A stretch of DNA of 64,000 nucleotides from NCBI GenBank assembly GCA_902601455.1, contig CACKNC010000001.1, positions 282,240 through 346,239 on the forward strand, written 5' to 3'. The notes under the pieces are model-generated. The model did no database searches. It was not told where the DNA came from and saw nothing but the letters and a program-made list of their open reading frames with translations. Shown here in pieces: positions 1-64,000 of this stretch; position 1 is the first letter of the stretch; each line of letters starts with the position of its first letter. Both the position numbers and the translations under genes were made by a program. Source of the stretch: an uncultured Alphaproteobacteria bacterium. GTDB lineage: Bacteria; Pseudomonadota; Alphaproteobacteria; HIMB59; GCA-002718135.

Positions 1-739
1 TAATTTTAGTAGAGATGAAGTTCATTTTAGGAGATCCAATAAATCCACCGACAAAAAGATTATTTGGATCATTATATAGATCCATCGGTGATCCTTTTTG
101 AGATACGATACCTTCATCTAGAACGACAATATCATTCGCAAGTGTCATCGCTTCTGTTTGATCATGAGTTACATAAATCATTGTTGCATTTAGTTGGTCA
201 TGAAGTTTAGCTAATTCAACACGCATTTGTACACGTAGTGCTGCATCTAGGTTCGATAGAGGCTCATCAAATAAGAATACTTTAGGTTTACGTGTAATAG
301 CTCTTCCTATAGCAACCCTTTGTCTCTGACCTCCAGATAATTGTTTTGGTTTTCTGTGAAGATAATCTTCAATTTGTAGAATTCTTGCAGCTTCTTGAAC
401 ACGGTCATTAATTTCATCTTTAGATCTTTTTTCTAATTTTAAACCAAATGCCATGTTATCAAAAACTGTCATGTGTGGATATAAAGCGTAAGATTGGAAC
501 ACCATGGCAATATTTCTTTGCTTAGGTGGCAAATCATTAACAACTTGTCCATCAATTGAGATAGTTCCCGAATGAATATCCTCTAATCCTGCAATCATTC
601 TTAACATAGTTGATTTACCACAACCTGATGGTCCAACTAAAACTGTAAACGATTGACTTTTTATATCGAGAGATACGTCCTTAATAACATGAACGTCTCC
701 GTAGTACTTGTTAACTGTATCTATTTTAATATCAGCCAC
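1..739 (-). CDS. Sugar ABC transporter ATPase (AglK/UgpC/MalK type), 3' end cut by window
   Basis: ATP-hydrolysing subunit of a CUT1 carbohydrate importer, on the inner face of the cytoplasmic membrane. The visible 246 residues carry Walker [10 protein letters not shown] (about 36-44), the signature LSGGQRQRV (about 135), Walker B with [11 protein letters not shown] and the switch His in [10 protein letters not shown] chose a GTG start (MADIKID) because AGGAGG lies five bases upstream; the overlapping ATG in another frame stops after seven codons. It is the last gene of the minus-strand sugar operon, 64 bases after the Gfo/Idh gene. The C-terminal regulatory (MalK-like OB) domain lies beyond the window edge. 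Confidence 0.93.
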
Positions 740-803
740 TTCATCCTCCTTTGAGCGATCTTTCAAGTGTTTAAATTATCTTGTATAATTTAAAATATAT
801 TGA

Positions 804-1862
804 TTAATTTATATCAACCCACTGATTTTTGTCATTACTTTTTATGCACATATCCAGAATTTTTTGAACTTTTGCACCTTGCTGAAAGTCAGGTTGATCA
901 TTTTCGCCTGATTTAATTGATTTAATAAATCTCTCAAAATTAGTTGGAGTTGACTCACAAATAATTTTTTCCCATTTTGCTTCATCGATATTCTTGTTTT
1001 CACATATATGCAGTGTTGACCATTTATTATCTCTTTCAGCATCAAACTCAACTTTAACTGCGCCTTTTTCACAAAAAACTTCAAGCATAAGTGTATTTGC
1101 ATACCCTGTTGCGTATCTTGTATTTGATATGGTCCCAATTGCTCCATTTGAAAATTTAACCATAGAGGTAAAACCATCGTTTGCATCAAGTGTGTATTCA
1201 CCAATCTTATCACCTTTTTCCTGATAAGTTTTTAAGTTAGCACATATTTGTTGAATATCTCCCACTGCATTAATGGTGAAATCAAAAATATGTACCCCAG
1301 TATCACCTAAGGCACCATTACTGCCATGTGCAGTTGACAGTCTCCATAACCATGTATCTTCTTCTTTCCAATTCCCCCATAAGTTGCTTGTTAGCCATGA
1401 TTGATAATAATTAGCGTTTACATGCTTTATACTCCCTAATGTATCTGACTTAATTGTTTCTACAAGTTTTTGATATCCACTAGATTCTCTATATGTAAAA
1501 TTGACCATGTTAATTACGTTACGTTTGTGAGCCAAATCAGTTAAAATTTTAGCATCTTCATAATTTTCTGCCAATGGTTTTTCAGAAAATATATTAATTT
1601 CTTTTTCTAAAATTTTAAGAGAAACTTCTTTATGAAATCTGTCTGGAGTATTATTACAAATACCATCAAAGTTTTTTTCTTCTTTAAGCATTTCATCAAT
1701 AGACGAATATTTCCGTAAGTGATTACCAAATTTTTCTGTGAATAAATTTAAGTTTTTTAAATTAACATCACAAACTGCTTCAACTTTTACTCCATCAATC
1801 TTAGAGAATTCTTCGAAATGCCTATAAGCAACGTTACCCGTACCAACTATACCTAGTTTCAT
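804..1862 (-). CDS. Gfo/Idh/MocA family NAD(P)-dependent oxidoreductase (ThuB-like)
   Basis: A 352-residue sugar or polyol dehydrogenase. A Rossmann nucleotide-binding motif GTGNVA is at residues 7-12, the family's EKPLAEN segment (whose Lys is normally catalytic) is near residue 95, and DTGVHIFDF supplies the usual active-site His region. It follows the ThuA-like gene by four bases. In rhizobia ThuA and a Gfo/Idh protein (ThuB) act together on disaccharides imported by a neighbouring ABC transporter, forming 3-keto sugars. By context I infer a similar oxidation of an alpha-glucoside; the substrate cannot be read from the sequence. Confidence 0.9.
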   Translation of the reverse strand: MKLGIVGTGNVAYRHFEEFSKIDGVKVEAVCDVNLKNLNLFTEKFGNHLRKYSSIDEMLKEEKNFDGICNNTPDRFHKEVSLKILEKEINIFSEKPLAENYEDAKILTDLAHKRNVINMVNFTYRESSGYQKLVETIKSDTLGSIKHVNANYYQSWLTSNLWGNWKEEDTWLWRLSTAHGSNGALGDTGVHIFDFTINAVGDIQQICANLKTYQEKGDKIGEYTLDANDGFTSMVKFSNGAIGTISNTRYATGYANTLMLEVFCEKGAVKVEFDAERDNKWSTLHICENKNIDEAKWEKIICESTPTNFERFIKSIKSGENDQPDFQQGAKVQKILDMCIKSNDKNQWVDIN

Positions 1863-1866
1863 AATT

Positions 1867-2646
1867 TTATTTTTCTGTAGGATGACCTACACTAAAACCT
1901 TTTTTTGTAATATTTTCAATTGGATCAGGTCTGTTACTTTTTGGGGTAGGGGAATGTATATCCTGCCATATATTCTTTGAAGTTTCTTTAACAAAATGAA
2001 CTGCATTTAATATTACTTTTTGAATATTTTTATCATGATAAGTTGGGTGCACTTCATGACCTGGGCGAAAATAAAAAATATTTCCATTACCTCTTTTATA
2101 TAGTAATCCTGATCTAAAAGTTTCCCCACCCTCAAACCAACTTGTAAATAGAGTTTCATAAGGAGAAGGAACTTGAAACGGTTCTCCATACATTTCTTCC
2201 ATCTCTAGTTCAAAATAAGGATCAAGGCCCTCACAAATTGGGTGACCTGGATTACAAATCCATATTCTTTCTTTTTCTCCATATTCTCTCCAAGTCAAAT
2301 TGCAGTTTGTTCCCATTAATCGTTTAAATATTTTTGAGTGATGACCAGAGTGTAAAACAATTAAACCCATACCTTCTAAAACTCTTCGATGAATCAGATT
2401 AACAGTACTGTCTAGTACTTCATCATGAGCTTTGTGTCCCCACCAAATCAACACCTTACAATCCTTTAGTCTCTCTTCACTTATTCCATTTTCCTTTTCT
2501 CTTAAAGTCGCAGTTTCAATTGTAAGAGATTTGTCATTAGACAAAAAATCTTTTATGCAATTATGAATTCCATCAGGATAGATTGATTTGACTTCGTTAT
2601 TTTCAACTTCGTGCACAAATTCATTCCATATAATTACTTTTATCAT
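1867..2646 (-). CDS. ThuA-like domain protein (trehalose utilisation family)
   Basis: A 259-residue ThuA family protein with a class I glutamine-amidotransferase-like fold. Typical segments are VLIWWGHKAHDEV, GLIVLHSGHHSKIFKRLMG and YFRPGHEVHPTYH. No signal peptide is seen, so it should be cytoplasmic. In Sinorhizobium thuA is co-transcribed with a trehalose/maltose/sucrose transporter and thuB and takes part in 3-keto-disaccharide metabolism. Here it sits seven bases after the second permease and four bases before the Gfo/Idh gene, which supports the same pathway. The exact reaction of this homologue is uncertain. Confidence 0.85.
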   Translation of the reverse strand: MIKVIIWNEFVHEVENNEVKSIYPDGIHNCIKDFLSNDKSLTIETATLREKENGISEERLKDCKVLIWWGHKAHDEVLDSTVNLIHRRVLEGMGLIVLHSGHHSKIFKRLMGTNCNLTWREYGEKERIWICNPGHPICEGLDPYFELEMEEMYGEPFQVPSPYETLFTSWFEGGETFRSGLLYKRGNGNIFYFRPGHEVHPTYHDKNIQKVILNAVHFVKETSKNIWQDIHSPTPKSNRPDPIENITKKGFSVGHPTEK

Positions 2647-2652
2647 TTCTAA

Positions 2653-3792
2653 TTATCCTTTCACAGATCCTGACACCAAACCTCTTATAAAGTATCTTTG
2701 TAAGGCAAAAAATATAAATAAAGGCACTGTCATTGAGACAAAAGCGCCTGTTGTTAAAATTTCCCAATTCTCTCCTCTGGAGCCTAATAGTTCTTTTAAT
2801 TTAGCAGTTAAGATTATTTCACTTGGTACTTGATCTAAAAATACCAACCCAACCAACAAATCATTCCAGCACCATAGAAATTGTAAAATAAAAATTGATG
2901 CAAAGGCAGGGATTGATAAGGGTAATATGATTTTTAAAAAAATATCATAATGCGAAGCTCCATCTACTTTTGCTGCTTCCATCATTTCATTTGGTAATGA
3001 CTTTAAGAAATTTCTTAGTAAAAAAGTTGTCGATGCTAAACCAAACCCTGTATGCGCCATCCAAACACCAGGATATGATTTTGCGGCTACACCAAACAAA
3101 GCTCCAAAATCATTATAAATTGTGAGAATTGGAATTAAAGACATTTGCAAAGGTACAACAAGTGAAGCTATTATCAAAGCAAGCAATGTATCTCTACCAA
3201 AAAATTTCATCCATGTAAGTGCGTAAGCAAAAAAAGAACAAATTATAAGAGGTATCAATGTTGAGGGAAGTGCAACAGCTAGTGTATTAATAAAAGCTCT
3301 CCCAATACCTTCTTTAAATAAAACCTCTTTGTAATTATCAAAAGTAAAACTTGGAGGACTCAAAGAAGTTGTGAAAAGTCTTTTTCCTTTCTTTTTTGTA
3401 AATTCAGTTTTCGATTTCCATACATAATTACCATTTTCATCAATGGTAACCTCACTATTATCTTTGAAGGTTGCAATTTCACCTAAGGAAAATTCATTAA
3501 TTTTTTTAGAAGTTATTCCAAAGCTTGTAATTTTCTTTCCTGTATTACCTTCAAAAATTGAACCTTTAATAATGTAATAATTATTTTCTTGAATTTGATA
3601 TTCCATTCCTAACATTCTGTGGATTTCATTAATCTCAGTAGTAGTTAATGAAGTCCACCATCCACTTATTGATAAAAGATCTTTATCTCGCAATGAACTT
3701 ATGAAGAGGCCAAATGTTGGAATAATCCAAATTATAACAAAAATTAGCAGAAGTAGCTGCGATAAAATTGATGTTAAAGAAAGTTTTCGCAT
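2653..3792 (-). CDS. aglG: Alpha-glucoside-type ABC transporter permease (AglG-like)
   Basis: Second membrane subunit of the CUT1 importer, 379 residues. The first transmembrane helix (about 10-32) is followed by a long extracytoplasmic insertion (about 35-150) before the core permease helices, a layout known from AglG of alpha-glucoside systems and unusual in other CUT1 permeases of about 280 residues. The EAA loop, which docks on the ATPase, reads EMMEAAKVDGASHYDIF near residue 270. Its ATG shares its first base with the last base of the upstream permease stop, so translation is probably coupled. Confidence 0.88.
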   Translation of the reverse strand: MRKLSLTSILSQLLLLIFVIIWIIPTFGLFISSLRDKDLLSISGWWTSLTTTEINEIHRMLGMEYQIQENNYYIIKGSIFEGNTGKKITSFGITSKKINEFSLGEIATFKDNSEVTIDENGNYVWKSKTEFTKKKGKRLFTTSLSPPSFTFDNYKEVLFKEGIGRAFINTLAVALPSTLIPLIICSFFAYALTWMKFFGRDTLLALIIASLVVPLQMSLIPILTIYNDFGALFGVAAKSYPGVWMAHTGFGLASTTFLLRNFLKSLPNEMMEAAKVDGASHYDIFLKIILPLSIPAFASIFILQFLWCWNDLLVGLVFLDQVPSEIILTAKLKELLGSRGENWEILTTGAFVSMTVPLFIFFALQRYFIRGLVSGSVKG

Positions 3793-4775
3793 CAGATATT
3801 TTGTTCCTGTTTATGTTTATACAAGTTCCATAAAAGAATTGGGATTACTCCAAGCATAATAACTATTGCTAAAACACTACCTCTTCCTGAGTCACCACCA
3901 CCTCTAAACATCCAATCGTACATTAAATTTGCTAAAACTCCCGTTTGCCATTCTCCATTTGTCATTGCAAAAATAATATCAAAAATTCTTAGAACAATTA
4001 TTGTGATTAACGTCCAGATTACCAAAATTGTTTGCTCAAGGTATGGAATAATTATTGAAAAAAATATTTTTAATTCACTAGCCCCATCTATTCTTGATGC
4101 TTCTATCATTTCTTTTGGTATACTTCTTAATGCTGCACTAAAGATTACCAATGCCAAACCTGTTTGAATCCAAATCATAATTGCCATCAAGAAAACATTG
4201 TTCCATATTGGAATAGTTAACCAAGCTTGTGGTTCATATCCAAAAGATACTATTATAGCGTTTAGTAATCCAATTTGCGTATCACCAGGTCCTCTATATT
4301 CATATACAAATTTCCAAATTACTCCAGCTCCTACAAAGGAGATTGCCATAGGCATAAAAATTATAGACTTTGCAATTGAACCCCACCATATTCTATCTGC
4401 TAAATTTGCGATTACTAATCCAAAAAATGTACTAAAAGTTGGGACAATAAGTAACCATCCTAAATTATTTAAAATACTTCTTCTAAATTCAGGATCATCA
4501 ATAGCCCATTTATAATTATATAAGCCTACAAACTCTCTTCCGAACTTGTCATAAAAACTCAGTCTTACAGTTTCAAAAACTGGATATAAAATAAAAACAA
4601 ATAAAATAATGAAAGCAGGTAAAATAAAAATAATTACTCTTATAGAATTTTCAAATTTTAATCTTCCATTAGATTTTCGGTTATAATTATCTAAAAAAGA
4701 ATTAGAGAAATGAAAATATGAAACAAAAATTAAAATACCTAATAGAACAATAAAAGATAAGTTTAATAAGCTCAT
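3792..4775 (-). CDS. aglF: Alpha-glucoside-type ABC transporter permease (AglF-like)
   Basis: First membrane subunit of the importer, 327 residues with several hydrophobic helices and the EAA loop EMIEASRIDGASELKIF near residue 222. An extra hydrophobic N-terminal helix (about 5-25) precedes the canonical first helix, as in AglF homologues. It begins 65 bases after the binding-protein gene, and a strong hairpin with a U-run lies in that gap, so it is probably expressed at a lower level than the binding protein. Family assignment is secure; the sugar is inferred. Confidence 0.88.
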   Translation of the reverse strand: MSLLNLSFIVLLGILIFVSYFHFSNSFLDNYNRKSNGRLKFENSIRVIIFILPAFIILFVFILYPVFETVRLSFYDKFGREFVGLYNYKWAIDDPEFRRSILNNLGWLLIVPTFSTFFGLVIANLADRIWWGSIAKSIIFMPMAISFVGAGVIWKFVYEYRGPGDTQIGLLNAIIVSFGYEPQAWLTIPIWNNVFLMAIMIWIQTGLALVIFSAALRSIPKEMIEASRIDGASELKIFFSIIIPYLEQTILVIWTLITIIVLRIFDIIFAMTNGEWQTGVLANLMYDWMFRGGGDSGRGSVLAIVIMLGVIPILLWNLYKHKQEQNI

Positions 4776-4790
4776 GTGAATTTAGATATA

Positions 4791-4828
4791 TAAAAAAAAC
4801 AGGCGAACAAGTAAATTGTTCGCCTGTT
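4791..4828 (-). terminator. Intra-operon terminator or mRNA-protecting hairpin
   Basis: A perfect 13-base-pair stem (4798-4810 with 4816-4828) and a five-base loop are followed on the minus strand by an eight-base U-run. It lies between the binding-protein gene and the first permease gene. Such hairpins commonly end most transcripts after the abundant binding protein, or stabilise its mRNA, while some read-through feeds the permeases. Confidence 0.85.
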
Positions 4829-4840
4829 TGTGGAGGTAAT

Positions 4841-6148
4841 TTATTTAATAGCGTCCCAACTTGCTTGAATACCATCTGCAACTTCTTTAGCAGATTTTCC
4901 ATTGGTATAATCAACCATGCCAGTCCAGAAGCTACCTGCGCCGATTGCTCCTGGCATTAAGTCTGATGCATCAAATCTAAATGTTGTTGCACCAGTTAAT
5001 ATTTCGCCAAGTTTTCTGAAAGTATCACTTGCGTATTTACTTCCATCAACACCTTTATGTGGAGTTAAAAATCCTCCTTTTGCCATCCAATACTCATGCG
5101 GTTCCGGATGCATTAAGAATCTAATAAACTCTAATGTTGCCGGATTGTCATTAGTTGCCCCAACTAGTGTACCAGCTCCAAGAACTGGAGTACCTAAATC
5201 CTTAGTTGAAAAAGCAGGAAAGTAAAAGAAATCGTAATCTACACCCGCTTCAACACCTTCTGGGAAGAAAGCAGGAATAAAACTAGCTTGACGATGCATC
5301 ATGCATTCTGCAGGTGAAGTAAATAATCCATTAGGAGCATCTCTAAAATCAGTTGTTGCAACTGCTTTTGATCCACCATTTACGTAATCATCATTTAAAG
5401 CAAAAGATCCAAAAACATCCATTGCTTCAAGGACTCTTGGGTCATTGAAAGGCATTTCATTAGATACCCACATATCATATACATCTGGAGTGTGAGTTCT
5501 TAACATAATATCTTCCATCCAGTCAGTAGCTGGCCATCCAGTAGCAGCACCAGATCCTAAACCTATACACCATGGCGTATTTCCATCCGCAACCATTTGA
5601 TCTGATAAAGCTATAAGGTCTTCCATTGTAGTCGGGACTTCATAACCATTATCTTCAAAGTTATCTGGCGAATACCATACTAAGCTTTTAACATTAGTTC
5701 TGAAGAAAATTGCGTTAAATTGATCTTTACCATTTTCATCTGCGTATGTTGATAGATCAATCCAAGATTGACCAGCAGCATAATTATCTAAAACCATTTG
5801 CTTAATATCATCACCAAGAGGAACTAGACCACCCATTGCAGCAGCATTTGCAGCAAGTCCAGGTTGAGGGAATACAACTAAATCAGCAGCACTTCCAGCT
5901 TTAAGATCAATCATTACCTGTTGTTCAAAACTATCTGAACCACCATATTCAAATGTAGCTCCAGTAGCTTTTTCAAATATTGCACCAACCTCTCTCATAA
6001 TTTCTTGCTCGGGTGATAACCAAGGACCAAACATAACAACTTTTTGACCACTTAAATCTGGTCCTGTATAATGCCCACCTGCGAAAGCTGAAAAACTTAA
6101 GAAAGAAGATGTAATAGTAGCTAATAAAATTTTTATTAATTTATTCAT
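4841..6148 (-). CDS. aglE: Extracellular sugar-binding protein (AglE-like)
   Basis: Periplasmic solute-binding protein, 435 residues, with a signal peptide of about 23 residues ending in FSAFA. The mature N-terminus, from GPDLSGQKVVMFGPWLS to the stretch on distributing ligand (GSAADLVVFPQPGL), is typical of AglE proteins that bind alpha-glucosides such as sucrose, trehalose and maltose. It is the first gene of the operon and the best ribosome-site candidate, GGAGG, lies just before its ATG. The ligand is inferred from family and context only. Confidence 0.9.
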   Translation of the reverse strand: MNKLIKILLATITSSFLSFSAFAGGHYTGPDLSGQKVVMFGPWLSPEQEIMREVGAIFEKATGATFEYGGSDSFEQQVMIDLKAGSAADLVVFPQPGLAANAAAMGGLVPLGDDIKQMVLDNYAAGQSWIDLSTYADENGKDQFNAIFFRTNVKSLVWYSPDNFEDNGYEVPTTMEDLIALSDQMVADGNTPWCIGLGSGAATGWPATDWMEDIMLRTHTPDVYDMWVSNEMPFNDPRVLEAMDVFGSFALNDDYVNGGSKAVATTDFRDAPNGLFTSPAECMMHRQASFIPAFFPEGVEAGVDYDFFYFPAFSTKDLGTPVLGAGTLVGATNDNPATLEFIRFLMHPEPHEYWMAKGGFLTPHKGVDGSKYASDTFRKLGEILTGATTFRFDASDLMPGAIGAGSFWTGMVDYTNGKSAKEVADGIQASWDAIK

Positions 6149-6194
6149 TAATCCTCCAAATTAAAATTATATTTATTAATGTTTATATATTTCC

Positions 6195-6208
6195 CCAAAA
6201 CGTTTTGG
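6195..6208. promoter_or_regulatory. LacI-family operator
   Basis: CCAAAACGTTTTGG is a perfect 14-base palindrome with the central CG typical of LacI/PurR-family operators. It lies between the divergent binding-protein gene and the LacI-type regulator, 47 bases upstream of one start codon and 65 upstream of the other. It probably lets the regulator control the sugar operon and possibly itself. Confidence 0.75.
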
Positions 6209-6272
6209 TTGTCAATCGATAAATTATAAATCCATAGTTGAAAATATTATTTTCTAAGTTAATGGTGCATAA

Positions 6273-7292
6273 ATGAATATAAAAGAGCTTGCCAAAAAAC
6301 TTAACTTATCAATCACTACTGTTTCAAGAGCTCTTGGCGGATATTCAGATGTAAGTGAAAAAACTAGAGAAAAAGTAAAGAAATTTGCAATAAAATATAA
6401 ATATAGTCCTAATTTATATGCCAGTGCTCTTGCATCGGGTAGGTCAAAGACAGTGGGATATGTTTTGCCAATTTATGGAACTCACTCCAGCACTTTAAAT
6501 CAAGGCAATATATTTCAATTTGTTTCGGGGATGTCCGAAGCTTTGTTATCAGAAAGCATACAGTTTCAGGTTTTATTTGCCAAAAGTGAAGCTGAAGAAC
6601 TAGAAGCTTATAAAAAACTAATCTTTGAGCAAAAAATTGAAAATATTGTTTTACAGAATATTAAAACGAAAGATAAACGTATTGAACTATTAAATAAATA
6701 TAAAATAAATTATGTTGCGTGGGGAAAAAATAAATTTTGCAAAAATTTTTCATGGGTTGACCTTGATAATAAAAATGCAATTGAAAAAATTACAAATTAC
6801 TTAATTAAAAAAGGTCATAAAGATATATCTTATATTAATATTTCAGAAAAATATAACTTTGCTAGTGAGAGAAAAGCTTCATTTTTAAAAACATTAAAAA
6901 AAAATAAAATAAAATTTAATAAAAATTATTACGCCTCAGTTAAACTAGAAGAGCCAGAAAAAAGTTTTGAAATAATAAGAAAGATGCTGTCTAAAAATAA
7001 AAAAATTACTTCAATTATATGTTCAACAGAGTTTTCGGCATTAAGTGCAATTAAAGCATGTAATTATTTAAATTTAGAAATCGGTAAAGATATTTCTATA
7101 ATTACTTTTGATGGCCCACTAGTAAAAGATTTAAGCACACCTCCCATAACCGCTATATCATTTCCAGTTCAAGAACTTGGTAAAAGGGCTATAAAGATTT
7201 TATTAAAAGGTCATTCAAATAAAAAAAATTATAGCAATTTTGAAGCAAAGTCAGATATAATTGAAAGAGGGTCAGTCCATTTTGTATCCTAA
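6273..7292 (+). CDS. LacI-family transcriptional regulator (AglR-like)
   Basis: A 339-residue DNA-binding repressor. The N-terminal helix-turn-helix (MNIKELAKKLNLSITTVSRAL) and hinge (YSPNLYASALASGRSKTVGYV) are classic LacI features, followed by a periplasmic-binding-protein-like effector domain. It is divergent from the sugar ABC operon with a palindromic operator in between, so its likely role is sugar-responsive repression of that operon. The effector is unknown; an imported alpha-glucoside or derivative is the obvious guess. Confidence 0.92.
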   Translation: MNIKELAKKLNLSITTVSRALGGYSDVSEKTREKVKKFAIKYKYSPNLYASALASGRSKTVGYVLPIYGTHSSTLNQGNIFQFVSGMSEALLSESIQFQVLFAKSEAEELEAYKKLIFEQKIENIVLQNIKTKDKRIELLNKYKINYVAWGKNKFCKNFSWVDLDNKNAIEKITNYLIKKGHKDISYINISEKYNFASERKASFLKTLKKNKIKFNKNYYASVKLEEPEKSFEIIRKMLSKNKKITSIICSTEFSALSAIKACNYLNLEIGKDISIITFDGPLVKDLSTPPITAISFPVQELGKRAIKILLKGHSNKKNYSNFEAKSDIIERGSVHFVS

Positions 7293-7364
7293 AAAAACTT
7301 AAGTAAATAAATTAATTAATAGATTTTCATTTAACAGAAACTCAATCAAGTTTATAGAGCACTA

Positions 7365-8666
7365 ATGAAACTAGTAATTATCGGTACTGGATATGTGGGC
7401 CTTATAACAGGTGCTTGCTTTGCTGAGTTTGGATATCAAACTGTTTGTATAGATAAAGATGAAAATCGCGTAAAAGATTTGAATAATTCTAAATGTCCAT
7501 TTTTTGAGCCAGGTGTAGACGCTCTATTAGATAAACATTTGAAAAAAACGAAACTGTTAAGTTTTTCGAATTCTTTATCAAAATCTATAAAAGATGCAGA
7601 TATTATTTTCATTACTGTTGGAACGCCTTCAAAAAGAATTGAAGGGGAAGCTGATTTGTCATTTGTTTGGGATGTTGCTGAAGAAATTAGTAACAGTATA
7701 AGTAAATACTGTATTGTTGTAACTAAATCTACTGTTCCCGTAGGCACTACCAAGGAAGTAAAAAATATCATTTTAAAAAAAATAGATGAAAAAGATTTTG
7801 ACGTTGTTTCTAATCCAGAATTTTTACGTGAAGGTTCAGCAATAAATGATTTTATGCGTCCTGACAGAGTGGTTATAGGTTGTGAGAATAAAAAATCAGA
7901 GGATATAATGAAAGAATTATACAGACCTTTATATCTTCTTGAAACACCAATAATCTCAACAACTGTAGAGTCTGCAGAAATTATTAAGTATGCTTCTAAT
8001 AGTTTTTTAGCTACAAAAATTAGCTTTATTAACCAGGTTGCTGATTTGTGTGAAAAGGTTGGTGCAGATGTTCAGGATGTTGCAAAAGGAATGGGTATTG
8101 ATAAGCGCATAGGTAGTAAATTTTTACACGCTGGTCCAGGTTATGGTGGGTCTTGTTTTCCAAAGGATGTAAAAGCATTTATTAAAACTGCTCAAAAACA
8201 TGATGTTGATATGTCTATTCTATCTTCAGTTGATGCATTTAATGAAGAACGAGTTAATCAAATTACGAAAAATTTTATTTCAAAAGCTAATCTTAAAAAG
8301 GGAGATCAGATAAGTTTACTTGGATTAAGTTTTAAACCAAATACAGACGATGTACGTGACTCAACCTCATTAAAAATTGCAAAATTACTTCAGGACAAGG
8401 GTATAGTTATTAAATCTTATGATCCAGAAGCAATGGGTAACGCAAAAAAAGAAAATACAAAAATACAATTATGCAACAGCGCATATGAAGCATGTATAGA
8501 TACTAAGGCAATAATAATAGGTACTGAATGGAATGAATTTAGAGCTCTGGATTTTCTAAAAATTCAAGAAAGTTCAAAAAATTTAGTTATCTTTGATTTA
8601 AGAAATATATATAACGCTAAAGAAATAACAAATTTAGGGTTTCAGTATTTTGGTACAGGTAAATAA
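7365..8666 (+). CDS. ugd: UDP-glucose 6-dehydrogenase
   Basis: Oxidises UDP-glucose to UDP-glucuronate with two NAD+, supplying precursors for surface polysaccharide or glycolipid. The 433 residues show the Rossmann motif GTGYVG (7-12), the NTVPVGTT-like segment TKSTVPVGTTKEV, and the catalytic Cys (about 264) in GPGYGGSCFPKD. Length is normal. It overlaps the next gene (phosphomannomutase/phosphoglucomutase) by 17 bases, suggesting a small sugar-nucleotide operon. Confidence 0.95.
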   Translation: MKLVIIGTGYVGLITGACFAEFGYQTVCIDKDENRVKDLNNSKCPFFEPGVDALLDKHLKKTKLLSFSNSLSKSIKDADIIFITVGTPSKRIEGEADLSFVWDVAEEISNSISKYCIVVTKSTVPVGTTKEVKNIILKKIDEKDFDVVSNPEFLREGSAINDFMRPDRVVIGCENKKSEDIMKELYRPLYLLETPIISTTVESAEIIKYASNSFLATKISFINQVADLCEKVGADVQDVAKGMGIDKRIGSKFLHAGPGYGGSCFPKDVKAFIKTAQKHDVDMSILSSVDAFNEERVNQITKNFISKANLKKGDQISLLGLSFKPNTDDVRDSTSLKIAKLLQDKGIVIKSYDPEAMGNAKKENTKIQLCNSAYEACIDTKAIIIGTEWNEFRALDFLKIQESSKNLVIFDLRNIYNAKEITNLGFQYFGTGK

Positions 8667-10056
8667 ATATACATTAGAAAATTTTGATCCAGAAGTACTC
8701 CGCGAATATGATATTAGAGGTGTAGTGGGGGAAAATATCAATGAAAATACTGCATATACTATAGGTAGAACTTTTGGTCATACGGTTAAATCAAAATTAA
8801 CTTCTCATACAATTGTAACAGGTTACGATGGAAGATTGACTTCTCCATCATTACACAAAGCTCTCTGTGAGGGCTTAAAGGACTCGGGTGTAACAGTAAT
8901 TAATATTGGTATGGGGCCAACGCCTATGACGTACTTTGCTCATTATCATTTTGATGCTGATGCAGCTGTTATGCTTACAGGCTCACATAATCCTTCTGAG
9001 TATAATGGTTTTAAAATGGTTTTTAATAAACATTCTTTTTTTGCTGAAGATATCCAAAGTCTTCAAAAATTATTAGATAAAAATGAGCTTTTAATATCCA
9101 ATGGTCAAATAATTGAAAAAGATATTACCAAAGAGTATATTGAAAGAAATTTATTAAATATTTCTCTAAATAGAAAGCTTAAAGTAGCTTGGGATCCAGG
9201 TAATGGAGCGATGGGTAAAGTAACAAGAGAAATAACAGAAAAACTTATTAATTCTGAAAACATTATTATCAATGAAGAAGTTGATGGCAATTTTCCTAAT
9301 CATCATCCAGATCCAACAGTTCCTAAAAATATGATACAATTAATTGCAGCAGTTAAAGAAAATAATTGCGATATTGGACTAGCTTTTGACGGTGATGGTG
9401 ACAGATTGGGTGTTATCGATAATCTTGGTAATATTGTTTGGGCTGATCAATATATGCTTTTGTTATGTTCTGAAATTGCTAATTTATATGACAAACCAAA
9501 AATTATTATGGATGTAAAGTGCAGTAAAGTTTTTTTTGATGAAGCAAAAAAAATTAATTGTGATCCCATTATGTCTAGAACAGGTCATTCTCCAATAAAA
9601 GAAAAGATGAAAGAATTAAATTCTCCACTTTCAGGTGAAATGAGCGGACATGTTTGTTATGGTGATGATTTTTACGGATATGATGACGCGATGTACGTTG
9701 GTCTAAGATTACTGAGAATTTTATCAAATCAAAATAACATGCTTAGTGATTTGATTAATATTTATCCTAAAACATTTTCAACTCCAGAGACACGATTTGA
9801 TGTCGATGAGTCTAAAAAATTTACTATTATAGATGAGGTTAAAGAGAGATTAAAAAAAGAAGATAAAAAAATAATTGATATAGATGGAGTTCGTGTTGAG
9901 GATGAAGAAGGATGGTTTCTTATGAGAGCTAGTAATACACAAAATCAACTTACTTGCAGGGCAGAGTCAATTTCTGAAGAAGGATTAAAAAAACTTATTG
10001 CAATAATTGAAGATCAATTATCTTTAAGTGGGGTTAATTATAAATTTACGATCTAA
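8650..10056 (+). CDS. Phosphomannomutase/phosphoglucomutase (AlgC/ManB type)
   Basis: Interconverts hexose 6- and 1-phosphates for nucleotide-sugar synthesis. The 468-residue protein has the phosphoserine loop TGSHNPSEYNGFK (Ser near 112), the metal-binding DGDGDR loop, the sugar-binding GEMSGH motif and the C-terminal RASNTQ phosphate-binding loop. The apparent start is TTG, inside the end of ugd; no better start keeps the conserved LREYDIRG near the N-terminus with room to spare. It ends convergently with the carboxypeptidase gene, overlapping it by 11 bases. Confidence 0.93.
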   Translation: MVQVNKYTLENFDPEVLREYDIRGVVGENINENTAYTIGRTFGHTVKSKLTSHTIVTGYDGRLTSPSLHKALCEGLKDSGVTVINIGMGPTPMTYFAHYHFDADAAVMLTGSHNPSEYNGFKMVFNKHSFFAEDIQSLQKLLDKNELLISNGQIIEKDITKEYIERNLLNISLNRKLKVAWDPGNGAMGKVTREITEKLINSENIIINEEVDGNFPNHHPDPTVPKNMIQLIAAVKENNCDIGLAFDGDGDRLGVIDNLGNIVWADQYMLLLCSEIANLYDKPKIIMDVKCSKVFFDEAKKINCDPIMSRTGHSPIKEKMKELNSPLSGEMSGHVCYGDDFYGYDDAMYVGLRLLRILSNQNNMLSDLINIYPKTFSTPETRFDVDESKKFTIIDEVKERLKKEDKKIIDIDGVRVEDEEGWFLMRASNTQNQLTCRAESISEEGLKKLIAIIEDQLSLSGVNYKFTI

Positions 10057-11140
10057 TAAAACAATCCCTATTATATTTTTTTAATCTTTTACATGCCGTA
10101 TATGCTTCTTTTTTTGAAAAATTCTCAAATCTTGACTCATAAAGTTGTTTCCCACTGACTTTAATCAATACAATATTTGATTTTTTAGCAGTTGTTGTTT
10201 TTGGATATTTGCTCTTAATTAACTTAATTTGTTTTTCCGCACTATTTCTATATTTAAACGTTCCCACTACTATTGAATAAGAGTTAGGATTAATTTTTTT
10301 AGTTTCTTTTTTTACTATTGTTTTTTTTATTTCTTTTTTATTAATTCCTAATTCCGCAAATTCTTTATCCATAATAATTTTTAGAGATCTATCACGTTGC
10401 TTTCCGCTATCACCTCCAAATATAACACCAATTAATCGTTTATTATTTTTTACTGCAGAAAAAGCTAATTGAAATCCAGAAGCTCTTATATAGCCAGTTT
10501 TAATACCATCTGCACCTTCGTAACTAAGCATTAACTTATTGTGAGTTTTATATGTTTTGCCTTTGTAGGTAAATTTTTGTGTATTAAACAATTTATATTG
10601 TTCTGGAAAATTAGATATAAGCGCATGTGATAAAATGGAAATATCTTTAGCAGTAGTAAGTTGAGCTCTGTTTGGAAGACCGGATGCATTTTTGAAAGTC
10701 GTATTGGTCATGCCTAAGTTTCTAGCATAGCTAGTCATAAGTTTTGCAAACTCTCTTTCGGAGCCTGAAATATTTTCTGCTACTACTGTAGCTACATCAT
10801 TGGCAGATTTAATTATGAGAGCCATAATAGCGTCTTCAACTTTAATAGTTGATCCTTCTTCTAAATATAATTTACTAGGTGATCGCGAAGCTGCAATTCT
10901 TGAAACTTTTAATTTAGTTTGATTGGTAATTTGATTTTTTTCCAAACGATCGAATAAAATATATAGTGTCATAATTTTTGTTAATGATGCAGGATAATTT
11001 TTGGTATTAGCATTAACTTCAAATAAAACCTCTTTGGTGTCAAAATCGATGACAATGGCAGCTTTTTTGGCATAGCTTGTTGAAGTAGTAAAAATTACTA
11101 GTAAAAATAGGAGAGTTAATAGATATCTAAATAAAGTCAT
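10046..11140 (-). CDS. D-alanyl-D-alanine carboxypeptidase with C-terminal SPOR domain
   Basis: Penicillin-binding-protein 5/6 type (S11) enzyme that trims peptidoglycan side chains in the periplasm. A signal peptide (about 1-25, ending YA) precedes the SxxK motif (SLTK), the SAN-type motif KSANDVATVVAE and the KTG motif (DGIKTGYI). The last about 80 residues form a SPOR-like domain (SYSIVVGTFKYRNSAEKQI), which binds denuded septal glycan in other proteins, so action at division sites is likely. I chose the ATG at 11140 because GAGG lies six bases before it; an upstream in-frame ATG at 11158 lacks one. Confidence 0.92.
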   Translation of the reverse strand: MTLFRYLLTLLFLLVIFTTSTSYAKKAAIVIDFDTKEVLFEVNANTKNYPASLTKIMTLYILFDRLEKNQITNQTKLKVSRIAASRSPSKLYLEEGSTIKVEDAIMALIIKSANDVATVVAENISGSEREFAKLMTSYARNLGMTNTTFKNASGLPNRAQLTTAKDISILSHALISNFPEQYKLFNTQKFTYKGKTYKTHNKLMLSYEGADGIKTGYIRASGFQLAFSAVKNNKRLIGVIFGGDSGKQRDRSLKIIMDKEFAELGINKKEIKKTIVKKETKKINPNSYSIVVGTFKYRNSAEKQIKLIKSKYPKTTTAKKSNIVLIKVSGKQLYESRFENFSKKEAYTACKRLKKYNRDCFIRS

Positions 11141-11227
11141 GCCATGCCTCATTAACATAAGGCTTTCGTTCTTAACAATTGAAAAAAACCTCTTTAATTT
11201 CCTTTAAAAGTGCTTATTTATAATATT

Positions 11228-11563
11228 ATGAAATTAAGTAATGAAAATGATAATAATTTAAATAATGACTTGGAAAAAGGTGTTTTATTAGAAACTAAGC
11301 CTAAAACAAAAAAGCCATCCATGTATAATGTTTTGTTACTTAATGATGATTACACCCCAATGGAGTTTGTTGTTCTAGTATTAGAGAGTGTATTCAATAA
11401 AAAGCAAGAGGAGGCAACTCAAATAATGCTTCATGTTCATAAAAATGGTGTAGGTGTATGTGGAACTTTTACTTATGAAGTTGCAGAAGTTAAATGTAAA
11501 TCAGTCATGGACCTTGCAAAAAAGCATGAACATCCTCTTCAATGCACAATGGAAAAAAATTAA
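11228..11563 (+). CDS. clpS: ATP-dependent Clp protease adaptor ClpS
   Basis: Small adaptor that hands N-degron substrates to ClpAP. The core [19 protein letters not shown] and the His-containing [11 protein letters not shown] are the conserved substrate-binding and ClpA-docking elements. I start at the ATG giving MKLSNEND; an in-frame GTG at 11210 would add six residues and has no ribosome site. It ends one base before the ATG of clpA, the standard clpS-clpA operon. Confidence 0.95.
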
Positions 11564-13837
11564 ATGTTATCATCTAACTTAGAAATTACACTTCGAAATG
11601 CATATCAACTAGCCACTGAAAATAAGCATGAGTTTGTCACCCTTGAACATTTATTAAACTCCCTCATAAAAGATAAAGATGCGATTAGCGTTTTAAAAGC
11701 GTGTGGTGTTGAAATTGAAGAATTAAAAAAAAATTTAGAAGATTTTATAAAAAACGATTTAGCTAATTTAACAGAAAATTTTACTGGTGAGCCTAAACTA
11801 ACGAATAGTTTCCAACGAGTTCTTCAAAGAGCAGCTATTCATGTTCAGTCAAGTGGAAGAGAGAGTGTTACGGGTGCTAACATGATTGTCGCACTCTTTT
11901 CTGAAAAAGAAAGTCATGCAGTATATTTTCTACATCAACAAAATATGACAAGGTTGGATGCTGTCCAGTATATCTCACATGGTATTTCTAAAGTGCAGGA
12001 AGATGAGGATGGTGAAGAAATTGTAGAAGAAACTACAGACGGTCAGCAACAAAAAAAATCTACCAAAAAAGCTCTTGACCAATTTTGTATTAACTTAAAT
12101 AAAAAATCTTTGGATGGGAAAATAGACCCGTTGATTGGAAGAAAACTTGAAGTAGAGAGAACCATTCAAATTTTATGTCGAAGACAAAAAAACAATCCTA
12201 TTTTTGTAGGTGATCCTGGTGTTGGTAAAACAGCTATAGCGGAAGGCTTAGCAAAACGTATAGTTGAAAAAGATGTCCCAGACATCATCCTTGATGCAGT
12301 TATATACTCTTTGGATATGGGCGCTCTTCTAGCTGGAACTCGTTATAGAGGAGATTTTGAAGAAAGACTAAAAGAAGTTCTAAAGGATTTACAAAAAGAA
12401 AAAAAATCAATTTTATTCATTGATGAAATACATACCGTAATAGGGGCAGGAGCTACTAGTGGTGGATCAATGGATGCAAGTAATTTATTGAAACCCTCTC
12501 TAAGTAATGGATCACTTCGTTGTATTGGATCTACTACTTATAAAGAGTTTAATAACTATTTTGAAAAAGATAGGGCGCTTGTTAGACGTTTTCAAAAAAT
12601 TGATATTAAGGAACCAACAAAAGAAGAAACAATTAAAATTTTAAATGGCTTAAAAAGTTATTACGAAGATCATCATCAAATTAAATATTCATCAGATGCA
12701 ATTATTAGCGCTGTTGAATTATCAAATAAATATATAGGTGATAGAAAATTGCCAGATAAAGCAATTGATGTGCTTGATGAAGCTGGAGCAGCGCAGTATT
12801 TGCTTCCAAAGTCTAAAAGAAAGAAAACAATCACATCGAAAGATGTCGAGGCTGTTGTTTCTATTATGGCAAGAATTCCTGCAAAGTCTGTAAATAAAAA
12901 CGATAAAGAAAATTTAAAAAACCTTGAGAGAGATCTTAAGAATTTTGTTTTTGGACAAAACAGAGCCATAGAGGAACTTTCCTCTTCAATAAAACTTGCA
13001 AGAGCTGGGCTTAGAGAAGATGGTAAGCCTATCGGTTCATATTTATTTTCTGGGCCAACAGGTGTAGGGAAAACAGAAGTTGCAAGGCAATTAAGTAAGA
13101 CACTTGGTATAAAACTTCTTCGCTTTGATATGTCAGAATATATGGAACGACACACAGTAAGTCGTTTAATTGGAGCGCCTCCAGGATATGTTGGGTTTGA
13201 TCAAGGTGGATTACTAACTGACGGTGTTGATCAAAACCCTCATTGTGTATTGCTATTAGATGAAATTGAAAAAGCTCATTTTGATCTTTTTAATATTTTG
13301 CTTCAAGTAATGGATTATGGAAAATTAACTGATCATAATGGAAAATCAGTTGATTTTAGAAATGTTATTTTAATCATGACTACTAATGCAGGCGCAATTG
13401 ATTTATCAAAAAAAAGAATTGGTTTTAATTCAGCAAGATCAAAAGATGACAACAATGACGCAATTAATAAAATCTTTTCTCCTGAATTTAGAAATAGAAT
13501 AGATTCTATCATTCATTTTAATCATTTGAATAAAGAAATTGTCTTATCCATCGTTGATAAATTTATTATTCAAGTTGAGGCTCAATTAGAAGATAAAGGC
13601 GTCTCTTTATCAATAGATAAAAAAGCAAAAGAGTATCTTGCTAACATCGGGTATGATGAAGTTTACGGTGCTAGAGAACTAGGAAGAGTCATACAAGAAA
13701 AAGTTAAAAAACCAATGGCTGAAGAATTAATATTTGGAGCACTCTCAAAAGGTGGTCATGTTGATATAACAATTGATAAAGAAGAAATATCACTCAAATA
13801 TTCATCAAATCAAGATAAAAAGAAAGAGTTAGTCTAG
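11564..13837 (+). CDS. clpA: ATP-dependent Clp protease ATP-binding subunit ClpA
   Basis: AAA+ unfoldase that feeds substrates to ClpP. The 757 residues contain an N-terminal Clp repeat domain (1-150), a first AAA module with Walker A GDPGVGKTA (about 216) and a second with GPTGVGKTE (about 496), plus the Walker B LLLDEIEKAH. The coiled middle domain of ClpB is absent, which fixes it as ClpA. It follows clpS directly. Its TAG stop lies in a CTAG shared with the converging FemAB-like gene. Confidence 0.96.
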   Translation: MLSSNLEITLRNAYQLATENKHEFVTLEHLLNSLIKDKDAISVLKACGVEIEELKKNLEDFIKNDLANLTENFTGEPKLTNSFQRVLQRAAIHVQSSGRESVTGANMIVALFSEKESHAVYFLHQQNMTRLDAVQYISHGISKVQEDEDGEEIVEETTDGQQQKKSTKKALDQFCINLNKKSLDGKIDPLIGRKLEVERTIQILCRRQKNNPIFVGDPGVGKTAIAEGLAKRIVEKDVPDIILDAVIYSLDMGALLAGTRYRGDFEERLKEVLKDLQKEKKSILFIDEIHTVIGAGATSGGSMDASNLLKPSLSNGSLRCIGSTTYKEFNNYFEKDRALVRRFQKIDIKEPTKEETIKILNGLKSYYEDHHQIKYSSDAIISAVELSNKYIGDRKLPDKAIDVLDEAGAAQYLLPKSKRKKTITSKDVEAVVSIMARIPAKSVNKNDKENLKNLERDLKNFVFGQNRAIEELSSSIKLARAGLREDGKPIGSYLFSGPTGVGKTEVARQLSKTLGIKLLRFDMSEYMERHTVSRLIGAPPGYVGFDQGGLLTDGVDQNPHCVLLLDEIEKAHFDLFNILLQVMDYGKLTDHNGKSVDFRNVILIMTTNAGAIDLSKKRIGFNSARSKDDNNDAINKIFSPEFRNRIDSIIHFNHLNKEIVLSIVDKFIIQVEAQLEDKGVSLSIDKKAKEYLANIGYDEVYGARELGRVIQEKVKKPMAEELIFGALSKGGHVDITIDKEEISLKYSSNQDKKKELV

Positions 13838-14982
13838 CTTTTGTAAGGACCCAATGCTTCTAGATCTTTTTTATGATGATTTATCATCTTTGATTCCTCG
13901 TTAAGAAATTTATTTATCGCTGTAGAAAAATCTTTCTCCTTTATCCAATGTGCACTCCATGTTTTTTGGGGCAAATAACCTCTGCTTAATTTGTGCTCAC
14001 CTTGTGCTCCTGCCTCAACATACTTGATATTATTTGCGATCGCATAGTCAATAGCTTGATAGTAACACAGTTCAAAATGCAGATAAGGTACTTCAAATTT
14101 AGATCCCCACAGTCGTCCATATAAATGGGTTTTACTGAGAAAATTTAGTGCGGAAGCAACTTTAGAATCATTTTGGTAAGCAATCATTAGTAAAATTTTA
14201 TTTTTAAAATTGCTCAAGATATTCATAAAAAATTCTTTTTTTAGGTACGTTGAACCCCATTTTCTTCCTGTTGTATCAAGATAGCATTCGTAAAAAAATT
14301 CTAAATCTTCTTTCTGGAGATTATCTCCACTTAATAATTTTACTTTTAGGTTATTATTTTTGAGACATTCTCTTTCTTTCTTTATTTGTTTTCTTTTTCT
14401 TGATGAGAGAGTTGATAAAAAGTTATCAAAAGATTTATAATTATTGTTTTCCCAATGAAATTGAATTCCCTCTCTTATCATTATTGGTTCTTCTGCATCC
14501 CATTCATTTGGATTTTTGATAAAATTAAAATGAGCTGATGAGACATTCAGTTTTTTTGCTTCTCTAATAATATTATTAATAATTGATTTGATTTTATCTT
14601 TTTTATTTCTTATTTTTTTACTTATAAATATTCTCTCTCCAGTTACAGGAGTGAAAGGTATTGCGGATTGAAGTTTGGGATAATAATTTAATCCATGACG
14701 ATGATAGGCATCTGCCCATGCGTGATCAAAAATATATTCTCCATAAGAATGACTTTTGATATATAGTGGGCATATAGCAATTATCTCATTAACATCATTG
14801 TACTCAATATAATGATAGGGTTTCCATCCTGTTTGAGAGCAAGCACTTTCACTTTCTTCTAAAGCAAATAAAAATTCATATTGAATGAAAGGATGATCAT
14901 CGTCAACACAAGCATTCCAATCTTCTTTTTTAATTTTTTTTAAACTATTGATAAAAAAGAAATCACTTTTTAGTGAAGACAT
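13834..14982 (-). CDS. GNAT/FemAB-like protein of the DUF482 (peptidogalycan biosynthesis) family
   Basis: A 382-residue protein of the DUF482 family (PF04339), predicted to be an acyl- or aminoacyltransferase related to FemAB. Recognisable segments are the N-terminal HPFIQYEFLFALEES, the SSRKRKQIKKERE basic stretch and the C-terminal YVEAGAQGEHKLSRGYLP. No signal peptide is seen. The RidA-like gene ends one base upstream, so the two probably form an operon. The substrate is unknown for the whole family. Confidence 0.82.
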   Translation of the reverse strand: MSSLKSDFFFINSLKKIKKEDWNACVDDDHPFIQYEFLFALEESESACSQTGWKPYHYIEYNDVNEIIAICPLYIKSHSYGEYIFDHAWADAYHRHGLNYYPKLQSAIPFTPVTGERIFISKKIRNKKDKIKSIINNIIREAKKLNVSSAHFNFIKNPNEWDAEEPIMIREGIQFHWENNNYKSFDNFLSTLSSRKRKQIKKERECLKNNNLKVKLLSGDNLQKEDLEFFYECYLDTTGRKWGSTYLKKEFFMNILSNFKNKILLMIAYQNDSKVASALNFLSKTHLYGRLWGSKFEVPYLHFELCYYQAIDYAIANNIKYVEAGAQGEHKLSRGYLPQKTWSAHWIKEKDFSTAINKFLNEESKMINHHKKDLEALGPYKS

Positions 14983-15447
14983 TTATTTCAATTGAACTAT
15001 TGCATCTATTTCTACCGCAATACCTAATGGTAGAGCATTAGATCCAACAGCAACTCTCGAATGACGACCTTGATCACCAAAAATTTCAACTAACAAGTCA
15101 GATGCTCCATTAACGATCTTTGGTTGATCGGTGAAATTATCCTGACAATTTACATATCCCGTTAACTTTACAAAACTATCTAATTTACCCCAATCACCTT
15201 CAAGACCGGTTTTAACAGCGGCAATAATATTGGTGACACATAGTTTAGCAGCCTTAATACCATCTTCAACAGTAATATCTGAGCCAACTTTTCCTTTATA
15301 GATTAGTTCCCCATTATGAACAGGTGCTTGTCCAGATATGTACATCGTTTTACCAACAATTTTATATGGTACATAATTGGCTAGAGCTTTTGGAAGTTCT
15401 GGAATATTTAAACCTAAGTTCTTGATATTTTCTTCAAACAAATGCAT
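14983..15447 (-). CDS. RidA family protein (enamine/imine deaminase-like)
   Basis: A 154-residue member of the YjgF/YER057c/UK114 superfamily, of the slightly longer RidA_like subgroup. The active-site Arg is present in GRHSRVAVGSNALPLGIAVEIDAI, and TMYISGQAP is the conserved beta-strand. RidA hydrolyses reactive 2-aminoacrylate formed by PLP enzymes, protecting the cytosol; subgroup members may act on other imines. It is the first gene of a two-gene minus-strand unit. Confidence 0.9.
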   Translation of the reverse strand: MHLFEENIKNLGLNIPELPKALANYVPYKIVGKTMYISGQAPVHNGELIYKGKVGSDITVEDGIKAAKLCVTNIIAAVKTGLEGDWGKLDSFVKLTGYVNCQDNFTDQPKIVNGASDLLVEIFGDQGRHSRVAVGSNALPLGIAVEIDAIVQLK

Positions 15448-15492
15448 TAGACACTATATAAAACTTTTTGAGCGAAGGTAAAGGGAACAAAT

Positions 15493-16059
15493 ATGATTAA
15501 AATTTTAAAATTTTTATTTCTGTGCCTGGCAATCTCAACTTTATTAAATGGAGGACCAGTTATGGCAGACGAAAAAGATATTATACATTTGACATTAAAA
15601 GATGGTGTGGTGAAAATTGAAACTCGACCAGATTTAGCACCAAAGCATGTGGCACAAATTAAGCAATTAATTAGTGAAGGCCAATATGATGGTGTTGTAT
15701 TTCACCGAGTTATTGATGGTTTTATGGCGCAAACTGGGGATGTAGAATTTGGTAATTCTTCTAATGACAAATTCAATATGTCAAGAGCAGGTACAGGAGG
15801 CTCTAATCTTCCAAATATTCCTGCAGAATTTTCTGATGCTAATCATGGAAGGGGTGCACTCTCTATGGCTAGAGCGCAAGATCCAAATAGTGCAAACAGT
15901 CAGTTTTTTATTGTTTTTGATGACGCTAGCTTTTTAGATGGTCAATATACTGTATGGGGTCAAGTAGTAGAAGGCATGGAGTTGGTTGATAATATCACTC
16001 GAGGAGAACCACCTCAAGATCCAGATAAGATAATCAAAATGGAAATCATCACAGAATAA
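15493..16059 (+). CDS. ppiA: Secreted cyclophilin-type peptidyl-prolyl isomerase
   Basis: Accelerates proline isomerisation, here probably in the periplasm: a hydrophobic signal segment (about 1-25, ending VMA) precedes the cyclophilin domain. FHRVIDGFMAQTGD and GALSMARAQDPNSANSQFFI hold the catalytic Arg and the active-site Gln/Phe residues. Length 188 is normal. The M19 dipeptidase gene starts two bases after its stop, suggesting co-transcription. Confidence 0.94.
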   Translation: MIKILKFLFLCLAISTLLNGGPVMADEKDIIHLTLKDGVVKIETRPDLAPKHVAQIKQLISEGQYDGVVFHRVIDGFMAQTGDVEFGNSSNDKFNMSRAGTGGSNLPNIPAEFSDANHGRGALSMARAQDPNSANSQFFIVFDDASFLDGQYTVWGQVVEGMELVDNITRGEPPQDPDKIIKMEIITE

Positions 16060-16061
16060 GT

Positions 16062-17144
16062 ATGTTTGTAGCTGATTTGCATAATGATCTTGTGCAAAGA
16101 ATGATGATTGGTGAGGATGTGACTAAAAACACATCCTCAGGCCATACTGATATTGAACGATTAAAATTATCTGCAATCGACTTAGAAGTAATGATTGTTT
16201 GGGCTTCTGAAAAAGATGCTAATACAAGTTACTTTGAATTTGCTTCCAAAATGTATGATAAATTAAAAGCATTAGAGAAAGTTGAGGGAGTCTCAGTTCC
16301 TATTACTCTTAATGACATAAAAACTGCTAAACAAAATAATCAATTATCTCTTCCAATTGCAATGGAGGGCGGTGAAGCATTAGAAAATAAAATAGAAAAT
16401 TTAGAATATTTTATTAATAAAGGGTTATTTTATTTTGGCCCAACATGGAATCATTCCTTGGATTGGGTTAGTTCTGGTTATGGAGAAACGCATAAGCAAT
16501 CTAGCTTAAAGACAGTTGGTTTAAATAAATTTGGTATCGACGTGATTCATCTCTGCCAAGAAAATAGAGTATTAGTTGATATGTCTCATATTGGAGAAAA
16601 AAGTTTTTGGGATACAATTGCTATCACTAAACAACCAATCATTGCTTCTCACTCTAGTGTCTATAAGTTATGTCCGCATTTTAGAAATCTTAAAGATGAT
16701 CAAATTGTAGCTATAAAAAATACAAATGGTTTTATAGGACTAAATCCTTATCCTTTTTTTATTGATCCAACATTTAAAAGTAGAGAACAAAAGGTAAGAA
16801 CTGCTTTCAAAGAACAACTTAATGAACTTGCAGATAAACAAGAAACGACAGCAGGTAAGTGGATTGTAAAACAACACTTTTTGCAAAAAGAATTATCCTC
16901 TGTTTGCCCTGGTATGGATATTTTTGTTGATCATATTGATTATATTGTGAAAATGATTGGCATTGACTATGTTGGTGTAGGAAGTGATTACGATGGTCTT
17001 GATTGTCTTCCAAAAAGTTGGAATGATTGCATGGATCATATGCTTATTGCACAAGAATTAGAGAAAAGAGGTTATACTTCTGAAGAGATTGAAAAAGTAA
17101 TGGGTAAGAATATATTACGTGTTTTAGAGGAGGTATGGGCTTAA
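16062..17144 (+). CDS. Membrane dipeptidase (M19, renal dipeptidase family)
   Basis: Zinc-dependent dipeptidase, 360 residues. Metal ligands are visible as DLHND near the start, the bridging Glu in AMEGGEALE, and His in DMSHIG and ASHSSVYKL; DYVGVGSDYDGLD is the conserved C-terminal segment. No clear signal peptide, so probably cytoplasmic despite the family name. Substrates in the family include L- and D-containing dipeptides. Its last 21 bases overlap the converging LysE gene. Confidence 0.92.
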   Translation: MFVADLHNDLVQRMMIGEDVTKNTSSGHTDIERLKLSAIDLEVMIVWASEKDANTSYFEFASKMYDKLKALEKVEGVSVPITLNDIKTAKQNNQLSLPIAMEGGEALENKIENLEYFINKGLFYFGPTWNHSLDWVSSGYGETHKQSSLKTVGLNKFGIDVIHLCQENRVLVDMSHIGEKSFWDTIAITKQPIIASHSSVYKLCPHFRNLKDDQIVAIKNTNGFIGLNPYPFFIDPTFKSREQKVRTAFKEQLNELADKQETTAGKWIVKQHFLQKELSSVCPGMDIFVDHIDYIVKMIGIDYVGVGSDYDGLDCLPKSWNDCMDHMLIAQELEKRGYTSEEIEKVMGKNILRVLEEVWA

Positions 17145-17747
17145 CGTTTTATATAAAATAATTAATGAAATAAAAATTAAGGTTATACCCGATATATTTT
17201 GAATTGTTTTAGTATTGTTTTCTAGAAAATGTTTTAAACCAAATCCTGTCACAGTAATAGTCACTACGACATACCAAACTCCATCTATAGATGATGCTAT
17301 AAAAACCATAATAAATTTTGTCAAACTTGTTGATGAGACATCTATAAATTGTGAAAAAATGGCAGCAAACCAAATAAGGATTTTAGGATTCAGTATACTT
17401 ATTGCAAAACCTTGTGCAAATGAGTTAAATTTTTTTTGCTCATCATCTATTGATAATTTTTCCCCAGAATTTTTTAAAAATAAAATACCTAGAATTAATA
17501 AAAAAACACTGCCGCAAAACTGTATTGTGTTAAATACAAAAATATTATTTATAAGTATTAATTGTAAACCTACAAGAGAGATTGCTGCATAAATTCCAAT
17601 ACCTATTGCATGACCAATAGAGCTAAGTAGCCCAGAGACCCTACCATATTTTATTGAATTTCTGATGATTAATGCCAATGATGGTCCGGGAGACATTGCT
17701 CCAACAATACATATGGCAGCAAATTGAATCCAAAACCAATTAATCAT
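17124..17747 (-). CDS. LysE/RhtB family amino-acid exporter
   Basis: A 207-residue inner-membrane protein with six hydrophobic segments and the family signature GAMSPGPSLALIIRNSIKYG near residue 17, followed by GHAIGIGIY. LysE/RhtB proteins export amino acids such as lysine, threonine or homoserine lactone. It overlaps pdxJ upstream by eight bases on the same strand. The exported substrate cannot be told from the sequence. Confidence 0.9.
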   Translation of the reverse strand: MINWFWIQFAAICIVGAMSPGPSLALIIRNSIKYGRVSGLLSSIGHAIGIGIYAAISLVGLQLILINNIFVFNTIQFCGSVFLLILGILFLKNSGEKLSIDDEQKKFNSFAQGFAISILNPKILIWFAAIFSQFIDVSSTSLTKFIMVFIASSIDGVWYVVVTITVTGFGLKHFLENNTKTIQNISGITLIFISLIILYKTLSPYLL

Positions 17748-18483
17748 TACTTTTTTGTGTTATATTTTTATATTTCTCAATTGTTTCTTTAAGTCCAAAA
17801 TCAATACTGTCACATACCAAAGCATGCCCAATTGACACTTCTTTAATTTCAGGAATATTTTGTAAAAAATAATCTAAATTATCTAAATTTAAATCATGAC
17901 CAGCATTAAGTGATATATTTGGAAATTCATTCTTTAAATAGTTTGTTACTTCTAGATAAGATTTTATTGCTGAGTTTTTATTTTCATTATAATTTTTGGC
18001 ATAATCGTAAGTATATAACTCTACTCTATTTGGTTTAATTATCTCTAGATTTGATAAAGTTTTGGATGATGGATTTATAAATATTGAAACTCGAATGTTA
18101 TTATCTCTTAATTTATTTATTACTTCATTTAAAAAAAATTTATTTTTTTCACAGTCCCACCCAAAAGAGGATGTCAGAGCTTCTGGTGGATCTGGAACAA
18201 GAGTTACTTGATCAGGCGATACATCAATTACTCTCTTAATGAAATCATCTGATGGGTAGCCTTCAATATTAAATTCTATTTGTTCGTAATTATTAGTTAG
18301 ATTTTTTAATTCTTGTAAATCAGAAAATTTAACATGCCTTTCATCTGGTCGAGGATGAACAGTAATTCCGTCTGCACCGTATTCAATACATTTTTTACTT
18401 ATGTCGATGAGGTTCGGTAAATCAGCGCCCCTTGCATTGCGTATTAAAGCAAATTTATTTATGTTAATACTCAGCGCAGTCAT
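17740..18483 (-). CDS. pdxJ: Pyridoxine 5'-phosphate synthase
   Basis: Condenses 1-deoxyxylulose 5-phosphate with 3-amino-2-oxopropyl phosphate to form pyridoxine 5'-phosphate. The 247 residues carry the early Asn/Arg-rich LIRNARGADLPN, GADGITVHPRPDERH, the SIFINPS strand and the SLNAGHDLNLDNL segment. The HPRPDERH version of the phosphate-binding region resembles Bacteroidota-type PdxJ more than the HLREDRRH form common in proteobacteria, from memory. It lies two bases after the GST-like gene. Confidence 0.93.
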   Translation of the reverse strand: MTALSININKFALIRNARGADLPNLIDISKKCIEYGADGITVHPRPDERHVKFSDLQELKNLTNNYEQIEFNIEGYPSDDFIKRVIDVSPDQVTLVPDPPEALTSSFGWDCEKNKFFLNEVINKLRDNNIRVSIFINPSSKTLSNLEIIKPNRVELYTYDYAKNYNENKNSAIKSYLEVTNYLKNEFPNISLNAGHDLNLDNLDYFLQNIPEIKEVSIGHALVCDSIDFGLKETIEKYKNITQKSND

Positions 18484-18485
18484 CT

Positions 18486-19130
18486 TTAAATTTCTTTACC
18501 ATAAGTTTTTAACATCCATTCTTGAACTTTTGGATGGGTATGTACTTGATGATGAATATTTTTTAATTTTGGAAAGTCATCAACAACAGAAGTAGGGATA
18601 CCATCAATAATACCTGATGTTAGCCAGCCAAGTAATCTCCACATTGCAATATCAGCAATGGTCATTGTTTCTACAAACCATATGGAGTCATCCTCTGAAA
18701 GTAAGTTCTCTAAATATTTAAACCACCGTGGCAACAGTTTATTTACAAGCACTTTTCTATCTTCCATTTTTTTCTCTTGATCCTTCTCTCTTATTGTTGG
18801 GCTTACTACATTTGTTATATCGGTAGCAGCATCAATTATTTGATCGATTTTTGCTGCTTTCAACATATCATCAGAATAGAGATTTGAAACTTTACCACAA
18901 TATCTGGCAATAGCTCCTGTTTGACCAATTATTTTATCTTCTACTTCTATGACTGGTAACTGGTGAAAAGGGGATTTTTTACCATTTGGCAAAAAACCAG
19001 TTTTTATCAAATGAATAAATTCCTCTCTGGAAACTCTAACATCTTCAAAAGGAATATCTCTTATAAACAAAGAAACTCTTAAAACTTCTGCCCTCCAAAA
19101 AGGGAGGTGACTATAATAGATTTTAATCAT
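18486..19130 (-). CDS. Glutathione S-transferase family protein
   Basis: A 214-residue soluble protein with an N-terminal thioredoxin-like domain (IKIYYSHLPFWRAEVLRVSL, then HQLPVIEVEDKIIGQTGAIARYCG, the glutathione-binding cis-Pro and Gln-Thr segment) and an all-helical C-terminal domain. The sigma/mu-like layout suggests glutathione conjugation or isomerisation. It heads a minus-strand unit with pdxJ and the LysE exporter. Substrate unknown. Confidence 0.88.
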   Translation of the reverse strand: MIKIYYSHLPFWRAEVLRVSLFIRDIPFEDVRVSREEFIHLIKTGFLPNGKKSPFHQLPVIEVEDKIIGQTGAIARYCGKVSNLYSDDMLKAAKIDQIIDAATDITNVVSPTIREKDQEKKMEDRKVLVNKLLPRWFKYLENLLSEDDSIWFVETMTIADIAMWRLLGWLTSGIIDGIPTSVVDDFPKLKNIHHQVHTHPKVQEWMLKTYGKEI

Positions 19131-19231
19131 TTATTTAGCGATTCTACCTTATAACTCTCTATTTTTCTTTATATTTTAAGCATTAAATCAAACTTGTGGA
19201 TTTGTAATCAAAATCTTCTAAAAACTATAAC

Positions 19232-19284
19232 GAGTCTGGTATTTTGAATTCCGATTTAATTACCTTTGCGCAAATGTCAGACTC
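19232..19284 (+). other. Possible structured leader RNA
   Basis: In the 223-base gap before the next membrane-protein gene, GAGTCTG (19232-19238) pairs perfectly with CAGACTC (19278-19284). Inside are GGTA/TACC arms and the palindrome TTTGCGCAAA. The layout could form a small branched RNA leader, but it matches no riboswitch I recognise and may be chance in AT-rich DNA. Confidence 0.25.
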
Positions 19285-19353
19285 AACCACACTCTTGTTT
19301 GGGAGAATCATACTTTAAATGATATGCTTACATAATTAATTATAGGAGATTTT

Positions 19354-19755
19354 ATGGTTGAAACAGCAGGTGGCATGATACCTTTTTTATGTCATGTTTT
19401 TTTAATTTTATTTGGAGGATTCTTTGGATTAAGTTTTGCTTTTAACAAAAGCTTTGTCCAAAATAGTATAGGTTTTGGATCAAAAGATGCAATGTATATG
19501 GGCCGACCCCTTGGTTTTTTAATGATTGGTATAGTTTTAATGTTAATTGCTACATTATTCCAAATTGGAAGTTTTGACTCTCCAAATGAAGTTATAGGTA
19601 TTTTGTTTATTTTTACTATTTTAGCTTTTTGTTATAATATTGGCACAACGCTAAAAATTTTTGAAAGTTTTGATGGCAATGATTGGCCTATCAAACATGC
19701 AATTAGGCCACTAATTCCAATGGTAGTAATTTTAATAAGATATTTTAGTTTGTAA
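19354..19755 (+). CDS. Small four-helix membrane protein, unknown function
   Basis: A 133-residue protein with about four hydrophobic segments (about 7-30, 48-68, 78-98, 115-132) and no motif I recognise. AGGAG lies seven bases before the ATG, so translation is likely. It stands alone between a divergent GST gene and a bidirectional terminator, with a possible structured leader upstream. Its size and helix number resemble the other orphan membrane protein at 20908, but I see no clear sequence identity between them. Confidence 0.75.
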   Translation: MVETAGGMIPFLCHVFLILFGGFFGLSFAFNKSFVQNSIGFGSKDAMYMGRPLGFLMIGIVLMLIATLFQIGSFDSPNEVIGILFIFTILAFCYNIGTTLKIFESFDGNDWPIKHAIRPLIPMVVILIRYFSL

Positions 19756-19765
19756 AATAAAAACA

Positions 19766-19805
19766 GTTAAAATAGCACTCTTCTAATGAGTGCTATTTTT
19801 GTTAA
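19766..19805. terminator. Bidirectional terminator
   Basis: A 12-base-pair stem, AAAATAGCACTC (19769-19780) with GAGTGCTATTTT (19788-19799), and a seven-base loop, with A/T runs on both sides. It sits between the convergent membrane-protein gene and the DUF4174 gene and can end both transcripts. Confidence 0.88.
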
Positions 19806-20188
19806 CATTTATCATTTTTTATTTCTTGTTTTCTCATCGGCATAGAGTCAATTAAATTGAATAATCGTAAATATATTTTGTCATCTTGGCTATAGTCCTT
19901 AATTTCCCCATCATATCCAATTAACCAAATACCAATTTTTTTATTAATAAATTTAGGTGTTAAAAAATCTTTATTTTTAAAATTCTCAAAAAAAATTATT
20001 TCTAAATTTCTATCATCTATTCCACATTTATTATCAGAAATATATTTTATACTTTTAGAAAATAGTTCACCACTCTGTTTTTTATAAGAAATAATAATTA
20101 TTCTTTTTTTCCAATTTAAATCTGATATTTGTTTTGGCATAATCTCTGAGCTTGTAAAAAAAATTATTAATATAACTATGTATTTCAT
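19802..20188 (-). CDS. DUF4174 domain protein, probably exported
   Basis: About 128 residues: a hydrophobic N-terminal segment (MKYIVILIIFFTSSEIM) then a DUF4174 domain. The domain shows the typical start LNWKKRIIIISYK, the middle DDRNLEII and the end LFNLIDSMPMRKQEI, the MPMR motif being diagnostic. DUF4174 has a thioredoxin-like fold prediction but no known activity. I start at MKYIV; a longer in-frame start would run into the tRNA-Thr gene seven bases upstream. Probably expressed downstream of that tRNA. Confidence 0.82.
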   Translation of the reverse strand: MKYIVILIIFFTSSEIMPKQISDLNWKKRIIIISYKKQSGELFSKSIKYISDNKCGIDDRNLEIIFFENFKNKDFLTPKFINKKIGIWLIGYDGEIKDYSQDDKIYLRLFNLIDSMPMRKQEIKNDKC

Positions 20189-20194
20189 TAAAAA

Positions 20195-20269
20195 TGGTGC
20201 CACAGGGCAGAATCGAACTGCCGGCTTATTCATTACCAATGAATTACTCTACCCCTGAGTTACTGCGGC
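20195..20269 (-). tRNA. tRNA-Thr (GGT)
   Basis: A 75-base cloverleaf on the minus strand, with acceptor GCCGCAG pairing with CTGTGGC, discriminator A and encoded CCA. The anticodon loop TTGGTAA gives anticodon GGT, reading ACC/ACT threonine codons. The T loop TTCGATT is normal. Confidence 0.96.
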
Positions 20270-20307
20270 ATTGATTAAACTTAAACATTAAATATATAAT
20301 TAAATAA

Positions 20308-20784
20308 ATGAAAACAACCATATTAATTCTTTTTATAATTTTACTATCTTTTAGTAATTTTGTTTTTGCTAAAATAATAAATGGTAAACCAAGAATTATA
20401 GATGGTGATACAATTCATATCAATACTAATAAAATTAGACTGCACGGCATTGATGCTCCTGAAATAAAACAAACATGTAAAATCGATAGTAAAGAATGGT
20501 ACTGTGGAAAGCAATCAACTAAAGAATTAAAAAAATTAATTAGCAATCAAAAGGTAGAGTGCATTATAAACGATGTTGATATTTATAATCGTTTTGTGGC
20601 AATTTGTTATGTTAATGAAATTAATATTAATCAATGGATGGTGGAAAACGGTTGGGCAATTGCATACCGTTATTATTCAACAGATTATATAGTTGAAGAA
20701 AAATATGCTAGGGATAATAAGCTAGGTATATGGAAGAGTGAATTTATGAAACCGTATGCATATCGTCAACAAAACAAAAAATGA
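20308..20784 (+). CDS. Staphylococcal-nuclease-like (thermonuclease family) protein
   Basis: A 158-residue protein with a signal segment (about 1-21, ending FVFA) and an SNase OB-fold. The catalytic set is visible: Asp in IIDGDTIHI, Arg in IRLHGIDAPE with the paired Asp/Glu, and the second Arg in IYNRFVAICYV. It probably cleaves DNA or RNA in the periplasm or outside, perhaps for nutrient recovery; a lone solitary gene divergent from tRNA-Thr. Confidence 0.9.
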   Translation: MKTTILILFIILLSFSNFVFAKIINGKPRIIDGDTIHINTNKIRLHGIDAPEIKQTCKIDSKEWYCGKQSTKELKKLISNQKVECIINDVDIYNRFVAICYVNEININQWMVENGWAIAYRYYSTDYIVEEKYARDNKLGIWKSEFMKPYAYRQQNKK

Positions 20785-20907
20785 ACTTAGAGTCACTAAT
20801 ATTATTTTGATAAACATATTTGATTTAATCACTTAATTTACTCTATAAATTAAATTACGAATCTTAATAAAGGTTATAAATACTAAAATTATTAATAGGA
20901 GAGTAAT

Positions 20908-21273
20908 ATGAATTTAAGAACTGTATTCAAAGCCCAATCTATTGTTTTGCTTATCAATGCAATAGGTGGATTATTTTTGACTGCTACATTTATGACCCAA
21001 GCTAATTTTGAAGTAACAGCTGATCTTATCACTTTAGGTCAATTCATGGGAATGACATTTTTAATTATTTCTATTTGGTCATGGAGAATCCCAGAAATAG
21101 CAGGAGATTCATTTAATGCTATGGGGAAATTATTTGCAATTGGGGGAGGATTATGGACATTAATAATTCTTTATCATATTGTTGTAAAAGCTGTGTCAGG
21201 CCCAACAGCCTATGTTAATGTTATTTTGACAGCATTATTCGCTATAGGATTTTATATATATAGCAAAGACTAA
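20908..21273 (+). CDS. Small membrane protein, unknown function
   Basis: A 121-residue protein with about four hydrophobic helices (about 10-30, 44-60, 74-95, 100-118) and a WSWRIPEIAG loop. AGGAG stands six bases before the ATG. No family recognised. It lies alone, followed by a hairpin terminator, so it is an independent gene. Confidence 0.75.
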   Translation: MNLRTVFKAQSIVLLINAIGGLFLTATFMTQANFEVTADLITLGQFMGMTFLIISIWSWRIPEIAGDSFNAMGKLFAIGGGLWTLIILYHIVVKAVSGPTAYVNVILTALFAIGFYIYSKD

Positions 21274-21286
21274 TTATTTTTTTTAT

Positions 21287-21310
21287 AAACGCTCTTTTTT
21301 AAGAGCGTTT
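21287..21310 (+). terminator. Rho-independent terminator
   Basis: AAACGCTCTT pairs with AAGAGCGTTT around a four-T loop, 13 bases after the membrane-protein stop. The following tract is AT-rich but its T-run is short, so termination strength is uncertain. Confidence 0.65.
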
Positions 21311-21366
21311 GTAAATTTTACAAAATTTTTTATAATTTTTTTTAAAAAAAACATTATATACATTTC

Positions 21367-21480
21367 ATGAAATCTTTTTTATATTATATATTCCCAGAAG
21401 GTCAATGGTCTCTAAAAAGAGTTATAATACTTTTTTTATTTCTTGGAATATTAGATCTTCTAGTTCTTTACTTAAAATAA
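21367..21480 (+). CDS. 37-residue single-helix membrane peptide upstream of uup
   Basis: Starts MKSFLYYIFPEGQWSLKR and continues with one strongly hydrophobic helix (about 19-36, VIILFLFLGILDLLVLYL). Its stop ends one base before the ATG of the ABC-F gene, so translation of the two is probably coupled. The charged/aromatic N-terminus and the sharp fit to the neighbour suggest a real gene, but I know no family for it. Confidence 0.5.
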   Translation: MKSFLYYIFPEGQWSLKRVIILFLFLGILDLLVLYLK

Positions 21481-21481
21481 A

Positions 21482-23302
21482 ATGCCAAGTGATTTAATTT
21501 TTTCACTTAGAGATGTTGATGTAAGATTTGGTAAGAAGGAAATTTTTAATGGTTTAGATTTAAATATTCATAGAAATGATTTGATTGCTCTGGTTGGTAA
21601 AAATGGTGTAGGTAAAACAACCCTAATGAAAATAATAATGGGGACACAGGAGTTAGATAATGGGGAGCTTTGGAACTTCCCTAATCTTAAAGTTTCATAC
21701 TTTACTCAACATTTCGAATTAGATTTTTCTAAAACTGTTGAAGAGGAGATGAGTAAAGTATTAAAAAGCGATGATGAAAAATTTAAAATAGATATTTATT
21801 GTAATAATTTAAATTTAGATAAACTCGCAAATATAAAAAATTTATCTGGTGGGCAAAAAAGAAGAATTGCTTTAGCTAAAACTCTTATACCTGATTCTGA
21901 TATAATGTTACTTGATGAGCCTACAAACCATTTAGATTTAGAATGTATACAATGGCTAGAACAGCATCTTAAAGGATTAAATAGAGTAATGCTATGTGTT
22001 AGTCACGATAGAACTTTTCTGAGTAACTTTACGAATAAGGTTTTCTGGTTGGATAGGGGGGATTTGCGAATAAGCCCAAATGGATTTAAAAATTTTGACG
22101 CTTGGTCTGAAGAATTATTGGATCAAGAAGCTCGTGAATTAAAAAATAGAAAACAGTTTGTCAATTTAGAAGTGGAGTGGGCACAAAGAGGAGTCAAGGC
22201 AAGAGTTAAAAGAAATGTAAAGCGCCTTGAGAGGGCAAAGCAATTGAAAGAACAATTGGAAAAAGATGAGTCATCTTATCGACTAGCAATCAAATCAGTA
22301 AAACCAATGCTAGTAAAACCTACGTTTGATAACTCTAAATTTATAGCTGAATTTATTAAAGCTTCTGTTTCTTATCCAAATTCAAAAAATAAAATATTAA
22401 AAGATATATCTGTTAAGATTACAAAGGGGGATCGCATTGGTTTACTCGGTAAAAATGGAACGGGAAAATCAACATTTTTGAAAACTTTGATTGGAGAGCT
22501 TAAAGAAATTAGTGGGTCAATTAAATTAAAAAAGAATTTAGAATTCTCCTATTTTGATCAACTAAGAAACGATTTAAATTCAAACAAATCGTTAAAAGAA
22601 ATTTTAGTTCCTAATGGGGGTGATTATTTATCTGTTCAAGGGAAAGAAAGGCATGTTTGTAGTTATTTAAAAGATTTTCAATTTGATCCTAAACGCGTTA
22701 ATGATACAATTTTATCATTATCAGGTGGACAGCAAAATAGATTGTTATTGTCGAAGGTTTTAGCTAATCCAAAAACAGGTCTAATTTTAGATGAGCCAAC
22801 AAATGATTTGGATTTAGAAACGATGGACCTTCTCACTGAAATGCTATCTAGTTACCGAGGTACTTTATTGATAGTTTCTCACGACAGAGACTTTTTAGAT
22901 CAAACAGTAAATAAAATCCTATCTTTTGATGGAGATGGGAAGATATCAATGTTTTTAGGTGGTTATAGTGATTTTCTAAATAATCAATCTGATAAGATTT
23001 ATATAAATAAAAGTTCAAAAAAAAAAGAAAGCATACCTAAAATAAAAAAAATAGAAAAATTATCTTTCAAATTTAAGTTTGAATTAGAAAATATCCCCAA
23101 AGAAATTAAAATTATTCAAGAAGAAATTTCATCTCTAAAAAATGAATTAAAAGATACAAATTTATACATTAGTAATAATAATAGGTTTGAAGAAGTTACA
23201 GAAAAACTAAGCAATCAAGAAAAAGAACTTGAGAATAAAGAAAATAGATGGTTAGAGTTATTAGAAATGGAAGAGGCGATAAGCAAAGAGAATGAACAAT
23301 AA
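21482..23302 (+). CDS. uup: ABC-F family ATPase Uup
   Basis: A 606-residue soluble protein with two ABC domains (Walker A GKNGVGKTT near 39 and GKNGTGKST near 328; signatures LSGGQKRR and LSGGQQNR), a linker between them typical of ABC-F proteins that act at the ribosome E site, and a charged coiled-coil C-terminus (about 520-606) as in Uup, which also binds DNA. It likely helps stalled ribosomes and affects transposon excision and branch migration. It is flanked by two tiny membrane-protein genes. Confidence 0.92.
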   Translation: MPSDLIFSLRDVDVRFGKKEIFNGLDLNIHRNDLIALVGKNGVGKTTLMKIIMGTQELDNGELWNFPNLKVSYFTQHFELDFSKTVEEEMSKVLKSDDEKFKIDIYCNNLNLDKLANIKNLSGGQKRRIALAKTLIPDSDIMLLDEPTNHLDLECIQWLEQHLKGLNRVMLCVSHDRTFLSNFTNKVFWLDRGDLRISPNGFKNFDAWSEELLDQEARELKNRKQFVNLEVEWAQRGVKARVKRNVKRLERAKQLKEQLEKDESSYRLAIKSVKPMLVKPTFDNSKFIAEFIKASVSYPNSKNKILKDISVKITKGDRIGLLGKNGTGKSTFLKTLIGELKEISGSIKLKKNLEFSYFDQLRNDLNSNKSLKEILVPNGGDYLSVQGKERHVCSYLKDFQFDPKRVNDTILSLSGGQQNRLLLSKVLANPKTGLILDEPTNDLDLETMDLLTEMLSSYRGTLLIVSHDRDFLDQTVNKILSFDGDGKISMFLGGYSDFLNNQSDKIYINKSSKKKESIPKIKKIEKLSFKFKFELENIPKEIKIIQEEISSLKNELKDTNLYISNNNRFEEVTEKLSNQEKELENKENRWLELLEMEEAISKENEQ

Positions 23303-23462
23303 AAAAATAAATATAGTTGGTTGGGTGCTCTTTATTATATCGGCAGTAGGCTTTCTAATCTCTAGTATAGGAAATTTTTGGGCAATGTTTGGAAGCTTAT
23401 TTTTTCTTATAGCTTGTTTAGTTTTTCTAATTCCTTTTTTTAGAAAAGATGACAAGGATTAG
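23292..23462 (+). CDS. 56-residue two-helix membrane protein overlapping uup
   Basis: Starts MNNKKINIVGWVLFIISAVGF, then GNFWAMFGSLFFLIACLVFLIPFF and a charged tail RKDDKD. Two hydrophobic helices, positive-inside pattern. Its ATG lies inside the end of uup (11-base overlap), which suggests coupled translation, and its TAG shares TTAG with the converging aldolase stop. No family recognised. Confidence 0.6.
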   Translation: MNNKKINIVGWVLFIISAVGFLISSIGNFWAMFGSLFFLIACLVFLIPFFRKDDKD

Positions 23463-24244
23463 TAGGCTTCATTTTTTGAAGTTTCATTCGTTTTATTTTT
23501 CATATCATCTATAACAGATTGTGCATGAGCTGACATAGATCTAAAGTCTGATGAAATAGTTACTAGCTTAAAGCCTAAATCTATCATTTCTTTGGCATAT
23601 TGTGTGGTGCCGTTATGAATACCAGCAATTTTTCCATATTCATTAGCTTTTTTTGCTATTAGCTTAATATTTGAAAAAACGGGATCTTCTTTAACATCAA
23701 ATTTTGGCTTCATACCATAAGAAGAACTCATATCTGCAGGACCAATATAGACTCCAGTTAAATTTGGTACAGAAAGAATATCATCTAAGTTATCTACTGC
23801 CTGTTGTGTTTCTATCATTGCAAAACTTAAAACATTTTCATTGGCTTTTTCAAAGTAGTTAGATCCATGAATTAATTGAGCACGCATTGGACCAAAACTT
23901 CTTTGTCCTATAGGAGGGTAGTAGCAATAAGAAACAAACTTTTCACAATCTTTTTTTGTGTTTATCATTGGTGCTATGATCCCTAAAACGCCTAGATCTA
24001 ACATTCTCATTATTATTCCCGGTTCATACCAGGGAACTCTAACCATTGGGGTTGATGAACTGGAAGATAAAGCTTGTAACATTGGGATACTAGATGAATA
24101 ATCACTTTGACCGTGTTGCATATCAATTGTTATGGCATCCCATCCCATTTTTCCAAATGCTTCCGCAGTAAATGAATTAGGAATTGAAAGCCATGCATTA
24201 ACCACAGGTTTATTTTCATTCCATATTTTTAAAAGATTATTCAT
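23459..24244 (-). CDS. HpcH/HpaI family aldolase
   Basis: A 261-residue class II aldolase of the HpcH/HpaI/citrate-lyase family, cleaving or forming 2-keto-3-deoxy or 4-hydroxy-2-oxo acids with a divalent metal. Seen are WDAITIDMQHGQSDYS, MVRVPW, GVLGIIAPMINTKKDCE, the metal-binding Glu in AMIETQQAVDNLDDI and GVYIGPADMSSSYG. It is divergent from the aldo-keto reductase. Substrate not fixed; sugar-acid or aromatic breakdown are family options. Confidence 0.9.
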   Translation of the reverse strand: MNNLLKIWNENKPVVNAWLSIPNSFTAEAFGKMGWDAITIDMQHGQSDYSSSIPMLQALSSSSSTPMVRVPWYEPGIIMRMLDLGVLGIIAPMINTKKDCEKFVSYCYYPPIGQRSFGPMRAQLIHGSNYFEKANENVLSFAMIETQQAVDNLDDILSVPNLTGVYIGPADMSSSYGMKPKFDVKEDPVFSNIKLIAKKANEYGKIAGIHNGTTQYAKEMIDLGFKLVTISSDFRSMSAHAQSVIDDMKNKTNETSKNEAY

Positions 24245-24327
24245 ACAGATTGGTCAATTATAGGAAAAAAATATAATTTAATATATTTTTATTTATAATT
24301 ATCTTACTATAATAAGTTTAACATAAT

Positions 24328-25311
24328 ATGAAATTAAGAAAATTTGGGAATATTGGATGGAATGTTAGCGAAATCAGTCTTGGCTGCTGGGCCATGGGTG
24401 CAGATTGGGGAGATATTTCTGAAGAAAACGCAAAAGATATTTTAAAAACTTCTTTTGATAACGGTGTTAATTTTTTTGATACTGCTGATGTTTATGGTGA
24501 TGGTCGAAGTGAAAAATTTGTTGGTGAACTTATCAATTCAACTTCTGAACGCATTTATGTAGCTACAAAAGCAGGTCGAAGAATCAACCCTCATGAGGCT
24601 CAGGGATATTATGATAAAAATTTAATGGAGTCATTTGTTGATAGATCGTTAACTAATTTACGTGTTGAAACTATAGACCTTCTTCAAATGCATTGCCCAC
24701 CAACTGAAGTATATTCTAATGATTTAACTTACGAAATGTTAGATTATTTAGTTAAAAAAGGCAAAGTAAAACACTATGGTTTTAGTGTTGAAACTGTTGA
24801 TCAAGCTCTTGCTTGCATTCAAAGACCTCATACAAAAAGTGTTCAAATTATATTTAATATGCTGAGATTAAAACCAGCTGAAGAATTTTTTAAAATGGCG
24901 AAGGAAAAAAACATAGCCATTATAATAAGAGTACCTCTTGCAAGTGGATTATTAACTGGAAAAATGAATACAGACTCTTCTTTTCCAGAAAATGATCACC
25001 GCAATTATAATATTAAGGGTGATGCTTTTGATGTTGGTGAAACTTTTTCAGGAGTTGATTTCAATAAAGCTCTTAAAGTTGTTGAGGAATTAAAATCTAT
25101 CACACCTGAGGGTTTCTCTTTATCACAATTAGCTCTTAAATGGATTTTGATGCATGAAGCTGTGAGTGTCATAATACCTGGGGCAAAAAATTCTGATCAA
25201 GTTCTAAAGAATATTTCTGTATCATCATTACCTGATATTCATGATTTGATGCAGAAAATTGAAGATATTTATAATTCACATTTAAAAACAGATATACATC
25301 CTCGTTGGTAA
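24328..25311 (+). CDS. Aldo/keto reductase
   Basis: A 327-residue NAD(P)H-dependent TIM-barrel oxidoreductase. The catalytic tetrad is visible as Asp and Tyr in FFDTADVYGDGRSE, Lys in YVATKAG and His in LLQMHCPP; the C-terminal cofactor segment is SVIIPGAKNSDQV. The type resembles L-fucose/galactose dehydrogenases and YajO-like reductases. Neighbouring genes (aldolase, MFS transporter) hint at sugar or sugar-acid metabolism. Confidence 0.92.
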   Translation: MKLRKFGNIGWNVSEISLGCWAMGADWGDISEENAKDILKTSFDNGVNFFDTADVYGDGRSEKFVGELINSTSERIYVATKAGRRINPHEAQGYYDKNLMESFVDRSLTNLRVETIDLLQMHCPPTEVYSNDLTYEMLDYLVKKGKVKHYGFSVETVDQALACIQRPHTKSVQIIFNMLRLKPAEEFFKMAKEKNIAIIIRVPLASGLLTGKMNTDSSFPENDHRNYNIKGDAFDVGETFSGVDFNKALKVVEELKSITPEGFSLSQLALKWILMHEAVSVIIPGAKNSDQVLKNISVSSLPDIHDLMQKIEDIYNSHLKTDIHPRW

Positions 25312-25362
25312 ACAACACTTAATGGATCAAACAACATTTAGAAGGCTACCTTTGCCGTAATT

Positions 25363-26466
25363 TTGTGCTCTTCATATCCGATGCTTATCGTCGGTTGTTA
25401 TTTTGGTTTAATTCCATGGAATATGGAAAGATTACAGATTGACGAGTCTGATCTTGGCTTTGCTATACTTTCATTTGGTGTATCTTTTCTTATTTCAAAT
25501 CAAATTGAAGGAAGAATATTAGTACCAAAGTTTGGGACAAAAAAAATCATGACAATTGGTCTAGTTATTATTTCATTTTCTAATATTATTTTAGTATCAG
25601 CACCTACATATTTAATTCTTCTTCTTGCTCATATTCCTGCGGGAATTGGGTGGGGTTCATCAGGTCCTATTGGGGGTATTCACGCGCAATTGATAGAGAG
25701 ACATTCAGGAAAAATTATAAGCCCTTATTATGCAATGGGCTTTAACATAGGAATTTTTCTAGGAGGTATTTTGTCTGGTTTTATTTTAGGAAATTCAATG
25801 AGTCCAACTTTTGTTTTTTTAATTTTATTTTTTCTTTCAATAATTGTGTCTTTGATAATTTATATGAATGGACTTCCCAAAGATCTAGATTTTAAAGGTG
25901 AGGGGGAGAAATTAAAAATACCTGAAAAGAATGTTTTGATTTTTGGGCTCCTACTTTTTGTAATATTTGGTTCCAATGGTATTATTATAGATTGGTCAGC
26001 TTTATGGTTTACCAAAGAACTTAATGCTCCTCTTTATTTAGCTAGCTTAGGATTAATTTGTTTAAGTTTTGGTGGAATTTTTGCTAACTTATTCTCAAAT
26101 CAATTAATTAATTTATTCTCAGAAAAAATAGTTGGGTGTTATTTTGTTATCTTTGGTTCTTTAATATTATTTTCTTCAATCATTATTGGTAATTTTTATT
26201 TAATACTTATTACTTTCTTTTTTTATGGTTTCTTAACTGCTAATTTAGTTCCAATAATCATACGCCAAGCAGTTAAGCATTCATCTGAAAGCATTCCAAC
26301 AACTGTTACTAATCTGATAACAATGGGTTTCTCACCTTTATTATTTGCTCCCGCCATAATTGGATTTATTGCAGAAACTTATTCACTAACTATTAATATG
26401 TACGCCTTATGTGTTATAGTTTTTTTTGCGGGTAATATTTTTTTAAGAAAATTTAGAGTTAATTAA
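25363..26466 (+). CDS. MFS transporter, N-terminus disrupted by an apparent one-base frameshift
   Basis: Major facilitator protein with about 11-12 helices; the open frame as it stands gives 367 residues from a TTG. The N-terminus looks lost to a frameshift. An ATG at 25322 opens MDQTTFRR in another frame and stops at 25360, while the transporter frame upstream of the TTG reads ATFAVIL. Adding one base near 25345 would join them as MDQTTFRRATFAVILCSSYPML, a normal MFS first helix. Either the DNA has a real mutation or a base was missed. If real, the gene may start at the TTG or at ATG 25381. Substrate unknown. Confidence 0.85.
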   Translation: MCSSYPMLIVGCYFGLIPWNMERLQIDESDLGFAILSFGVSFLISNQIEGRILVPKFGTKKIMTIGLVIISFSNIILVSAPTYLILLLAHIPAGIGWGSSGPIGGIHAQLIERHSGKIISPYYAMGFNIGIFLGGILSGFILGNSMSPTFVFLILFFLSIIVSLIIYMNGLPKDLDFKGEGEKLKIPEKNVLIFGLLLFVIFGSNGIIIDWSALWFTKELNAPLYLASLGLICLSFGGIFANLFSNQLINLFSEKIVGCYFVIFGSLILFSSIIIGNFYLILITFFFYGFLTANLVPIIIRQAVKHSSESIPTTVTNLITMGFSPLLFAPAIIGFIAETYSLTINMYALCVIVFFAGNIFLRKFRVN

Positions 26467-27530
26467 GGGGTTAATTTATACAAAGTTGTATTATTTTCAT
26501 CTGCAATTAAAAATATTTCCCCTTTAGAGTTTACTTCAATATCTCTAATTCTTCCTATTTTGTTTTTAAAGATTAATTGCTCTTCACCAAATCCATTTTC
26601 ATTTCTGGGAAGGTAGGATAGATATTGAAATTTAAGTGAGCCAATAAGTAGTGTATTTTTAAGTTCAGGAAATAAATCACCTTTATAGAACTTTATTCCT
26701 CCAACTCCTATTGATGGTACCCAAATATGATCTGGTGGAAGTAATCCGGGTTCCCATGTATTTCCATCACCTATTTTTGTTCCAGAATAATTGGTTCCAC
26801 CCCAGCCAACTCTTTTCCATCCATAATTTGTACCTCTGATAACCTTTCCAACAAAATCACCACCTTTAGGTCCATGATTAGATATAAAAACATCATTAGT
26901 TAAGGGATCTAAATCCATTCCTTGAGGATTGCGAACACCTATTTGATATACTTCCTCTGACCAGTCACTATTAGTCACAAAAGGATTATCTGCTGGTATT
27001 CTTCCATCTTTGTGAATTCTCACTATGCTTCCAACAGTATTAGATGGGTCTTGAGAAATCATTCCTTTTCCTCTTTCGCCAATACTTATATATAAAAAAT
27101 CATCTTTAATTGTTATTCGTGATCCAAAATGTTTAGCATTATTAATATAGGGCGTTGCTTCAAATATTAACTCGGAGTCAATTAAGGAATTATTATTTAG
27201 TGTTGATTTATAAACAGCTGTAGTGAGAAGTTTATTCTTCATTATCGAGCATGTGATCCAGATATTATTACCTTCAGAGATAATATCCAATAAACCTCCT
27301 TGACCCCAAGAGGCCACTGGTATTTTGTGAGATATAATTTTGGATGTATTATTTGATGTATCAAATAAAATTATTTGTGCAGTTTTTTTTTCCGTAATTA
27401 ATAATTTTGTTGAGTCTATCCAGGTCATGCCCCAAGGATAACTCAAGTTTATGGAAGATTTTTGAAGCGTGTATGCATGTATTTTGAGAGAAAACGTACA
27501 GAAGCAGATAAGTAATAGTAATTTTTTCAT
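26463..27530 (-). CDS. PQQ-dependent sugar dehydrogenase-like (GSDH/YliI family)
   Basis: A 355-residue exported beta-propeller with a signal peptide (about 1-19, ending IHAY). It belongs to the glucose/sorbosone dehydrogenase family: early PWGMTWIDS, GGLLDI, YISIGERG, the GVRNPQGMDLDP motif near the active site, SNHGPKGGD and NYGWKRVGWG. Such enzymes oxidise aldoses in the periplasm using PQQ and calcium. Its stop shares TTAA with the converging MFS gene. No PQQ biosynthesis genes are in the window. Confidence 0.88.
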   Translation of the reverse strand: MKKLLLLICFCTFSLKIHAYTLQKSSINLSYPWGMTWIDSTKLLITEKKTAQIILFDTSNNTSKIISHKIPVASWGQGGLLDIISEGNNIWITCSIMKNKLLTTAVYKSTLNNNSLIDSELIFEATPYINNAKHFGSRITIKDDFLYISIGERGKGMISQDPSNTVGSIVRIHKDGRIPADNPFVTNSDWSEEVYQIGVRNPQGMDLDPLTNDVFISNHGPKGGDFVGKVIRGTNYGWKRVGWGGTNYSGTKIGDGNTWEPGLLPPDHIWVPSIGVGGIKFYKGDLFPELKNTLLIGSLKFQYLSYLPRNENGFGEEQLIFKNKIGRIRDIEVNSKGEIFLIADENNTTLYKLTP

Positions 27531-27586
27531 TTATTTAAATACATTTTATTATGTTAAGATAAAAAAACAAATAATAAATTTAAATA

Positions 27587-28393
27587 ATGAAAACTATAAG
27601 CATTTCACAAATTCAATTCGAAGCCAAATCAACACCTTTTAAAAATGCTGAACTGTTAAAAAAATATTTTGAGAAAACCAAAAAATTTAAGCCTAATTTA
27701 ATTTGTACTCCAGAATGTTCAAATATTATAACAAATGATATTGATTATTTAAGAAAAAATACAACTTTTGAAAATGATTGCCCTATAATAAAGATGGCAA
27801 AGTTATACGCAAAAGAAAATAATGTTAACATTAATATAGGGTCACTTCTTCTCAAGATTAAAAATCAAAAGAAGTTAGTTAACAGATCATATTTCATCAA
27901 TACCAAAGGTAAGATTGCAAAAACATATGATAAAATTCATATGTTTGATGTCAATATTAATAAAAAAGAAACTCACCGAGAGTCAGATACATTTCATGCG
28001 GGAACTAATATAGTTCTATTGAATATAGATAAAATAAAAATAGGTTTAACAATTTGTTATGATTTAAGATTTCCAAATTTATTTAGAAAAATAGCTAAAA
28101 AGGGAGCTCAAATTATTTTGATGCCAGCAGCATTTACAGTTCCCTCTGGAAAAGCTCATTGGGAGGTGATGTTAAGGTCAAGAGCTATAGAAAATAGTTT
28201 GTTTCTTGTGGCAACAGATATGTGTGGAACTCACCACACAAATAGAAAAACTTACGGACATTCACTACTAGTAAATCCTTGGGGTAAAATAATAGCAAAG
28301 GCAAAGACTAAGCCAAAAATTCTAAATACAAACATTAATTTAGAAGAAGTTGAACATGCTCGAAATAAAATACCAGCTATCTTAAATGACTAA
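27587..28393 (+). CDS. Carbon-nitrogen hydrolase (Nit2/nitrilase superfamily)
   Basis: A 268-residue amidase. The Glu-Lys-Cys triad is visible as ICTPECSN (Glu near 46), YDKIHMFDV (Lys) and GLTICYDLRFPNLFR (Cys), with MPAAFTVPSGKAHWEVMLRSRAIEN characteristic of the Nit1/Nit2 branch, which hydrolyses deaminated glutathione or alpha-ketoglutaramate. It overlaps the methyltransferase gene by eight bases, so the two are co-transcribed. Confidence 0.92.
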   Translation: MKTISISQIQFEAKSTPFKNAELLKKYFEKTKKFKPNLICTPECSNIITNDIDYLRKNTTFENDCPIIKMAKLYAKENNVNINIGSLLLKIKNQKKLVNRSYFINTKGKIAKTYDKIHMFDVNINKKETHRESDTFHAGTNIVLLNIDKIKIGLTICYDLRFPNLFRKIAKKGAQIILMPAAFTVPSGKAHWEVMLRSRAIENSLFLVATDMCGTHHTNRKTYGHSLLVNPWGKIIAKAKTKPKILNTNINLEEVEHARNKIPAILND

Positions 28394-29006
28394 AGTAAAA
28401 TCATTAGTGGATGGTATTGGAAATGAGACTTTAACTGAAAAATATTATGATGAGTGGGCTTTAAGTTACGATCAAACATTAAAAAAATGGAACTATAAGG
28501 CGCCTTTAAAGGCAGTAAATGTGATGACTTTATTAAAAGAAAATATTAACTACAATTTAGACCTAGCCTGTGGAACAGGAATGTTTGCTGCTAAACTCAA
28601 AAAAAATTATCCCAATGTAACTATCGATGGTTGTGATATATCCTCCCAAAGTCTTAAAATTGCTAAGAATAAGACACTTTACAGAAAATTAATTAAACAA
28701 AGTTTTGAGAAAAAAATTAATATTTCAACAAAATATGACTCTGTGAGTATGATTGGCTCTATGACATATTGCAAAAAACCAAAAAAGTTACTCTCTTTAA
28801 TATTTGATTATTTAAAAAAAAATGGAATATTTATATTTACTCATAGAATTGATTTATGGGAGAAACAAAATTTTGATTTAATAGTCAATAATTTCAGTAA
28901 GTCTTTTCATCTTGTTCATAAATCAAGACCTTTGAATTATTTGCCACAAAATTCTTCTTTTTCAAATAAAATTAAAATAAGATTAGTTGTGTTAAAAAAA
29001 ATTTAA
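28386..29006 (+). CDS. Class I SAM-dependent methyltransferase
   Basis: A 206-residue protein with motif I LDLACGTGMFAAKL near residue 58, then DGCDISSQSLKIA and the post-I acidic region. It resembles WBSCR27-like small-molecule methyltransferases, with an N-terminal YYDEWALSYDQTLKKW. Co-transcribed with the nitrilase; substrate unknown. Its stop shares TTAA with the converging regulator. Confidence 0.85.
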   Translation: MTKVKSLVDGIGNETLTEKYYDEWALSYDQTLKKWNYKAPLKAVNVMTLLKENINYNLDLACGTGMFAAKLKKNYPNVTIDGCDISSQSLKIAKNKTLYRKLIKQSFEKKINISTKYDSVSMIGSMTYCKKPKKLLSLIFDYLKKNGIFIFTHRIDLWEKQNFDLIVNNFSKSFHLVHKSRPLNYLPQNSSFSNKIKIRLVVLKKI

Positions 29007-29392
29007 TTTTTTTTGTTAAATTGTTCCATTTTTTTTAATGTTTTATCACTTACGTGATGCTCTATACCCTCAGCGTCAGCCTCTGCTGTTCTAGCATCCA
29101 GACCAAGATTTTTTAGAAAAGTCAAAACTATGATATGTCTCTTTTTAGAAACACTAGCCACTTCTTGTCCTTTAAGTGTAAGAAAAATTGATCTGTAGGG
29201 TTCTTTTTTTACAAATCCTTGATTTTGTAATCTTTGAATTGTTTTATTTGCAGTTGCTTGGGCAATATCTAATTTACTCGCAATATCAACAATTCTTGCC
29301 TCGCCCTTAGTGTTTAAAAGATCAGCAATAATTTCAAGATAATCTTCTGTATTCTCTGTTTTGTGGGCGTCTCTGACTTTTTTGAATGACAT
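29003..29392 (-). CDS. mntR: Mn-dependent transcriptional regulator, MntR/DtxR family
   Basis: About 129 residues: winged helix (EDYLEIIADLLNTKGEARIVDIASKLDIAQATANKTIQRL) and metal-sensing dimerisation part (LTLKGQEVASVSKKRHIIVLTFL, then AEADAEGIEHHVSD with Glu/His ligands), lacking the SH3 domain of DtxR. It should repress Mn uptake genes when manganese is plentiful. I start at MSFKKVR; the in-frame ATG at 29431 would place the start within the likely operator. It is divergent from a predicted manganese transporter. Confidence 0.88.
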   Translation of the reverse strand: MSFKKVRDAHKTENTEDYLEIIADLLNTKGEARIVDIASKLDIAQATANKTIQRLQNQGFVKKEPYRSIFLTLKGQEVASVSKKRHIIVLTFLKNLGLDARTAEADAEGIEHHVSDKTLKKMEQFNKKN

Positions 29393-29437
29393 ATATTTAA
29401 TTATTTGTAATTTATAATATATCCATAGCATTATAAT

Positions 29438-29451
29438 ATAGCCATAGCTAT
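29438..29451. promoter_or_regulatory. Candidate MntR operator
   Basis: ATAGCCATAGCTAT is an inverted repeat (ATAGC and GCTAT, four-base spacer) in the short gap between mntR and the transporter gene, 17 bases before the transporter start. A related CCATAGC lies 20 bases to the left. The position and symmetry fit an autoregulated MntR site; the match to a known consensus was not checked. Confidence 0.5.
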
Positions 29452-29468
29452 ACTTTTTATATATAACT

Positions 29469-30641
29469 ATGCAAATGAATGCATTAATCTCAGCAATAAA
29501 AGATAAACAAAAAATTATGTTTGCTAATGAAGGCAGACTATTAAAAAAGTCATTTTTTGGACTAATAATACTTGCTCTCGCTTTTCAATCAGGAGAATTT
29601 GGAAATATAATCCGTGAGTCCATGGTTGATGCATATCTAGCCGTATCTGTGTTTGTAGGTTTTACATTAATGGTATTCATTGGTTTAGACTCTCTAACTA
29701 AATTTGATATCCATTCTTTTTTAGAAAAAACAAGAAATTTTCATGTGCCTATTGCGTCTTTTCTTGGAGCAATACCAGGGTGTGGAGGTGCTATAATTGT
29801 TGTTACGCAATATATACAAGGAAGAATCTCATTTGGCTCTTTAGTTGCCGTACTTACTGCAACAATGGGAGACGCTGCATTCTTAATTTTAGCTATGGAG
29901 CCATCAACTGGATTATTAATTTTTGTATTAGGTATATTTGTTGGAACCATATCTGGTTATGTCGTTGATTTAATTCACGGCCGCAGTTTTATGATGACAA
30001 ATTCTGATATTGAATTGGAATTTGAAAAATTAAAAAAAACATTTGTTTCAAAATTTAATATATTTTGGCTAATGTTATTTGTTCCTGGTTTTTTTATTGG
30101 CATACTTCTTGCGTTTCAAATAGATGTAGATACTTTTTTAAATCTACCAACAAACATAAGTATTGTTTTACTACTTGGGTCTACAGGAGCTATTTTATCA
30201 ATCTTTATGTGGTCACTAAACCCATTAAGTGACTTTCAGTGCTCTACAGATAAAAGTAGGGGATTTTTGTCTAGAGTAGTGGATACAACTAATTTTGTTA
30301 CAACATGGGTAATCAGTGGGTTTTTAGTTTTTGAAATATTCATGTATTTTACGAATATAGATTTAAAATTATTTTTTGACTTATGGCTTCCATTTGTACC
30401 TTTGATAGCAATCTTATTTGGATTTCTTCCTGGTTGTGGTCCACAAATTGTTGTCGCTACATTTTATTTAAATGGATACATTCCATTATCTGCTGAACTC
30501 GGCAATGCTATATCTAATGATGGTGATGCTTTATTTCCTGCTATAGCTCTCGCTCCCAAAGCTGCAATCTTAGCCACTATTTATAGCGCGTTTCCTGCTA
30601 TTATAGTAGCTTACACATATTTGATAATCTTTGAGCTATAA
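29469..30641 (+). CDS. Predicted manganese transporter, 10-TM ArsP_2/MntX-like family
   Basis: A 390-residue membrane protein with about ten helices and an internal two-fold repeat: [16 protein letters not shown] then GDAAFL (near 104 and 136), echoed by [16 protein letters not shown] then GDALFP (near 322 and 352). The family is the putative 10-TM heavy-metal transporter (PF11449); some alphaproteobacterial members are placed in Mn regulons. Location next to mntR supports manganese, but direction of transport is uncertain. Confidence 0.8.
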
Positions 30642-30765
30642 AAAAACAAATTTACCAACTAAGATTTGTAAAAGTTGTAAAAAACCTTTTACCTGGAGAA
30701 AAAAATGGCAGAAAGATTGGGGAAACGTATTATATTGTTCAAAAAAATGTTCTAAAAAAAAATAG
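30631..30765 (+). CDS. DUF2256 zinc-ribbon protein, 44 residues, TTG start
   Basis: Reads [44 protein letters not shown]. The CxxC and CxxxC pairs plus PFTWRKKW are the hallmark of DUF2256, a tiny predicted zinc-binding family that is often next to cryptochrome/photolyase genes, as here. The TTG start overlaps the transporter end by 11 bases; no ATG is available before the domain. The photolyase homologue starts 31 bases downstream. Function unknown. Confidence 0.85.
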
Positions 30766-30796
30766 AAATATAAATTTTTTATCATATTTATAAATA

Positions 30797-32290
30797 GTGT
30801 CTCCAAAACCTCTATTCGTCATACTTGGCAATCAGCTTTTTCCATTAAACGAGATTAGCAGTTACAAAGACTCTTATTTTTTAATAGCTGAAGATTTTGA
30901 ATTGTGTACTTATGAAAAGCATCATAAGCATAAATTAATACTTTTTTTATCATCTATGAGAAAATATGCATCTAAATTAAAAAGTAAAAAATTTAATATT
31001 AAATATTATCAATTAAATAAAAAAAATATTAATCTTACTTATGAAGATAAATTAAATGATTTTATTAAAAGTAAAAATATTTCTGAAATTAACATGTTCG
31101 AGATTGAAGATAAATTTTTTGAAAAAAGAATTTTAAATTTTTCCAAAAAAAATAATGTTAAAATAAATTTTTTAGATAGTCCAATGTTTTTAAATACAAG
31201 AAATGACTTTAAAAAATATTTATCGAAAGTAAAAAAACCCTTTATGGCAAGTTATTATAAGCAACAAAGAATAGAAAAAAATATTCTTATGAATGGTGAT
31301 AAGCCTATTGGAGAGAAGTGGAGTTTTGATGAAGAAAATAGGAAAAAAATACCAGATAATTTCCCTATTCCGTCCCTTCCAAATTTTACTGAAGACATTG
31401 TTGTAAAAGGAGTAAAAAAAACTGTTGATGAATTTTTTTCTGATCATCCAGGTGATGTAAATAGTTTTTGGCTAGGAACTTCAAGAAAGGATGCGTTGAA
31501 AGCTCTTGATTTATTCATAAAAGATAAAATTACTAATTTTGGTGATTACGAAGATGCTGTAAAAAAAAATGTACCTTTTTTATTACACAGTGTTCTTAGT
31601 CCTTATTTAAATGTTGGATTAATCATACCGAAGGAAATAATAAAAAAAATACTAGATACTGGTAAAAATAAAAAAATACCACTTAACAGTTTAGAGGGTT
31701 TTATTAGACAGGTAATAGGATGGAGAGAGTTTATGAGAGGTATTTATCAAAATTATGAAGATAAACTTGAAAATACTAACTTTTTTAATCATCAAAGAAA
31801 ATTAACTGATGATTGGTATAATGGTACTACAGGTATAGATCCTATTGACGATGCAATTCAAGATGTAAATAAGTATGGATATGCGCACCATATCATAAGA
31901 TTGATGCATTTAAGCAATATTATGACTTTATCTCAACTGCATCCTAAAGAAATTTACAAATGGTTTATGGAGATGTTTGTTGATTCATCTGATTGGGTTA
32001 TGTCACCTAATGTATATGGAATGGGTACTTTTAGTGATGGGGGTATTTTTTCAACAAAACCATATATTTGTGGTTCAAATTATATCATTAAAATGAGCAA
32101 CTATAAAAAGGGTAACTGGTCTGACATTGTAGATGGCCTTTATTGGAATTTTATTCATACCAACAAAGATATTTTATCAAAAAATCCCAGAATGGGTATG
32201 GTAATGATGTCTTACAGAAAACTAAAGGAGGATAGAAAAGATTATTTGCTAAAAATAGCAAATGAATTTATTGCTAAAAAAACCATATAA
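30797..32290 (+). CDS. Cryptochrome/photolyase family protein of the FeS-BCP type, lacking cluster cysteines
   Basis: A 497-residue flavoprotein of the bacterial (6-4) photolyase/PhrB-CryB group: N-terminal antenna domain (LFVILGNQLFP), then the FAD domain with IRQVIGWREFMRGIY, YAHHIIRLMHLSNI and the SPNVYGMGTFSDGG loop. GTG start. Well-studied members bind a 4Fe-4S cluster through four cysteines. This protein has only two cysteines in total (residue 37 and the YICGS segment), and the usual cysteine region reads MSNYKKGNWSDIVDGLYW. It likely repairs UV lesions or senses light without a cluster. Confidence 0.9.
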   Translation: MSPKPLFVILGNQLFPLNEISSYKDSYFLIAEDFELCTYEKHHKHKLILFLSSMRKYASKLKSKKFNIKYYQLNKKNINLTYEDKLNDFIKSKNISEINMFEIEDKFFEKRILNFSKKNNVKINFLDSPMFLNTRNDFKKYLSKVKKPFMASYYKQQRIEKNILMNGDKPIGEKWSFDEENRKKIPDNFPIPSLPNFTEDIVVKGVKKTVDEFFSDHPGDVNSFWLGTSRKDALKALDLFIKDKITNFGDYEDAVKKNVPFLLHSVLSPYLNVGLIIPKEIIKKILDTGKNKKIPLNSLEGFIRQVIGWREFMRGIYQNYEDKLENTNFFNHQRKLTDDWYNGTTGIDPIDDAIQDVNKYGYAHHIIRLMHLSNIMTLSQLHPKEIYKWFMEMFVDSSDWVMSPNVYGMGTFSDGGIFSTKPYICGSNYIIKMSNYKKGNWSDIVDGLYWNFIHTNKDILSKNPRMGMVMMSYRKLKEDRKDYLLKIANEFIAKKTI

Positions 32291-32303
32291 AAAACATTAT
32301 TTC

Positions 32304-32438
32304 ATGAGAGATAAGATTAATACAAAAAGATCTGAACATAAACAAAAACTTAAAGAAGTAAGAATTTCTAGATTAGAAAAACAACTTAAATCAAATATTC
32401 TTAAAAGAAAGAAAGCATCAAAAAAAAATAATGGATAA
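32304..32438 (+). CDS. 44-residue basic protein overlapping murA, unknown
   Basis: Reads MRDKINTKRSEHKQKLKEV, RISRLEKQLKSNILKRKKA, SKKNNG. Very Lys/Arg-rich and helical; could bind nucleic acid. Its stop overlaps the murA start by eight bases, which suggests coupling. No family recognised; low-complexity A-rich DNA makes chance reading frames more likely, hence modest confidence. Confidence 0.45.
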   Translation: MRDKINTKRSEHKQKLKEVRISRLEKQLKSNILKRKKASKKNNG

Positions 32439-33687
32439 ATTAATTATTAAAGGTTGTGCTAATTTAAGCGGAGAAATATCAATTAAAGGATCAAAAAATT
32501 CGGCCCTACCAATTATGGTAAGTGCTCTTTTATCTGAGGATACTCTTAAATTAAGAAATATTCCTAAACTTGCTGATATAGAAAATATGTCCAAACTTTT
32601 GCGCAATTATGGATCTATTATAAAATCAAAAAGTGATAGTATTGAAATTAATTGTAAGAAAATTATTAACAAAGACGCTGACTACGATATAGTTAGAAAA
32701 ATGAGAGCTTCTATTTTAATATTAGGACCTCTTTTATCTAGATTTGGAAAAGCTAAAATTTCGCTTCCTGGAGGATGTGCAATTGGAACCAGACCAATTG
32801 ATATACACTTAGACGGATTAAAAAAATTAGGAGCTAACTTTAAAGTTGAAAATGGTTATGTAGTTGGACAAGTTAATAACCAATTAATTGGTAGTCATAT
32901 TAAATTATCTTTTCCAAGTGTTGGAGCAACAGAGAATATAATGATGGCAGCTGTAAAAGCCAAAGGGAAGACTATTATTGAAAATGCGGCAAAAGAACCT
33001 GAGATAATAGATTTAGCAAATTGTCTAAACAAAATGGGTGCAAACATCAAAATAACGAAAAAAGGAACTATCAATATAATTGGTGTAAAAAAGCTACATA
33101 AAGCAAATCATAATATAATGAGTGATAGAATTGTCGCGGGTACATTTATAATTGCTGCAGTTATGTTAAACAAAAAATTTGAAGTAAAAGATGTTGATAC
33201 AAAACATATTGAAGCTTTAATTTCTGCTTTAAAAAATATGGGTGCTAATATTAAATTAAAAAAAAATAGCATTAAAATTATGCCCACAAATGAATTGAAT
33301 GGTATTAAAATTCAAACATCTCCACATCCAGGTTTTCCAACTGACCTACAAGCTCAAATGATGGCTTTAATGAGTTTAGCTAATGGTAAATCACAAATAA
33401 AAGAAAATATTTTTGAAAATAGATTTATGCATGTACCTGAGTTAAACCGCTTAGGAGCTAAAATAAGAGTAAAGAAAGATGTGGCTTTTATTTCAGGCTC
33501 AAGAAATTTCAAAGGAGCTCAAGTGATGGCCAGTGATCTAAGAGCAAGTGTAAGTTTGGTCTTGGCAGCGCTTTGTGCCGAGGGTGAAAGTGAAATTAAT
33601 AGAGTTTATCACTTAGATCGTGGTTACGAAAAGATTGAAAACACCCTTGGTAAACTTGGCCCATCCATAAAAAGAGAAAAAAATTAA
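32431..33687 (+). CDS. murA: UDP-N-acetylglucosamine 1-carboxyvinyltransferase
   Basis: First committed enzyme of peptidoglycan synthesis, adding enolpyruvate to UDP-GlcNAc in the cytoplasm. The 418 residues form the inside-out barrel with GSKNSALPIMVSALLSE, the active-site loop GGCAIGTRPIDIHLDGLKKLG with the Cys targeted by fosfomycin, and ASDLRASVSLVLAAL near the end. It is followed by hisG after 45 bases. Confidence 0.96.
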   Translation: MDKLIIKGCANLSGEISIKGSKNSALPIMVSALLSEDTLKLRNIPKLADIENMSKLLRNYGSIIKSKSDSIEINCKKIINKDADYDIVRKMRASILILGPLLSRFGKAKISLPGGCAIGTRPIDIHLDGLKKLGANFKVENGYVVGQVNNQLIGSHIKLSFPSVGATENIMMAAVKAKGKTIIENAAKEPEIIDLANCLNKMGANIKITKKGTINIIGVKKLHKANHNIMSDRIVAGTFIIAAVMLNKKFEVKDVDTKHIEALISALKNMGANIKLKKNSIKIMPTNELNGIKIQTSPHPGFPTDLQAQMMALMSLANGKSQIKENIFENRFMHVPELNRLGAKIRVKKDVAFISGSRNFKGAQVMASDLRASVSLVLAALCAEGESEINRVYHLDRGYEKIENTLGKLGPSIKREKN

Positions 33688-33732
33688 GTTTTTATAGTTT
33701 TTTATGACCTCTAGATATAAAAGCTCAAAATT

Positions 33733-34380
33733 ATGTCTAAAATTATTATAGCTATACCGAGAGGTAGAATAATTGGAGAGTTAAGAAAAATTTTATTGAA
33801 AACAACTTTTGCCCCTGAAGCAGAAATGTTTAATGATAAATCAAGAAAATTAACTTTTTTATCTAAAAATAAGGAAGTAAATTTTATCAAAGTAAGAGCT
33901 TTTGATGCATGTACATTTGTAGCTTTTGGAGCAGCACAAATTGGAATAGCGGGTGAAGATGTTATAAGAGAATTTGATTATTCTGAAATCTATGCCCCTT
34001 TAGAGCTAAACATAGGTCATTGTCGTTTATCGGTAGCAGCTTTAAAAACACTTTTAAAAAAAGAAGATCCAGAAACTTGGAGTAATATTAGAGTTGCAAC
34101 AAAATACCCTAATATAAGTAAAGATTATTTTGCAAATAAGGGAATTCAAGTTGAGGCAATTAAATTAAATGGCTCAATGGAATTAGCCCCTTCATTAAAT
34201 ATGTGTAGAAGAATAGTAGATTTAGTCTCAACTGGTGCTACCTTAAAAGCAAATGGTCTTAAAGAGATTGATGAAATTATGAAAGTCCAATCAAAATTGA
34301 TTATCAATAGATCTGCATTTAAGACAAATAATAAAAAAATACAAAGTATAATAGATGAATTTAAATCATTAATAAAATGA
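33733..34380 (+). CDS. hisG: ATP phosphoribosyltransferase, catalytic subunit (short form)
   Basis: First step of histidine synthesis, joining ATP and PRPP. The 215-residue short form lacks the C-terminal feedback domain and normally needs HisZ, which is not in this window. Typical segments are IAIPRGRI, FGAAQIGIAGEDVI, VATKYPNISKDYF and the PRPP loop DLVSTGATLKANGL. It overlaps hisD by four bases. Confidence 0.95.
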   Translation: MSKIIIAIPRGRIIGELRKILLKTTFAPEAEMFNDKSRKLTFLSKNKEVNFIKVRAFDACTFVAFGAAQIGIAGEDVIREFDYSEIYAPLELNIGHCRLSVAALKTLLKKEDPETWSNIRVATKYPNISKDYFANKGIQVEAIKLNGSMELAPSLNMCRRIVDLVSTGATLKANGLKEIDEIMKVQSKLIINRSAFKTNNKKIQSIIDEFKSLIK

Positions 34381-35669
34381 AAGTAATAAAATATACTTCT
34401 GAAAATTTTTGGCAGCTTTTAGACGAACATCTTTCTTTAAGGCAAATAGAGACTAATGCAAAAATCGATGAGGTAGTTAAATCAATTTTAGAAGATGTTA
34501 AAAGATTTGGGGATGAAAAAATAATTCAATTTGCTGCAGATTTTGATAAAGTTTCACTAAAAAAAAACGACATAAAAATACCAAATTTAAAAAAATTATA
34601 TTCACTGAGTCAATTAAATAAAGAAACTATAGAGAGTTTTAAAATTGCAATAAATAACATACAGAAATTCCATCAAAAGCAATTACCTGAAAACTATGAA
34701 GTTATAAATATGAATGCAAGACTTCAATCTATTTGGAGGCCAATGGATTCTGTTGGATTGTATGTACCTGGAGGTAATGCGGTATATCCCTCATCTTTAA
34801 TAATGTCAGTTGTTCCTGCTCAAATTGCTGGTGTAAAAAGAATTGTTTGTGTTACTCCACCAACTGATAATTTTAATCCTTATGTAGCTTATTTATTAGA
34901 TGAATTGGGAATTAATGAAGTTTATCAAATTGGAGGTGCTCAAGCTATTGCTGCATTAGCATATGGTACAAATACTATTAAGCCAGTAAATAAAATCTTT
35001 GGACCGGGAAATGCTTATGTAGCTTCTGCTAAAAAACAAGTTTTTGGTAAAGTAGGGATAGACCTGGTGGCAGGTCCATCGGAAATAGTTGTTGTTGCAG
35101 ATGATAATAATAATCCTGAATGGGTAGCTACTGATTTAATGGCTCAAGCAGAACATGATGAAAATGCTCAATCAATTCTTATAACTAATAGCAAGATATT
35201 TGCCGACAAAGTTTTAGATAGAATTGAAAATTTAAAAAAAGGGCTAAGTAAAAAAGAGATAATCAATACTAGTTTACAAAAACATGGACTAATAATATTA
35301 ATGGATGACCTTAATTTATCTTCTGATATTATTAATAAAATTGGTCCTGAACATTTGCATTTACAATCAACTGAAAAAGACGAGATTTTAAACAAGGTAA
35401 ATAATGCAGGTGGAATTTTTTTAGGTAATTACTCAACTGAAGCTTTTGGAGATTATATAGCAGGAACAAACCATGTTCTTCCAACATCTGGTGCAGCTAA
35501 ATTTTCTTCAGGCTTGGGAGTTATCGATTTTATGAAAAAAAGTTCAATAGTTGAAATTAATAAAACAAGTTTTAACACACTATCAAAACATGTAGAAAAT
35601 ATAGCTGATGTTGAAAATCTAGATGCGCACAAATTATCAGTTACAATTAGACAAACTAAAAAAAATTAA
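34377..35669 (+). CDS. hisD: Histidinol dehydrogenase
   Basis: Oxidises L-histidinol to histidine in two NAD-linked steps. Length 430. Visible are the substrate loop VGLYVPGGNAVYPSSLIM, the QIGGAQAIAALAYGT segment, FGPGNAYVASAKKQV, the catalytic Glu-His in NKIGPEHLHLQS, and DYIAGTNHVLPTSGAAKF with zinc ligands. Part of the murA-hisG-hisD-infA-yacG run common in alphaproteobacteria. Confidence 0.96.
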   Translation: MKVIKYTSENFWQLLDEHLSLRQIETNAKIDEVVKSILEDVKRFGDEKIIQFAADFDKVSLKKNDIKIPNLKKLYSLSQLNKETIESFKIAINNIQKFHQKQLPENYEVINMNARLQSIWRPMDSVGLYVPGGNAVYPSSLIMSVVPAQIAGVKRIVCVTPPTDNFNPYVAYLLDELGINEVYQIGGAQAIAALAYGTNTIKPVNKIFGPGNAYVASAKKQVFGKVGIDLVAGPSEIVVVADDNNNPEWVATDLMAQAEHDENAQSILITNSKIFADKVLDRIENLKKGLSKKEIINTSLQKHGLIILMDDLNLSSDIINKIGPEHLHLQSTEKDEILNKVNNAGGIFLGNYSTEAFGDYIAGTNHVLPTSGAAKFSSGLGVIDFMKKSSIVEINKTSFNTLSKHVENIADVENLDAHKLSVTIRQTKKN

Positions 35670-35696
35670 TTATAAAACTTCAAAAAAGGAAAATAA

Positions 35697-35915
35697 ATGC
35701 CAAAAGAGGGATCAATAGAGTTTCAAGGTGTAGTATTAGAGCTATTACCAAATGCAATGTTTAAAGTTAAGTTAGAAAATGACCATGAAATATTAGCTCA
35801 TTCATCAGGAAAAATGAGAAAAAATAGAATTCGAGTTTTGGCTGGAGACAAGGTTACTGTTGAAATGACCCCATATGACCTTACTAAAGGTCGAATAACA
35901 TTTAGATGGAAATAG
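35697..35915 (+). CDS. infA: Translation initiation factor IF-1
   Basis: A 72-residue S1-like OB-fold protein binding the ribosomal A site during initiation. [40 protein letters not shown] and SPYDL-like [15 protein letters not shown] are the standard sequence. AAAGGA precedes the ATG. Its end overlaps yacG by ten bases. Confidence 0.97.
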
Positions 35916-36076
35916 AGAAAAAAAATAACTTAATTCAATTTAAGAAAATAAAAAGTAAGTGCCCAACTTGCAAAAAAAAATCAAAAGAACCTTTTAGTCC
36001 ATTTTGTTCAAAAAAATGTGCTGATTTAGATTTAATGAAATGGCTTAGTGATGAACACCAACTAAATGTAAATTAA
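35906..36076 (+). CDS. yacG: DNA gyrase inhibitor YacG (zinc-binding), 56 residues
   Basis: A small zinc protein that in E. coli binds GyrB and blocks gyrase. The four ligands appear as SKCPTCKKK and [19 protein letters not shown], the FCS..C..DL.KW pattern being the family hallmark. Starts inside the end of infA, a conserved neighbour. No other small zinc-ribbon family fits as well. Confidence 0.88.
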
Positions 36077-36135
36077 TAATATTTTTAATATTTAATTGAA
36101 TTCATGCCTAAAACACTTTATCACATTTTTTCAAT

Positions 36136-36211
<76 letters not shown>

Positions 36212-36293
36212 CTATTTAATGGCTTAAATAAAATTAAATCTTTTTCATAAAAAAATACTGTAATAAGAGAAGTATTTCTATAATTATTAATTA

Positions 36294-37190
36294 ATGAAAA
36301 AAGATAAAATCATTGTTAGTTCTGCTGATAGTAATTATTTTTTTTTATTAAAAGAACTTTTTCTATCATTAAATAAATCAGGAATTTTATCTGATTATCA
36401 ATTTTCTATTCTTGATACAGGTTTAACTGAAGAGCAAAAAATTTTCTTTCTGGATAACTCAGTAATTATAAAAGATGCAATCTGGAACACACCTGTTCCA
36501 AAGTTTAAAATCTTGGGAAGAGATAATCTTAAGACGCAAGTTGCAAGAGCGTATTTACCAGATTACTTTGAAAATTATAAATTATACATTTGGCTAGATG
36601 CAGATATGTGGCTTAATGACATAGAAAGTTTTTATTTTTATGAAAATGGAGCTTTAAATAACAAACTAACAATCGTTCCTCAATCAGATCGAGCTTATGT
36701 AAAAAATGCAAATGTAGAATGGTTATTTGGTTTTCCAAAAAAAATTAAAACTATAAATTATAAAAACATAAGTAAATCTATTTCAAAAACTCTTGGGAGA
36801 AAGTACGCTTTTCATTCTACGTTAAATGCTGGAGCATTTGCGATAAATGATAATGTGAATATTTGGAAATGTTTCCAAAAAAATATAAAACTTGCTGCTA
36901 AAAAAGGAAGAATTTTTGGGACTGATCAAGTAGCTTTAGCATTAAGTATATACGAAGATGATCTTCCTTCTGAATTTTTACCAGCCTATTGCAATTGGAT
37001 GTGTGAATTTAAAATGCCTAAGTTTGATGATGATAAAAGTCAATTTGTAGAACCTTACATTCCTAATCATCCAATCGCATTAGTTCATCTAGCAGGACTA
37101 GATGATATTAGACAAGATAAAAATATTTTATCTGATGTTGAGACATTAGATGGTTTGCGAATAAAAAAATCTCTAAGATATAATGTTTAA
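36294..37190 (+). CDS. Glycosyltransferase-like protein (GT8-type fold)
   Basis: A 298-residue soluble protein with features of nucleotide-sugar-dependent GT-A enzymes: an N-terminal strand IIVSSADSNYFFLLKEL, a DxD-type metal motif YIWLDADMWL near residue 100 and a later GTDQVALAL segment, as in GT8-like proteins. Its last eight bases overlap the next permease gene, though the functions look unrelated. Donor and acceptor unknown. Confidence 0.7.
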   Translation: MKKDKIIVSSADSNYFFLLKELFLSLNKSGILSDYQFSILDTGLTEEQKIFFLDNSVIIKDAIWNTPVPKFKILGRDNLKTQVARAYLPDYFENYKLYIWLDADMWLNDIESFYFYENGALNNKLTIVPQSDRAYVKNANVEWLFGFPKKIKTINYKNISKSISKTLGRKYAFHSTLNAGAFAINDNVNIWKCFQKNIKLAAKKGRIFGTDQVALALSIYEDDLPSEFLPAYCNWMCEFKMPKFDDDKSQFVEPYIPNHPIALVHLAGLDDIRQDKNILSDVETLDGLRIKKSLRYNV

Positions 37191-37887
37191 ATTTGATAAG
37201 TTAGTTTTTGGTGATTTAGGCTGGGGTGATGAGTTACTTTTTGCAACACTAATGACAATTACTGTAAGTATTTTGTCAATGGGCCTTGGTTTATGTCTGG
37301 CAATTATTACCGTTTGGGCAAAATTAATTACCAATAGAATTACCCGTTTAATTGCAAGTTTTTATACTACAGTCGTAAGAGGTGTTCCTGAACTATTAGT
37401 AATATATTTAATATTCTTTGGTGGTAATTCTGTTATAATGGGAGTTGCAAAGCTGTTTGGATACAATGGATATATAGAGCTCAATGCTCTTACAATTGGA
37501 ACTATCGCAATAGCTTTTATATCCGCAACATATTCAAGTGAAGTTATTAGAGCCGCATACTTGGCAGTTAATAAGGGTCAAGTAGAGGCTGCAAAGGCGC
37601 TTGGACTCAGCAAAATTCAAATATTTTTAAGAGTGATGGGTCCTCAAATAATTAGACATGCCCTGCCAGGAATAGGCAATGTCTGGCAGATAACATTAAA
37701 AGACACATCATTAATTTCAGTAACAGGACTTGTTGAAATTATGAGACAAACAAGAATAGCTTCCAATGTTGAACATTCACCATTAACATTTTTAATAACT
37801 GCTGCTTTTTTATATCTTTTCCTGACAACATTCTCTGGAAAATTTTTTAAAGTTTTAGAAATAAATTATTCAAAAGGTTATAGTTAA
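37183..37887 (+). CDS. Amino-acid ABC transporter permease (HisQ/HisM family)
   Basis: A 234-residue polar-amino-acid permease with about five helices. The EAA docking loop is EAAKALGLSKIQIFLRV near 133 and the family segment TTVVRGVPELLVIYLIFF near 65. It shares one base with the following permease gene, forming a HisQM-type pair for heteromeric membrane parts. The binding protein and ATPase are not next to it, so they must be encoded elsewhere. Confidence 0.9.
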   Translation: MFKFDKLVFGDLGWGDELLFATLMTITVSILSMGLGLCLAIITVWAKLITNRITRLIASFYTTVVRGVPELLVIYLIFFGGNSVIMGVAKLFGYNGYIELNALTIGTIAIAFISATYSSEVIRAAYLAVNKGQVEAAKALGLSKIQIFLRVMGPQIIRHALPGIGNVWQITLKDTSLISVTGLVEIMRQTRIASNVEHSPLTFLITAAFLYLFLTTFSGKFFKVLEINYSKGYS

Positions 37888-38600
37888 TGCAAAATCTTTT
37901 ATCTTATCTAAATGAGTTTTTGCTTTTTCGTAATTTTGTAGAAGTAATCGGAGGACTTGATAATACTTTACTTTTATTGTTAATTTCCCTGCCTATTGGT
38001 TTTGTCTTATCATTAATATTTGCTTTAGGAAGAGTTTCACAAAATAAATTTATATCAAAACCTATAGCATCTTATATATTTGTCATAAGAGGAACCCCAT
38101 TGCTTGTACAAATCTATTTAATATACTTCGGCTTAGGATCGATTGAATTTATCAGGGAAAGTTTTTTGTGGTATCTTTTAAGGGAGCCTTTTTGGTGTGG
38201 AGTTTTAGCTCTTACTATTAATACTGTTGCATATGGCAGTGAGATTTTTAGAGGTGGTATACAATCAGTTACAAGGGGGCAAATTGAGTCTGGATTATCT
38301 CTTGGTTTCAATAAAATTGATCTTTTAAGAAAAATTATTTTCCCTATTGCTCTAAGAAAAGTTTTACCTTCTTATGGAAATGAGTTAATTTTGATGGTTA
38401 AAGCAACATCATTAGTTAGCTTAACAACGTATATGGAAATGACAGGTATAGCCAGAAAAATAATGGCCAAAACATTTGCTCCAGTTGAGGCATTTATTGC
38501 TGCAGGGATACTTTACTTATTTTTAAATTTTTTAATGGTTCAGTTTGTTAAATACTTAGAGTGGAAATATAACCCGCACTTAAGAGTAGAGCAAAACTAG
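37887..38600 (+). CDS. Amino-acid ABC transporter permease (HisM family)
   Basis: Partner permease, 237 residues, with VIRGTPLLVQIYLIYFGLG and the EAA-like loop QIESGLSLGFNKIDLLRKIIFP near 132. Helices and length are normal. Its stop uses the G of a CTAG shared with the converging cytochrome gene. Probable substrates are polar or basic amino acids; the two permeases look like an orphan pair because no other subunits flank them. Confidence 0.9.
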   Translation: MQNLLSYLNEFLLFRNFVEVIGGLDNTLLLLLISLPIGFVLSLIFALGRVSQNKFISKPIASYIFVIRGTPLLVQIYLIYFGLGSIEFIRESFLWYLLREPFWCGVLALTINTVAYGSEIFRGGIQSVTRGQIESGLSLGFNKIDLLRKIIFPIALRKVLPSYGNELILMVKATSLVSLTTYMEMTGIARKIMAKTFAPVEAFIAAGILYLFLNFLMVQFVKYLEWKYNPHLRVEQN

Positions 38601-39034
38601 TTTCTAAATTTTTTGTGACACGTTCCACAATTAGAAGCCATAATGTTAAAATTTTCCATTAAGCTTACACTGTCCTGATTTTCTATACTTAATCCAATAT
38701 CTTCTATAGATTTAATGAAATTGTCATTATAGAGATCAAAAGTTTCTCTGTCCCCCCAAATTAATTCAGAAGCTTTTCCACCTTGAGAGCCTAAGGGAAA
38801 AAGCTCTTTAAAATCTTTGGCTGCGTGAAGCAATTCTTCATTTAATAGCTTTATTTCATCAAATTCTGAAGCCATAGCTAGTGGGTACATTTTAGATGAG
38901 TATGCCTTAATTTTACTCATATTTGCCATTCTTTCTTTAACAATTTTTTCTACACTTTTATCTTCGATATTAACTTCATGGGAAATAGAAAAAAAAGGTA
39001 TGAAAATAAGTAATAGTATTAGTTTAATATTCAT
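38597..39034 (-). CDS. Class II cytochrome c (c'/c556 type)
   Basis: A 145-residue periplasmic electron carrier: signal peptide (about 1-18, ending FSIS) and a four-helix bundle ending in the heme site NCGTCHKKF (CxxCH), as in cytochromes c' and c556 where the heme is C-terminal. Its start overlaps the IolE-like gene by 11 bases. The redox partner is unknown. Confidence 0.9.
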   Translation of the reverse strand: MNIKLILLLIFIPFFSISHEVNIEDKSVEKIVKERMANMSKIKAYSSKMYPLAMASEFDEIKLLNEELLHAAKDFKELFPLGSQGGKASELIWGDRETFDLYNDNFIKSIEDIGLSIENQDSVSLMENFNIMASNCGTCHKKFRN

Positions 39035-39917
39035 AATTAGTATTGTCTAAAATCTTTGTAAGATAATTATATCCAATTTTGGCATATTCAAGAGGGTTAG
39101 CTTTTATCGGATCTTGTTCAGCTTCTATTATTAGCCATTTTTCGTAATTATTTTCATATAAAATTTTAAATAATGGCTCATAATCTATACACCCATCCCC
39201 TGGGACAGTGAAAACTCCATCTAAAAAAGACTCTCTAAAGCTGAGATCATTTTTAAGTGATTTTTCTAAAATATTCTTTCTTATATCTTTACAGTGAACA
39301 TGATTTATTTTTGTTATATAATTTTTTAAAACTCTTTCAAAATCTGCTTGTGCAAATAATAAATGACCAGTATCATAAAGTAGAAAAGTATTATCATTTG
39401 TATTTTCCATAAACCTATCAACATCATATTCTGTTTGAATAATTGTGCCCATATGCTCATGGTAAGACATTGGCATTCCTTCATTGGTTAGTCGGTTAGA
39501 AATTTCATTAATTTTTTTACAATATTCAACAAATTCTTCATCATCCATATTTGGACGAGTAGATAATTTTCTTGATTGATCACCTTGAATAGATCCTGAT
39601 ACATCTGCAAATACAAATACGTCTGCTTCAACCATTTTGAGTAAGTTTAAATGATCTTGCATTGCTGCCCACTCATCATTTGCGGATCTCCCTCTTAGCA
39701 GAGATCCATACCAGCCACCTGGCATTTTAAGATTATATTTTTTTAATAAAAAATTTGTAATACCAGGATTTCTTGGAAACTTTCCTCCAAGTTCAATGCC
39801 AGTAAACCCTGCTAAGGAAGCTTCTTCCAAACATTGTTCTATTGGTGTATCCCCTCCTAGTTCAGGCATATCATCATTGCTCCAAGCGATGGGAGCTATT
39901 CCTAATTTTAATTTCAT
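39024..39917 (-). CDS. iolE: Myo-inosose-2 dehydratase-like TIM-barrel protein (IolE type)
   Basis: A 297-residue sugar-phosphate isomerase/epimerase-fold protein. LGIAPIAWSNDDMPELGGDTP, the YHEHMGTIIQTEYDVDRFM segment, LYDTGHLLFA and VPGDGCIDYEPLF match IolE, which dehydrates 2-keto-myo-inositol in inositol breakdown, using metal-binding Glu, Asp and His residues visible here. No other iol genes are in the window, so an isolated copy or a related substrate is possible. Confidence 0.82.
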   Translation of the reverse strand: MKLKLGIAPIAWSNDDMPELGGDTPIEQCLEEASLAGFTGIELGGKFPRNPGITNFLLKKYNLKMPGGWYGSLLRGRSANDEWAAMQDHLNLLKMVEADVFVFADVSGSIQGDQSRKLSTRPNMDDEEFVEYCKKINEISNRLTNEGMPMSYHEHMGTIIQTEYDVDRFMENTNDNTFLLYDTGHLLFAQADFERVLKNYITKINHVHCKDIRKNILEKSLKNDLSFRESFLDGVFTVPGDGCIDYEPLFKILYENNYEKWLIIEAEQDPIKANPLEYAKIGYNYLTKILDNTNYEY

Positions 39918-39961
39918 TTTTTTTTATATTTCATGATATGATAAAAAAATAAAGAGAAAAT

Positions 39962-40783
39962 ATGAATATTCTTATAGTTGATGGAAACGAAAAAGAAGCA
40001 TCTTTAAGATACACTGATATGGGTATGGATACCCAATACGAAGTTTATAAAAAAGTTTTAAATTCTTTATCTTTAGAAAATTTTAACATTCAAATAATTC
40101 ATCCAGCTATATCAAATAATTTTTTACCTAAAGGCATAAGCTTAGATGATTTTGATGGTGTAGCTTGGACTGGAAGTTTGCTAAATATCTATGATATGAC
40201 TTCACCAATTATTAATCAAATTAATCTTGCTAAAGAATTATTTACTAAAAAAAATAAAATATTTGGAAGTTGCTGGGGTCTACAAGTATTAGTGACAGCA
40301 GCTGGAGGAAAAATTAGAAAAAACCCAAAAGGTCTTGAGGCAGTAGTAGCCAAAGAAATTACTATAAATAATGAAGGTCTCAATCACCCTATGTACAAAG
40401 GCAAAGATAGTGTTTTTGATGCTTTTTGTTGGCATTATGATGATACTGAGCTCTTACCTTCAAATTCTAAGATTTTGGCTTCAAACAATAAAAGTGAAGT
40501 ACAATCAGTTTCATTTGATATGAATGAGTCAAGTGTTTGGGCAGTTCAATATCATCCTGAATTTGATCCATTGTGGATAGCAGGATTAATGCAACAGCGT
40601 GAAGATATTCTGCTAAAAGAAGGGGCTTTTAGTGAAAAAAAATATTTTGATGAAGAATTAAATTTTTTTTCAAATTATAAAAATATGGACGAAAAAGATA
40701 ATCATGTAAAATATAGTGATTTAATAAATATTAGTAAACATACTCGAGAATTATCTAATTGGATTAGCAATCTTAAGAATTAA
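39962..40783 (+). CDS. Class I glutamine amidotransferase domain protein
   Basis: A 273-residue stand-alone GATase-1. The nucleophile Cys lies in IFGSCWGLQVLVTAAGG and the His-Glu pair in WAVQYHPEFDP, so the triad is intact. GMP-synthase-like amidotransferases hydrolyse gamma-glutamyl or glutamine bonds; the actual substrate is unknown. An extra C-terminal about 60 residues follow the domain. Its end overlaps the converging glpK by 11 bases. Confidence 0.85.
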   Translation: MNILIVDGNEKEASLRYTDMGMDTQYEVYKKVLNSLSLENFNIQIIHPAISNNFLPKGISLDDFDGVAWTGSLLNIYDMTSPIINQINLAKELFTKKNKIFGSCWGLQVLVTAAGGKIRKNPKGLEAVVAKEITINNEGLNHPMYKGKDSVFDAFCWHYDDTELLPSNSKILASNNKSEVQSVSFDMNESSVWAVQYHPEFDPLWIAGLMQQREDILLKEGAFSEKKYFDEELNFFSNYKNMDEKDNHVKYSDLINISKHTRELSNWISNLKN

Positions 40784-42254
40784 GTGAAATTAAGTTTTTA
40801 ACAGTTTTTTTCCAAGTCTTAATTTCTGTTTGTATTATTTTCTTAGAAGTATTTGGTTTAGCGATTTTATTTTTTTTCCAAAATTTTGAAATTGCATTAA
40901 CATTTTTAATTAATCCAGCATTCAACCCTGCTAAATAGGCTACACCAAGAGAAGTAGTTTCTATATTTTCTGGTTTAATGATCTGTACCTGCGTTATGTT
41001 AGATAAGCTTTGAAGAAAATTATTATTGCTTATCATTCCTCCATCAACTCTAATTTCTCTAATTTTGATTTTAGCATCTCTCTCCATTGACTCTATTAGA
41101 TCTAATGTCTGAAAAGAAAGACTATCTAAAGTGGCTTTAATAATGTCTGCCTGAGAAGTATTTCTTGTTAACCCAAATATTGCTCCTCTTGTATTTGGCT
41201 CCCAATGAGGTGCGCCTAGTCCAGTTAATGCTGGCACGACTATAATATTTTCACGTTTATTTGCTTTGGAATAAATTTTGTCTGTTTCTTTAGAGTTTTT
41301 GAAAAAAAGCATATTATCTCTCAGCCACTGAATTGCTGAGCCAGCAACAAAAATACTTCCTTCATAACAGAACATTTTTTTACCATTTATTTTAAAAGCC
41401 ACAGTAGTTAGAAGCTTATTAGTTGAAATTTTAAACTTACTGCCAATATTCATTAATAAAAAACATCCTGTCCCATACGTACTCTTTGACTGTCCTGCAT
41501 TAAAACAGGCTTGGCCTATGGTTGCAGCTTGTTGATCGCCAGCCATTCCACCTATCACAATATTTCCCCCAAATAATTTAGTTGAACCAAAGTTAAATGC
41601 ATTTTCTTTGACTTCAGGGAGTAGGCTTTTATTTATGTTAAATAATTTCAAAAGTTCGTCTGACCATTCTTCTTTTTTAGAATCAAAAATCATTGTTCTA
41701 GATGCATTTGTTATATCTGTTAAATGAGATTTACCTTCAGTTAATTTCCATAACAACCAAGTGTCTATAGTGCCAAAAAGAATGTCGGTAATTTGTTTTT
41801 TATTATTCTTTGAAGTTTTATTAAGTATCCACTTTATTTTTGTAGCTGAAAAATATGGGTCTAAAACTAATCCAGTTATTTTTTGAATAATTTTATCTTT
41901 CTTTTTAAGTTTTAGTTTATCACAATAGTCAGCAGTTCTTCTGTCCTGCCATACAATAGCTTTATGAATAGGTTTTCCAGTTTTTTTATTCCATAAAACA
42001 GTTGTTTCTCTTTGATTTGTGATACCAATAGAAATAATTTGAGATGGCCTGAGCTTATTTTTTTTTATTGTTCGACGCATTAAATGCTCTACATCTCTCC
42101 ATATTTCTTGAGCATCATGCTCTACCCAACCATCATTTGGGAAATATTGTTTGAATTCTTTTTGTTCAATACTTTTAATTTTAAACTTTGAGTCATACAA
42201 GACAACTCTTGAGCTTGTAGTTCCTTGATCAATTGCGAGAATATATTTTTTCAC
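40773..42254 (-). CDS. glpK: Glycerol kinase
   Basis: Phosphorylates glycerol to glycerol 3-phosphate for lipid synthesis or catabolism. The 493 residues carry the FGGY-family segments YILAIDQGTTSSR at the N-terminus, FPNDGWVEHDAQEIW, GTIDTWLLWKLT, MAGDQQAATIGQACF and the phosphate loop GLGAPHWEPNTRGAIFGLTR. It lies two bases after parE on the same strand. No glpF or glpD is nearby. Confidence 0.95.
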   Translation of the reverse strand: MKKYILAIDQGTTSSRVVLYDSKFKIKSIEQKEFKQYFPNDGWVEHDAQEIWRDVEHLMRRTIKKNKLRPSQIISIGITNQRETTVLWNKKTGKPIHKAIVWQDRRTADYCDKLKLKKKDKIIQKITGLVLDPYFSATKIKWILNKTSKNNKKQITDILFGTIDTWLLWKLTEGKSHLTDITNASRTMIFDSKKEEWSDELLKLFNINKSLLPEVKENAFNFGSTKLFGGNIVIGGMAGDQQAATIGQACFNAGQSKSTYGTGCFLLMNIGSKFKISTNKLLTTVAFKINGKKMFCYEGSIFVAGSAIQWLRDNMLFFKNSKETDKIYSKANKRENIIVVPALTGLGAPHWEPNTRGAIFGLTRNTSQADIIKATLDSLSFQTLDLIESMERDAKIKIREIRVDGGMISNNNFLQSLSNITQVQIIKPENIETTSLGVAYLAGLNAGLIKNVNAISKFWKKNKIAKPNTSKKIIQTEIKTWKKTVKNLISLNS

Positions 42255-42256
42255 TT

Positions 42257-44194
42257 TTAAATATCTATTTGATCAGTAAAATTAGCATTTTCTTGAATGA
42301 ACTTAAATCTATATTCTGCTTTTTTTCCCATTAAAGACTCAAACAAACTTTCTGTTTCTTTCAATTCTTTTTTTCCTTGATTTATATTTATGCTTAATAA
42401 CTTTCTTTTTTCAGGATGCATTGTAGTTGACTTTAGTTGATCAGCCGGCATTTCTCCAAGACCCTTATATCGACTTAACGTTGGATTTATTTTATTTGAA
42501 AATTCTTTTTTAACGATTTTGTCTTTTTCATTTTCATCATAAGCATAATAAATTTTATCTTTATGTTGAATTTTAAAAAGAGGGGGCATGGCTAAAAACA
42601 ATCTATTATTATCTATTATGGGTCGCATATATTTATAAATAAATGTTATTAGTAAAGTTGCTATATGTGATCCGTCTACATCTGCGTCAGTCATAAGTAT
42701 TATTTTTTCATATCGCAATTTTGACAATTCAAAATTTTTACCTATTCCGCAACCAAGTGACTGAATAAGATTTTGAATTTCATTATTATCTGCAATTTTA
42801 GATAAACTAACGCTAAAAACATTTAAAATTTTCCCTCTTAAGGGAAGTATTGCTTGTAATTCTCTATTTCGTGCTTGTTTTGCTGATCCACCAGCACTGT
42901 CCCCCTCAACTATAAATAGTTCTGTGCCCTCAATATTCTTACTAGAACAATCGACTAATTTTCCTGGTAGTTTATGACGCTCCTTAAATGATTTTCTTTC
43001 AAGTTCTTTTATTTTAGTTAAATCAGTTCTTAATAAAGATCTTTCTATTAAAGTATCAATCAGATTTCTAGTTATTTTTTTATTTGAATTTAGCCATAAT
43101 AAAAATTCATTTTGAATTATTGTCTCGAGTTGTTTTTGTAGTTTTGGCATAATAATTCTTTTTTTAGTCTGACCTTCAAAACTTGGTTCATTTATAAATA
43201 TAGAAATCACTATGTCTGAATAATCTATTAGGTCATTTATATTTATGTTGGATATTTTAGAAACTTGGTTTTTTTGGCCATAGAGCTTTATTGCTCTAAT
43301 AATTCCGTTTTTGAAACTATTTTCATGTGAGCCCCCATCAGGTGTTTCAATTGTATTGCAGAAAGATACTAAAGATGATTTTTCATTTTGATTAAAGCTT
43401 ATAAATATTTCACATTTTTCTGTATCATTTATTTTTTTTACTATTGAAAATTGTTTATCAAATAATTTAGAATTATTTTTATTTTTTATTTCTAAGTAGT
43501 CAGCGATTCCATTTTTAAAATGAAATTTTTCATAACTTGGAGTGTTATCAGCGATTAAGTCTTTATCAATCTTAAAATCTATAGATGTTCCTGATACCAG
43601 AACAGCTTTCATTTTTATAAAATCATATAATTTCTTTGGTGAAAATTTTGTTGTTTCAAAAATTGTTTCATCAGGAATAAAAACAATTTCTGTTCCTTTT
43701 TCATTTTTTTTACATTTTTCTATTTTAATTTTAGTTTTAGCTTTCCCTCTTGAATATTTTTGAAAATATTTTTTGCTATTTTTAAATACGGCTACCTCTA
43801 ATGATGAACTTAATGCGTTAACAACTGATATTCCAACCCCATGCAAGCCACCTGATGTTTTGTATGAATTACTGTCAAATTTTCCACCGGCATGAAGAGT
43901 AGAAAGTACTATTTCTAAAGCTCTTTTATTTTTAAATTTAGGGTGAAAATCAATTGGTATACCTCTGCCATTATCTTTAATTAAAATTGAACCATCTTTT
44001 TTATAATGAAAAAAAACTTCACCTGCATGACCGGCAACTACTTCATCTATGCTGTTATCTAAAACCTCATTTACTAGATGATGTAATCCTTGTTCATTTG
44101 TGCTTCCTATGTACATCCCTGGACGTTTTCTTACAGGTTCTAATCCCTCTAGTACTTCTATATTTTTTGCTGAGTAGGAAGTTTTCTTTGCCAT
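42257..44194 (-). CDS. parE: DNA topoisomerase IV subunit B
   Basis: ATPase subunit of topoisomerase IV, which decatenates replicated chromosomes. ATP site LVNEVLDNSIDEV, KDNGRGIPIDFHPK and GGLHGVGISVVNAL, the TOPRIM motif FIVEGDSAGGSAKQARN and DADVDGSHIATL are present. Alphaproteobacterial ParE features and the about 646-residue length, without the GyrB insertion, favour parE over gyrB. Start chosen at MAKKTS; a TTG five codons upstream is also in frame. Confidence 0.9.
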   Translation of the reverse strand: MAKKTSYSAKNIEVLEGLEPVRKRPGMYIGSTNEQGLHHLVNEVLDNSIDEVVAGHAGEVFFHYKKDGSILIKDNGRGIPIDFHPKFKNKRALEIVLSTLHAGGKFDSNSYKTSGGLHGVGISVVNALSSSLEVAVFKNSKKYFQKYSRGKAKTKIKIEKCKKNEKGTEIVFIPDETIFETTKFSPKKLYDFIKMKAVLVSGTSIDFKIDKDLIADNTPSYEKFHFKNGIADYLEIKNKNNSKLFDKQFSIVKKINDTEKCEIFISFNQNEKSSLVSFCNTIETPDGGSHENSFKNGIIRAIKLYGQKNQVSKISNININDLIDYSDIVISIFINEPSFEGQTKKRIIMPKLQKQLETIIQNEFLLWLNSNKKITRNLIDTLIERSLLRTDLTKIKELERKSFKERHKLPGKLVDCSSKNIEGTELFIVEGDSAGGSAKQARNRELQAILPLRGKILNVFSVSLSKIADNNEIQNLIQSLGCGIGKNFELSKLRYEKIILMTDADVDGSHIATLLITFIYKYMRPIIDNNRLFLAMPPLFKIQHKDKIYYAYDENEKDKIVKKEFSNKINPTLSRYKGLGEMPADQLKSTTMHPEKRKLLSININQGKKELKETESLFESLMGKKAEYRFKFIQENANFTDQIDI

Positions 44195-44229
44195 TTCTTT
44201 TTCTATCAAAAGTATCGAAATATTAACAT

Positions 44230-44261
44230 AAAAAAAAACCGCCTTATTTTAAGGCGGCTTT
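44230..44261 (-). terminator. Rho-independent terminator of glnA
   Basis: CCGCCTT pairs with AAGGCGG around a five-base loop; on the minus strand it is followed by a long U-run. It lies 30 bases after the glnA stop and upstream of parE, isolating the glnA transcript. Confidence 0.92.
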
Positions 44262-44293
44262 TAGTCAAAATTATAAAAAAATTTTATAAAATT

Positions 44294-45727
44294 TTAAACA
44301 TCATAATAAAGATTAAATTCATGAGGATGAGGTCTTAAATCCATTGGACTAACTTCATTCTCTTTTTTATAAGAAATATAAGTTTCAATATTATCTTTAG
44401 TAAATACATCCCCTGCTAACAAATATTTATGATCTTTTTCAAGCGCATCCAAAGCTTCGGCAAGAGATCCAGGGGTTGAAGGTATTTTTGCTAAAACACT
44501 TGCAGGTGCTTCATAAATATTGATGTCAGTAGGTTTCCCTGGATTTATTTTATTTTTAACACCATCTAAACCAGCCATTAATATAGCAGAGAATGCTAAG
44601 TATGGATTTGCAGAAGGATCAGGACATCTAAACTCAATTCTTTTAGCTTTAGGGCTAGCAGTGTAATTATTTGGTATTCTAACAGAAGCAGTTCTGTTTG
44701 CTGCTGAATACGCTATGTTTACTGGAGCTTCAAAGCCAGGCACTAATCTTTTATAAGAATTAGTTGTAGGTGCGCAAAATGCTAATAGTGATGGAGCATG
44801 TTTTAAAATGCCTCCAATATAATGAAGTGCAAAGTCACTTAAGTCAGCATAATTTCCTTTCTTATACATTAGTGTTTTATTTTTTTTCCAAATGCTAGAG
44901 TGTACATGCATCCCAGATCCATTATCCTCAAATAATGGTTTTGGCATAAAGGTGGCTGTAAGACCATGAAGTTTTGCTACATTCTTAACAACGTACTTGT
45001 AACGCAATAAATCATCAGCCATAGATAAAAGTGGAGAAAACTCTAAGTCAATCTCACATTGTCCACCTGTTGCGACTTCATGATGCGAAGCTTCAACATT
45101 AATACCAATATCTTCCATTGTTAAAACCATTTCTGTTCTAACATCTTGTAAGCTATCTGATGGAGGTAATGGGAAGTATCCCCCTTTATGTCTTGGTTTA
45201 TGGCCTAGGTTAGGATTTTCATCCCTACCTGTATTCCATGCCCCTTCAGTCGAGTCTACTTCATGAAAGGCAAAATTAGAACCTGAATCATATTTTACGT
45301 CATTAAAAATAAAAAACTCAGCCTCAGGGCCAAAATAAGCTGTATCACCCATACCAGAGGACTTAAGATATTTTTCTGCTTTCTTTGCAATGTATCGCGG
45401 ATCTCTAGAATAACTTTTATATGTTACAGGGTCTACTACGTCGCAATAAAATGCTATTGTCTTTTCTGTAAAAAAAGGATCAATATAAGCTGATGTTACA
45501 TCAGGCACCATTGCCATATCACTATTTTCTATTGATTGAAATCCCCTAACTGAGGATCCATCAAAACCAACACCATCTTTAAATAAATCTTCAGTTAAAT
45601 ACTTAATTGGAATAGAAATGTGATGTGTTGATCCAGGCATATCTGTAAAACGCAGATCAACCATTTTTATATCTTCATTTTTAATTTTTTTTATCAACTC
45701 TTTTGGAGTTTTGCAGTTATATTTCAT
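44294..45727 (-). CDS. glnA: Glutamine synthetase type I
   Basis: Makes glutamine from glutamate, ammonia and ATP; main ammonia-assimilating enzyme. The 477-residue GSI protein has [10 protein letters not shown], the DGSSVRGF loop, [16 protein letters not shown]-like [11 protein letters not shown], and the adenylylation-type Tyr in [12 protein letters not shown] 45727 is chosen because GAGGAA lies four bases upstream; a GTG at 45739 adds four residues. Two tandem glutamine riboswitches lie in its leader and PII (glnB) is just upstream, so expression should respond directly to glutamine. Confidence 0.95.
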
Positions 45728-45753
45728 AAAATTCCTCACACCTAAAGTTAACC

Positions 45754-45772
45754 AAATTCAATTATTGAATTT
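45754..45772 (-). other. Hairpin between the riboswitches and the glnA ribosome site
   Basis: AAATTCAA and TTGAATTT form a perfect eight-base-pair stem with a three-base loop, 26 bases before the glnA start. It may be part of the expression platform of the glutamine riboswitches, for example an alternative stem exposing or hiding the ribosome site. There is no U-run after it. Confidence 0.4.
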
Positions 45773-45816
45773 AGCTTGATACTTAATTCATGCTCTAGTT
45801 ATGAAATCTGCTATTC

Positions 45817-45864
45817 GCGTTCCTTCAGCTGAAGCTTACTTCCGACCCAGATGGGTTGAACGAT
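45817..45864 (-). ncRNA. Glutamine riboswitch (glnA RNA motif), copy 2
   Basis: On the minus strand the element reads ATCGTTCA, then hairpin ACCC-ATCT-GGGT, then CGGAAGTAAGC, hairpin CTTC-AGCT-GAAG, and GGAACGC. CGTTC pairs with GAACG as the closing stem. The conserved CGTTCA, CGGAAGTA and GAAGGAACGC blocks and three-stem layout are those of the glnA RNA motif, which binds L-glutamine. It lies 90 bases before the glnA start, 15 bases downstream of an identical-type copy. Confidence 0.9.
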
Positions 45865-45879
45865 TTATAACTTTTGCAT

Positions 45880-45936
45880 GCGTTCCTTCAGTCAAATGAC
45901 TTACTTCCGATTTAAGAAAATCTTAAATTGAACGAT
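45880..45936 (-). ncRNA. Glutamine riboswitch (glnA RNA motif), copy 1
   Basis: The upstream copy reads ATCGTTCA, hairpin ATTTAAG-ATTTT-CTTAAAT, CGGAAGTAAG, hairpin GTCA-TT-TGAC, TGAAGGAACGC. All conserved blocks match copy 2, while the helices differ in sequence but keep pairing, which is covariation evidence for structure. A TATAAA at 45946-45951 on the minus strand could be the -10 of a promoter starting just before it. Confidence 0.9.
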
Positions 45937-45977
45937 TAATTGTTATTTATAAATTTTTAATAAAAAGTAAAGTTAAT

Positions 45978-47473
<1,496 letters not shown>

Positions 47474-47529
47474 AAAATTGGTATAGCCAATAATTTTTAT
47501 TAATAAAACTTAAATTTTATTATTAATTT

Positions 47530-47607
47530 GGCGAACGTAGCTCAGTTGGTTAGAGCGCGGCCTTGTGGTGGCCGATGTCGTGGGTTCGAATCCCATCGTT
47601 CGCCCCA
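47530..47607 (+). tRNA. tRNA-His (GTG)
   Basis: Acceptor GCGAACG with CGTTCGC, an extra 5' G opposite C73 as all bacterial tRNA-His have, anticodon loop TTGTGGT giving GTG, encoded CCA. Confidence 0.97.
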
Positions 47608-47683
47608 AATATCAAAAAAAATCATTTATATTAAAATTCTCTATTGTTTTTTATCTTATTCATCATAAAAGCAGCAAAATAAT

Positions 47684-47768
47684 GGGCCGGTGGTGGAATT
47701 GGTAGACACGCTAGATTTAGGTTCTAGTGCCGCGAGGTGTGAAGGTTCAAGTCCTTTCCGGCCTACCA
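47684..47768 (+). tRNA. tRNA-Leu (TAG)
   Basis: An 85-base tRNA with a long variable arm, acceptor GGGCCGG with CCGGCCT, anticodon loop TTTAGGT giving TAG, encoded CCA. Confidence 0.96.
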
Positions 47769-47785
47769 ATTAAAGAGGTATTTTG

Positions 47786-49135
47786 ATGTCAATAAAAGAA
47801 ATTAAATCTGGAACTTTATACAAAGAATTTTCTTTAGAAATTCCATATGAGGAAATAAATAAAATTATTGACTCTAAAATAAATGAATTACTACCTACTG
47901 TAACATTACCAGGTTTTAGAAAGGGAAAGGCTCCAATAAATATTGTTAGAAAAAAGTATGAGAATAATGTTTTATCAGAGTCTATAGAAAAATTAGTCCA
48001 AGAAAAAACTAGAGACTTGTTAGATAAAAAAAAATTAAAACCATTTACACAACCTAAAATTGACTTAAAAAAATATGAAAAAAATGAACCTATTGAAGTT
48101 GAAATAAAGATTGATTTGGAACCTGAAATAAAGCTTAAGGACTTCAAAAATATAAAAATTAATAAATATAAAATAGATTTAGATAAAAAGTTAATAGAAA
48201 ATAATTATAAAGAATTTATTAAGTCTCAAAAACAATACAAAGAAATTGAAAATAATAGACAAATTAAAAAAACTGATAAAGTTATCATTGATTTATCATC
48301 AGCTGATGAGAATGTTCCTGATTATCTAAAAAATCAAAAAAAACTACCAATTGTGATTAACTCTGAATATCAAGTACTTCCTTCAATTGGAGATAAACTT
48401 TTAGAAAAAAAAATTAAAAAAGGTGATAAAGCAAATTTAGAATTAGATATTTCTAACTCACTTAAATTAAAAGAAAAAAAAATAGTAAACTTTGATGTTG
48501 AAATCCTAAACATCGAGGAGTTAGTTGATTTTGTAGTAGATAAAAATTTTTTGGACAAAAATGGTTTAGGAAGCGAGCAAGATTTAAAAAATAATCTCGA
48601 AAAAAGTTTGAAATTACAATATGAAAATGGATTAAAACAAATTGAAAAAAAACAACTAATGGATATTTTGGAAAAAGAACACTCATTTGACTTACCTCAA
48701 GGTATTCTTGAGCAAGAGTTCAATGACATATGGCATAGAATTGATCATGCAAAAAAAGATGGTACACTTGATGAGGATGATAAAAAACTAAATGAGGCTG
48801 ATTTAAAAAAAAGATATAAAAAAATATCCGAAAGAAGAGTAAAATTAGCTATTCTTCTCAAGTTTATTGCTAGTGAGAATAAAATAGATATTGATGAAAA
48901 AGAATTGTCAAATGGAATGATGCAGTATGCTTCACAATATCCAGGGCAAGAAAAGGAAATAATTGAATATTTCAAAAAAAATCCCTCCTCAATTGAAACT
49001 ATTAGAGGGCCATTACTTGAAGATAAAGTAATTAACTTCGTAAGCTCTCAATGTGGCTTAACAAATACAAAAATCAATAAAGAGGCATATGAAAATCTTG
49101 AGAAAAAAGTTTTTGACGTTAAAAAGGATATATAA
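47786..49135 (+). CDS. tig: Trigger factor
   Basis: Ribosome-bound chaperone and peptidyl-prolyl isomerase, 449 residues. The ribosome-binding signature is [18 protein letters not shown] near residue 38, then a PPIase FKBP-like middle and a helical C-terminal cradle. I use the ATG seven bases after AGAGG; an adjacent in-frame TTG would add one Met. It starts the conserved tig-clpP-clpX-lon-hupB block, 17 bases after tRNA-Leu. Confidence 0.95.
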
Positions 49136-49746
49136 TGAAAGATTTTGATGAAATTACTAATAATTTAATACCAATGGTTGTTGAGCAATCTTCTCGTGGA
49201 GAAAGGGCTTATGATATTTATTCTAGATTGCTAAAAGAGAGAATTATTTTTCTCACTGGACCAATTGATGATAATGTTGCAAGCCTTATCTGTGCACAGT
49301 TACTTTTTTTGGAATCAGAAAATCCAAAAAAAGAAATTTCTTTCTACATAAATTCTCCTGGGGGTATAGTATGGTCTGGATTAGCAATTTATGATACAAT
49401 GCAATATATATCTCCAGAAATAATGACAATCTGTATCGGTCAAGCAGCGTCTGCTGGATCTTTGCTTTTAACAGCTGGATCCAAGGATATGAGATTTTCA
49501 CTTCCTAATTCAAGAATTATGGTACATCAGCCAAGTGGCGGATACCAAGGGCAAGTTACAGATATTGAAATTCATACAAATGAGATAAAAAAAACTAAAC
49601 AAAGATTAAATGAAATTTATTCAGAACATACTGGTAGGAAAATTGAAGAGATCCAACAAGTTATGGAAAGAGATAGATATTTTTCTCCTGAAGAAGCCGT
49701 TAAATTTGGTTTAATTGATAAAATAGTTGAGAATAGAAAAGCTTAA
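49135..49746 (+). CDS. clpP: ATP-dependent Clp protease proteolytic subunit
   Basis: A 203-residue serine protease forming two heptamer rings. The triad is visible: Ser near 105 in [11 protein letters not shown], His near 130 in [10 protein letters not shown] and a downstream Asp in [12 protein letters not shown]. Its start overlaps the tig stop by one base and its stop abuts clpX by one base. It serves both ClpX here and ClpA at 11.5 kb. Confidence 0.97.
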
Positions 49747-51011
49747 TGAGTAAAAAAGACGAAAAAGAATCATTGTTCTGCTCCTTTTGTGGCAAAAGCC
49801 AGAAAGAAGTAAAAAAATTAATTGCCGGCCCAACTGTTTTCGTGTGCGATGAGTGCGTAGAATTGTGTATGGATATTATTAAAGAAGATAGTAAAAACAG
49901 TAAATCCAAACTAAAGAAAGATACGCCCAAACCTGCCGAGATAAAAAAGTTTCTAGATGACTTTGTTATAGGTCAGAGCAATGCAAAAAAAGTACTATCA
50001 GTAGCAGTATACAATCATTATAAGAGATTAGCCAATCCATCGTTTGATGATGTAGAAATTTCAAAATCCAATATTTTGCTTGTTGGCCCAACAGGCACTG
50101 GAAAAACTTTACTAGCACAAACATTAGCAAAAGTATTAGACGTACCATTCACTGTTGCTGATGCTACTAGTTTAACTGAAGCTGGTTATGTTGGTGAGGA
50201 TGTTGAAAATATAATTTTAAAATTATTGCAAGCATCTGACTATAATGTTGAGAGAGCACAAAAAGGTATAGTCTATATTGACGAAATTGATAAGATTAGT
50301 AGGAAAAGTGATAATCCATCAATAACTCGTGATGTTTCTGGTGAGGGAGTTCAACAAGCCTTACTAAAAATAATGGAAGGAACAATCGCAAGTGTACCTC
50401 CACAAGGAGGTAGAAAACATCCTCAACAAGAGTTTTTGCATGTTGATACTTCAAATATTTTATTTATTTGTGGTGGAGCATTTTCAGGTCTGGATAATTT
50501 TATTAATCAAAGATTAAAAGGGTCTTCAATGGGATTTAACTCGTCTGTCACAGAATTCAATGATAAATCAGTAGGGGACTCCCTAGTTAATCTAGAAAAT
50601 CAAGATTTACTTAAGTTTGGAATGATACCTGAGTTTATTGGTAGACTTCCAGTTATAGCAACTTTAGAAGAGCTTGATGAGGAAATGTTAATACAAATTA
50701 TGCAAGAACCAAAAAATGCTTTATTAAAACAATACAGTTCATTGTTCAAAATGGATGAAATAAAACTTGAGATAAAAAAAGATGCTTTAAAGGAAATTGC
50801 TAAGCTAGCTATAGAACAAAAAACAGGAGCAAGAGGTCTTAGGTCAATTATCGAAAAGTTACTTATTGACCTTATGTTCGAAGCACCTGATAAGAAAAAT
50901 TTAGAAACTATTATTATTAATAGAGAAACAGTATTAAAAAACTCAGATCCAATTTTAATTTATGCAAATAAACAGCAGCAGAATCAAAAAATATTAGCTA
51001 ATAAGTCTTGA
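49746..51011 (+). CDS. clpX: ATP-dependent Clp protease ATP-binding subunit ClpX
   Basis: AAA+ unfoldase feeding ClpP; 421 residues. The N-terminal zinc-binding domain has CSFCGKSQ and CDECVELC, Walker A GPTGTGKT is near 114, Walker B YIDEIDKI, and [10 protein letters not shown] sits near the C-terminus. The pore loop GYVGEDVE is intact. Co-transcribed with clpP. Confidence 0.97.
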
Positions 51012-51054
51012 TTTTTTCTTAAACATAATCATCTTTTACATATATAGATAAAAA

Positions 51055-53448
51055 ATGAATTCTAAAATTATACCAATACTCCCACTTAGAGACATTGTTG
51101 TCTTCCCAAACATGGTTGCTCCATTATTTGTTGGAAGAAAACAATCTGTTAATGCTCTCAACAATGTGATGACAGGAGATAAAAAAATTTTTTTAGTTGC
51201 TCAACAAGACTCAGAAATTGATACACCTGATTTTGAAAACTTACATGGTATGGGGACCATAGGAAAAGTTTTGCAATTGTTAAAATTACCAGACGGAACA
51301 ATAAAAGTTTTAGTAGAAGGACTTGAAAGAGCGCAATTAAATTCTATTGTATCTAACAATGACTTTTTAAGAGGCAGTGTAAAAACAATTCAAAAACAAA
51401 ACAAATTTAAAACTAAAACCAAAGCATTAACTAAGCTAATCATAGAACAATTTGAAGAATACATAAAAGTAAATAAGAAATTGCCAGCTGATTTAAATAA
51501 AAACTTAAAAACTATTAACGACCCCAACAAAATATCTGACCTGATTTCAGTCAATCTAAACATTACACTTGATCAAAAACAGGATTTACTCAGTCTGACG
51601 GACTTAGATAAAAGGCTCAACAAAATTTATTCTTATCTTGTCTCAGAGATTGACTCTTTTCAAGTTGAGAAAAAAATAAAGGGTAGGGTCAAGCGTCAAA
51701 TGGAAAAAACTCAAAAAGAATATTATCTAAATGAGCAAATGAAAGCTATTCAAAAAGAATTAGGAGAAAATGACGACACTGATGAAATATTAGAAATTGA
51801 AAAGAAAATAAATCAAATAAATTTTACTAAAGAAGCAAAAGAAAAATGTAAAGCTGAGTTAAAAAAGTTAAAAAATATGAGTCCAATGTCAGCTGAAGCT
51901 ACAGTAATCAGGAATTATCTTGATTGGGTTATATCAATTCCATGGAATGCTCCGACAACTATCTCAAAAAATATTAAAAAGTCTAAACAGATACTTGAAG
52001 GTGATCACTTCGGTCTTGATAAAGTAAAAGAGAGAATACTCGAATACCTTGCTGTTCAAAAAAGATCAGACAAGTTAAGGGGACCTATATTATGTTTAGT
52101 TGGCCCTCCTGGCGTTGGTAAGACATCTCTTGGAAAATCCATTGCAAGTTCAACTGGGAGAAATTTTGTAAGAATGTCCTTAGGTGGAATTAGAGATGAG
52201 GCGGAAGTCAGAGGTCATAGGAAAACATACATTGGTTCAATGCCTGGAAGATTTATTCAGTCCATGAAAAAATCAAAATCTTCTAACCCTTTAATCTTGC
52301 TTGACGAAATTGACAAACTTGGAGCTGATTGGAGAGGTGATCCCTCTTCAGCACTATTAGAAGTTTTAGATCCGGAACAAAATAATAAATTTAATGACCA
52401 TTATCTTGAGCTTGATTATGATTTATCAGATGTAATGTTTGTTTGCACAGCAAATACCTTAAACATACCAGCCCCACTTTTAGATAGAATGGAAATCATT
52501 AGAATTCCAGGTTACACAGAGAAAGAAAAAAATAAAATTGCTCAAAAATATCTTTTACCCAAACAATTAAATAATCATGCACTTGGAAAAAAAGAAGCTA
52601 AGTTTGGAACCAAGATCATTAGTAAAATTATTCAAGATTATACGAGAGAAGCTGGTGTAAGAAATTTAGAGAAACAAATATCTAAAGTATGCAGAAAAAT
52701 TGTTAAAATTTTGGAAACATCAAATAAAAAATCTATTGCTTTAAACGAAGAACTATTAACAAAATTTCTCGGTTACAATAAGTTTAGGTCAAGTGAAATT
52801 GAAAAGAAAAATCTTTTAGGTGTTACTAATGGTTTAGCTTGGACAGAGGTTGGAGGTGAGATTCTATCAATTGAGGTAATCTTATCTCTTGGCAAAGGAA
52901 AACTTACAATAACAGGTAAATTAGGTGAAGTGATGAAAGAGTCAGTGCAAGCAGCAATATCCTATGTGAGATCTAATAGCATTAACTTAGGGATACATCC
53001 TTTTGACTTTGATAAATATGATATACATTTGCATGTTCCTGAAGGAGCAACACCTAAAGATGGTCCTAGCGCAGGTATTGCAATTTTTAATTCATTGGTA
53101 TCAAGTATGACTAACAATAAAGTTAAAAGAGATGTAGCAATGACTGGTGAGATAACTCTTAGAGGAAGAGTTCTACCAATAGGTGGTTTAAAAGAAAAAA
53201 TATATGCAGCAGTTAGAGCTGGAATTAAGACAGTTCTTATTCCTGAAGATAATAAGCATGAGGTTAAAGATTTTGATAAAGAAATATTAAGAGCTATCAA
53301 AATTATACCCATTAATGAGGCTAAATCGATACTTAAGCACACTCTAACAAAACCAATTAATCCACTAAATATTACCGAATCAGAGATACTGCAGTCTCAA
53401 AAATCAATAAATATTGATAATAATTTAAAAGAAAATTTAACACATTAA
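51055..53448 (+). CDS. lon: ATP-dependent Lon protease
   Basis: A 797-residue homo-oligomeric protease for misfolded and regulatory proteins. N-terminal substrate domain starting ILPLRDIVVFPNMVAPLFVGR, AAA Walker A GPPGVGKTS near 350, and a Ser-Lys dyad with Ser near 672 in PKDGPSAGIAI and Lys in GGLKEKIYAAVRAG. Length and order are normal. It precedes hupB. Confidence 0.97.
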   Translation: MNSKIIPILPLRDIVVFPNMVAPLFVGRKQSVNALNNVMTGDKKIFLVAQQDSEIDTPDFENLHGMGTIGKVLQLLKLPDGTIKVLVEGLERAQLNSIVSNNDFLRGSVKTIQKQNKFKTKTKALTKLIIEQFEEYIKVNKKLPADLNKNLKTINDPNKISDLISVNLNITLDQKQDLLSLTDLDKRLNKIYSYLVSEIDSFQVEKKIKGRVKRQMEKTQKEYYLNEQMKAIQKELGENDDTDEILEIEKKINQINFTKEAKEKCKAELKKLKNMSPMSAEATVIRNYLDWVISIPWNAPTTISKNIKKSKQILEGDHFGLDKVKERILEYLAVQKRSDKLRGPILCLVGPPGVGKTSLGKSIASSTGRNFVRMSLGGIRDEAEVRGHRKTYIGSMPGRFIQSMKKSKSSNPLILLDEIDKLGADWRGDPSSALLEVLDPEQNNKFNDHYLELDYDLSDVMFVCTANTLNIPAPLLDRMEIIRIPGYTEKEKNKIAQKYLLPKQLNNHALGKKEAKFGTKIISKIIQDYTREAGVRNLEKQISKVCRKIVKILETSNKKSIALNEELLTKFLGYNKFRSSEIEKKNLLGVTNGLAWTEVGGEILSIEVILSLGKGKLTITGKLGEVMKESVQAAISYVRSNSINLGIHPFDFDKYDIHLHVPEGATPKDGPSAGIAIFNSLVSSMTNNKVKRDVAMTGEITLRGRVLPIGGLKEKIYAAVRAGIKTVLIPEDNKHEVKDFDKEILRAIKIIPINEAKSILKHTLTKPINPLNITESEILQSQKSINIDNNLKENLTH

Positions 53449-53512
53449 CCATTGTTTTCTGGGAAAATTTCTTAAATTTCCAACAAAACAGGGATATTTT
53501 TATTAAAATTAA

Positions 53513-53541
53513 TTGACTTGAATATTAAACTAAACAATACC
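53513..53541 (+). promoter_or_regulatory. hupB: Candidate hupB promoter
   Basis: TTGACT (53513-53518) is a good -35 element; an AT-rich -10-like CAATAC/TAAACA region follows about 16-17 bases later. Both lie in the lon-hupB gap, where hupB commonly has its own promoter. The -10 match is weak. Confidence 0.35.
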
Positions 53542-53571
53542 TCTAATTATCATGAAAAAAAGGAGATAATT

Positions 53572-53847
53572 GTGAATAAAAATGACTTAATTGCATCTGT
53601 TGCTTCATCAGCAGGTTTATCAAAATCAGACGCTACTAGAGCCATCGAAAGTTTTCTTGATGCTGTTACCAATTCTCTAAAAAGAGATGAAAAAGTAAGT
53701 ATTGTTGGTTTTGGAAATTTCAGTGTAAGCCATAGAAAAGCTACAACTGGAAGAAATCCAAGAACAGGCGAATCAATTCAGATACCTGCTTCTAAAAGAC
53801 CAAAATTTACTGTGGGTAAAGCTCTCAAAGACGCTGTTAACATATAA
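53572..53847 (+). CDS. hupB: DNA-binding protein HU (beta-type)
   Basis: A 91-residue histone-like protein that bends and compacts DNA. VNKNDLIASVASSAGLSKSDA, VGFGNFSVSHRKATTGRNPRTGE and the arm motif PKFTVGKALKDAV match HU. The GTG start is chosen because AGGAG lies six bases upstream; an upstream in-frame start would add an unlikely N-terminus. The lon-hupB-tRNA-Val-tRNA-Asp-nuo order is conserved in alphaproteobacteria. Confidence 0.95.
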   Translation: MNKNDLIASVASSAGLSKSDATRAIESFLDAVTNSLKRDEKVSIVGFGNFSVSHRKATTGRNPRTGESIQIPASKRPKFTVGKALKDAVNI

Positions 53848-53869
53848 TATTATATTATTTATCTTGCAC

Positions 53870-53900
53870 CGGCTGTTAAAAATATTTAACAGCCGTTTTT
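53870..53900 (+). terminator. Rho-independent terminator of hupB
   Basis: CGGCTGTTAAA pairs perfectly with TTTAACAGCCG around AATA and is followed by TTTTT, just before tRNA-Val. Confidence 0.93.
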
Positions 53901-53909
53901 AAATGTATA

Positions 53910-53985
53910 GGGTGTTTAGCTCAGTTGGTAGAGCATCTCGTTTACACCGAGAGGGTCGGGAGTTCGAGTCTCTCAACACCCACCA
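53910..53985 (+). tRNA. tRNA-Val (TAC)
   Basis: Acceptor GGGTGTT with AACACCC, anticodon loop TTTACAC giving TAC, encoded CCA. It is followed after three bases by a cut copy of tRNA-Asp, showing that the two once formed a single tRNA operon. Confidence 0.97.
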
Positions 53986-53988
53986 TGC

Positions 53989-54029
53989 GCGGGAGTAGTT
54001 CAGCTGGTTAGAACGCTGCCCTGTCACGG
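53989..54029 (+). pseudogene. Truncated tRNA-Asp, 5' half (attachment-site copy)
   Basis: Forty-one bases identical to the intact tRNA-Asp from its first base through the anticodon stem (ending TGTCACGG), then the match stops and unrelated element DNA starts. It keeps the original spot three bases after tRNA-Val, so it is probably the ancestral gene's 5' half. Confidence 0.92.
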
Positions 54030-54130
54030 ATATAACCTACTATACGAAAGATTTTTTTAAAAATCTTTCGCTGTTTACCAACAAAAAAAAGTTTGCTTAC
54101 ACACATCCTAAATGAATCTAATCCTAGTCT

Positions 54131-54168
54131 TGGCACACTTTGTGGCAGGCTTGACACAGTTTGTGTCA
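54131..54168. repeat. Paired 17-base near-palindromes, possible recombinase arm sites
   Basis: TGGCACACTTTGTGGCA (54131-54147) and TGACACAGTTTGTGTCA (54152-54168) are four bases apart. The second is a perfect 7-3-7 palindrome. A third member is near the opposite end of the element. Confidence 0.7.
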
Positions 54169-54352
54169 CAGATGTTTTATTGACACACTTTTTTTTAAAG
54201 TCTTTTAAGGCGGTGTCTACTATCCTACCGCCAACCAAGGAGAATTAAAAAAAGGCTCCATTAATATGCATGACCATTGTGGACATGTCCATGGTTTATC
54301 ATTTTTAATAAATTGTATATTAATATTGGAATGTGTTTTTATCCCCCTATGT

Positions 54353-54396
54353 TTCACTGTGGCATCCTCTCCGTCCTCCTTGCGTGTCACAGTGAA
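54353..54396. repeat. Nine-base inverted repeat before the first element gene
   Basis: TTCACTGTG (54353-54361) and CACAGTGAA (54388-54396) flank a 26-base pyrimidine-rich spacer. The stem lies 18 bases upstream of the HTH gene start and could be an operator or a leader hairpin. Confidence 0.5.
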
Positions 54397-54413
54397 TCAC
54401 TTGTATCATCATA

Positions 54414-54626
54414 ATGGTTAATATTTTTAAACAAACACGGCTTAACAAAAAACTTCTCATCTCTGATGTAGTGGAGAAACTTTGCTATCCATCTGACGTA
54501 ATTGAATCACTAGAAAAGGATAAAATTGACTTTTTACCAAAACCATACAATTATTATTTTGCTAAATATTATGCGCAATTTCTTAAATTAGATAATATTC
54601 CTGATTTATTGAAAAAATACAGATAA
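54414..54626 (+). CDS. Small HTH protein resembling the RodZ N-terminal domain (HTH_25)
   Basis: A 70-residue protein whose pattern, from KQTRLNKKLLISDVVEKLCY through VIESLEKDKIDFLPKPYNYY to FAKYYAQFLKLDNIPDLLKKYR, follows the RodZ/HTH_25 helix-turn-helix consensus. Unlike RodZ it has no membrane segment. In an integrated element it may be a regulator of the element; the palindromes upstream are candidate targets. No ribosome site seen. Confidence 0.65.
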   Translation: MVNIFKQTRLNKKLLISDVVEKLCYPSDVIESLEKDKIDFLPKPYNYYFAKYYAQFLKLDNIPDLLKKYR

Positions 54627-54659
54627 ATTAATTATAATGAATAAAAATATTTTTTAAAA

Positions 54660-55205
54660 ATGAGAGGAAAGTATAGCTTATATTATGATTGGATAATAGA
54701 AGTAGGTGAAGAGAGATTAGTTGAGCAAAAATTTTTAAAAGAAAATTTTTATTCACGAGAAGATTACACGGTGTTTTTGTTCATTCTGATGCGTTTCTCA
54801 AAAAAATTGACTTCAGAAATAAGAGATAGCACGGCTAATAAATCTGATAATAAATTTATTAAAAGTACATTTCCCAATCAAAACATTACAGGTGATGAGT
54901 TAGATGAATTCATTATGCAATATTATGAAAAAGTAAAAAATTTGAAACATTATGGCACCACTCGCCGAGCCATTTCTATGCAAACTAATATTCCACGCAC
55001 GAGTGTAAAACGCATCCTTGATCGATTAATGAAAAGAAAATTAGTGACAGTAACAAAAAATGATAATTTAATTGTGCCAACCGCATTAGCAAGGAAAAAA
55101 TTTTCAGATTATAGGAAATATTTATTTACATCTTTTAAGAGACTCAATAAAATTTTTAATGATTCACATTTAGAATATCTTAATCCAAATGATCCAGGTC
55201 TATGA
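54660..55205 (+). CDS. Winged-helix protein of unknown family
   Basis: A 181-residue protein. The C-terminal half contains a helix-turn-helix-like stretch RRAISMQTNIPRTSVKRILDRLMKRKLVTVTKND, typical of MarR/Crp-style winged helices; the N-terminal half (EVGEERLVEQKFLKENFYSREDY) is not recognised. It follows the small HTH gene by 33 bases on the same strand, within the tRNA-Asp element. It could be an element regulator or a co-opted host regulator. Confidence 0.65.
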   Translation: MRGKYSLYYDWIIEVGEERLVEQKFLKENFYSREDYTVFLFILMRFSKKLTSEIRDSTANKSDNKFIKSTFPNQNITGDELDEFIMQYYEKVKNLKHYGTTRRAISMQTNIPRTSVKRILDRLMKRKLVTVTKNDNLIVPTALARKKFSDYRKYLFTSFKRLNKIFNDSHLEYLNPNDPGL

Positions 55206-55245
55206 GTTATCAAATAGTTTTTGAGGTCGTTACCTATAAGGATAT

Positions 55246-55641
55246 ATGCGTTTTTTAAGTAAATTTTTGATCCTTTTTCTTTCACTCCATGTTGCAATTA
55301 CTGTGGTTGCTTATTTTTATGGTTTTTCATTTACCTTCCCTTTTATCATGACAGAAGGCACTTATGTGCCTGAACATCGTTTACAAGCTTTACGTTTATC
55401 AACTTTTACCACTTTTGTTTATTTTGGTTTTCGATATTTATTTTTTGGTTCAGAAAAGTTGCATCCAATACAATTCTTAGGTGTTTCTTTATTTAACTTA
55501 GGTATTCTAGGTGGTCTATGCCTTTATGTTAATGATATTGATAATTCTTCAGAATATTTTTTAATACCTTTTTTTATACTTTCATCTATAATTTTATATA
55601 ACGCTACTAAACCGCAATATAGAAAATACTTTCAAAAATAA
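55246..55641 (+). CDS. Four-helix membrane protein, element cargo, unknown
   Basis: A 131-residue protein with about four hydrophobic helices (about 5-30, 48-66, 77-95, 105-122) and no motif I recognise. It is the third gene inside the tRNA-Asp element and follows the winged-helix gene by 40 bases. The codon pattern looks like its surroundings. Confidence 0.6.
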   Translation: MRFLSKFLILFLSLHVAITVVAYFYGFSFTFPFIMTEGTYVPEHRLQALRLSTFTTFVYFGFRYLFFGSEKLHPIQFLGVSLFNLGILGGLCLYVNDIDNSSEYFLIPFFILSSIILYNATKPQYRKYFQK

Positions 55642-55754
55642 CCTTTAGATTACCTTACCATCTACCTTTAAAAAGTAGATCAAAATTGATTAAAATTACA
55701 TGAAATTGAATTTAATATTAGTTGATAAGAAATGCTCTTTTAATTTGAATTTTC

Positions 55755-55771
55755 TGACACAATTTGTGCCA
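55755..55771. repeat. Third 17-base near-palindrome, right end of element
   Basis: TGACACAATTTGTGCCA matches the two copies at 54131-54168 (pattern TGRCACA-NTT-TGTGNCA) and directly precedes the integrase remnant. Confidence 0.65.
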
Positions 55772-55946
55772 TAAAAAATATCGAATCTATTGTTTCGAAT
55801 ACATATACGGAACGGAACTTACAAGGTTGGGTGTACCAGAGACGAAAATAGCAGACTTACTGGGACATTCTAATCTTGATATGGTTAGACGTTACACGAA
55901 GTTGGCACAGAAAGAGTATGGTGCTTACGTAAACAAACTGTCGTAA
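55764..55946 (+). pseudogene. Tyrosine recombinase/integrase, C-terminal remnant
   Basis: The reading frame ends IYGTELTRLGVPETKIADLL, GHSNLDMVRRYTKLAQ, which is the box II end of phage-type tyrosine recombinases: LGH and the catalytic-type Tyr after RRY. The preceding HxLRxT segment is degraded and the rest of the protein, over 200 residues, is missing, so it cannot be active. It lies 100 bases from the intact tRNA-Asp, where the integrase gene of such elements is expected. Confidence 0.8.
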
Positions 55947-55958
55947 CAGACATATACT

Positions 55959-55995
55959 AGACGGGTGGTGGCACAGACCACCGCCTGTCTTTTAA
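55959..55995 (+). terminator. Terminator after the integrase remnant
   Basis: AGACGGGTGGTGG pairs with CCACCGCCTGTCT (13 pairs, two G-U) around a six-base loop and is followed by TTTT. It ends transcripts from the element before tRNA-Asp. Confidence 0.8.
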
Positions 55996-56051
55996 ACTTT
56001 ACATTAAAAATCTTTAAATTATATAGGGAATCGCTGATGTTTACATCTCAT

Positions 56052-56128
56052 GCGGGAGTAGTTCAGCTGGTTAGAACGCTGCCCTGTCACGGCAGAGGTC
56101 GCGGGTTCGAATCCCGTCTCTCGCGCCA
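56052..56128 (+). tRNA. tRNA-Asp (GTC), intact
   Basis: A 77-base cloverleaf, acceptor GCGGGAG with CTCTCGC, anticodon loop CTGTCAC giving GTC, encoded CCA. Its 5' 41 bases are the element-borne copy of the repeat and its 3' half is presumably the original chromosomal one, so its promoter must now lie in element DNA rather than in the tRNA-Val operon. Confidence 0.97.
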
Positions 56129-56295
56129 TTTTCATCGGTTTTATTGATCGATGAAATTGTAGTTCTAAAAAATAATTTTCTTCATAATTGTATAATAGTC
56201 GCAGAAATCATGGATTGTTATCCTTGAATAATCTACTAAATATAGTACTAAACATTTTTTTTGAAGAAACATATATTTGAAGTAACATACATATA

Positions 56296-56661
56296 GTGGA
56301 AAATTATTTATCAGAATATTTACCAATTTTAATTTTTATTATTATTGGATTTGCGATAGCAATTGGAATGACAACTCTATCTTTTGTCGTTGGTCAAAGC
56401 AAACCTGATAACGAAAAACTGTCTGCTTATGAATGTGGCTTTGAAGCTTTTGATGATGCAAGAGGTAGATTTGATGTAAGGTTTTATTTAGTGGCAATAC
56501 TTTTTATTATATTTGATTTAGAGGTAGCTTTTTTATTTCCTTGGGCAATATCATTGGGAAGCATAGGGGCATTTGGATTTTGGTCAATGATGATTTTTTT
56601 ACTTATTCTTACTATTGGCTTTATCTATGAATGGAAAAAAGGAGCTCTTGAATGGGAGTAG
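56296..56661 (+). CDS. nuoA: NADH-quinone oxidoreductase subunit A
   Basis: A 121-residue membrane subunit with three helices; [35 protein letters not shown] is the family signature. GTG start. First gene of the complex I operon; its stop overlaps nuoB by ten bases. Confidence 0.97.
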
Positions 56662-57152
56662 AAATTAACGAAAATAATTTTGGTGATGAGTTAAATTCAA
56701 AAGGTTTTTTGGTAGCAAATTTTGATAAACTTCTCACTTGGGCAAGAACAGGCTCATTATGGCCAATGACTTTTGGTTTAGCATGCTGTGGTGTTGAAAT
56801 GATACATACATATATGGCAAGATATGATCTTGATAGATACGGAGTAATTCCAAGAGGAAGTCCTCGTCAATCTGACGTTATGATTGTTGCTGGAACTTTA
56901 ACCAATAAAATGGCCCCAGCTTTAAGGAAAGTTTATGATCAAATGCCTGAACCTAGATGGGTTATTTCTATGGGCTCTTGTGCAAATGGAGGAGGGTATT
57001 ATCATTATTCTTATTCAGTTGTAAGGGGTTGTGATAGAATTGTCCCAGTAGATATTTATGTACCTGGCTGTCCTCCGACTGCAGAGGCATTGGTGTACGG
57101 TATTTTGCAATTACAAAAAAAAATTAGAAGAAAAAATAAATTTGTAAGATAA
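56652..57152 (+). CDS. nuoB: NADH-quinone oxidoreductase subunit B
   Basis: A 166-residue peripheral subunit holding cluster N2, the last iron-sulphur centre before quinone. [43 protein letters not shown] and the [16 protein letters not shown] Cys are the conserved ligands. Confidence 0.97.
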
Positions 57153-57155
57153 TTA

Positions 57156-57734
57156 ATGATAGAAGATTTAAAAAAAAATAATCAATTGTCTTTCATTAAA
57201 GATAAAAAAATTTTTTATGAAGCTTCATTTAATAAAGAAGATATACTTAAGTTGTTTGAAGAATTAAAAAAAAACGAACTATTTAGTTTTGATCAATTAA
57301 TTGACATGACTGCAATAGACTATCCTTCAAGAGAAAAACGATTTGAACTAATTTATATTCTGCTTAGCATGAAAAAAAATAAAAGAATTGTTTTAAAAAC
57401 ATCAATTAATGAAAATGATAGTTTAGAAAGTATAATTAAAATTTTCAAAGCTTCTGACTGGTACGAGAGAGAGTGTTATGATTTATTTGGAATAAAATTT
57501 AATAGTCATCCCGACTTAAGAAGAATTATGACAGATTATAATTTTGAAGGTTTTCCTTTGAGAAAGGATTTCCCTTTAACTGGTCATACTGAAGTAAGAT
57601 ATGATGATGTTGAAAAAAAAGTTGTTTATGAGCCTGTAAAATTAACACAAGAATATAGAGATTTTGATTATACTTCTCCTTGGGAAGGTATGCCTGACGG
57701 AATTGATGAGCATAAAGATCAAGAGTCATCATGA
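57156..57734 (+). CDS. nuoC: NADH-quinone oxidoreductase subunit C
   Basis: A 192-residue hydrophilic subunit of the connecting arm. The signature [52 protein letters not shown] is intact across residues about 100-150. The nuoD start overlaps its stop by four bases. Confidence 0.97.
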
Positions 57735-58909
57735 AAGAAATTGAAGTAAACACAACTACTATTAATTTTGGACCACAGCATCCAGCAGCACATGGAGTTT
57801 TAAGATTGGTTGTAGAGCTTGATGGAGAAGTTGTTGAAAGAGCAGAACCTCATATTGGTTTATTGCACAGAGGTACTGAAAAATTAATTGAATATAAAAC
57901 ATATCTTCAAGCTGTGCCATATTTTGATAGATTGGACTATGTTTCACCTATGTGCCAAGAGCACGCTTTTGCATTAGCTACTGAAAATTTATTAAAAATT
58001 GAGGTTCCTCAAAGGGCTAAATATATCAGAGTTATTTTTGCTGAAATTACAAGATTGTTAAATCACTTATTAAACATACCTGCTTACGCTGCTGATATTG
58101 GTGCTGTCACACCATTTTTGTGGTGTTTTGAAGAGCGAGAAAAGCTACTTCAATTTCATGAAGCTGTATCAGGTGCTAGATTTCATGCAGCTTACTTCAG
58201 ACCTGGAGGTGTACATCAAGATATGCCTGAAGGCATGGAAGATAAGCTTAATGATCATTTTAAAAACTTACCTAAGTTTATCGATGATCTTGAAGAGCTT
58301 TTAACAAATAATAGAATTTTAAGACAGAGATCTGTTGATATCGGTGTTATTTCAAAAAAAGAAGCTATTGAATGGGGATGCACAGGACCTGTTCTTAGAA
58401 GTGCTGGTGTAGCTTGGGACTTAAGACGCTCTCAACCTTATGATGCATACGATAAAGTTGATTTTGAAATACCTATCGGAAAAAAAGGTGATTGTTTTGA
58501 TAGGTACTTAGTGCGCATTGAGGAAATGAGACAAAGTATTTCAATTATTCAGCAGTGTTTAACTCAAATTAAATCGGGAGATATATCTGTTATTGATAAC
58601 AAAATTACTCCCCCTAAAAGAAGTGAAATGAAGCACTCAATGGAGTCATTAATACATCATTTCAAATTATTTACTGAAGGCTACCGAGTTCCTGAGGGCC
58701 AAACCTACAATGCTGTTGAGGCTCCTAAGGGTGAGTTTGGGGTATTTTTAGTTTCAGATGGATCAAGTAAACCATATAGATGTAAAATTAGAGCACCAGG
58801 TTTTGCTCACCTGCAAACACTTGATTTTTTATCAAAGGGCCATTTAATGGCAGACATAGCCGCTATTCTAGGAAGTCTTGATATTGTATTTGGAGAAATA
58901 GATCGATGA
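57731..58909 (+). CDS. nuoD: NADH-quinone oxidoreductase subunit D
   Basis: A 392-residue subunit forming the quinone pocket with Nuo[25 protein letters not shown] and [20 protein letters not shown] near the N-terminus, and a C-terminal ending in [19 protein letters not shown], are standard. It overlaps nuoE by four bases. Confidence 0.97.
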
Positions 58910-59505
58910 AACATCCAGGTATGATAAATAAAGTCTTCAATTTACCAGACGAAATTTTTGATTGGTCTCAAGATAACTTTGAAAGAGCTTCAGAAATTAT
59001 AAAAAAATATCCAAACTCAAGACAACAAAGCGCCGTAATTCCTCTCCTTGATCTTGCACAAAGACAAAATTCAGGATGGTTAAGTAAAACTGCAATTGAA
59101 AAAGTTGCCGAAACATTAAGTATGTCATACATTCGTGTTTTAGAGGTAGCTACATTTTATTCTATGTTTAATCTTGAGCCTGTAGGTGAAAACTTCGTTC
59201 AAATTTGCAGAACAACCCCATGCTGGTTAAGAGGAAGTGATAAGCTTGTTGAAGTGGCTAAAGAGGTTTCAAACACTAAACTTGGTGAAACTTCTGATGA
59301 TAAAAAATTTACTATTGTTGAAGTTGAGTGTTTAGGCGCTTGTTGCAATGCCCCGATGGTTCAAATTAATGACGATTACTATGAAGATCTTGATGAGCAC
59401 AGTTTTAAAAAATTATTAACCAATTTAAAACAAAGTAAAGAGACTAAAAAAGGTTCACAGATTGGAAGACAAACATCACATCCTCAAAGGGAAGACAATG
59501 CTTAA
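58906..59505 (+). CDS. nuoE: NADH-quinone oxidoreductase subunit E
   Basis: A 199-residue NADH-module subunit binding a 2Fe-2S cluster (N1a) through Cys pairs in [14 protein letters not shown] and [17 protein letters not shown]. The C-terminal extension is modest. The nuoF ATG lies eight bases inside its end. Confidence 0.96.
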
Positions 59506-60775
59506 AGAAGAAGACAAAATTTTTAAAAACCTATACGGCTTTGATGATTGGTCTTTAGATAGTGCTAAAAAAAGAGGCATATGGTCTAATACAAAAGAAA
59601 TCATTGAAAAGGGATCTGATTTTATTGTTGAAGAAATTAAAAGCAGTCAATTGCGTGGAAGGGGTGGGGCAGGTTTTCCTGCTGGATTGAAATGGTCATT
59701 TATGCCAAAAGATTCTGGTAAGCCTCAATATTTAGTTGTTAATGCAGATGAATCTGAACCGGGGACATGCAAGGATAGAGAGATAATTAGAAATGATCCT
59801 CATCTTTTATTGGAAGGCTGTTTGATTGCAGGTTTTGCAATGCATGCAAATGCTTGTTATATTTATATTCGAGGAGAATACTATAGTGAAGCATCAAACC
59901 TTCAAAAGGCAATCGATGAAGCATATCAAAACAATTTGATTGGCAGGAATGCATGTGGGACTAATTGGAATTATGATATTTATTTACATCGGGGGGCCGG
60001 AGCTTATATTTGTGGAGAAGAAACTGCACTTCTAGAGAGTCTAGAAGGAAAAAAAGGTCAACCAAGATTAAAACCTCCTTTCCCAGCAGGTGCTGGTCTT
60101 TACGGATGCCCAACTACAGTTACTAATGTTGAAACTATAGCAGTAGCACCTACCATTATAAGAAGAGGAGCTTCTTGGTTTAGTGGTCTTGGTAGAGAAA
60201 ATAATACTGGTTCAAAAATATTTAGTATTTCAGGTCATGTAAATAATCCATGTAATGTTGAAGAAGAAATGGGCATTGGGTTAAAAGAGCTTATTGAAAA
60301 TCATGCAGGAGGAGTAATAGGAGGATGGGATAATTTATTAGCAGTAATACCCGGTGGTGCTAGCGTACCACTTCTTCCAAAATCAATTTGTGACACAGTT
60401 AAAATGGACTTTGATAGCTTAAAAGAAGTTCAAAGCGGTCTTGGTACAGCGGCAGTTATAGTAATGAATAAATCTACTGATATTGTTGATGCAATATGTA
60501 GGCTGTCACATTTTTATAAACATGAAAGTTGTGGTCAATGCACACCTTGTAGAGAAGGAACAGGTTGGATGTTTAGGATGATGGAGAAAATGGTTAAAGG
60601 CTCTGCACAAGTTAACGATATTGATAAACTTTTAGATGTAACCAAACAGATTGAAGGACATACTATTTGTGCATTAGGAGATGCTGCAGCTTGGCCTATA
60701 CAAGGACTTATGAGACACTTCAGGCCTGAAGTAGAAAAAAGAATAAAAGAATACCAACTTGGAGAAGTAGCATAA
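59498..60775 (+). CDS. nuoF: NADH-quinone oxidoreductase subunit F
   Basis: NADH-oxidising subunit with FMN and a 4Fe-4S cluster; about 425 residues. [18 protein letters not shown] (NADH), [20 protein letters not shown] (FMN) and [14 protein letters not shown] plus the last Cys in [11 protein letters not shown] are visible. I start at MLKEED because GGGAAG lies just upstream; a TTG 36 bases earlier is in frame but less likely. Confidence 0.96.
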
Positions 60776-62826
60776 TGCCTACAATTACTATTGATGACAA
60801 AAAAGTAGAATTTGAAAACGGCATGACGGTGATGCAAGCATGTGAGTTAGCAGGGGCAGAAATTCCAAGGTTTTGCTATCATGAAAAATTATCAATTGCT
60901 GGAAATTGCAGAATGTGTCTTGTGGAAATGGAGAAAGGCCCCCCTAAGCCAGTTGCCTCCTGTGCTATGCCTGCTGGAGATGGAATGGTCATTAAGACAG
61001 ACTCTGAAATGGTCAAGAAAGCAAGAAAAGGGGTTATGGAATTCCTGTTAATAAACCATCCTCTAGATTGTCCAATCTGTGATCAAGGGGGCGAATGTGA
61101 CCTTCAGGATCAAGCCTTACATTATGGTTTTGATAAATCAAGATACGAAGAAAATAAGAGAGCTGTAAAAAACAAGCACATGGGCCCTCTAGTAAGTACC
61201 ATTATGACTAGATGTATTCATTGTACCAGATGTGTAAGATTCTCTACAGAAGTAGCTGGTGTTGATGACTTAGGTCTTCTTGGACGTGGTGAAAATGCAG
61301 AAATTACAACTTATTTAGAAAAAACTATCGACTCTGAATTATCTGGGAATGTTATTGATCTATGTCCAGTGGGAGCTCTAACGAGTAAACCTTATTCATT
61401 TAAATCAAGACCTTGGGAATTAACTAAAACTGAAACCTTTGATGTTTTTGATGGTGTGGGATCCAGTATAAGAGTAGATACAAGAGGTAAGCAAGTTTTA
61501 AGAGTTTTGCCACGCATCAATGAAGACACAAATGAAGAATGGATAAGTGACAAAACAAGATTTGCCATCGATGGACTTTCGAGACAAAGATTAGATAAAG
61601 TTTACATCAAAGAGAATGATAAATTAAATGCTTCTGATTGGGATAGTGCATTAAATATAATCAAAGATGAAATTAACATAAGAGGAAAAGATAAAACAAT
61701 AACTTTATCTGGAAAATTTACAGATGCAGAGACTATAATTTCTTCAAAACTTTTTTCAAAAGGCCTAGGTTCTAACTTTTATGATTGCAGATTTGATAAT
61801 GCGCAAATAATTCATGGTGAAAACGAAAGTTATAAATTTAACTCCTCTATTCAAGAAGTCGAAAATGCCGATGCGATACTTTTAGTAGGCTCAAACCCTA
61901 GATGGGAGGCAAGTGTTTTAAATGCAAGAATACGAAAAGCGTTTATACATAATAATTGTCAAGTAGGATTGATCGGACCAGCTCTTGATCTCAATTATGC
62001 TTATAAAGAAATTTCTGTTTCATTAAATGGACTTAATGAAATCTTAGATAATAAATCTGAATTTTCAAAAGTACTTTTTAATGCTAAAAATCCTATTATC
62101 ATCGTCGGCACATCAGCGATTAATACAAGCGAGGGATCTTCAGTATTAAAAACATGCGCAGAAATTGCAAGAAAATTACCAAATTATTCTGAATCATTTA
62201 ATCCTTTAAATATATTAAACCAAGACATATCTAGAGTAGGATCATTAGAGCTTGGTTTTGTTAATAAGGTTTTTGATGGTAATTTTGAAAAAAAACTCAA
62301 AGAAGAAATAGGCTTAAATAAACCTGTTGTATTTTTATTAGGTTTGGATGAATTAAACCCAAAATCATTAGAGGGATCTTTTGTTGTATATTTAGGTCAC
62401 CATGGTGATGTGAACGCACAACATGCTGATATTATTCTTCCTTCTCCAGCTTATACAGAAAAATCTTCCACCTTTATGAATATTGAGGGCAGAACAATTC
62501 AGACATCACGTTGTCACAATCCACTTGGGGATGCTAAAGAAGAGTGGAAAATATTCAGAGTATTAAGTGATCTTCTTGATTGTGGTATTCAATTCAATAA
62601 TCTTAATGATGTAAGAAAGACTTTAATTAATGAAAATAAAAACTTTCTTGCAATACTAGAGGCTAACAGTTCTTCAAATTTATCCTTTTCATCTAAAGAA
62701 GATATAAAAGATCAAAGTTTATCCTATAACATTAGCAATTTTTATATGAATGACTCAATATCTCGAGCATCTGAAACTATGGCTAATTGTACGAATGAAA
62801 TACTGAATAAAGCAAAAGCTTCATGA
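60775..62826 (+). CDS. nuoG: NADH-quinone oxidoreductase subunit G
   Basis: Large iron-sulphur subunit, 683 residues. The N-terminal 2Fe-2S domain has [20 protein letters not shown], followed by the His-Cys 4Fe-4S segment, the [20 protein letters not shown] and [13 protein letters not shown] cluster motifs, then a degenerate molybdopterin-type domain. It shares one base with nuoF. Confidence 0.97.
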
Positions 62827-63845
62827 ATAGTTTTTCGCTATTAAATGATTTAATATTTCCAGGAGCTATTATAATTGCTCAAATATTAGCAGTTTTAATG
62901 CCTGTATTAATTTCTGTAGCTTTTTTAGTTTATGCAGAGAGAAAAGTATTAGCTCTTATACAACTTCGGAGAGGTCCAAACGTAGTAGGCCCTTTTGGTA
63001 TACTTCAAAGTTTTGCCGATGCTCTTAAATTGTTAACAAAAGAAAATATCGTACCTGCAAATTCAAATAAGGTAGTTTTTTTATTAGCACCTATAATTAC
63101 TATGGTTCTTAGTTTAGCAGGATGGGCAGTAATACCTTTTGCACCCAATTGGGTCATAGCAGATATAAATGTAGGTATAATGTATTTATTTGCTGTTTCA
63201 TCTTTAGGTGTTTACGGAATTATTATGGCGGGTTGGGCGAGTAATTCTCAATACCCTTTTTTAGGAGCTTTAAGATCAGCAGCGCAAATGGTTTCTTATG
63301 AGGTATCAATAGGTTTCGTTATTATCACTGTATTATTATGTGTTGGCTCATTAAATTTATCTAAAATAGTTGAGGCGCAAGAGACTGTTTGGTTTGCAAT
63401 TCCTCTTCTTCCAATGTTTGTAGTTTTTTTTATTTCAGCTTTAGCTGAAACTAACAGACTTCCATTTGATTTACCGGAAGACGAGTCAACTTTAGTTGCT
63501 GGATTTTTCACTGAATACTCATCTGCCTCATTTGTTTTATTTTTCCTAGGAGAATATGCAAGTATGATATTGATGAGCTCTATGACAGTTATATTGTTTA
63601 TGGGAGGTTGGTTGCCACCATTTGACATATTTCCTCTAAATGAAATTCCAGGAGTAATCTGGTTTACTTTAAAGGTTATATTTATTTTATTTTTGTTTAT
63701 ATGGGTCCGTGGAACTTTTCCAAGATACAGATATGATCAATTAATGAGACTTGGATGGAAAATTTTCTTACCTCTTTCACTATTGTGGGTGGTTTTAACG
63801 GCTGGGTTTTTAATGATCTTTGATATGGTTCCTAATTCTTTATGA
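62823..63845 (+). CDS. nuoH: NADH-quinone oxidoreductase subunit H
   Basis: A 340-residue membrane subunit with eight helices at the quinone entry. [36 protein letters not shown] and [28 protein letters not shown] are signatures. Its stop overlaps nuoI by four bases (ATGA). Confidence 0.97.
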
Positions 63846-64000
63846 TAAAATATATTAAATCTTTTACTTTATTTGAACTTTTACAAGGTATGTTTTTAAC
63901 ATTAAAGTATATGTTCAAGGCTAAAGTAACTATTAACTATCCTCACGAAAAAGGACCTTTGAGTCCACGATTTAGAGGTGAACATGCTCTTAGAAGATAT
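63842..64000 (+). CDS. nuoI: NADH-quinone oxidoreductase subunit I, 5' part only
   Basis: The first 53 residues, [20 protein letters not shown] then [21 protein letters not shown], match the N-terminal part of NuoI. The two 4Fe-4S ferredoxin motifs lie beyond the window edge. Confidence 0.95.

Follow-up and report, generated by a model that had tools for sequence, protein, structure and literature searches.

Tandem glutamine-I aptamers in an alphaproteobacterial glnA leader: a candidate OFF switch in a family in which GlnD and GlnE were not found

Glutamine Riboswitches Described to Date

The glnA RNAs were reported in 2010 from environmental sequences, in which they occur in tandem and are associated with PII, glutamine synthetase (GS), GOGAT and Amt (PMC2864571); both the aptamer class and its tandem form have been known since then. 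In a review from 2018 the glutamine riboswitch was described as restricted to cyanobacteria, with the GS/PII/Amt associations limited to environmental samples (PMC6316151), and a glutamine riboswitch has also been described in marine Melnitz-like phages (PMC9004378). In glutamine-I the ligand is bound at G59:C1, and a long-range pair that corresponds to one in glutamine-II caps P1; judged by the equivalences listed in the same paper, this P1-capping pair of glutamine-I is 23:60 (PMC6698751). Here, a leader with two such aptamers is described from the window, the whole 64,000-nucleotide stretch of DNA of an uncultured alphaproteobacterium that was analysed, and is compared with these systems.

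The Aptamer Pair and Its Genomic Setting

The initial annotation of the window recognised two copies of the glnA RNA on the glnA strand. Comparison with Rfam by cmscan (gathering cut-off 35 bits) returned two full-length minus-strand matches to RF01739 at the positions annotated, with scores of 58.7 and 63.6 bits, each covering positions 1-53 of the 53 in the model; the glnA start codon lies on the same strand (Table 1). The motifs CGTTCA, CGGAAGTAAG and GAAGGAACGC are all present as described, and the variable hairpins do differ in sequence between the copies while keeping their pairing. The spacing given as 15 bases has to be corrected to 17, since GAAGGAACGC ends at 45880 and the second CGTTCA starts at 45862. 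Both aptamers have the three-way junction with P1 CGUUC/GAACG, the conserved core is intact in the alignment, and P2 and P3 vary in sequence with the pairing kept, not only between the two copies but also across 72 pairs. The glutamine-II model, RF01704, has no match in the leader of the window.

Table 1. Features of the aptamer-bearing leader and of its flanking genes (positions in the window).
Feature	Position	Strand	Evidence
Glutamine-I aptamer 1 (RF01739)	45877..45936	-	cmscan 58.7 bits, E 2.2e-10
Aptamer 1 P1	45934-45930 with 45885-45881	-	
Glutamine-I aptamer 2 (RF01739)	45814..45864	-	cmscan 63.6 bits, E 1e-11
Aptamer 2 P1	45862-45858 with 45822-45818	-	
Inter-aptamer linker CAUGC-AAA-AGUUAU-AAAU, candidate P0 5' strand	45863..45880	-	near-invariant in relatives
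3' block AUUUCAUAACUAGAGCAUGA, candidate P0 3' strand (AUUU, AUAACU, GCAUG), alternatively anti-start strand	45788..45807	-	linker complementarity
UUAUGAAAU around the glnA start codon	45721..45729	-	9 bp complementarity to block 45807-45799
glnA, type I glutamine synthetase, regulated gene	44294..45727	-	TIGR00653, 653 bits vs cut-off 429
glnA start codon ATG	45727-45725	-	
Probable glnA Shine-Dalgarno sequence	45733..45738	-	sequence
PII nitrogen regulatory protein, directly upstream of the leader	45978..46319	-	P-II models

The pair sits in a 250-base gap between the PII gene and glnA, on the same strand as both, and every one of the 43 relatives with enough sequence has PII ahead of its glnA leader. 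The genome to which the window belongs (1.42 Mb in 39 contigs, 86% complete) contains a second aptamer pair, which precedes an ammonium transporter gene of the 'marine subtype' (TIGR03644); both pairs thus stand upstream of same-strand genes of nitrogen metabolism, glnA and amt. The covariance scores, this second pair and the conservation in relatives together exclude chance. The proposal of the initial annotation that tandem glutamine-I aptamers occur in an alphaproteobacterial glnA leader is supported; the literature describes the class as cyanobacterial or from marine metagenomes (PMC2864571, PMC6316151).

The comparison drew on draft genomes that are 53-96% complete, many of which come from single cells. 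RF01739 was found in 36 of 37 genomes of the genus, mostly as pairs and in up to eight copies, in none of 24 genomes of the sister family, and in only 6 of 385 genomes sampled from the class. Of 162 genomes of the order, 105 contained a pattern specific to the linker between the aptamers; these 105 all belong to the family of the window and are distributed over five of its six sampled genera; no match was obtained in the sister family, and the reversed pattern, used as a control, never matched. The exceptions within the family are one member (G513) lacking the tandem composite, PII and GlnD, and a few incomplete genomes.

The aptamers of 77 loci stand ahead of glnA (28 loci), amt paralogues, or a CP-ATP-grasp gene, the first gene of an operon that also includes Alpha-E and transglutaminase-like genes (L227:1182-4374; L204-L207). 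This operon carries the tandem composite in the genus, where a leader ORF of 17-20 codons lies ahead of it, and in an unrelated alphaproteobacterial family (f10) it is preceded by one glutamine-I aptamer; the presence of glutamine-I aptamers in two unrelated lineages points to a role of the operon in nitrogen metabolism. In one amt paralogue of the genus the glutamine-I aptamer stands alone, with neither the P0 linker nor the 3' block (L005, L059, L070, L081), which makes this leader a natural single-aptamer control. It is also worth mentioning that at L039, L055, L064, L068 and L074 two consecutive amt genes each have a tandem riboswitch of their own, the two riboswitches lying about 2 kb apart; in L055 the aptamers of both amt leaders are identical, which suggests duplication or conversion.

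Helix P0 and the Anti-Start Strand

The linker is near-invariant over the 72 tandem pairs of the genus and across gene classes. Its consensus, GCATGC-A(AA)-AGTTAT(T)AAAT, occupies 17-19 bases between GGAAC and CGTTCA. A further conserved block follows aptamer 2, reading in the alignment ATTTCATAACTAGAGCATGA in glnA leaders and AATTTCCATAGCTAAGCATGA in most others. Linker and block are colinearly complementary over 11-15 bp, forming a predicted helix, here called P0, which encloses aptamer 2 and is composed of CAUGC/GCAUG and AGUUAU/AUAACU or AUAGCU, to which the window adds AAAU/AUUU. Over 59 distinct linker/block combinations the pairing of the 11 core positions is 98% complete, and it falls to 11-34% when one strand is shifted by 1-3 bases. 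In every gene class the duplex is predicted at about -11 kcal/mol, against about -4 kcal/mol when the linker is shuffled. The changes observed in P0 are one-sided (A-U to G-U, U-A to U-G) and double compensatory changes are absent, so that the evidence for the helix consists of complementarity and conservation and not of compensatory covariation. The family model of RF01739 does not contain P0, a predicted extra helix of the window's family. The z-score of the whole-leader fold, -1.98, is weak on its own. Folded without constraints, the window leader has a minimum-energy structure in which P0 is present but aptamer 1 is misfolded. A variable hairpin lies between the block and the Shine-Dalgarno (SD) sequence, which directly follows it. 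Competition of the linker with a downstream hairpin was considered and rejected, the similarity being confined to amt leaders and not conserved.

The block has a second potential partner. In the window, AUUUCAUAA (45807-45799) is complementary to the sequence around the glnA start codon (45729-45721), with a duplex energy of -14.5 kcal/mol, and the pairing can be extended by CUGC (45716-45713) with GCAG (45811-45808); this anti-start helix appears in the predicted fold when the linker is held unpaired. In glnA leaders the anti-start strand is common to P0 and makes 8-9 perfect pairs over the AUG, and the energy of glnA blocks is -11.0 with glnA starts and -5.7 to -7.1 with amt starts. In amt leaders UUAAUUUCCAU can pair with the SD AUGGAG..UUAA, a moderate signal (about p 0.12 versus shuffles), and duplex energies gave no anti-start signal in the leaders of the CP-ATP-grasp gene; the predicted anti-start pairing comes mainly from the glnA leaders. 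Constrained folds of 122 leaders, with the aptamers held folded, were compared with P0 on and off. With P0 on there were zero block-start pairs and the SD-AUG accessibility was 0.37-0.60; with P0 off there were 8-13.5 such pairs and the accessibility was 0.23-0.44. P0 increased the predicted SD/AUG access in 84-100% of the leaders in each named gene class and in 75% of four unclassified leaders.

The first base of P0, C45880, is position 60 of aptamer 1, that is, the base following P1. According to the energy model, P0-on and P0-off are nearly isoenergetic in glnA leaders; loss of the base-60 pair costs P0 about 3 kcal/mol and flips the glnA balance from -1.1 to +1.9. The amt leaders are not flipped by this loss alone, their balance moving from -6.6..-4.9 to -3.5..-1.8. 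Ren et al. reportedly observed in 2015 that a short helix below P1 melts on ligand binding.

Tandem leaders of phages and of SAR86 offer a comparison. In 53 of 57 distinct leaders of this kind the SD is enclosed by a stem of at least 4 pairs whose start falls exactly on base 60; stems of at least 5 pairs were found at base 60 in 51 leaders, compared with 7-27 at the other offsets tried, and they covary (CACCU/GGGUG, CAUCU/AGAUG, CAAUC/GAUUG, CACUC/GAGUG). These stems lend independent support to the base-60 helix as the gated element.

Altogether 110 viral contigs of IMG/VR (L229-L338) match the tandem glutamine-I pattern, and nearly all flanks checked carry an SD-enclosing stem that starts from aptamer base 60. 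Two matches to the pattern of the P0-type linker in viruses were discarded as chance, since they concern phage genes without aptamers. In SAR86-type gammaproteobacteria tandem or triple glutamine-I aptamers precede several genes, among them one for a GlnII-like glutamine synthetase, and their leaders mostly have a different linker (GCGCCGTTA...AACGTAAAT; L111, L115, L148, L157, L175, L178, L188, L197).

Absence of GlnD and GlnE

Neither GlnD nor GlnE was found in any of the 41 genomes of the genus or the 11 further genomes of the family that were searched (0/52 for each protein). In the riboswitch-free sister family GlnD was present in 10 of 10 genomes and GlnE in 9 of 10; in a one-contig genome of that family (1,410,127 bases; L228:1537-5656) the PII gene is followed after 44 bases by glnA and then by GlnE on the other strand, without a riboswitch. 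Nearly all genomes of the window's family that were searched retain one PII gene; the GlnD and GlnE of the canonical GlnD-PII-GlnE cascade are missing beside it. A search for NtrC yielded only homologues below the cut-off, among them one full-length response regulator at about 182 bits versus 559, a result that carries no information on NtrC itself. The initial annotation had regarded the glutamine feedback as separate from the PII cascade, which is supported in a modified form: PII is present directly upstream of the leader, but the components of the cascade that read glutamine and modify GS, GlnD and GlnE, were found in no genome of the family searched, so that the riboswitch more likely replaces the cascade than runs parallel to it.

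Judged by eye, PII has kept a tyrosine close to where uridylylation normally takes place, despite the missing GlnD, and GlnA has likewise kept one near the adenylylation position despite the missing GlnE.

Proposed Mechanism and Alternatives

We propose, at a probability of about 0.55, that the composite is a tandem glutamine-I OFF switch acting on the translation of glnA and amt through a strand shared by two helices, and that it replaces the lost GlnD/GlnE arm. At low glutamine the linker would pair with the block as P0, the block would be kept off the start codon and glnA would be translated. When glutamine is bound, base 60 of aptamer 1 would be recruited into the capping pair, and since P0 begins at base 60, it would be deprived of its end pair and weakened or opened. 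The released block could then pair with the start codon or the SD, shutting translation off. The aptamers, the linker, the complementarities of P0 and of the glnA start, and the distribution of GlnD and GlnE are observed; we infer that these copies bind glutamine, and likewise the direction of control, the part played by aptamer 2 and cooperativity. The targets favour the OFF reading, feedback repression of glnA and amt making sense; against it stands the fact that the characterised glutamine riboswitches are ON switches (PMC6316151, PMC6698751). On a wider scale, we tentatively suggest that a protein glutamine sensor may have been replaced by RNA in this one family of streamlined marine alphaproteobacteria, in the form of an inverted, two-ligand, P0-coupled OFF switch that would coordinate glnA, amt and the CP-ATP-grasp operon after the loss of GlnD and GlnE.

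The same helices could in principle be read as an ON switch, in which bound aptamers stack on P0 and stabilise it, the block is held off the start and translation rises. P0 abuts P1 of both aptamers and fits most of the bound fold, its formation increases the predicted access to the start, and the glutamine riboswitches known so far are of the ON type (PMC6316151). We consider this reading unlikely, as P0 occupies base 60, which the bound aptamer needs, more glnA and amt at high glutamine would make little physiological sense, and the base-60 stem of the phage and SAR86 leaders encloses the SD, as expected for a stem opened by the ligand.

Somewhat more doubtful is an arrangement of independent, additive aptamers in which P0 serves for docking or as a rigid scaffold, with gating left to other, unconserved pairings near each SD. 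A spacer role is hard to square with a near-invariant linker and block, and in glnA leaders the strand of P0 is also the one that covers the AUG with perfect pairs; nonetheless, the missing anti-start signal in CP-ATP-grasp leaders and its moderate strength in amt leaders, the variable hairpin that separates the block from the SD, and the amt paralogue with one aptamer and no P0 would all fit such an arrangement.

Transcriptional attenuation, with the block and the following hairpin as a ligand-controlled terminator, is improbable: a hairpin does follow the block, with UUUU behind it in some glnA leaders, but the window leader has no terminator-like site, and most leaders have no U run and carry the SD directly behind the hairpin. 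That the composite is a sequence relic without function can hardly be entertained: nothing was found in favour of this view, and throughout the family, in several gene classes, core, linker and block are conserved and the hairpins compensated.

Comparison with Known Systems

In the largely open-access literature searched, no description was found of this host, of the P0 platform, of the predicted inversion or of the coupling to GlnD/GlnE loss, and the main text of the genomic paper on the HIMB59/AEGEAN-169 clade, to which the order of the window probably corresponds, mentions neither a riboswitch nor glutamine. The host lineage, the P0 platform and the sensor replacement thus appear to be new. 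Leaders of the sort known from unassigned environmental sequences can now be placed in a type of host and viewed in the context of whole genomes, and the presence of a riboswitch is tied, within one order, to the absence of the protein glutamine sensor.

The tandem glycine riboswitch is likewise built of two same-class aptamers with a conserved linker; the aptamer is a different one, and we know of no comparable shared switching strand in it. More digital control has been suggested for that riboswitch, as cited in PMC2864571. Glutamine-II (Downstream-peptide, RF01704) has a near-identical ligand pocket (PMC6698751) but a pseudoknot fold. The glutamine-I riboswitch of gifB (IF17) in Synechocystis represents the same aptamer class and also controls glutamine synthetase output (PMC6316151), but it is an ON switch targeting an inhibitor of GS, whereas the leaders of the window's family would act directly on glnA and amt. 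With the environmental members of RF01739 the locus shares the whole-model match, the conserved core, the GS/PII/Amt context and the tandem arrangement (PMC2864571); it differs in its alphaproteobacterial host, in the fixed linker, P0 and the start-pairing block, and in being predicted as OFF instead of ON. The phage and SAR86 leaders are also tandem glutamine-I aptamers of marine heterotroph systems with a stem at base 60, but that stem directly encloses the SD, and the linkers are of 8-12 nt or of other kinds, without the P0 linker. A stem opened by the ligand would expose the SD there and switch the gene ON; in the window's family, opening of P0 would free the anti-start strand and switch the gene OFF. 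We propose, as a testable idea, that by means of the base-60 helix the same aptamer can be wired ON, as in phages and SAR86, or OFF, as in the window's family.

Follow-up and report, generated by a model that had tools for sequence, protein, structure and literature searches.

When an integrating element rebuilds a bacterial tRNA gene, the original promoter is used with very few exceptions, and a review citing Williams 2002 regards restoration of the 5' half of a tRNA as an arrangement seldom met in bacteria (PMC8371274). The archaeal pTN3-like integrases do use the tRNA 5' half as their attachment site, and there a promoter of the element expresses the rebuilt tRNA (PMC8371274). Integration of the cyanophage P-SSP7 into tRNA-Leu has also been shown (PMC8776855). 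A second group of relevant systems comprises elements that appear to depend on others: CIMEs, or 'hitcher' elements, have attachment-site-like ends and no working recombination gene, and are supposed to move by means of another element (PMC11389934). In the parts of the literature on which we draw, tycheposons of Prochlorococcus are described as elements of 4-200 kb with a tyrosine recombinase, and the additive flexible islands of Methylophilaceae, which are streamlined aquatic bacteria, as carrying tRNA-Lys repeats and cargo units from 330 bp upwards (both PMC10872708), while PICMIs, which are phage satellites, are described as small marine islands relying on phages (PMC10803314).

The element considered here lies in a 64,000-nucleotide stretch of DNA (hereafter, the window) from an uncultured alphaproteobacterium of the HIMB59 lineage; all its features given below are on the forward strand, apart from the left arm, which has no strand assigned. 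As had been predicted, an exact 41-nt repeat bounds about 2 kb of DNA: nt 1-41 of tRNA-Asp(GUC) are present at 53989-54029 and again at 56052-56092, with 2,022 bp between the two copies. A comparison with sister genomes, proposed at the outset as the way to find an empty site, covered 29 same-genus loci around nuoA (L008-L036). In all 29, the gap between tRNA-Val and tRNA-Asp is 3 nt long and has nothing inside. The left copy of the repeat retains the TGC linker behind its native neighbour, tRNA-Val(TAC) (53910-53985, by ARAGORN; 3 nt upstream of tRNA-Asp in 29/29 relatives), just as at the empty sites; standing at the native position, it is therefore the native 5' half, now orphaned at an attL-type junction. 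The right copy, at the attR-type junction, has element DNA on its 5' side, and the native 3' half (56093-56128) completes the gene. ARAGORN finds a single intact tRNA-Asp(GTC) in the window, this rebuilt one at 56052-56128, all 77 nt of which agree with the gene of close relatives, L008 for example. A 2-kb segment has thus integrated into tRNA-Asp, and the 5' half of the working gene comes from the element, as the original prediction held. The locus shows several marks of a genomic island, namely a tRNA gene as target, direct repeats of part of that tRNA, a rebuilt tRNA and an empty site in relatives. Another such mark, an intact integrase of its own, is absent from the element, which has a C-terminal stub of 60 aa only. 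Among the 80 genomes of the order that have the tRNA-Asp 5' half, it is doubled in this one alone, and the insertion at tRNA-Asp is known from one assembly.

The stub (55755-55946) is a pseudogene for the truncated C-terminus of a tyrosine integrase, recognized by its identity to the viral sequence L119 and by a PF00589 match (55764-55946) at E 5.5e-6 in a Pfam search, and it was by way of this remnant that viral contigs L119-L128 were found. L119 was taken from a 19-kb viral contig, of which 7.2 kb was read; it carries a complete 336-aa integrase with attP directly behind it, a LuxR-type gene, a holin, an endolysin and an HNH gene. On the left, the element matches it over 54037-54176 (L119 5316-5455) at 139 of 140 positions (99.3%), which marks 54030-54180 as a left arm of phage attP-flank DNA. 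On the right, 183 of 184 positions (99.5%) are identical between 55815-55998 and L119 5031-5214, a stretch that corresponds to the last ~130 bp of the integrase gene and its trailer. The identity ends at 55999 and 54036, that is, only around the cassette of promoter and half-tRNA. What is new here is that both ends of the element are phage attP arms. The integrase was indeed decayed, as predicted; yet decay is only part of the matter, as its last ~130 bp and the trailer make up one of the two arms of a phage attachment site. The 60 bp at 55755-55814 are still integrase-like but only 74% identical to L119; their first codon in the integrase frame is a stop, and the HxxR region is lost. From this lower identity, part of the element is older or of other origin.

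Both arms contain palindromes of the form TGRCACA-N3-TGTGNCA, at 54131-54147 and 54152-54168 on the left and at 55755-55771, the start of the integrase remnant, on the right, with a half site at 54181-54187. Counting both strands, five matches were found, against 0.03 expected by chance per window, and related motifs flank the attP of L119-L122; these palindromes look like integrase arm sites. An exact search of the viral contigs for the element's own attP junction found none. The L119 region matched isolated phages in short patches only, and, the integrase stub aside, the element ORFs tested matched no phage gene for structure, lysis or replication.

Behind the integrase remnant lies a terminator-like hairpin (55964-55982), detected by consensus scan and conserved in L119, followed by a candidate promoter, TTTACA-16-TATATA (55998-56025), which ends 26 nt before the tRNA. 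The promoter was read from the sequence, since the consensus scan wants T as the final base of the second hexamer and so did not list it. Its hexamers and spacing are the same in L119, though the segment as a whole is just 73% identical, and L121 and L122 have TTTACA-17-TATATG at a similar place. The working tRNA-Asp is probably now transcribed from this phage-derived promoter of the element. In its 5'-half attachment site and its predicted element promoter, the tRNA-Asp element resembles the pTN3-like systems; these, however, are archaeal and encode their own integrase, whereas the tRNA-Asp element has no working one. P-SSP7 provides another parallel: beside its integrase, a stretch matches the first 32 nt of the tRNA-Leu of the genus studied here at 30 of 32 positions. 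In P-SSP7 and L119-L122 alike, attP lies directly behind the integrase and covers the tRNA from nt 1 to the anticodon region, with the integrase in the same orientation, as in the element, whose phage genes, unlike theirs, are limited to the arms and the integrase stub. The design had been called the opposite of the usual one. It is rare, yet with pTN3 and P-SSP7 it has precedents (PMC8371274).

Between the arms lies a small cargo island, as expected, with two helix-turn-helix genes and a membrane protein gene: a 70-aa HTH_25 (RodZ-type helix-turn-helix) protein (54414-54626; PF13413, E 9e-9), a 181-aa winged-helix (TrmB/MarR-like) protein (54660-55205; PF01978, E 5e-5, slightly short of the curated cut-off) and a putative membrane protein of 131 aa (55246-55641), with homologues in tRNA-Leu and tRNA-Ser mini-elements. 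The block 54218-55685 is shared, at 94% over 1,470 columns, with another species of the genus (G006), whose own tRNA-Asp site is empty and in which the cargo lies at tRNA-Gln(TTG), in an element of 1.64 kb that has a repeat of the tRNA 3' half at its borders, different ends and neither an integrase nor other phage genes. Between this genome and G006, dS is 0.06-0.16 for the cargo and 0.66-1.20 for the chromosomal genes hupB, nuoA and nuoB; the far lower value for the cargo therefore points to recent transfer between species. The cargo dN/dS of 0.18-0.42, based on few changes, fits working genes. The G037 chromosome encodes a distant winged-helix homologue next to an HTH_25-like gene, which suggests a bacterial origin for the cargo; relatives of two of the cargo proteins were not found in IMG/VR viral contigs, an absence that carries little weight in the case of a 2-kb element. 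Relatives of the membrane protein occur in tRNA-Leu elements (86-88%) and in a tRNA-Ser element (49%), and several genomes have a native-looking copy beside tRNA-Arg(CCT). Its AlphaFold2 model (pLDDT 85.5) gave no fold match at E<=0.001; the protein has no Pfam match above the curated cut-off (a weak TspO-like match has E 0.013), no defence-family match and no solved relative by sequence. Most likely the cargo, two regulators and a membrane protein, serves the host. Before the HTH gene, the non-coding stretch 54349-54406, identical in G006 save at its edges, contains the inverted repeat TTCACTGTG/CACAGTGAA, whose loop is rich in pyrimidines; this may be an operator or an origin.

The tRNA-Asp element does not stand alone: this genus harbours a population of such mini-elements. 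In 15 of 83 genomes, the one studied here among them, a single contig carries two or three copies of the tRNA-Leu(CAA) 5' half, and the 13 of these that were read show an intact tRNA beside at least one partial copy, with units of ~0.7-3 kb that carry one to few genes. The 5' half of tRNA-Ser(GGA) is doubled in 4/73 genomes and the 3' half of tRNA-Gln in 5/16, among them G106, where both copies are complete tRNAs. The tRNA-Leu elements have common ends of ~45-95 nt and unlike cargos; these ends include a promoter-like stretch, which is found at empty sites too. Likewise, at tRNA-Gln, the G006 and G020 elements carry unlike cargo between similar ends (95% over 148 nt and 90% over 98 nt). With the same cargo found between other ends and similar ends found around other cargos, ends and cargo assort in both directions. 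Tandem stacks of at least two half-tRNA-bounded units at one tRNA gene were seen in three cases (L098 in G108, L186 in G098 and L204 in G066). A search of isolated phages with the G006 and G023 elements gave no match. Several other members of this population may be mentioned. The genome studied here has a second mini-element, of 1.76 kb, at tRNA-Leu(CAA) (G000:C13, L179), which carries a gene of LysE type and a piece of an integrase N-terminus (phrog_1, E 7.9e-5); another tRNA-Leu mini-element (L099:5380-6771) encodes a protein with fused DNA methylase and HNH domains. Putative MORN-repeat-like cargo proteins, read from the sequence, are present in tRNA-Leu, tRNA-Ser and tRNA-Val elements (L190, L207, L208, L218). 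In G106, the 7.6 kb with large cargo genes between the two complete tRNA-Gln copies (L202, G106:C5) is either a larger element related to these small ones or the product of a duplicated tRNA.

Among the systems described above, CIMEs and hitchers share with the element attachment-type ends and the lack of a working recombination gene. Here the ends match those of an autonomous phage contig with a complete integrase (99.3% and 99.5%), with a different half-tRNA core, Asp instead of the Val of L119; moreover, CIMEs are known beside integrative conjugative elements, whereas this element is 2 kb long, has temperate-phage ends and restores the tRNA from the 5' side. As far as the sources cited describe them, tycheposons are also cargo elements at tRNA genes of streamlined marine bacteria, but at 2 kb and with a truncated recombinase the element falls outside their definition; the Methylophilaceae islands share repeated tRNA ends and small cargo units with it, but repeat the last 20 nt of the tRNA, with no phage-end match in the part of the description used here. 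PICMIs, as portrayed in the portion of the report considered, differ in that no packaging or integrase gene is seen in the element. A prophage remnant would be expected to contain structural, lysis or replication genes, none of which was matched by the ORFs tested here, the integrase stub aside, and integron cassettes or CALINs have attC hairpin sites, whereas the repeats of this element are tRNA halves and do not point to attC.

The exact tRNA-Asp 5' half lies just behind the integrase in L120-L122, whose integrases are 57-59% identical to that of L119 over the whole protein. The core of L119 (L119:5269-5308) instead contains 39 nt identical to the tRNA-Val(GAC) 5' part found in this genus, the present genome among them. 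The anticodon stem CTGCC/GGCAG is confined, among the tRNAs read here, to Asp(GTC) and Val(GAC), whose loops are CTGTCAC and TCGACAC, respectively. Integrases of the lambda type bind inverted core sites around a 7-bp overlap. The fit of core and overlap to the anticodon loop has been described (PMC8371274), so that one integrase could use both the Asp and the Val(GAC) genes if the overlap were exchanged. Arms of >99% identity on two different tRNA halves, Val(GAC) in L119:5269-5308 and Asp in window 55999-56092, look like a natural retargeting of one integrase. As for the other targets, no tRNA-Leu or tRNA-Gln halves were found in viral contigs, and a search by arm motif for a tRNA-Gln phage gave three contigs, rejected because they had nothing in common but a 20-base motif.

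The reading that best accommodates these data, to which we assign a probability of about two in three, is that of an integrase-less, cassette-like mini-island, in which phage-derived attachment arms surround travelling cargo and which phage integrases mobilize in trans. Near-identical phage ends, together with the same cargo at another tRNA in another species, suggest tiny gene cassettes that borrow phage integrases. In the mechanism we propose, a phage integrase acting in trans would bind core sites in the anticodon stem (CTGCC/GGCAG) as well as the TGRCACA palindromes as arm sites, and strand exchange across the 7-bp anticodon loop would insert a circular form of the element. If the cassette of promoter and half-tRNA in the attachment site were exchanged, the target would change, as between tRNA-Val(GAC) in L119 and tRNA-Asp in the element. 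The helper integrase would have to arrive by infection. In this genome, which is 85.8% complete, the search for an L119-type integrase found nothing beyond the stub in the window, and a search for such integrases or prophages in 162 genomes of the order and in genome contigs returned only that stub and distant recombinases. The sole intact integrase above the Pfam cut-off in this genome is on the 3' side of tRNA-Val(GAC). This tyrosine integrase of 326 aa (G000:C2:1-2202, L218) lies next to a putative MORN-repeat-like gene, at a contig end. Several points weigh against the preferred reading: neither an excised circle nor packaging nor a further insertion of the element was seen, viral contigs yielded no relative of the cargo, the genomes searched contained no L119-type prophage, part of the integrase remnant matches L119 less well, and a single assembly shows the insertion.

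Origin by local duplication of the tRNA-Asp 5' half, which by itself could yield a direct repeat, is rejected as having a negligible chance of being correct: the site is empty in all 29 relatives and both ends are phage-homologous, which together bear out the predicted integration, and the foreign cargo is common to another locus. Only slightly more credible, and still very improbable, is an assembly or amplification chimera in which phage DNA and chromosome were joined at the 41-nt repeat. Such a join could have arisen at the repeat, the insertion was seen once, and three of the relatives are AG-series single-cell or metagenome assemblies, as this genome may be too; yet both junctions would need to be false in a consistent way, and what is inserted is cargo of bacterial type flanked by phage arms, with the same cargo present in a separate assembly.

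More serious, though in our judgement unlikely, is that the locus is a dead remnant, left by a cargo-carrying temperate phage of the L119 type (or an autonomous island) that integrated in tRNA-Asp, lost all but the cargo, the ends and the integrase stub, and is now immobile. Streamlined genomes delete DNA readily, the integrase is truncated with its HxxR motif region destroyed, and the tRNA-Leu element of this genome contains a scrap of an integrase N-terminus, all of which speak for such a history. It accounts less well for the same cargo at another tRNA, between other ends and free of any phage gene, for the independent assortment of ends and cargo in several elements and for the failure to find the cargo in viral contigs. 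Both arms, furthermore, are retained through the arm-site palindromes. Mobilization of the element in trans by phage integrases, which we infer from these features, remains the preferred reading. A broader proposal is possible but distinctly tentative, with a chance we would put somewhat below even: this marine genus may harbour a cassette system without a cassette integrase, in which units of 0.8-3 kb with one to few cargo genes and short half-tRNA ends would be inserted in trans by phage integrases (at Asp, Leu and Ser by the 5' half, at Gln by the 3' half), with tandem stacking, cargo swaps between end types and retargeting by a swap of half-tRNA and promoter on kept arms.

The locus connects the attachment sites of present-day phages with the very small islands that lie between tRNA repeats in a streamlined marine bacterium, and it suggests concretely how individual genes could pass between species in which mobile elements are scarce. 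With almost identical arms on two tRNA halves that share an anticodon stem, integrase retargeting can be tested directly. Finally, the locus indicates that an essential tRNA gene can become dependent on a mobile element both for its 5' half and, probably, for its promoter.
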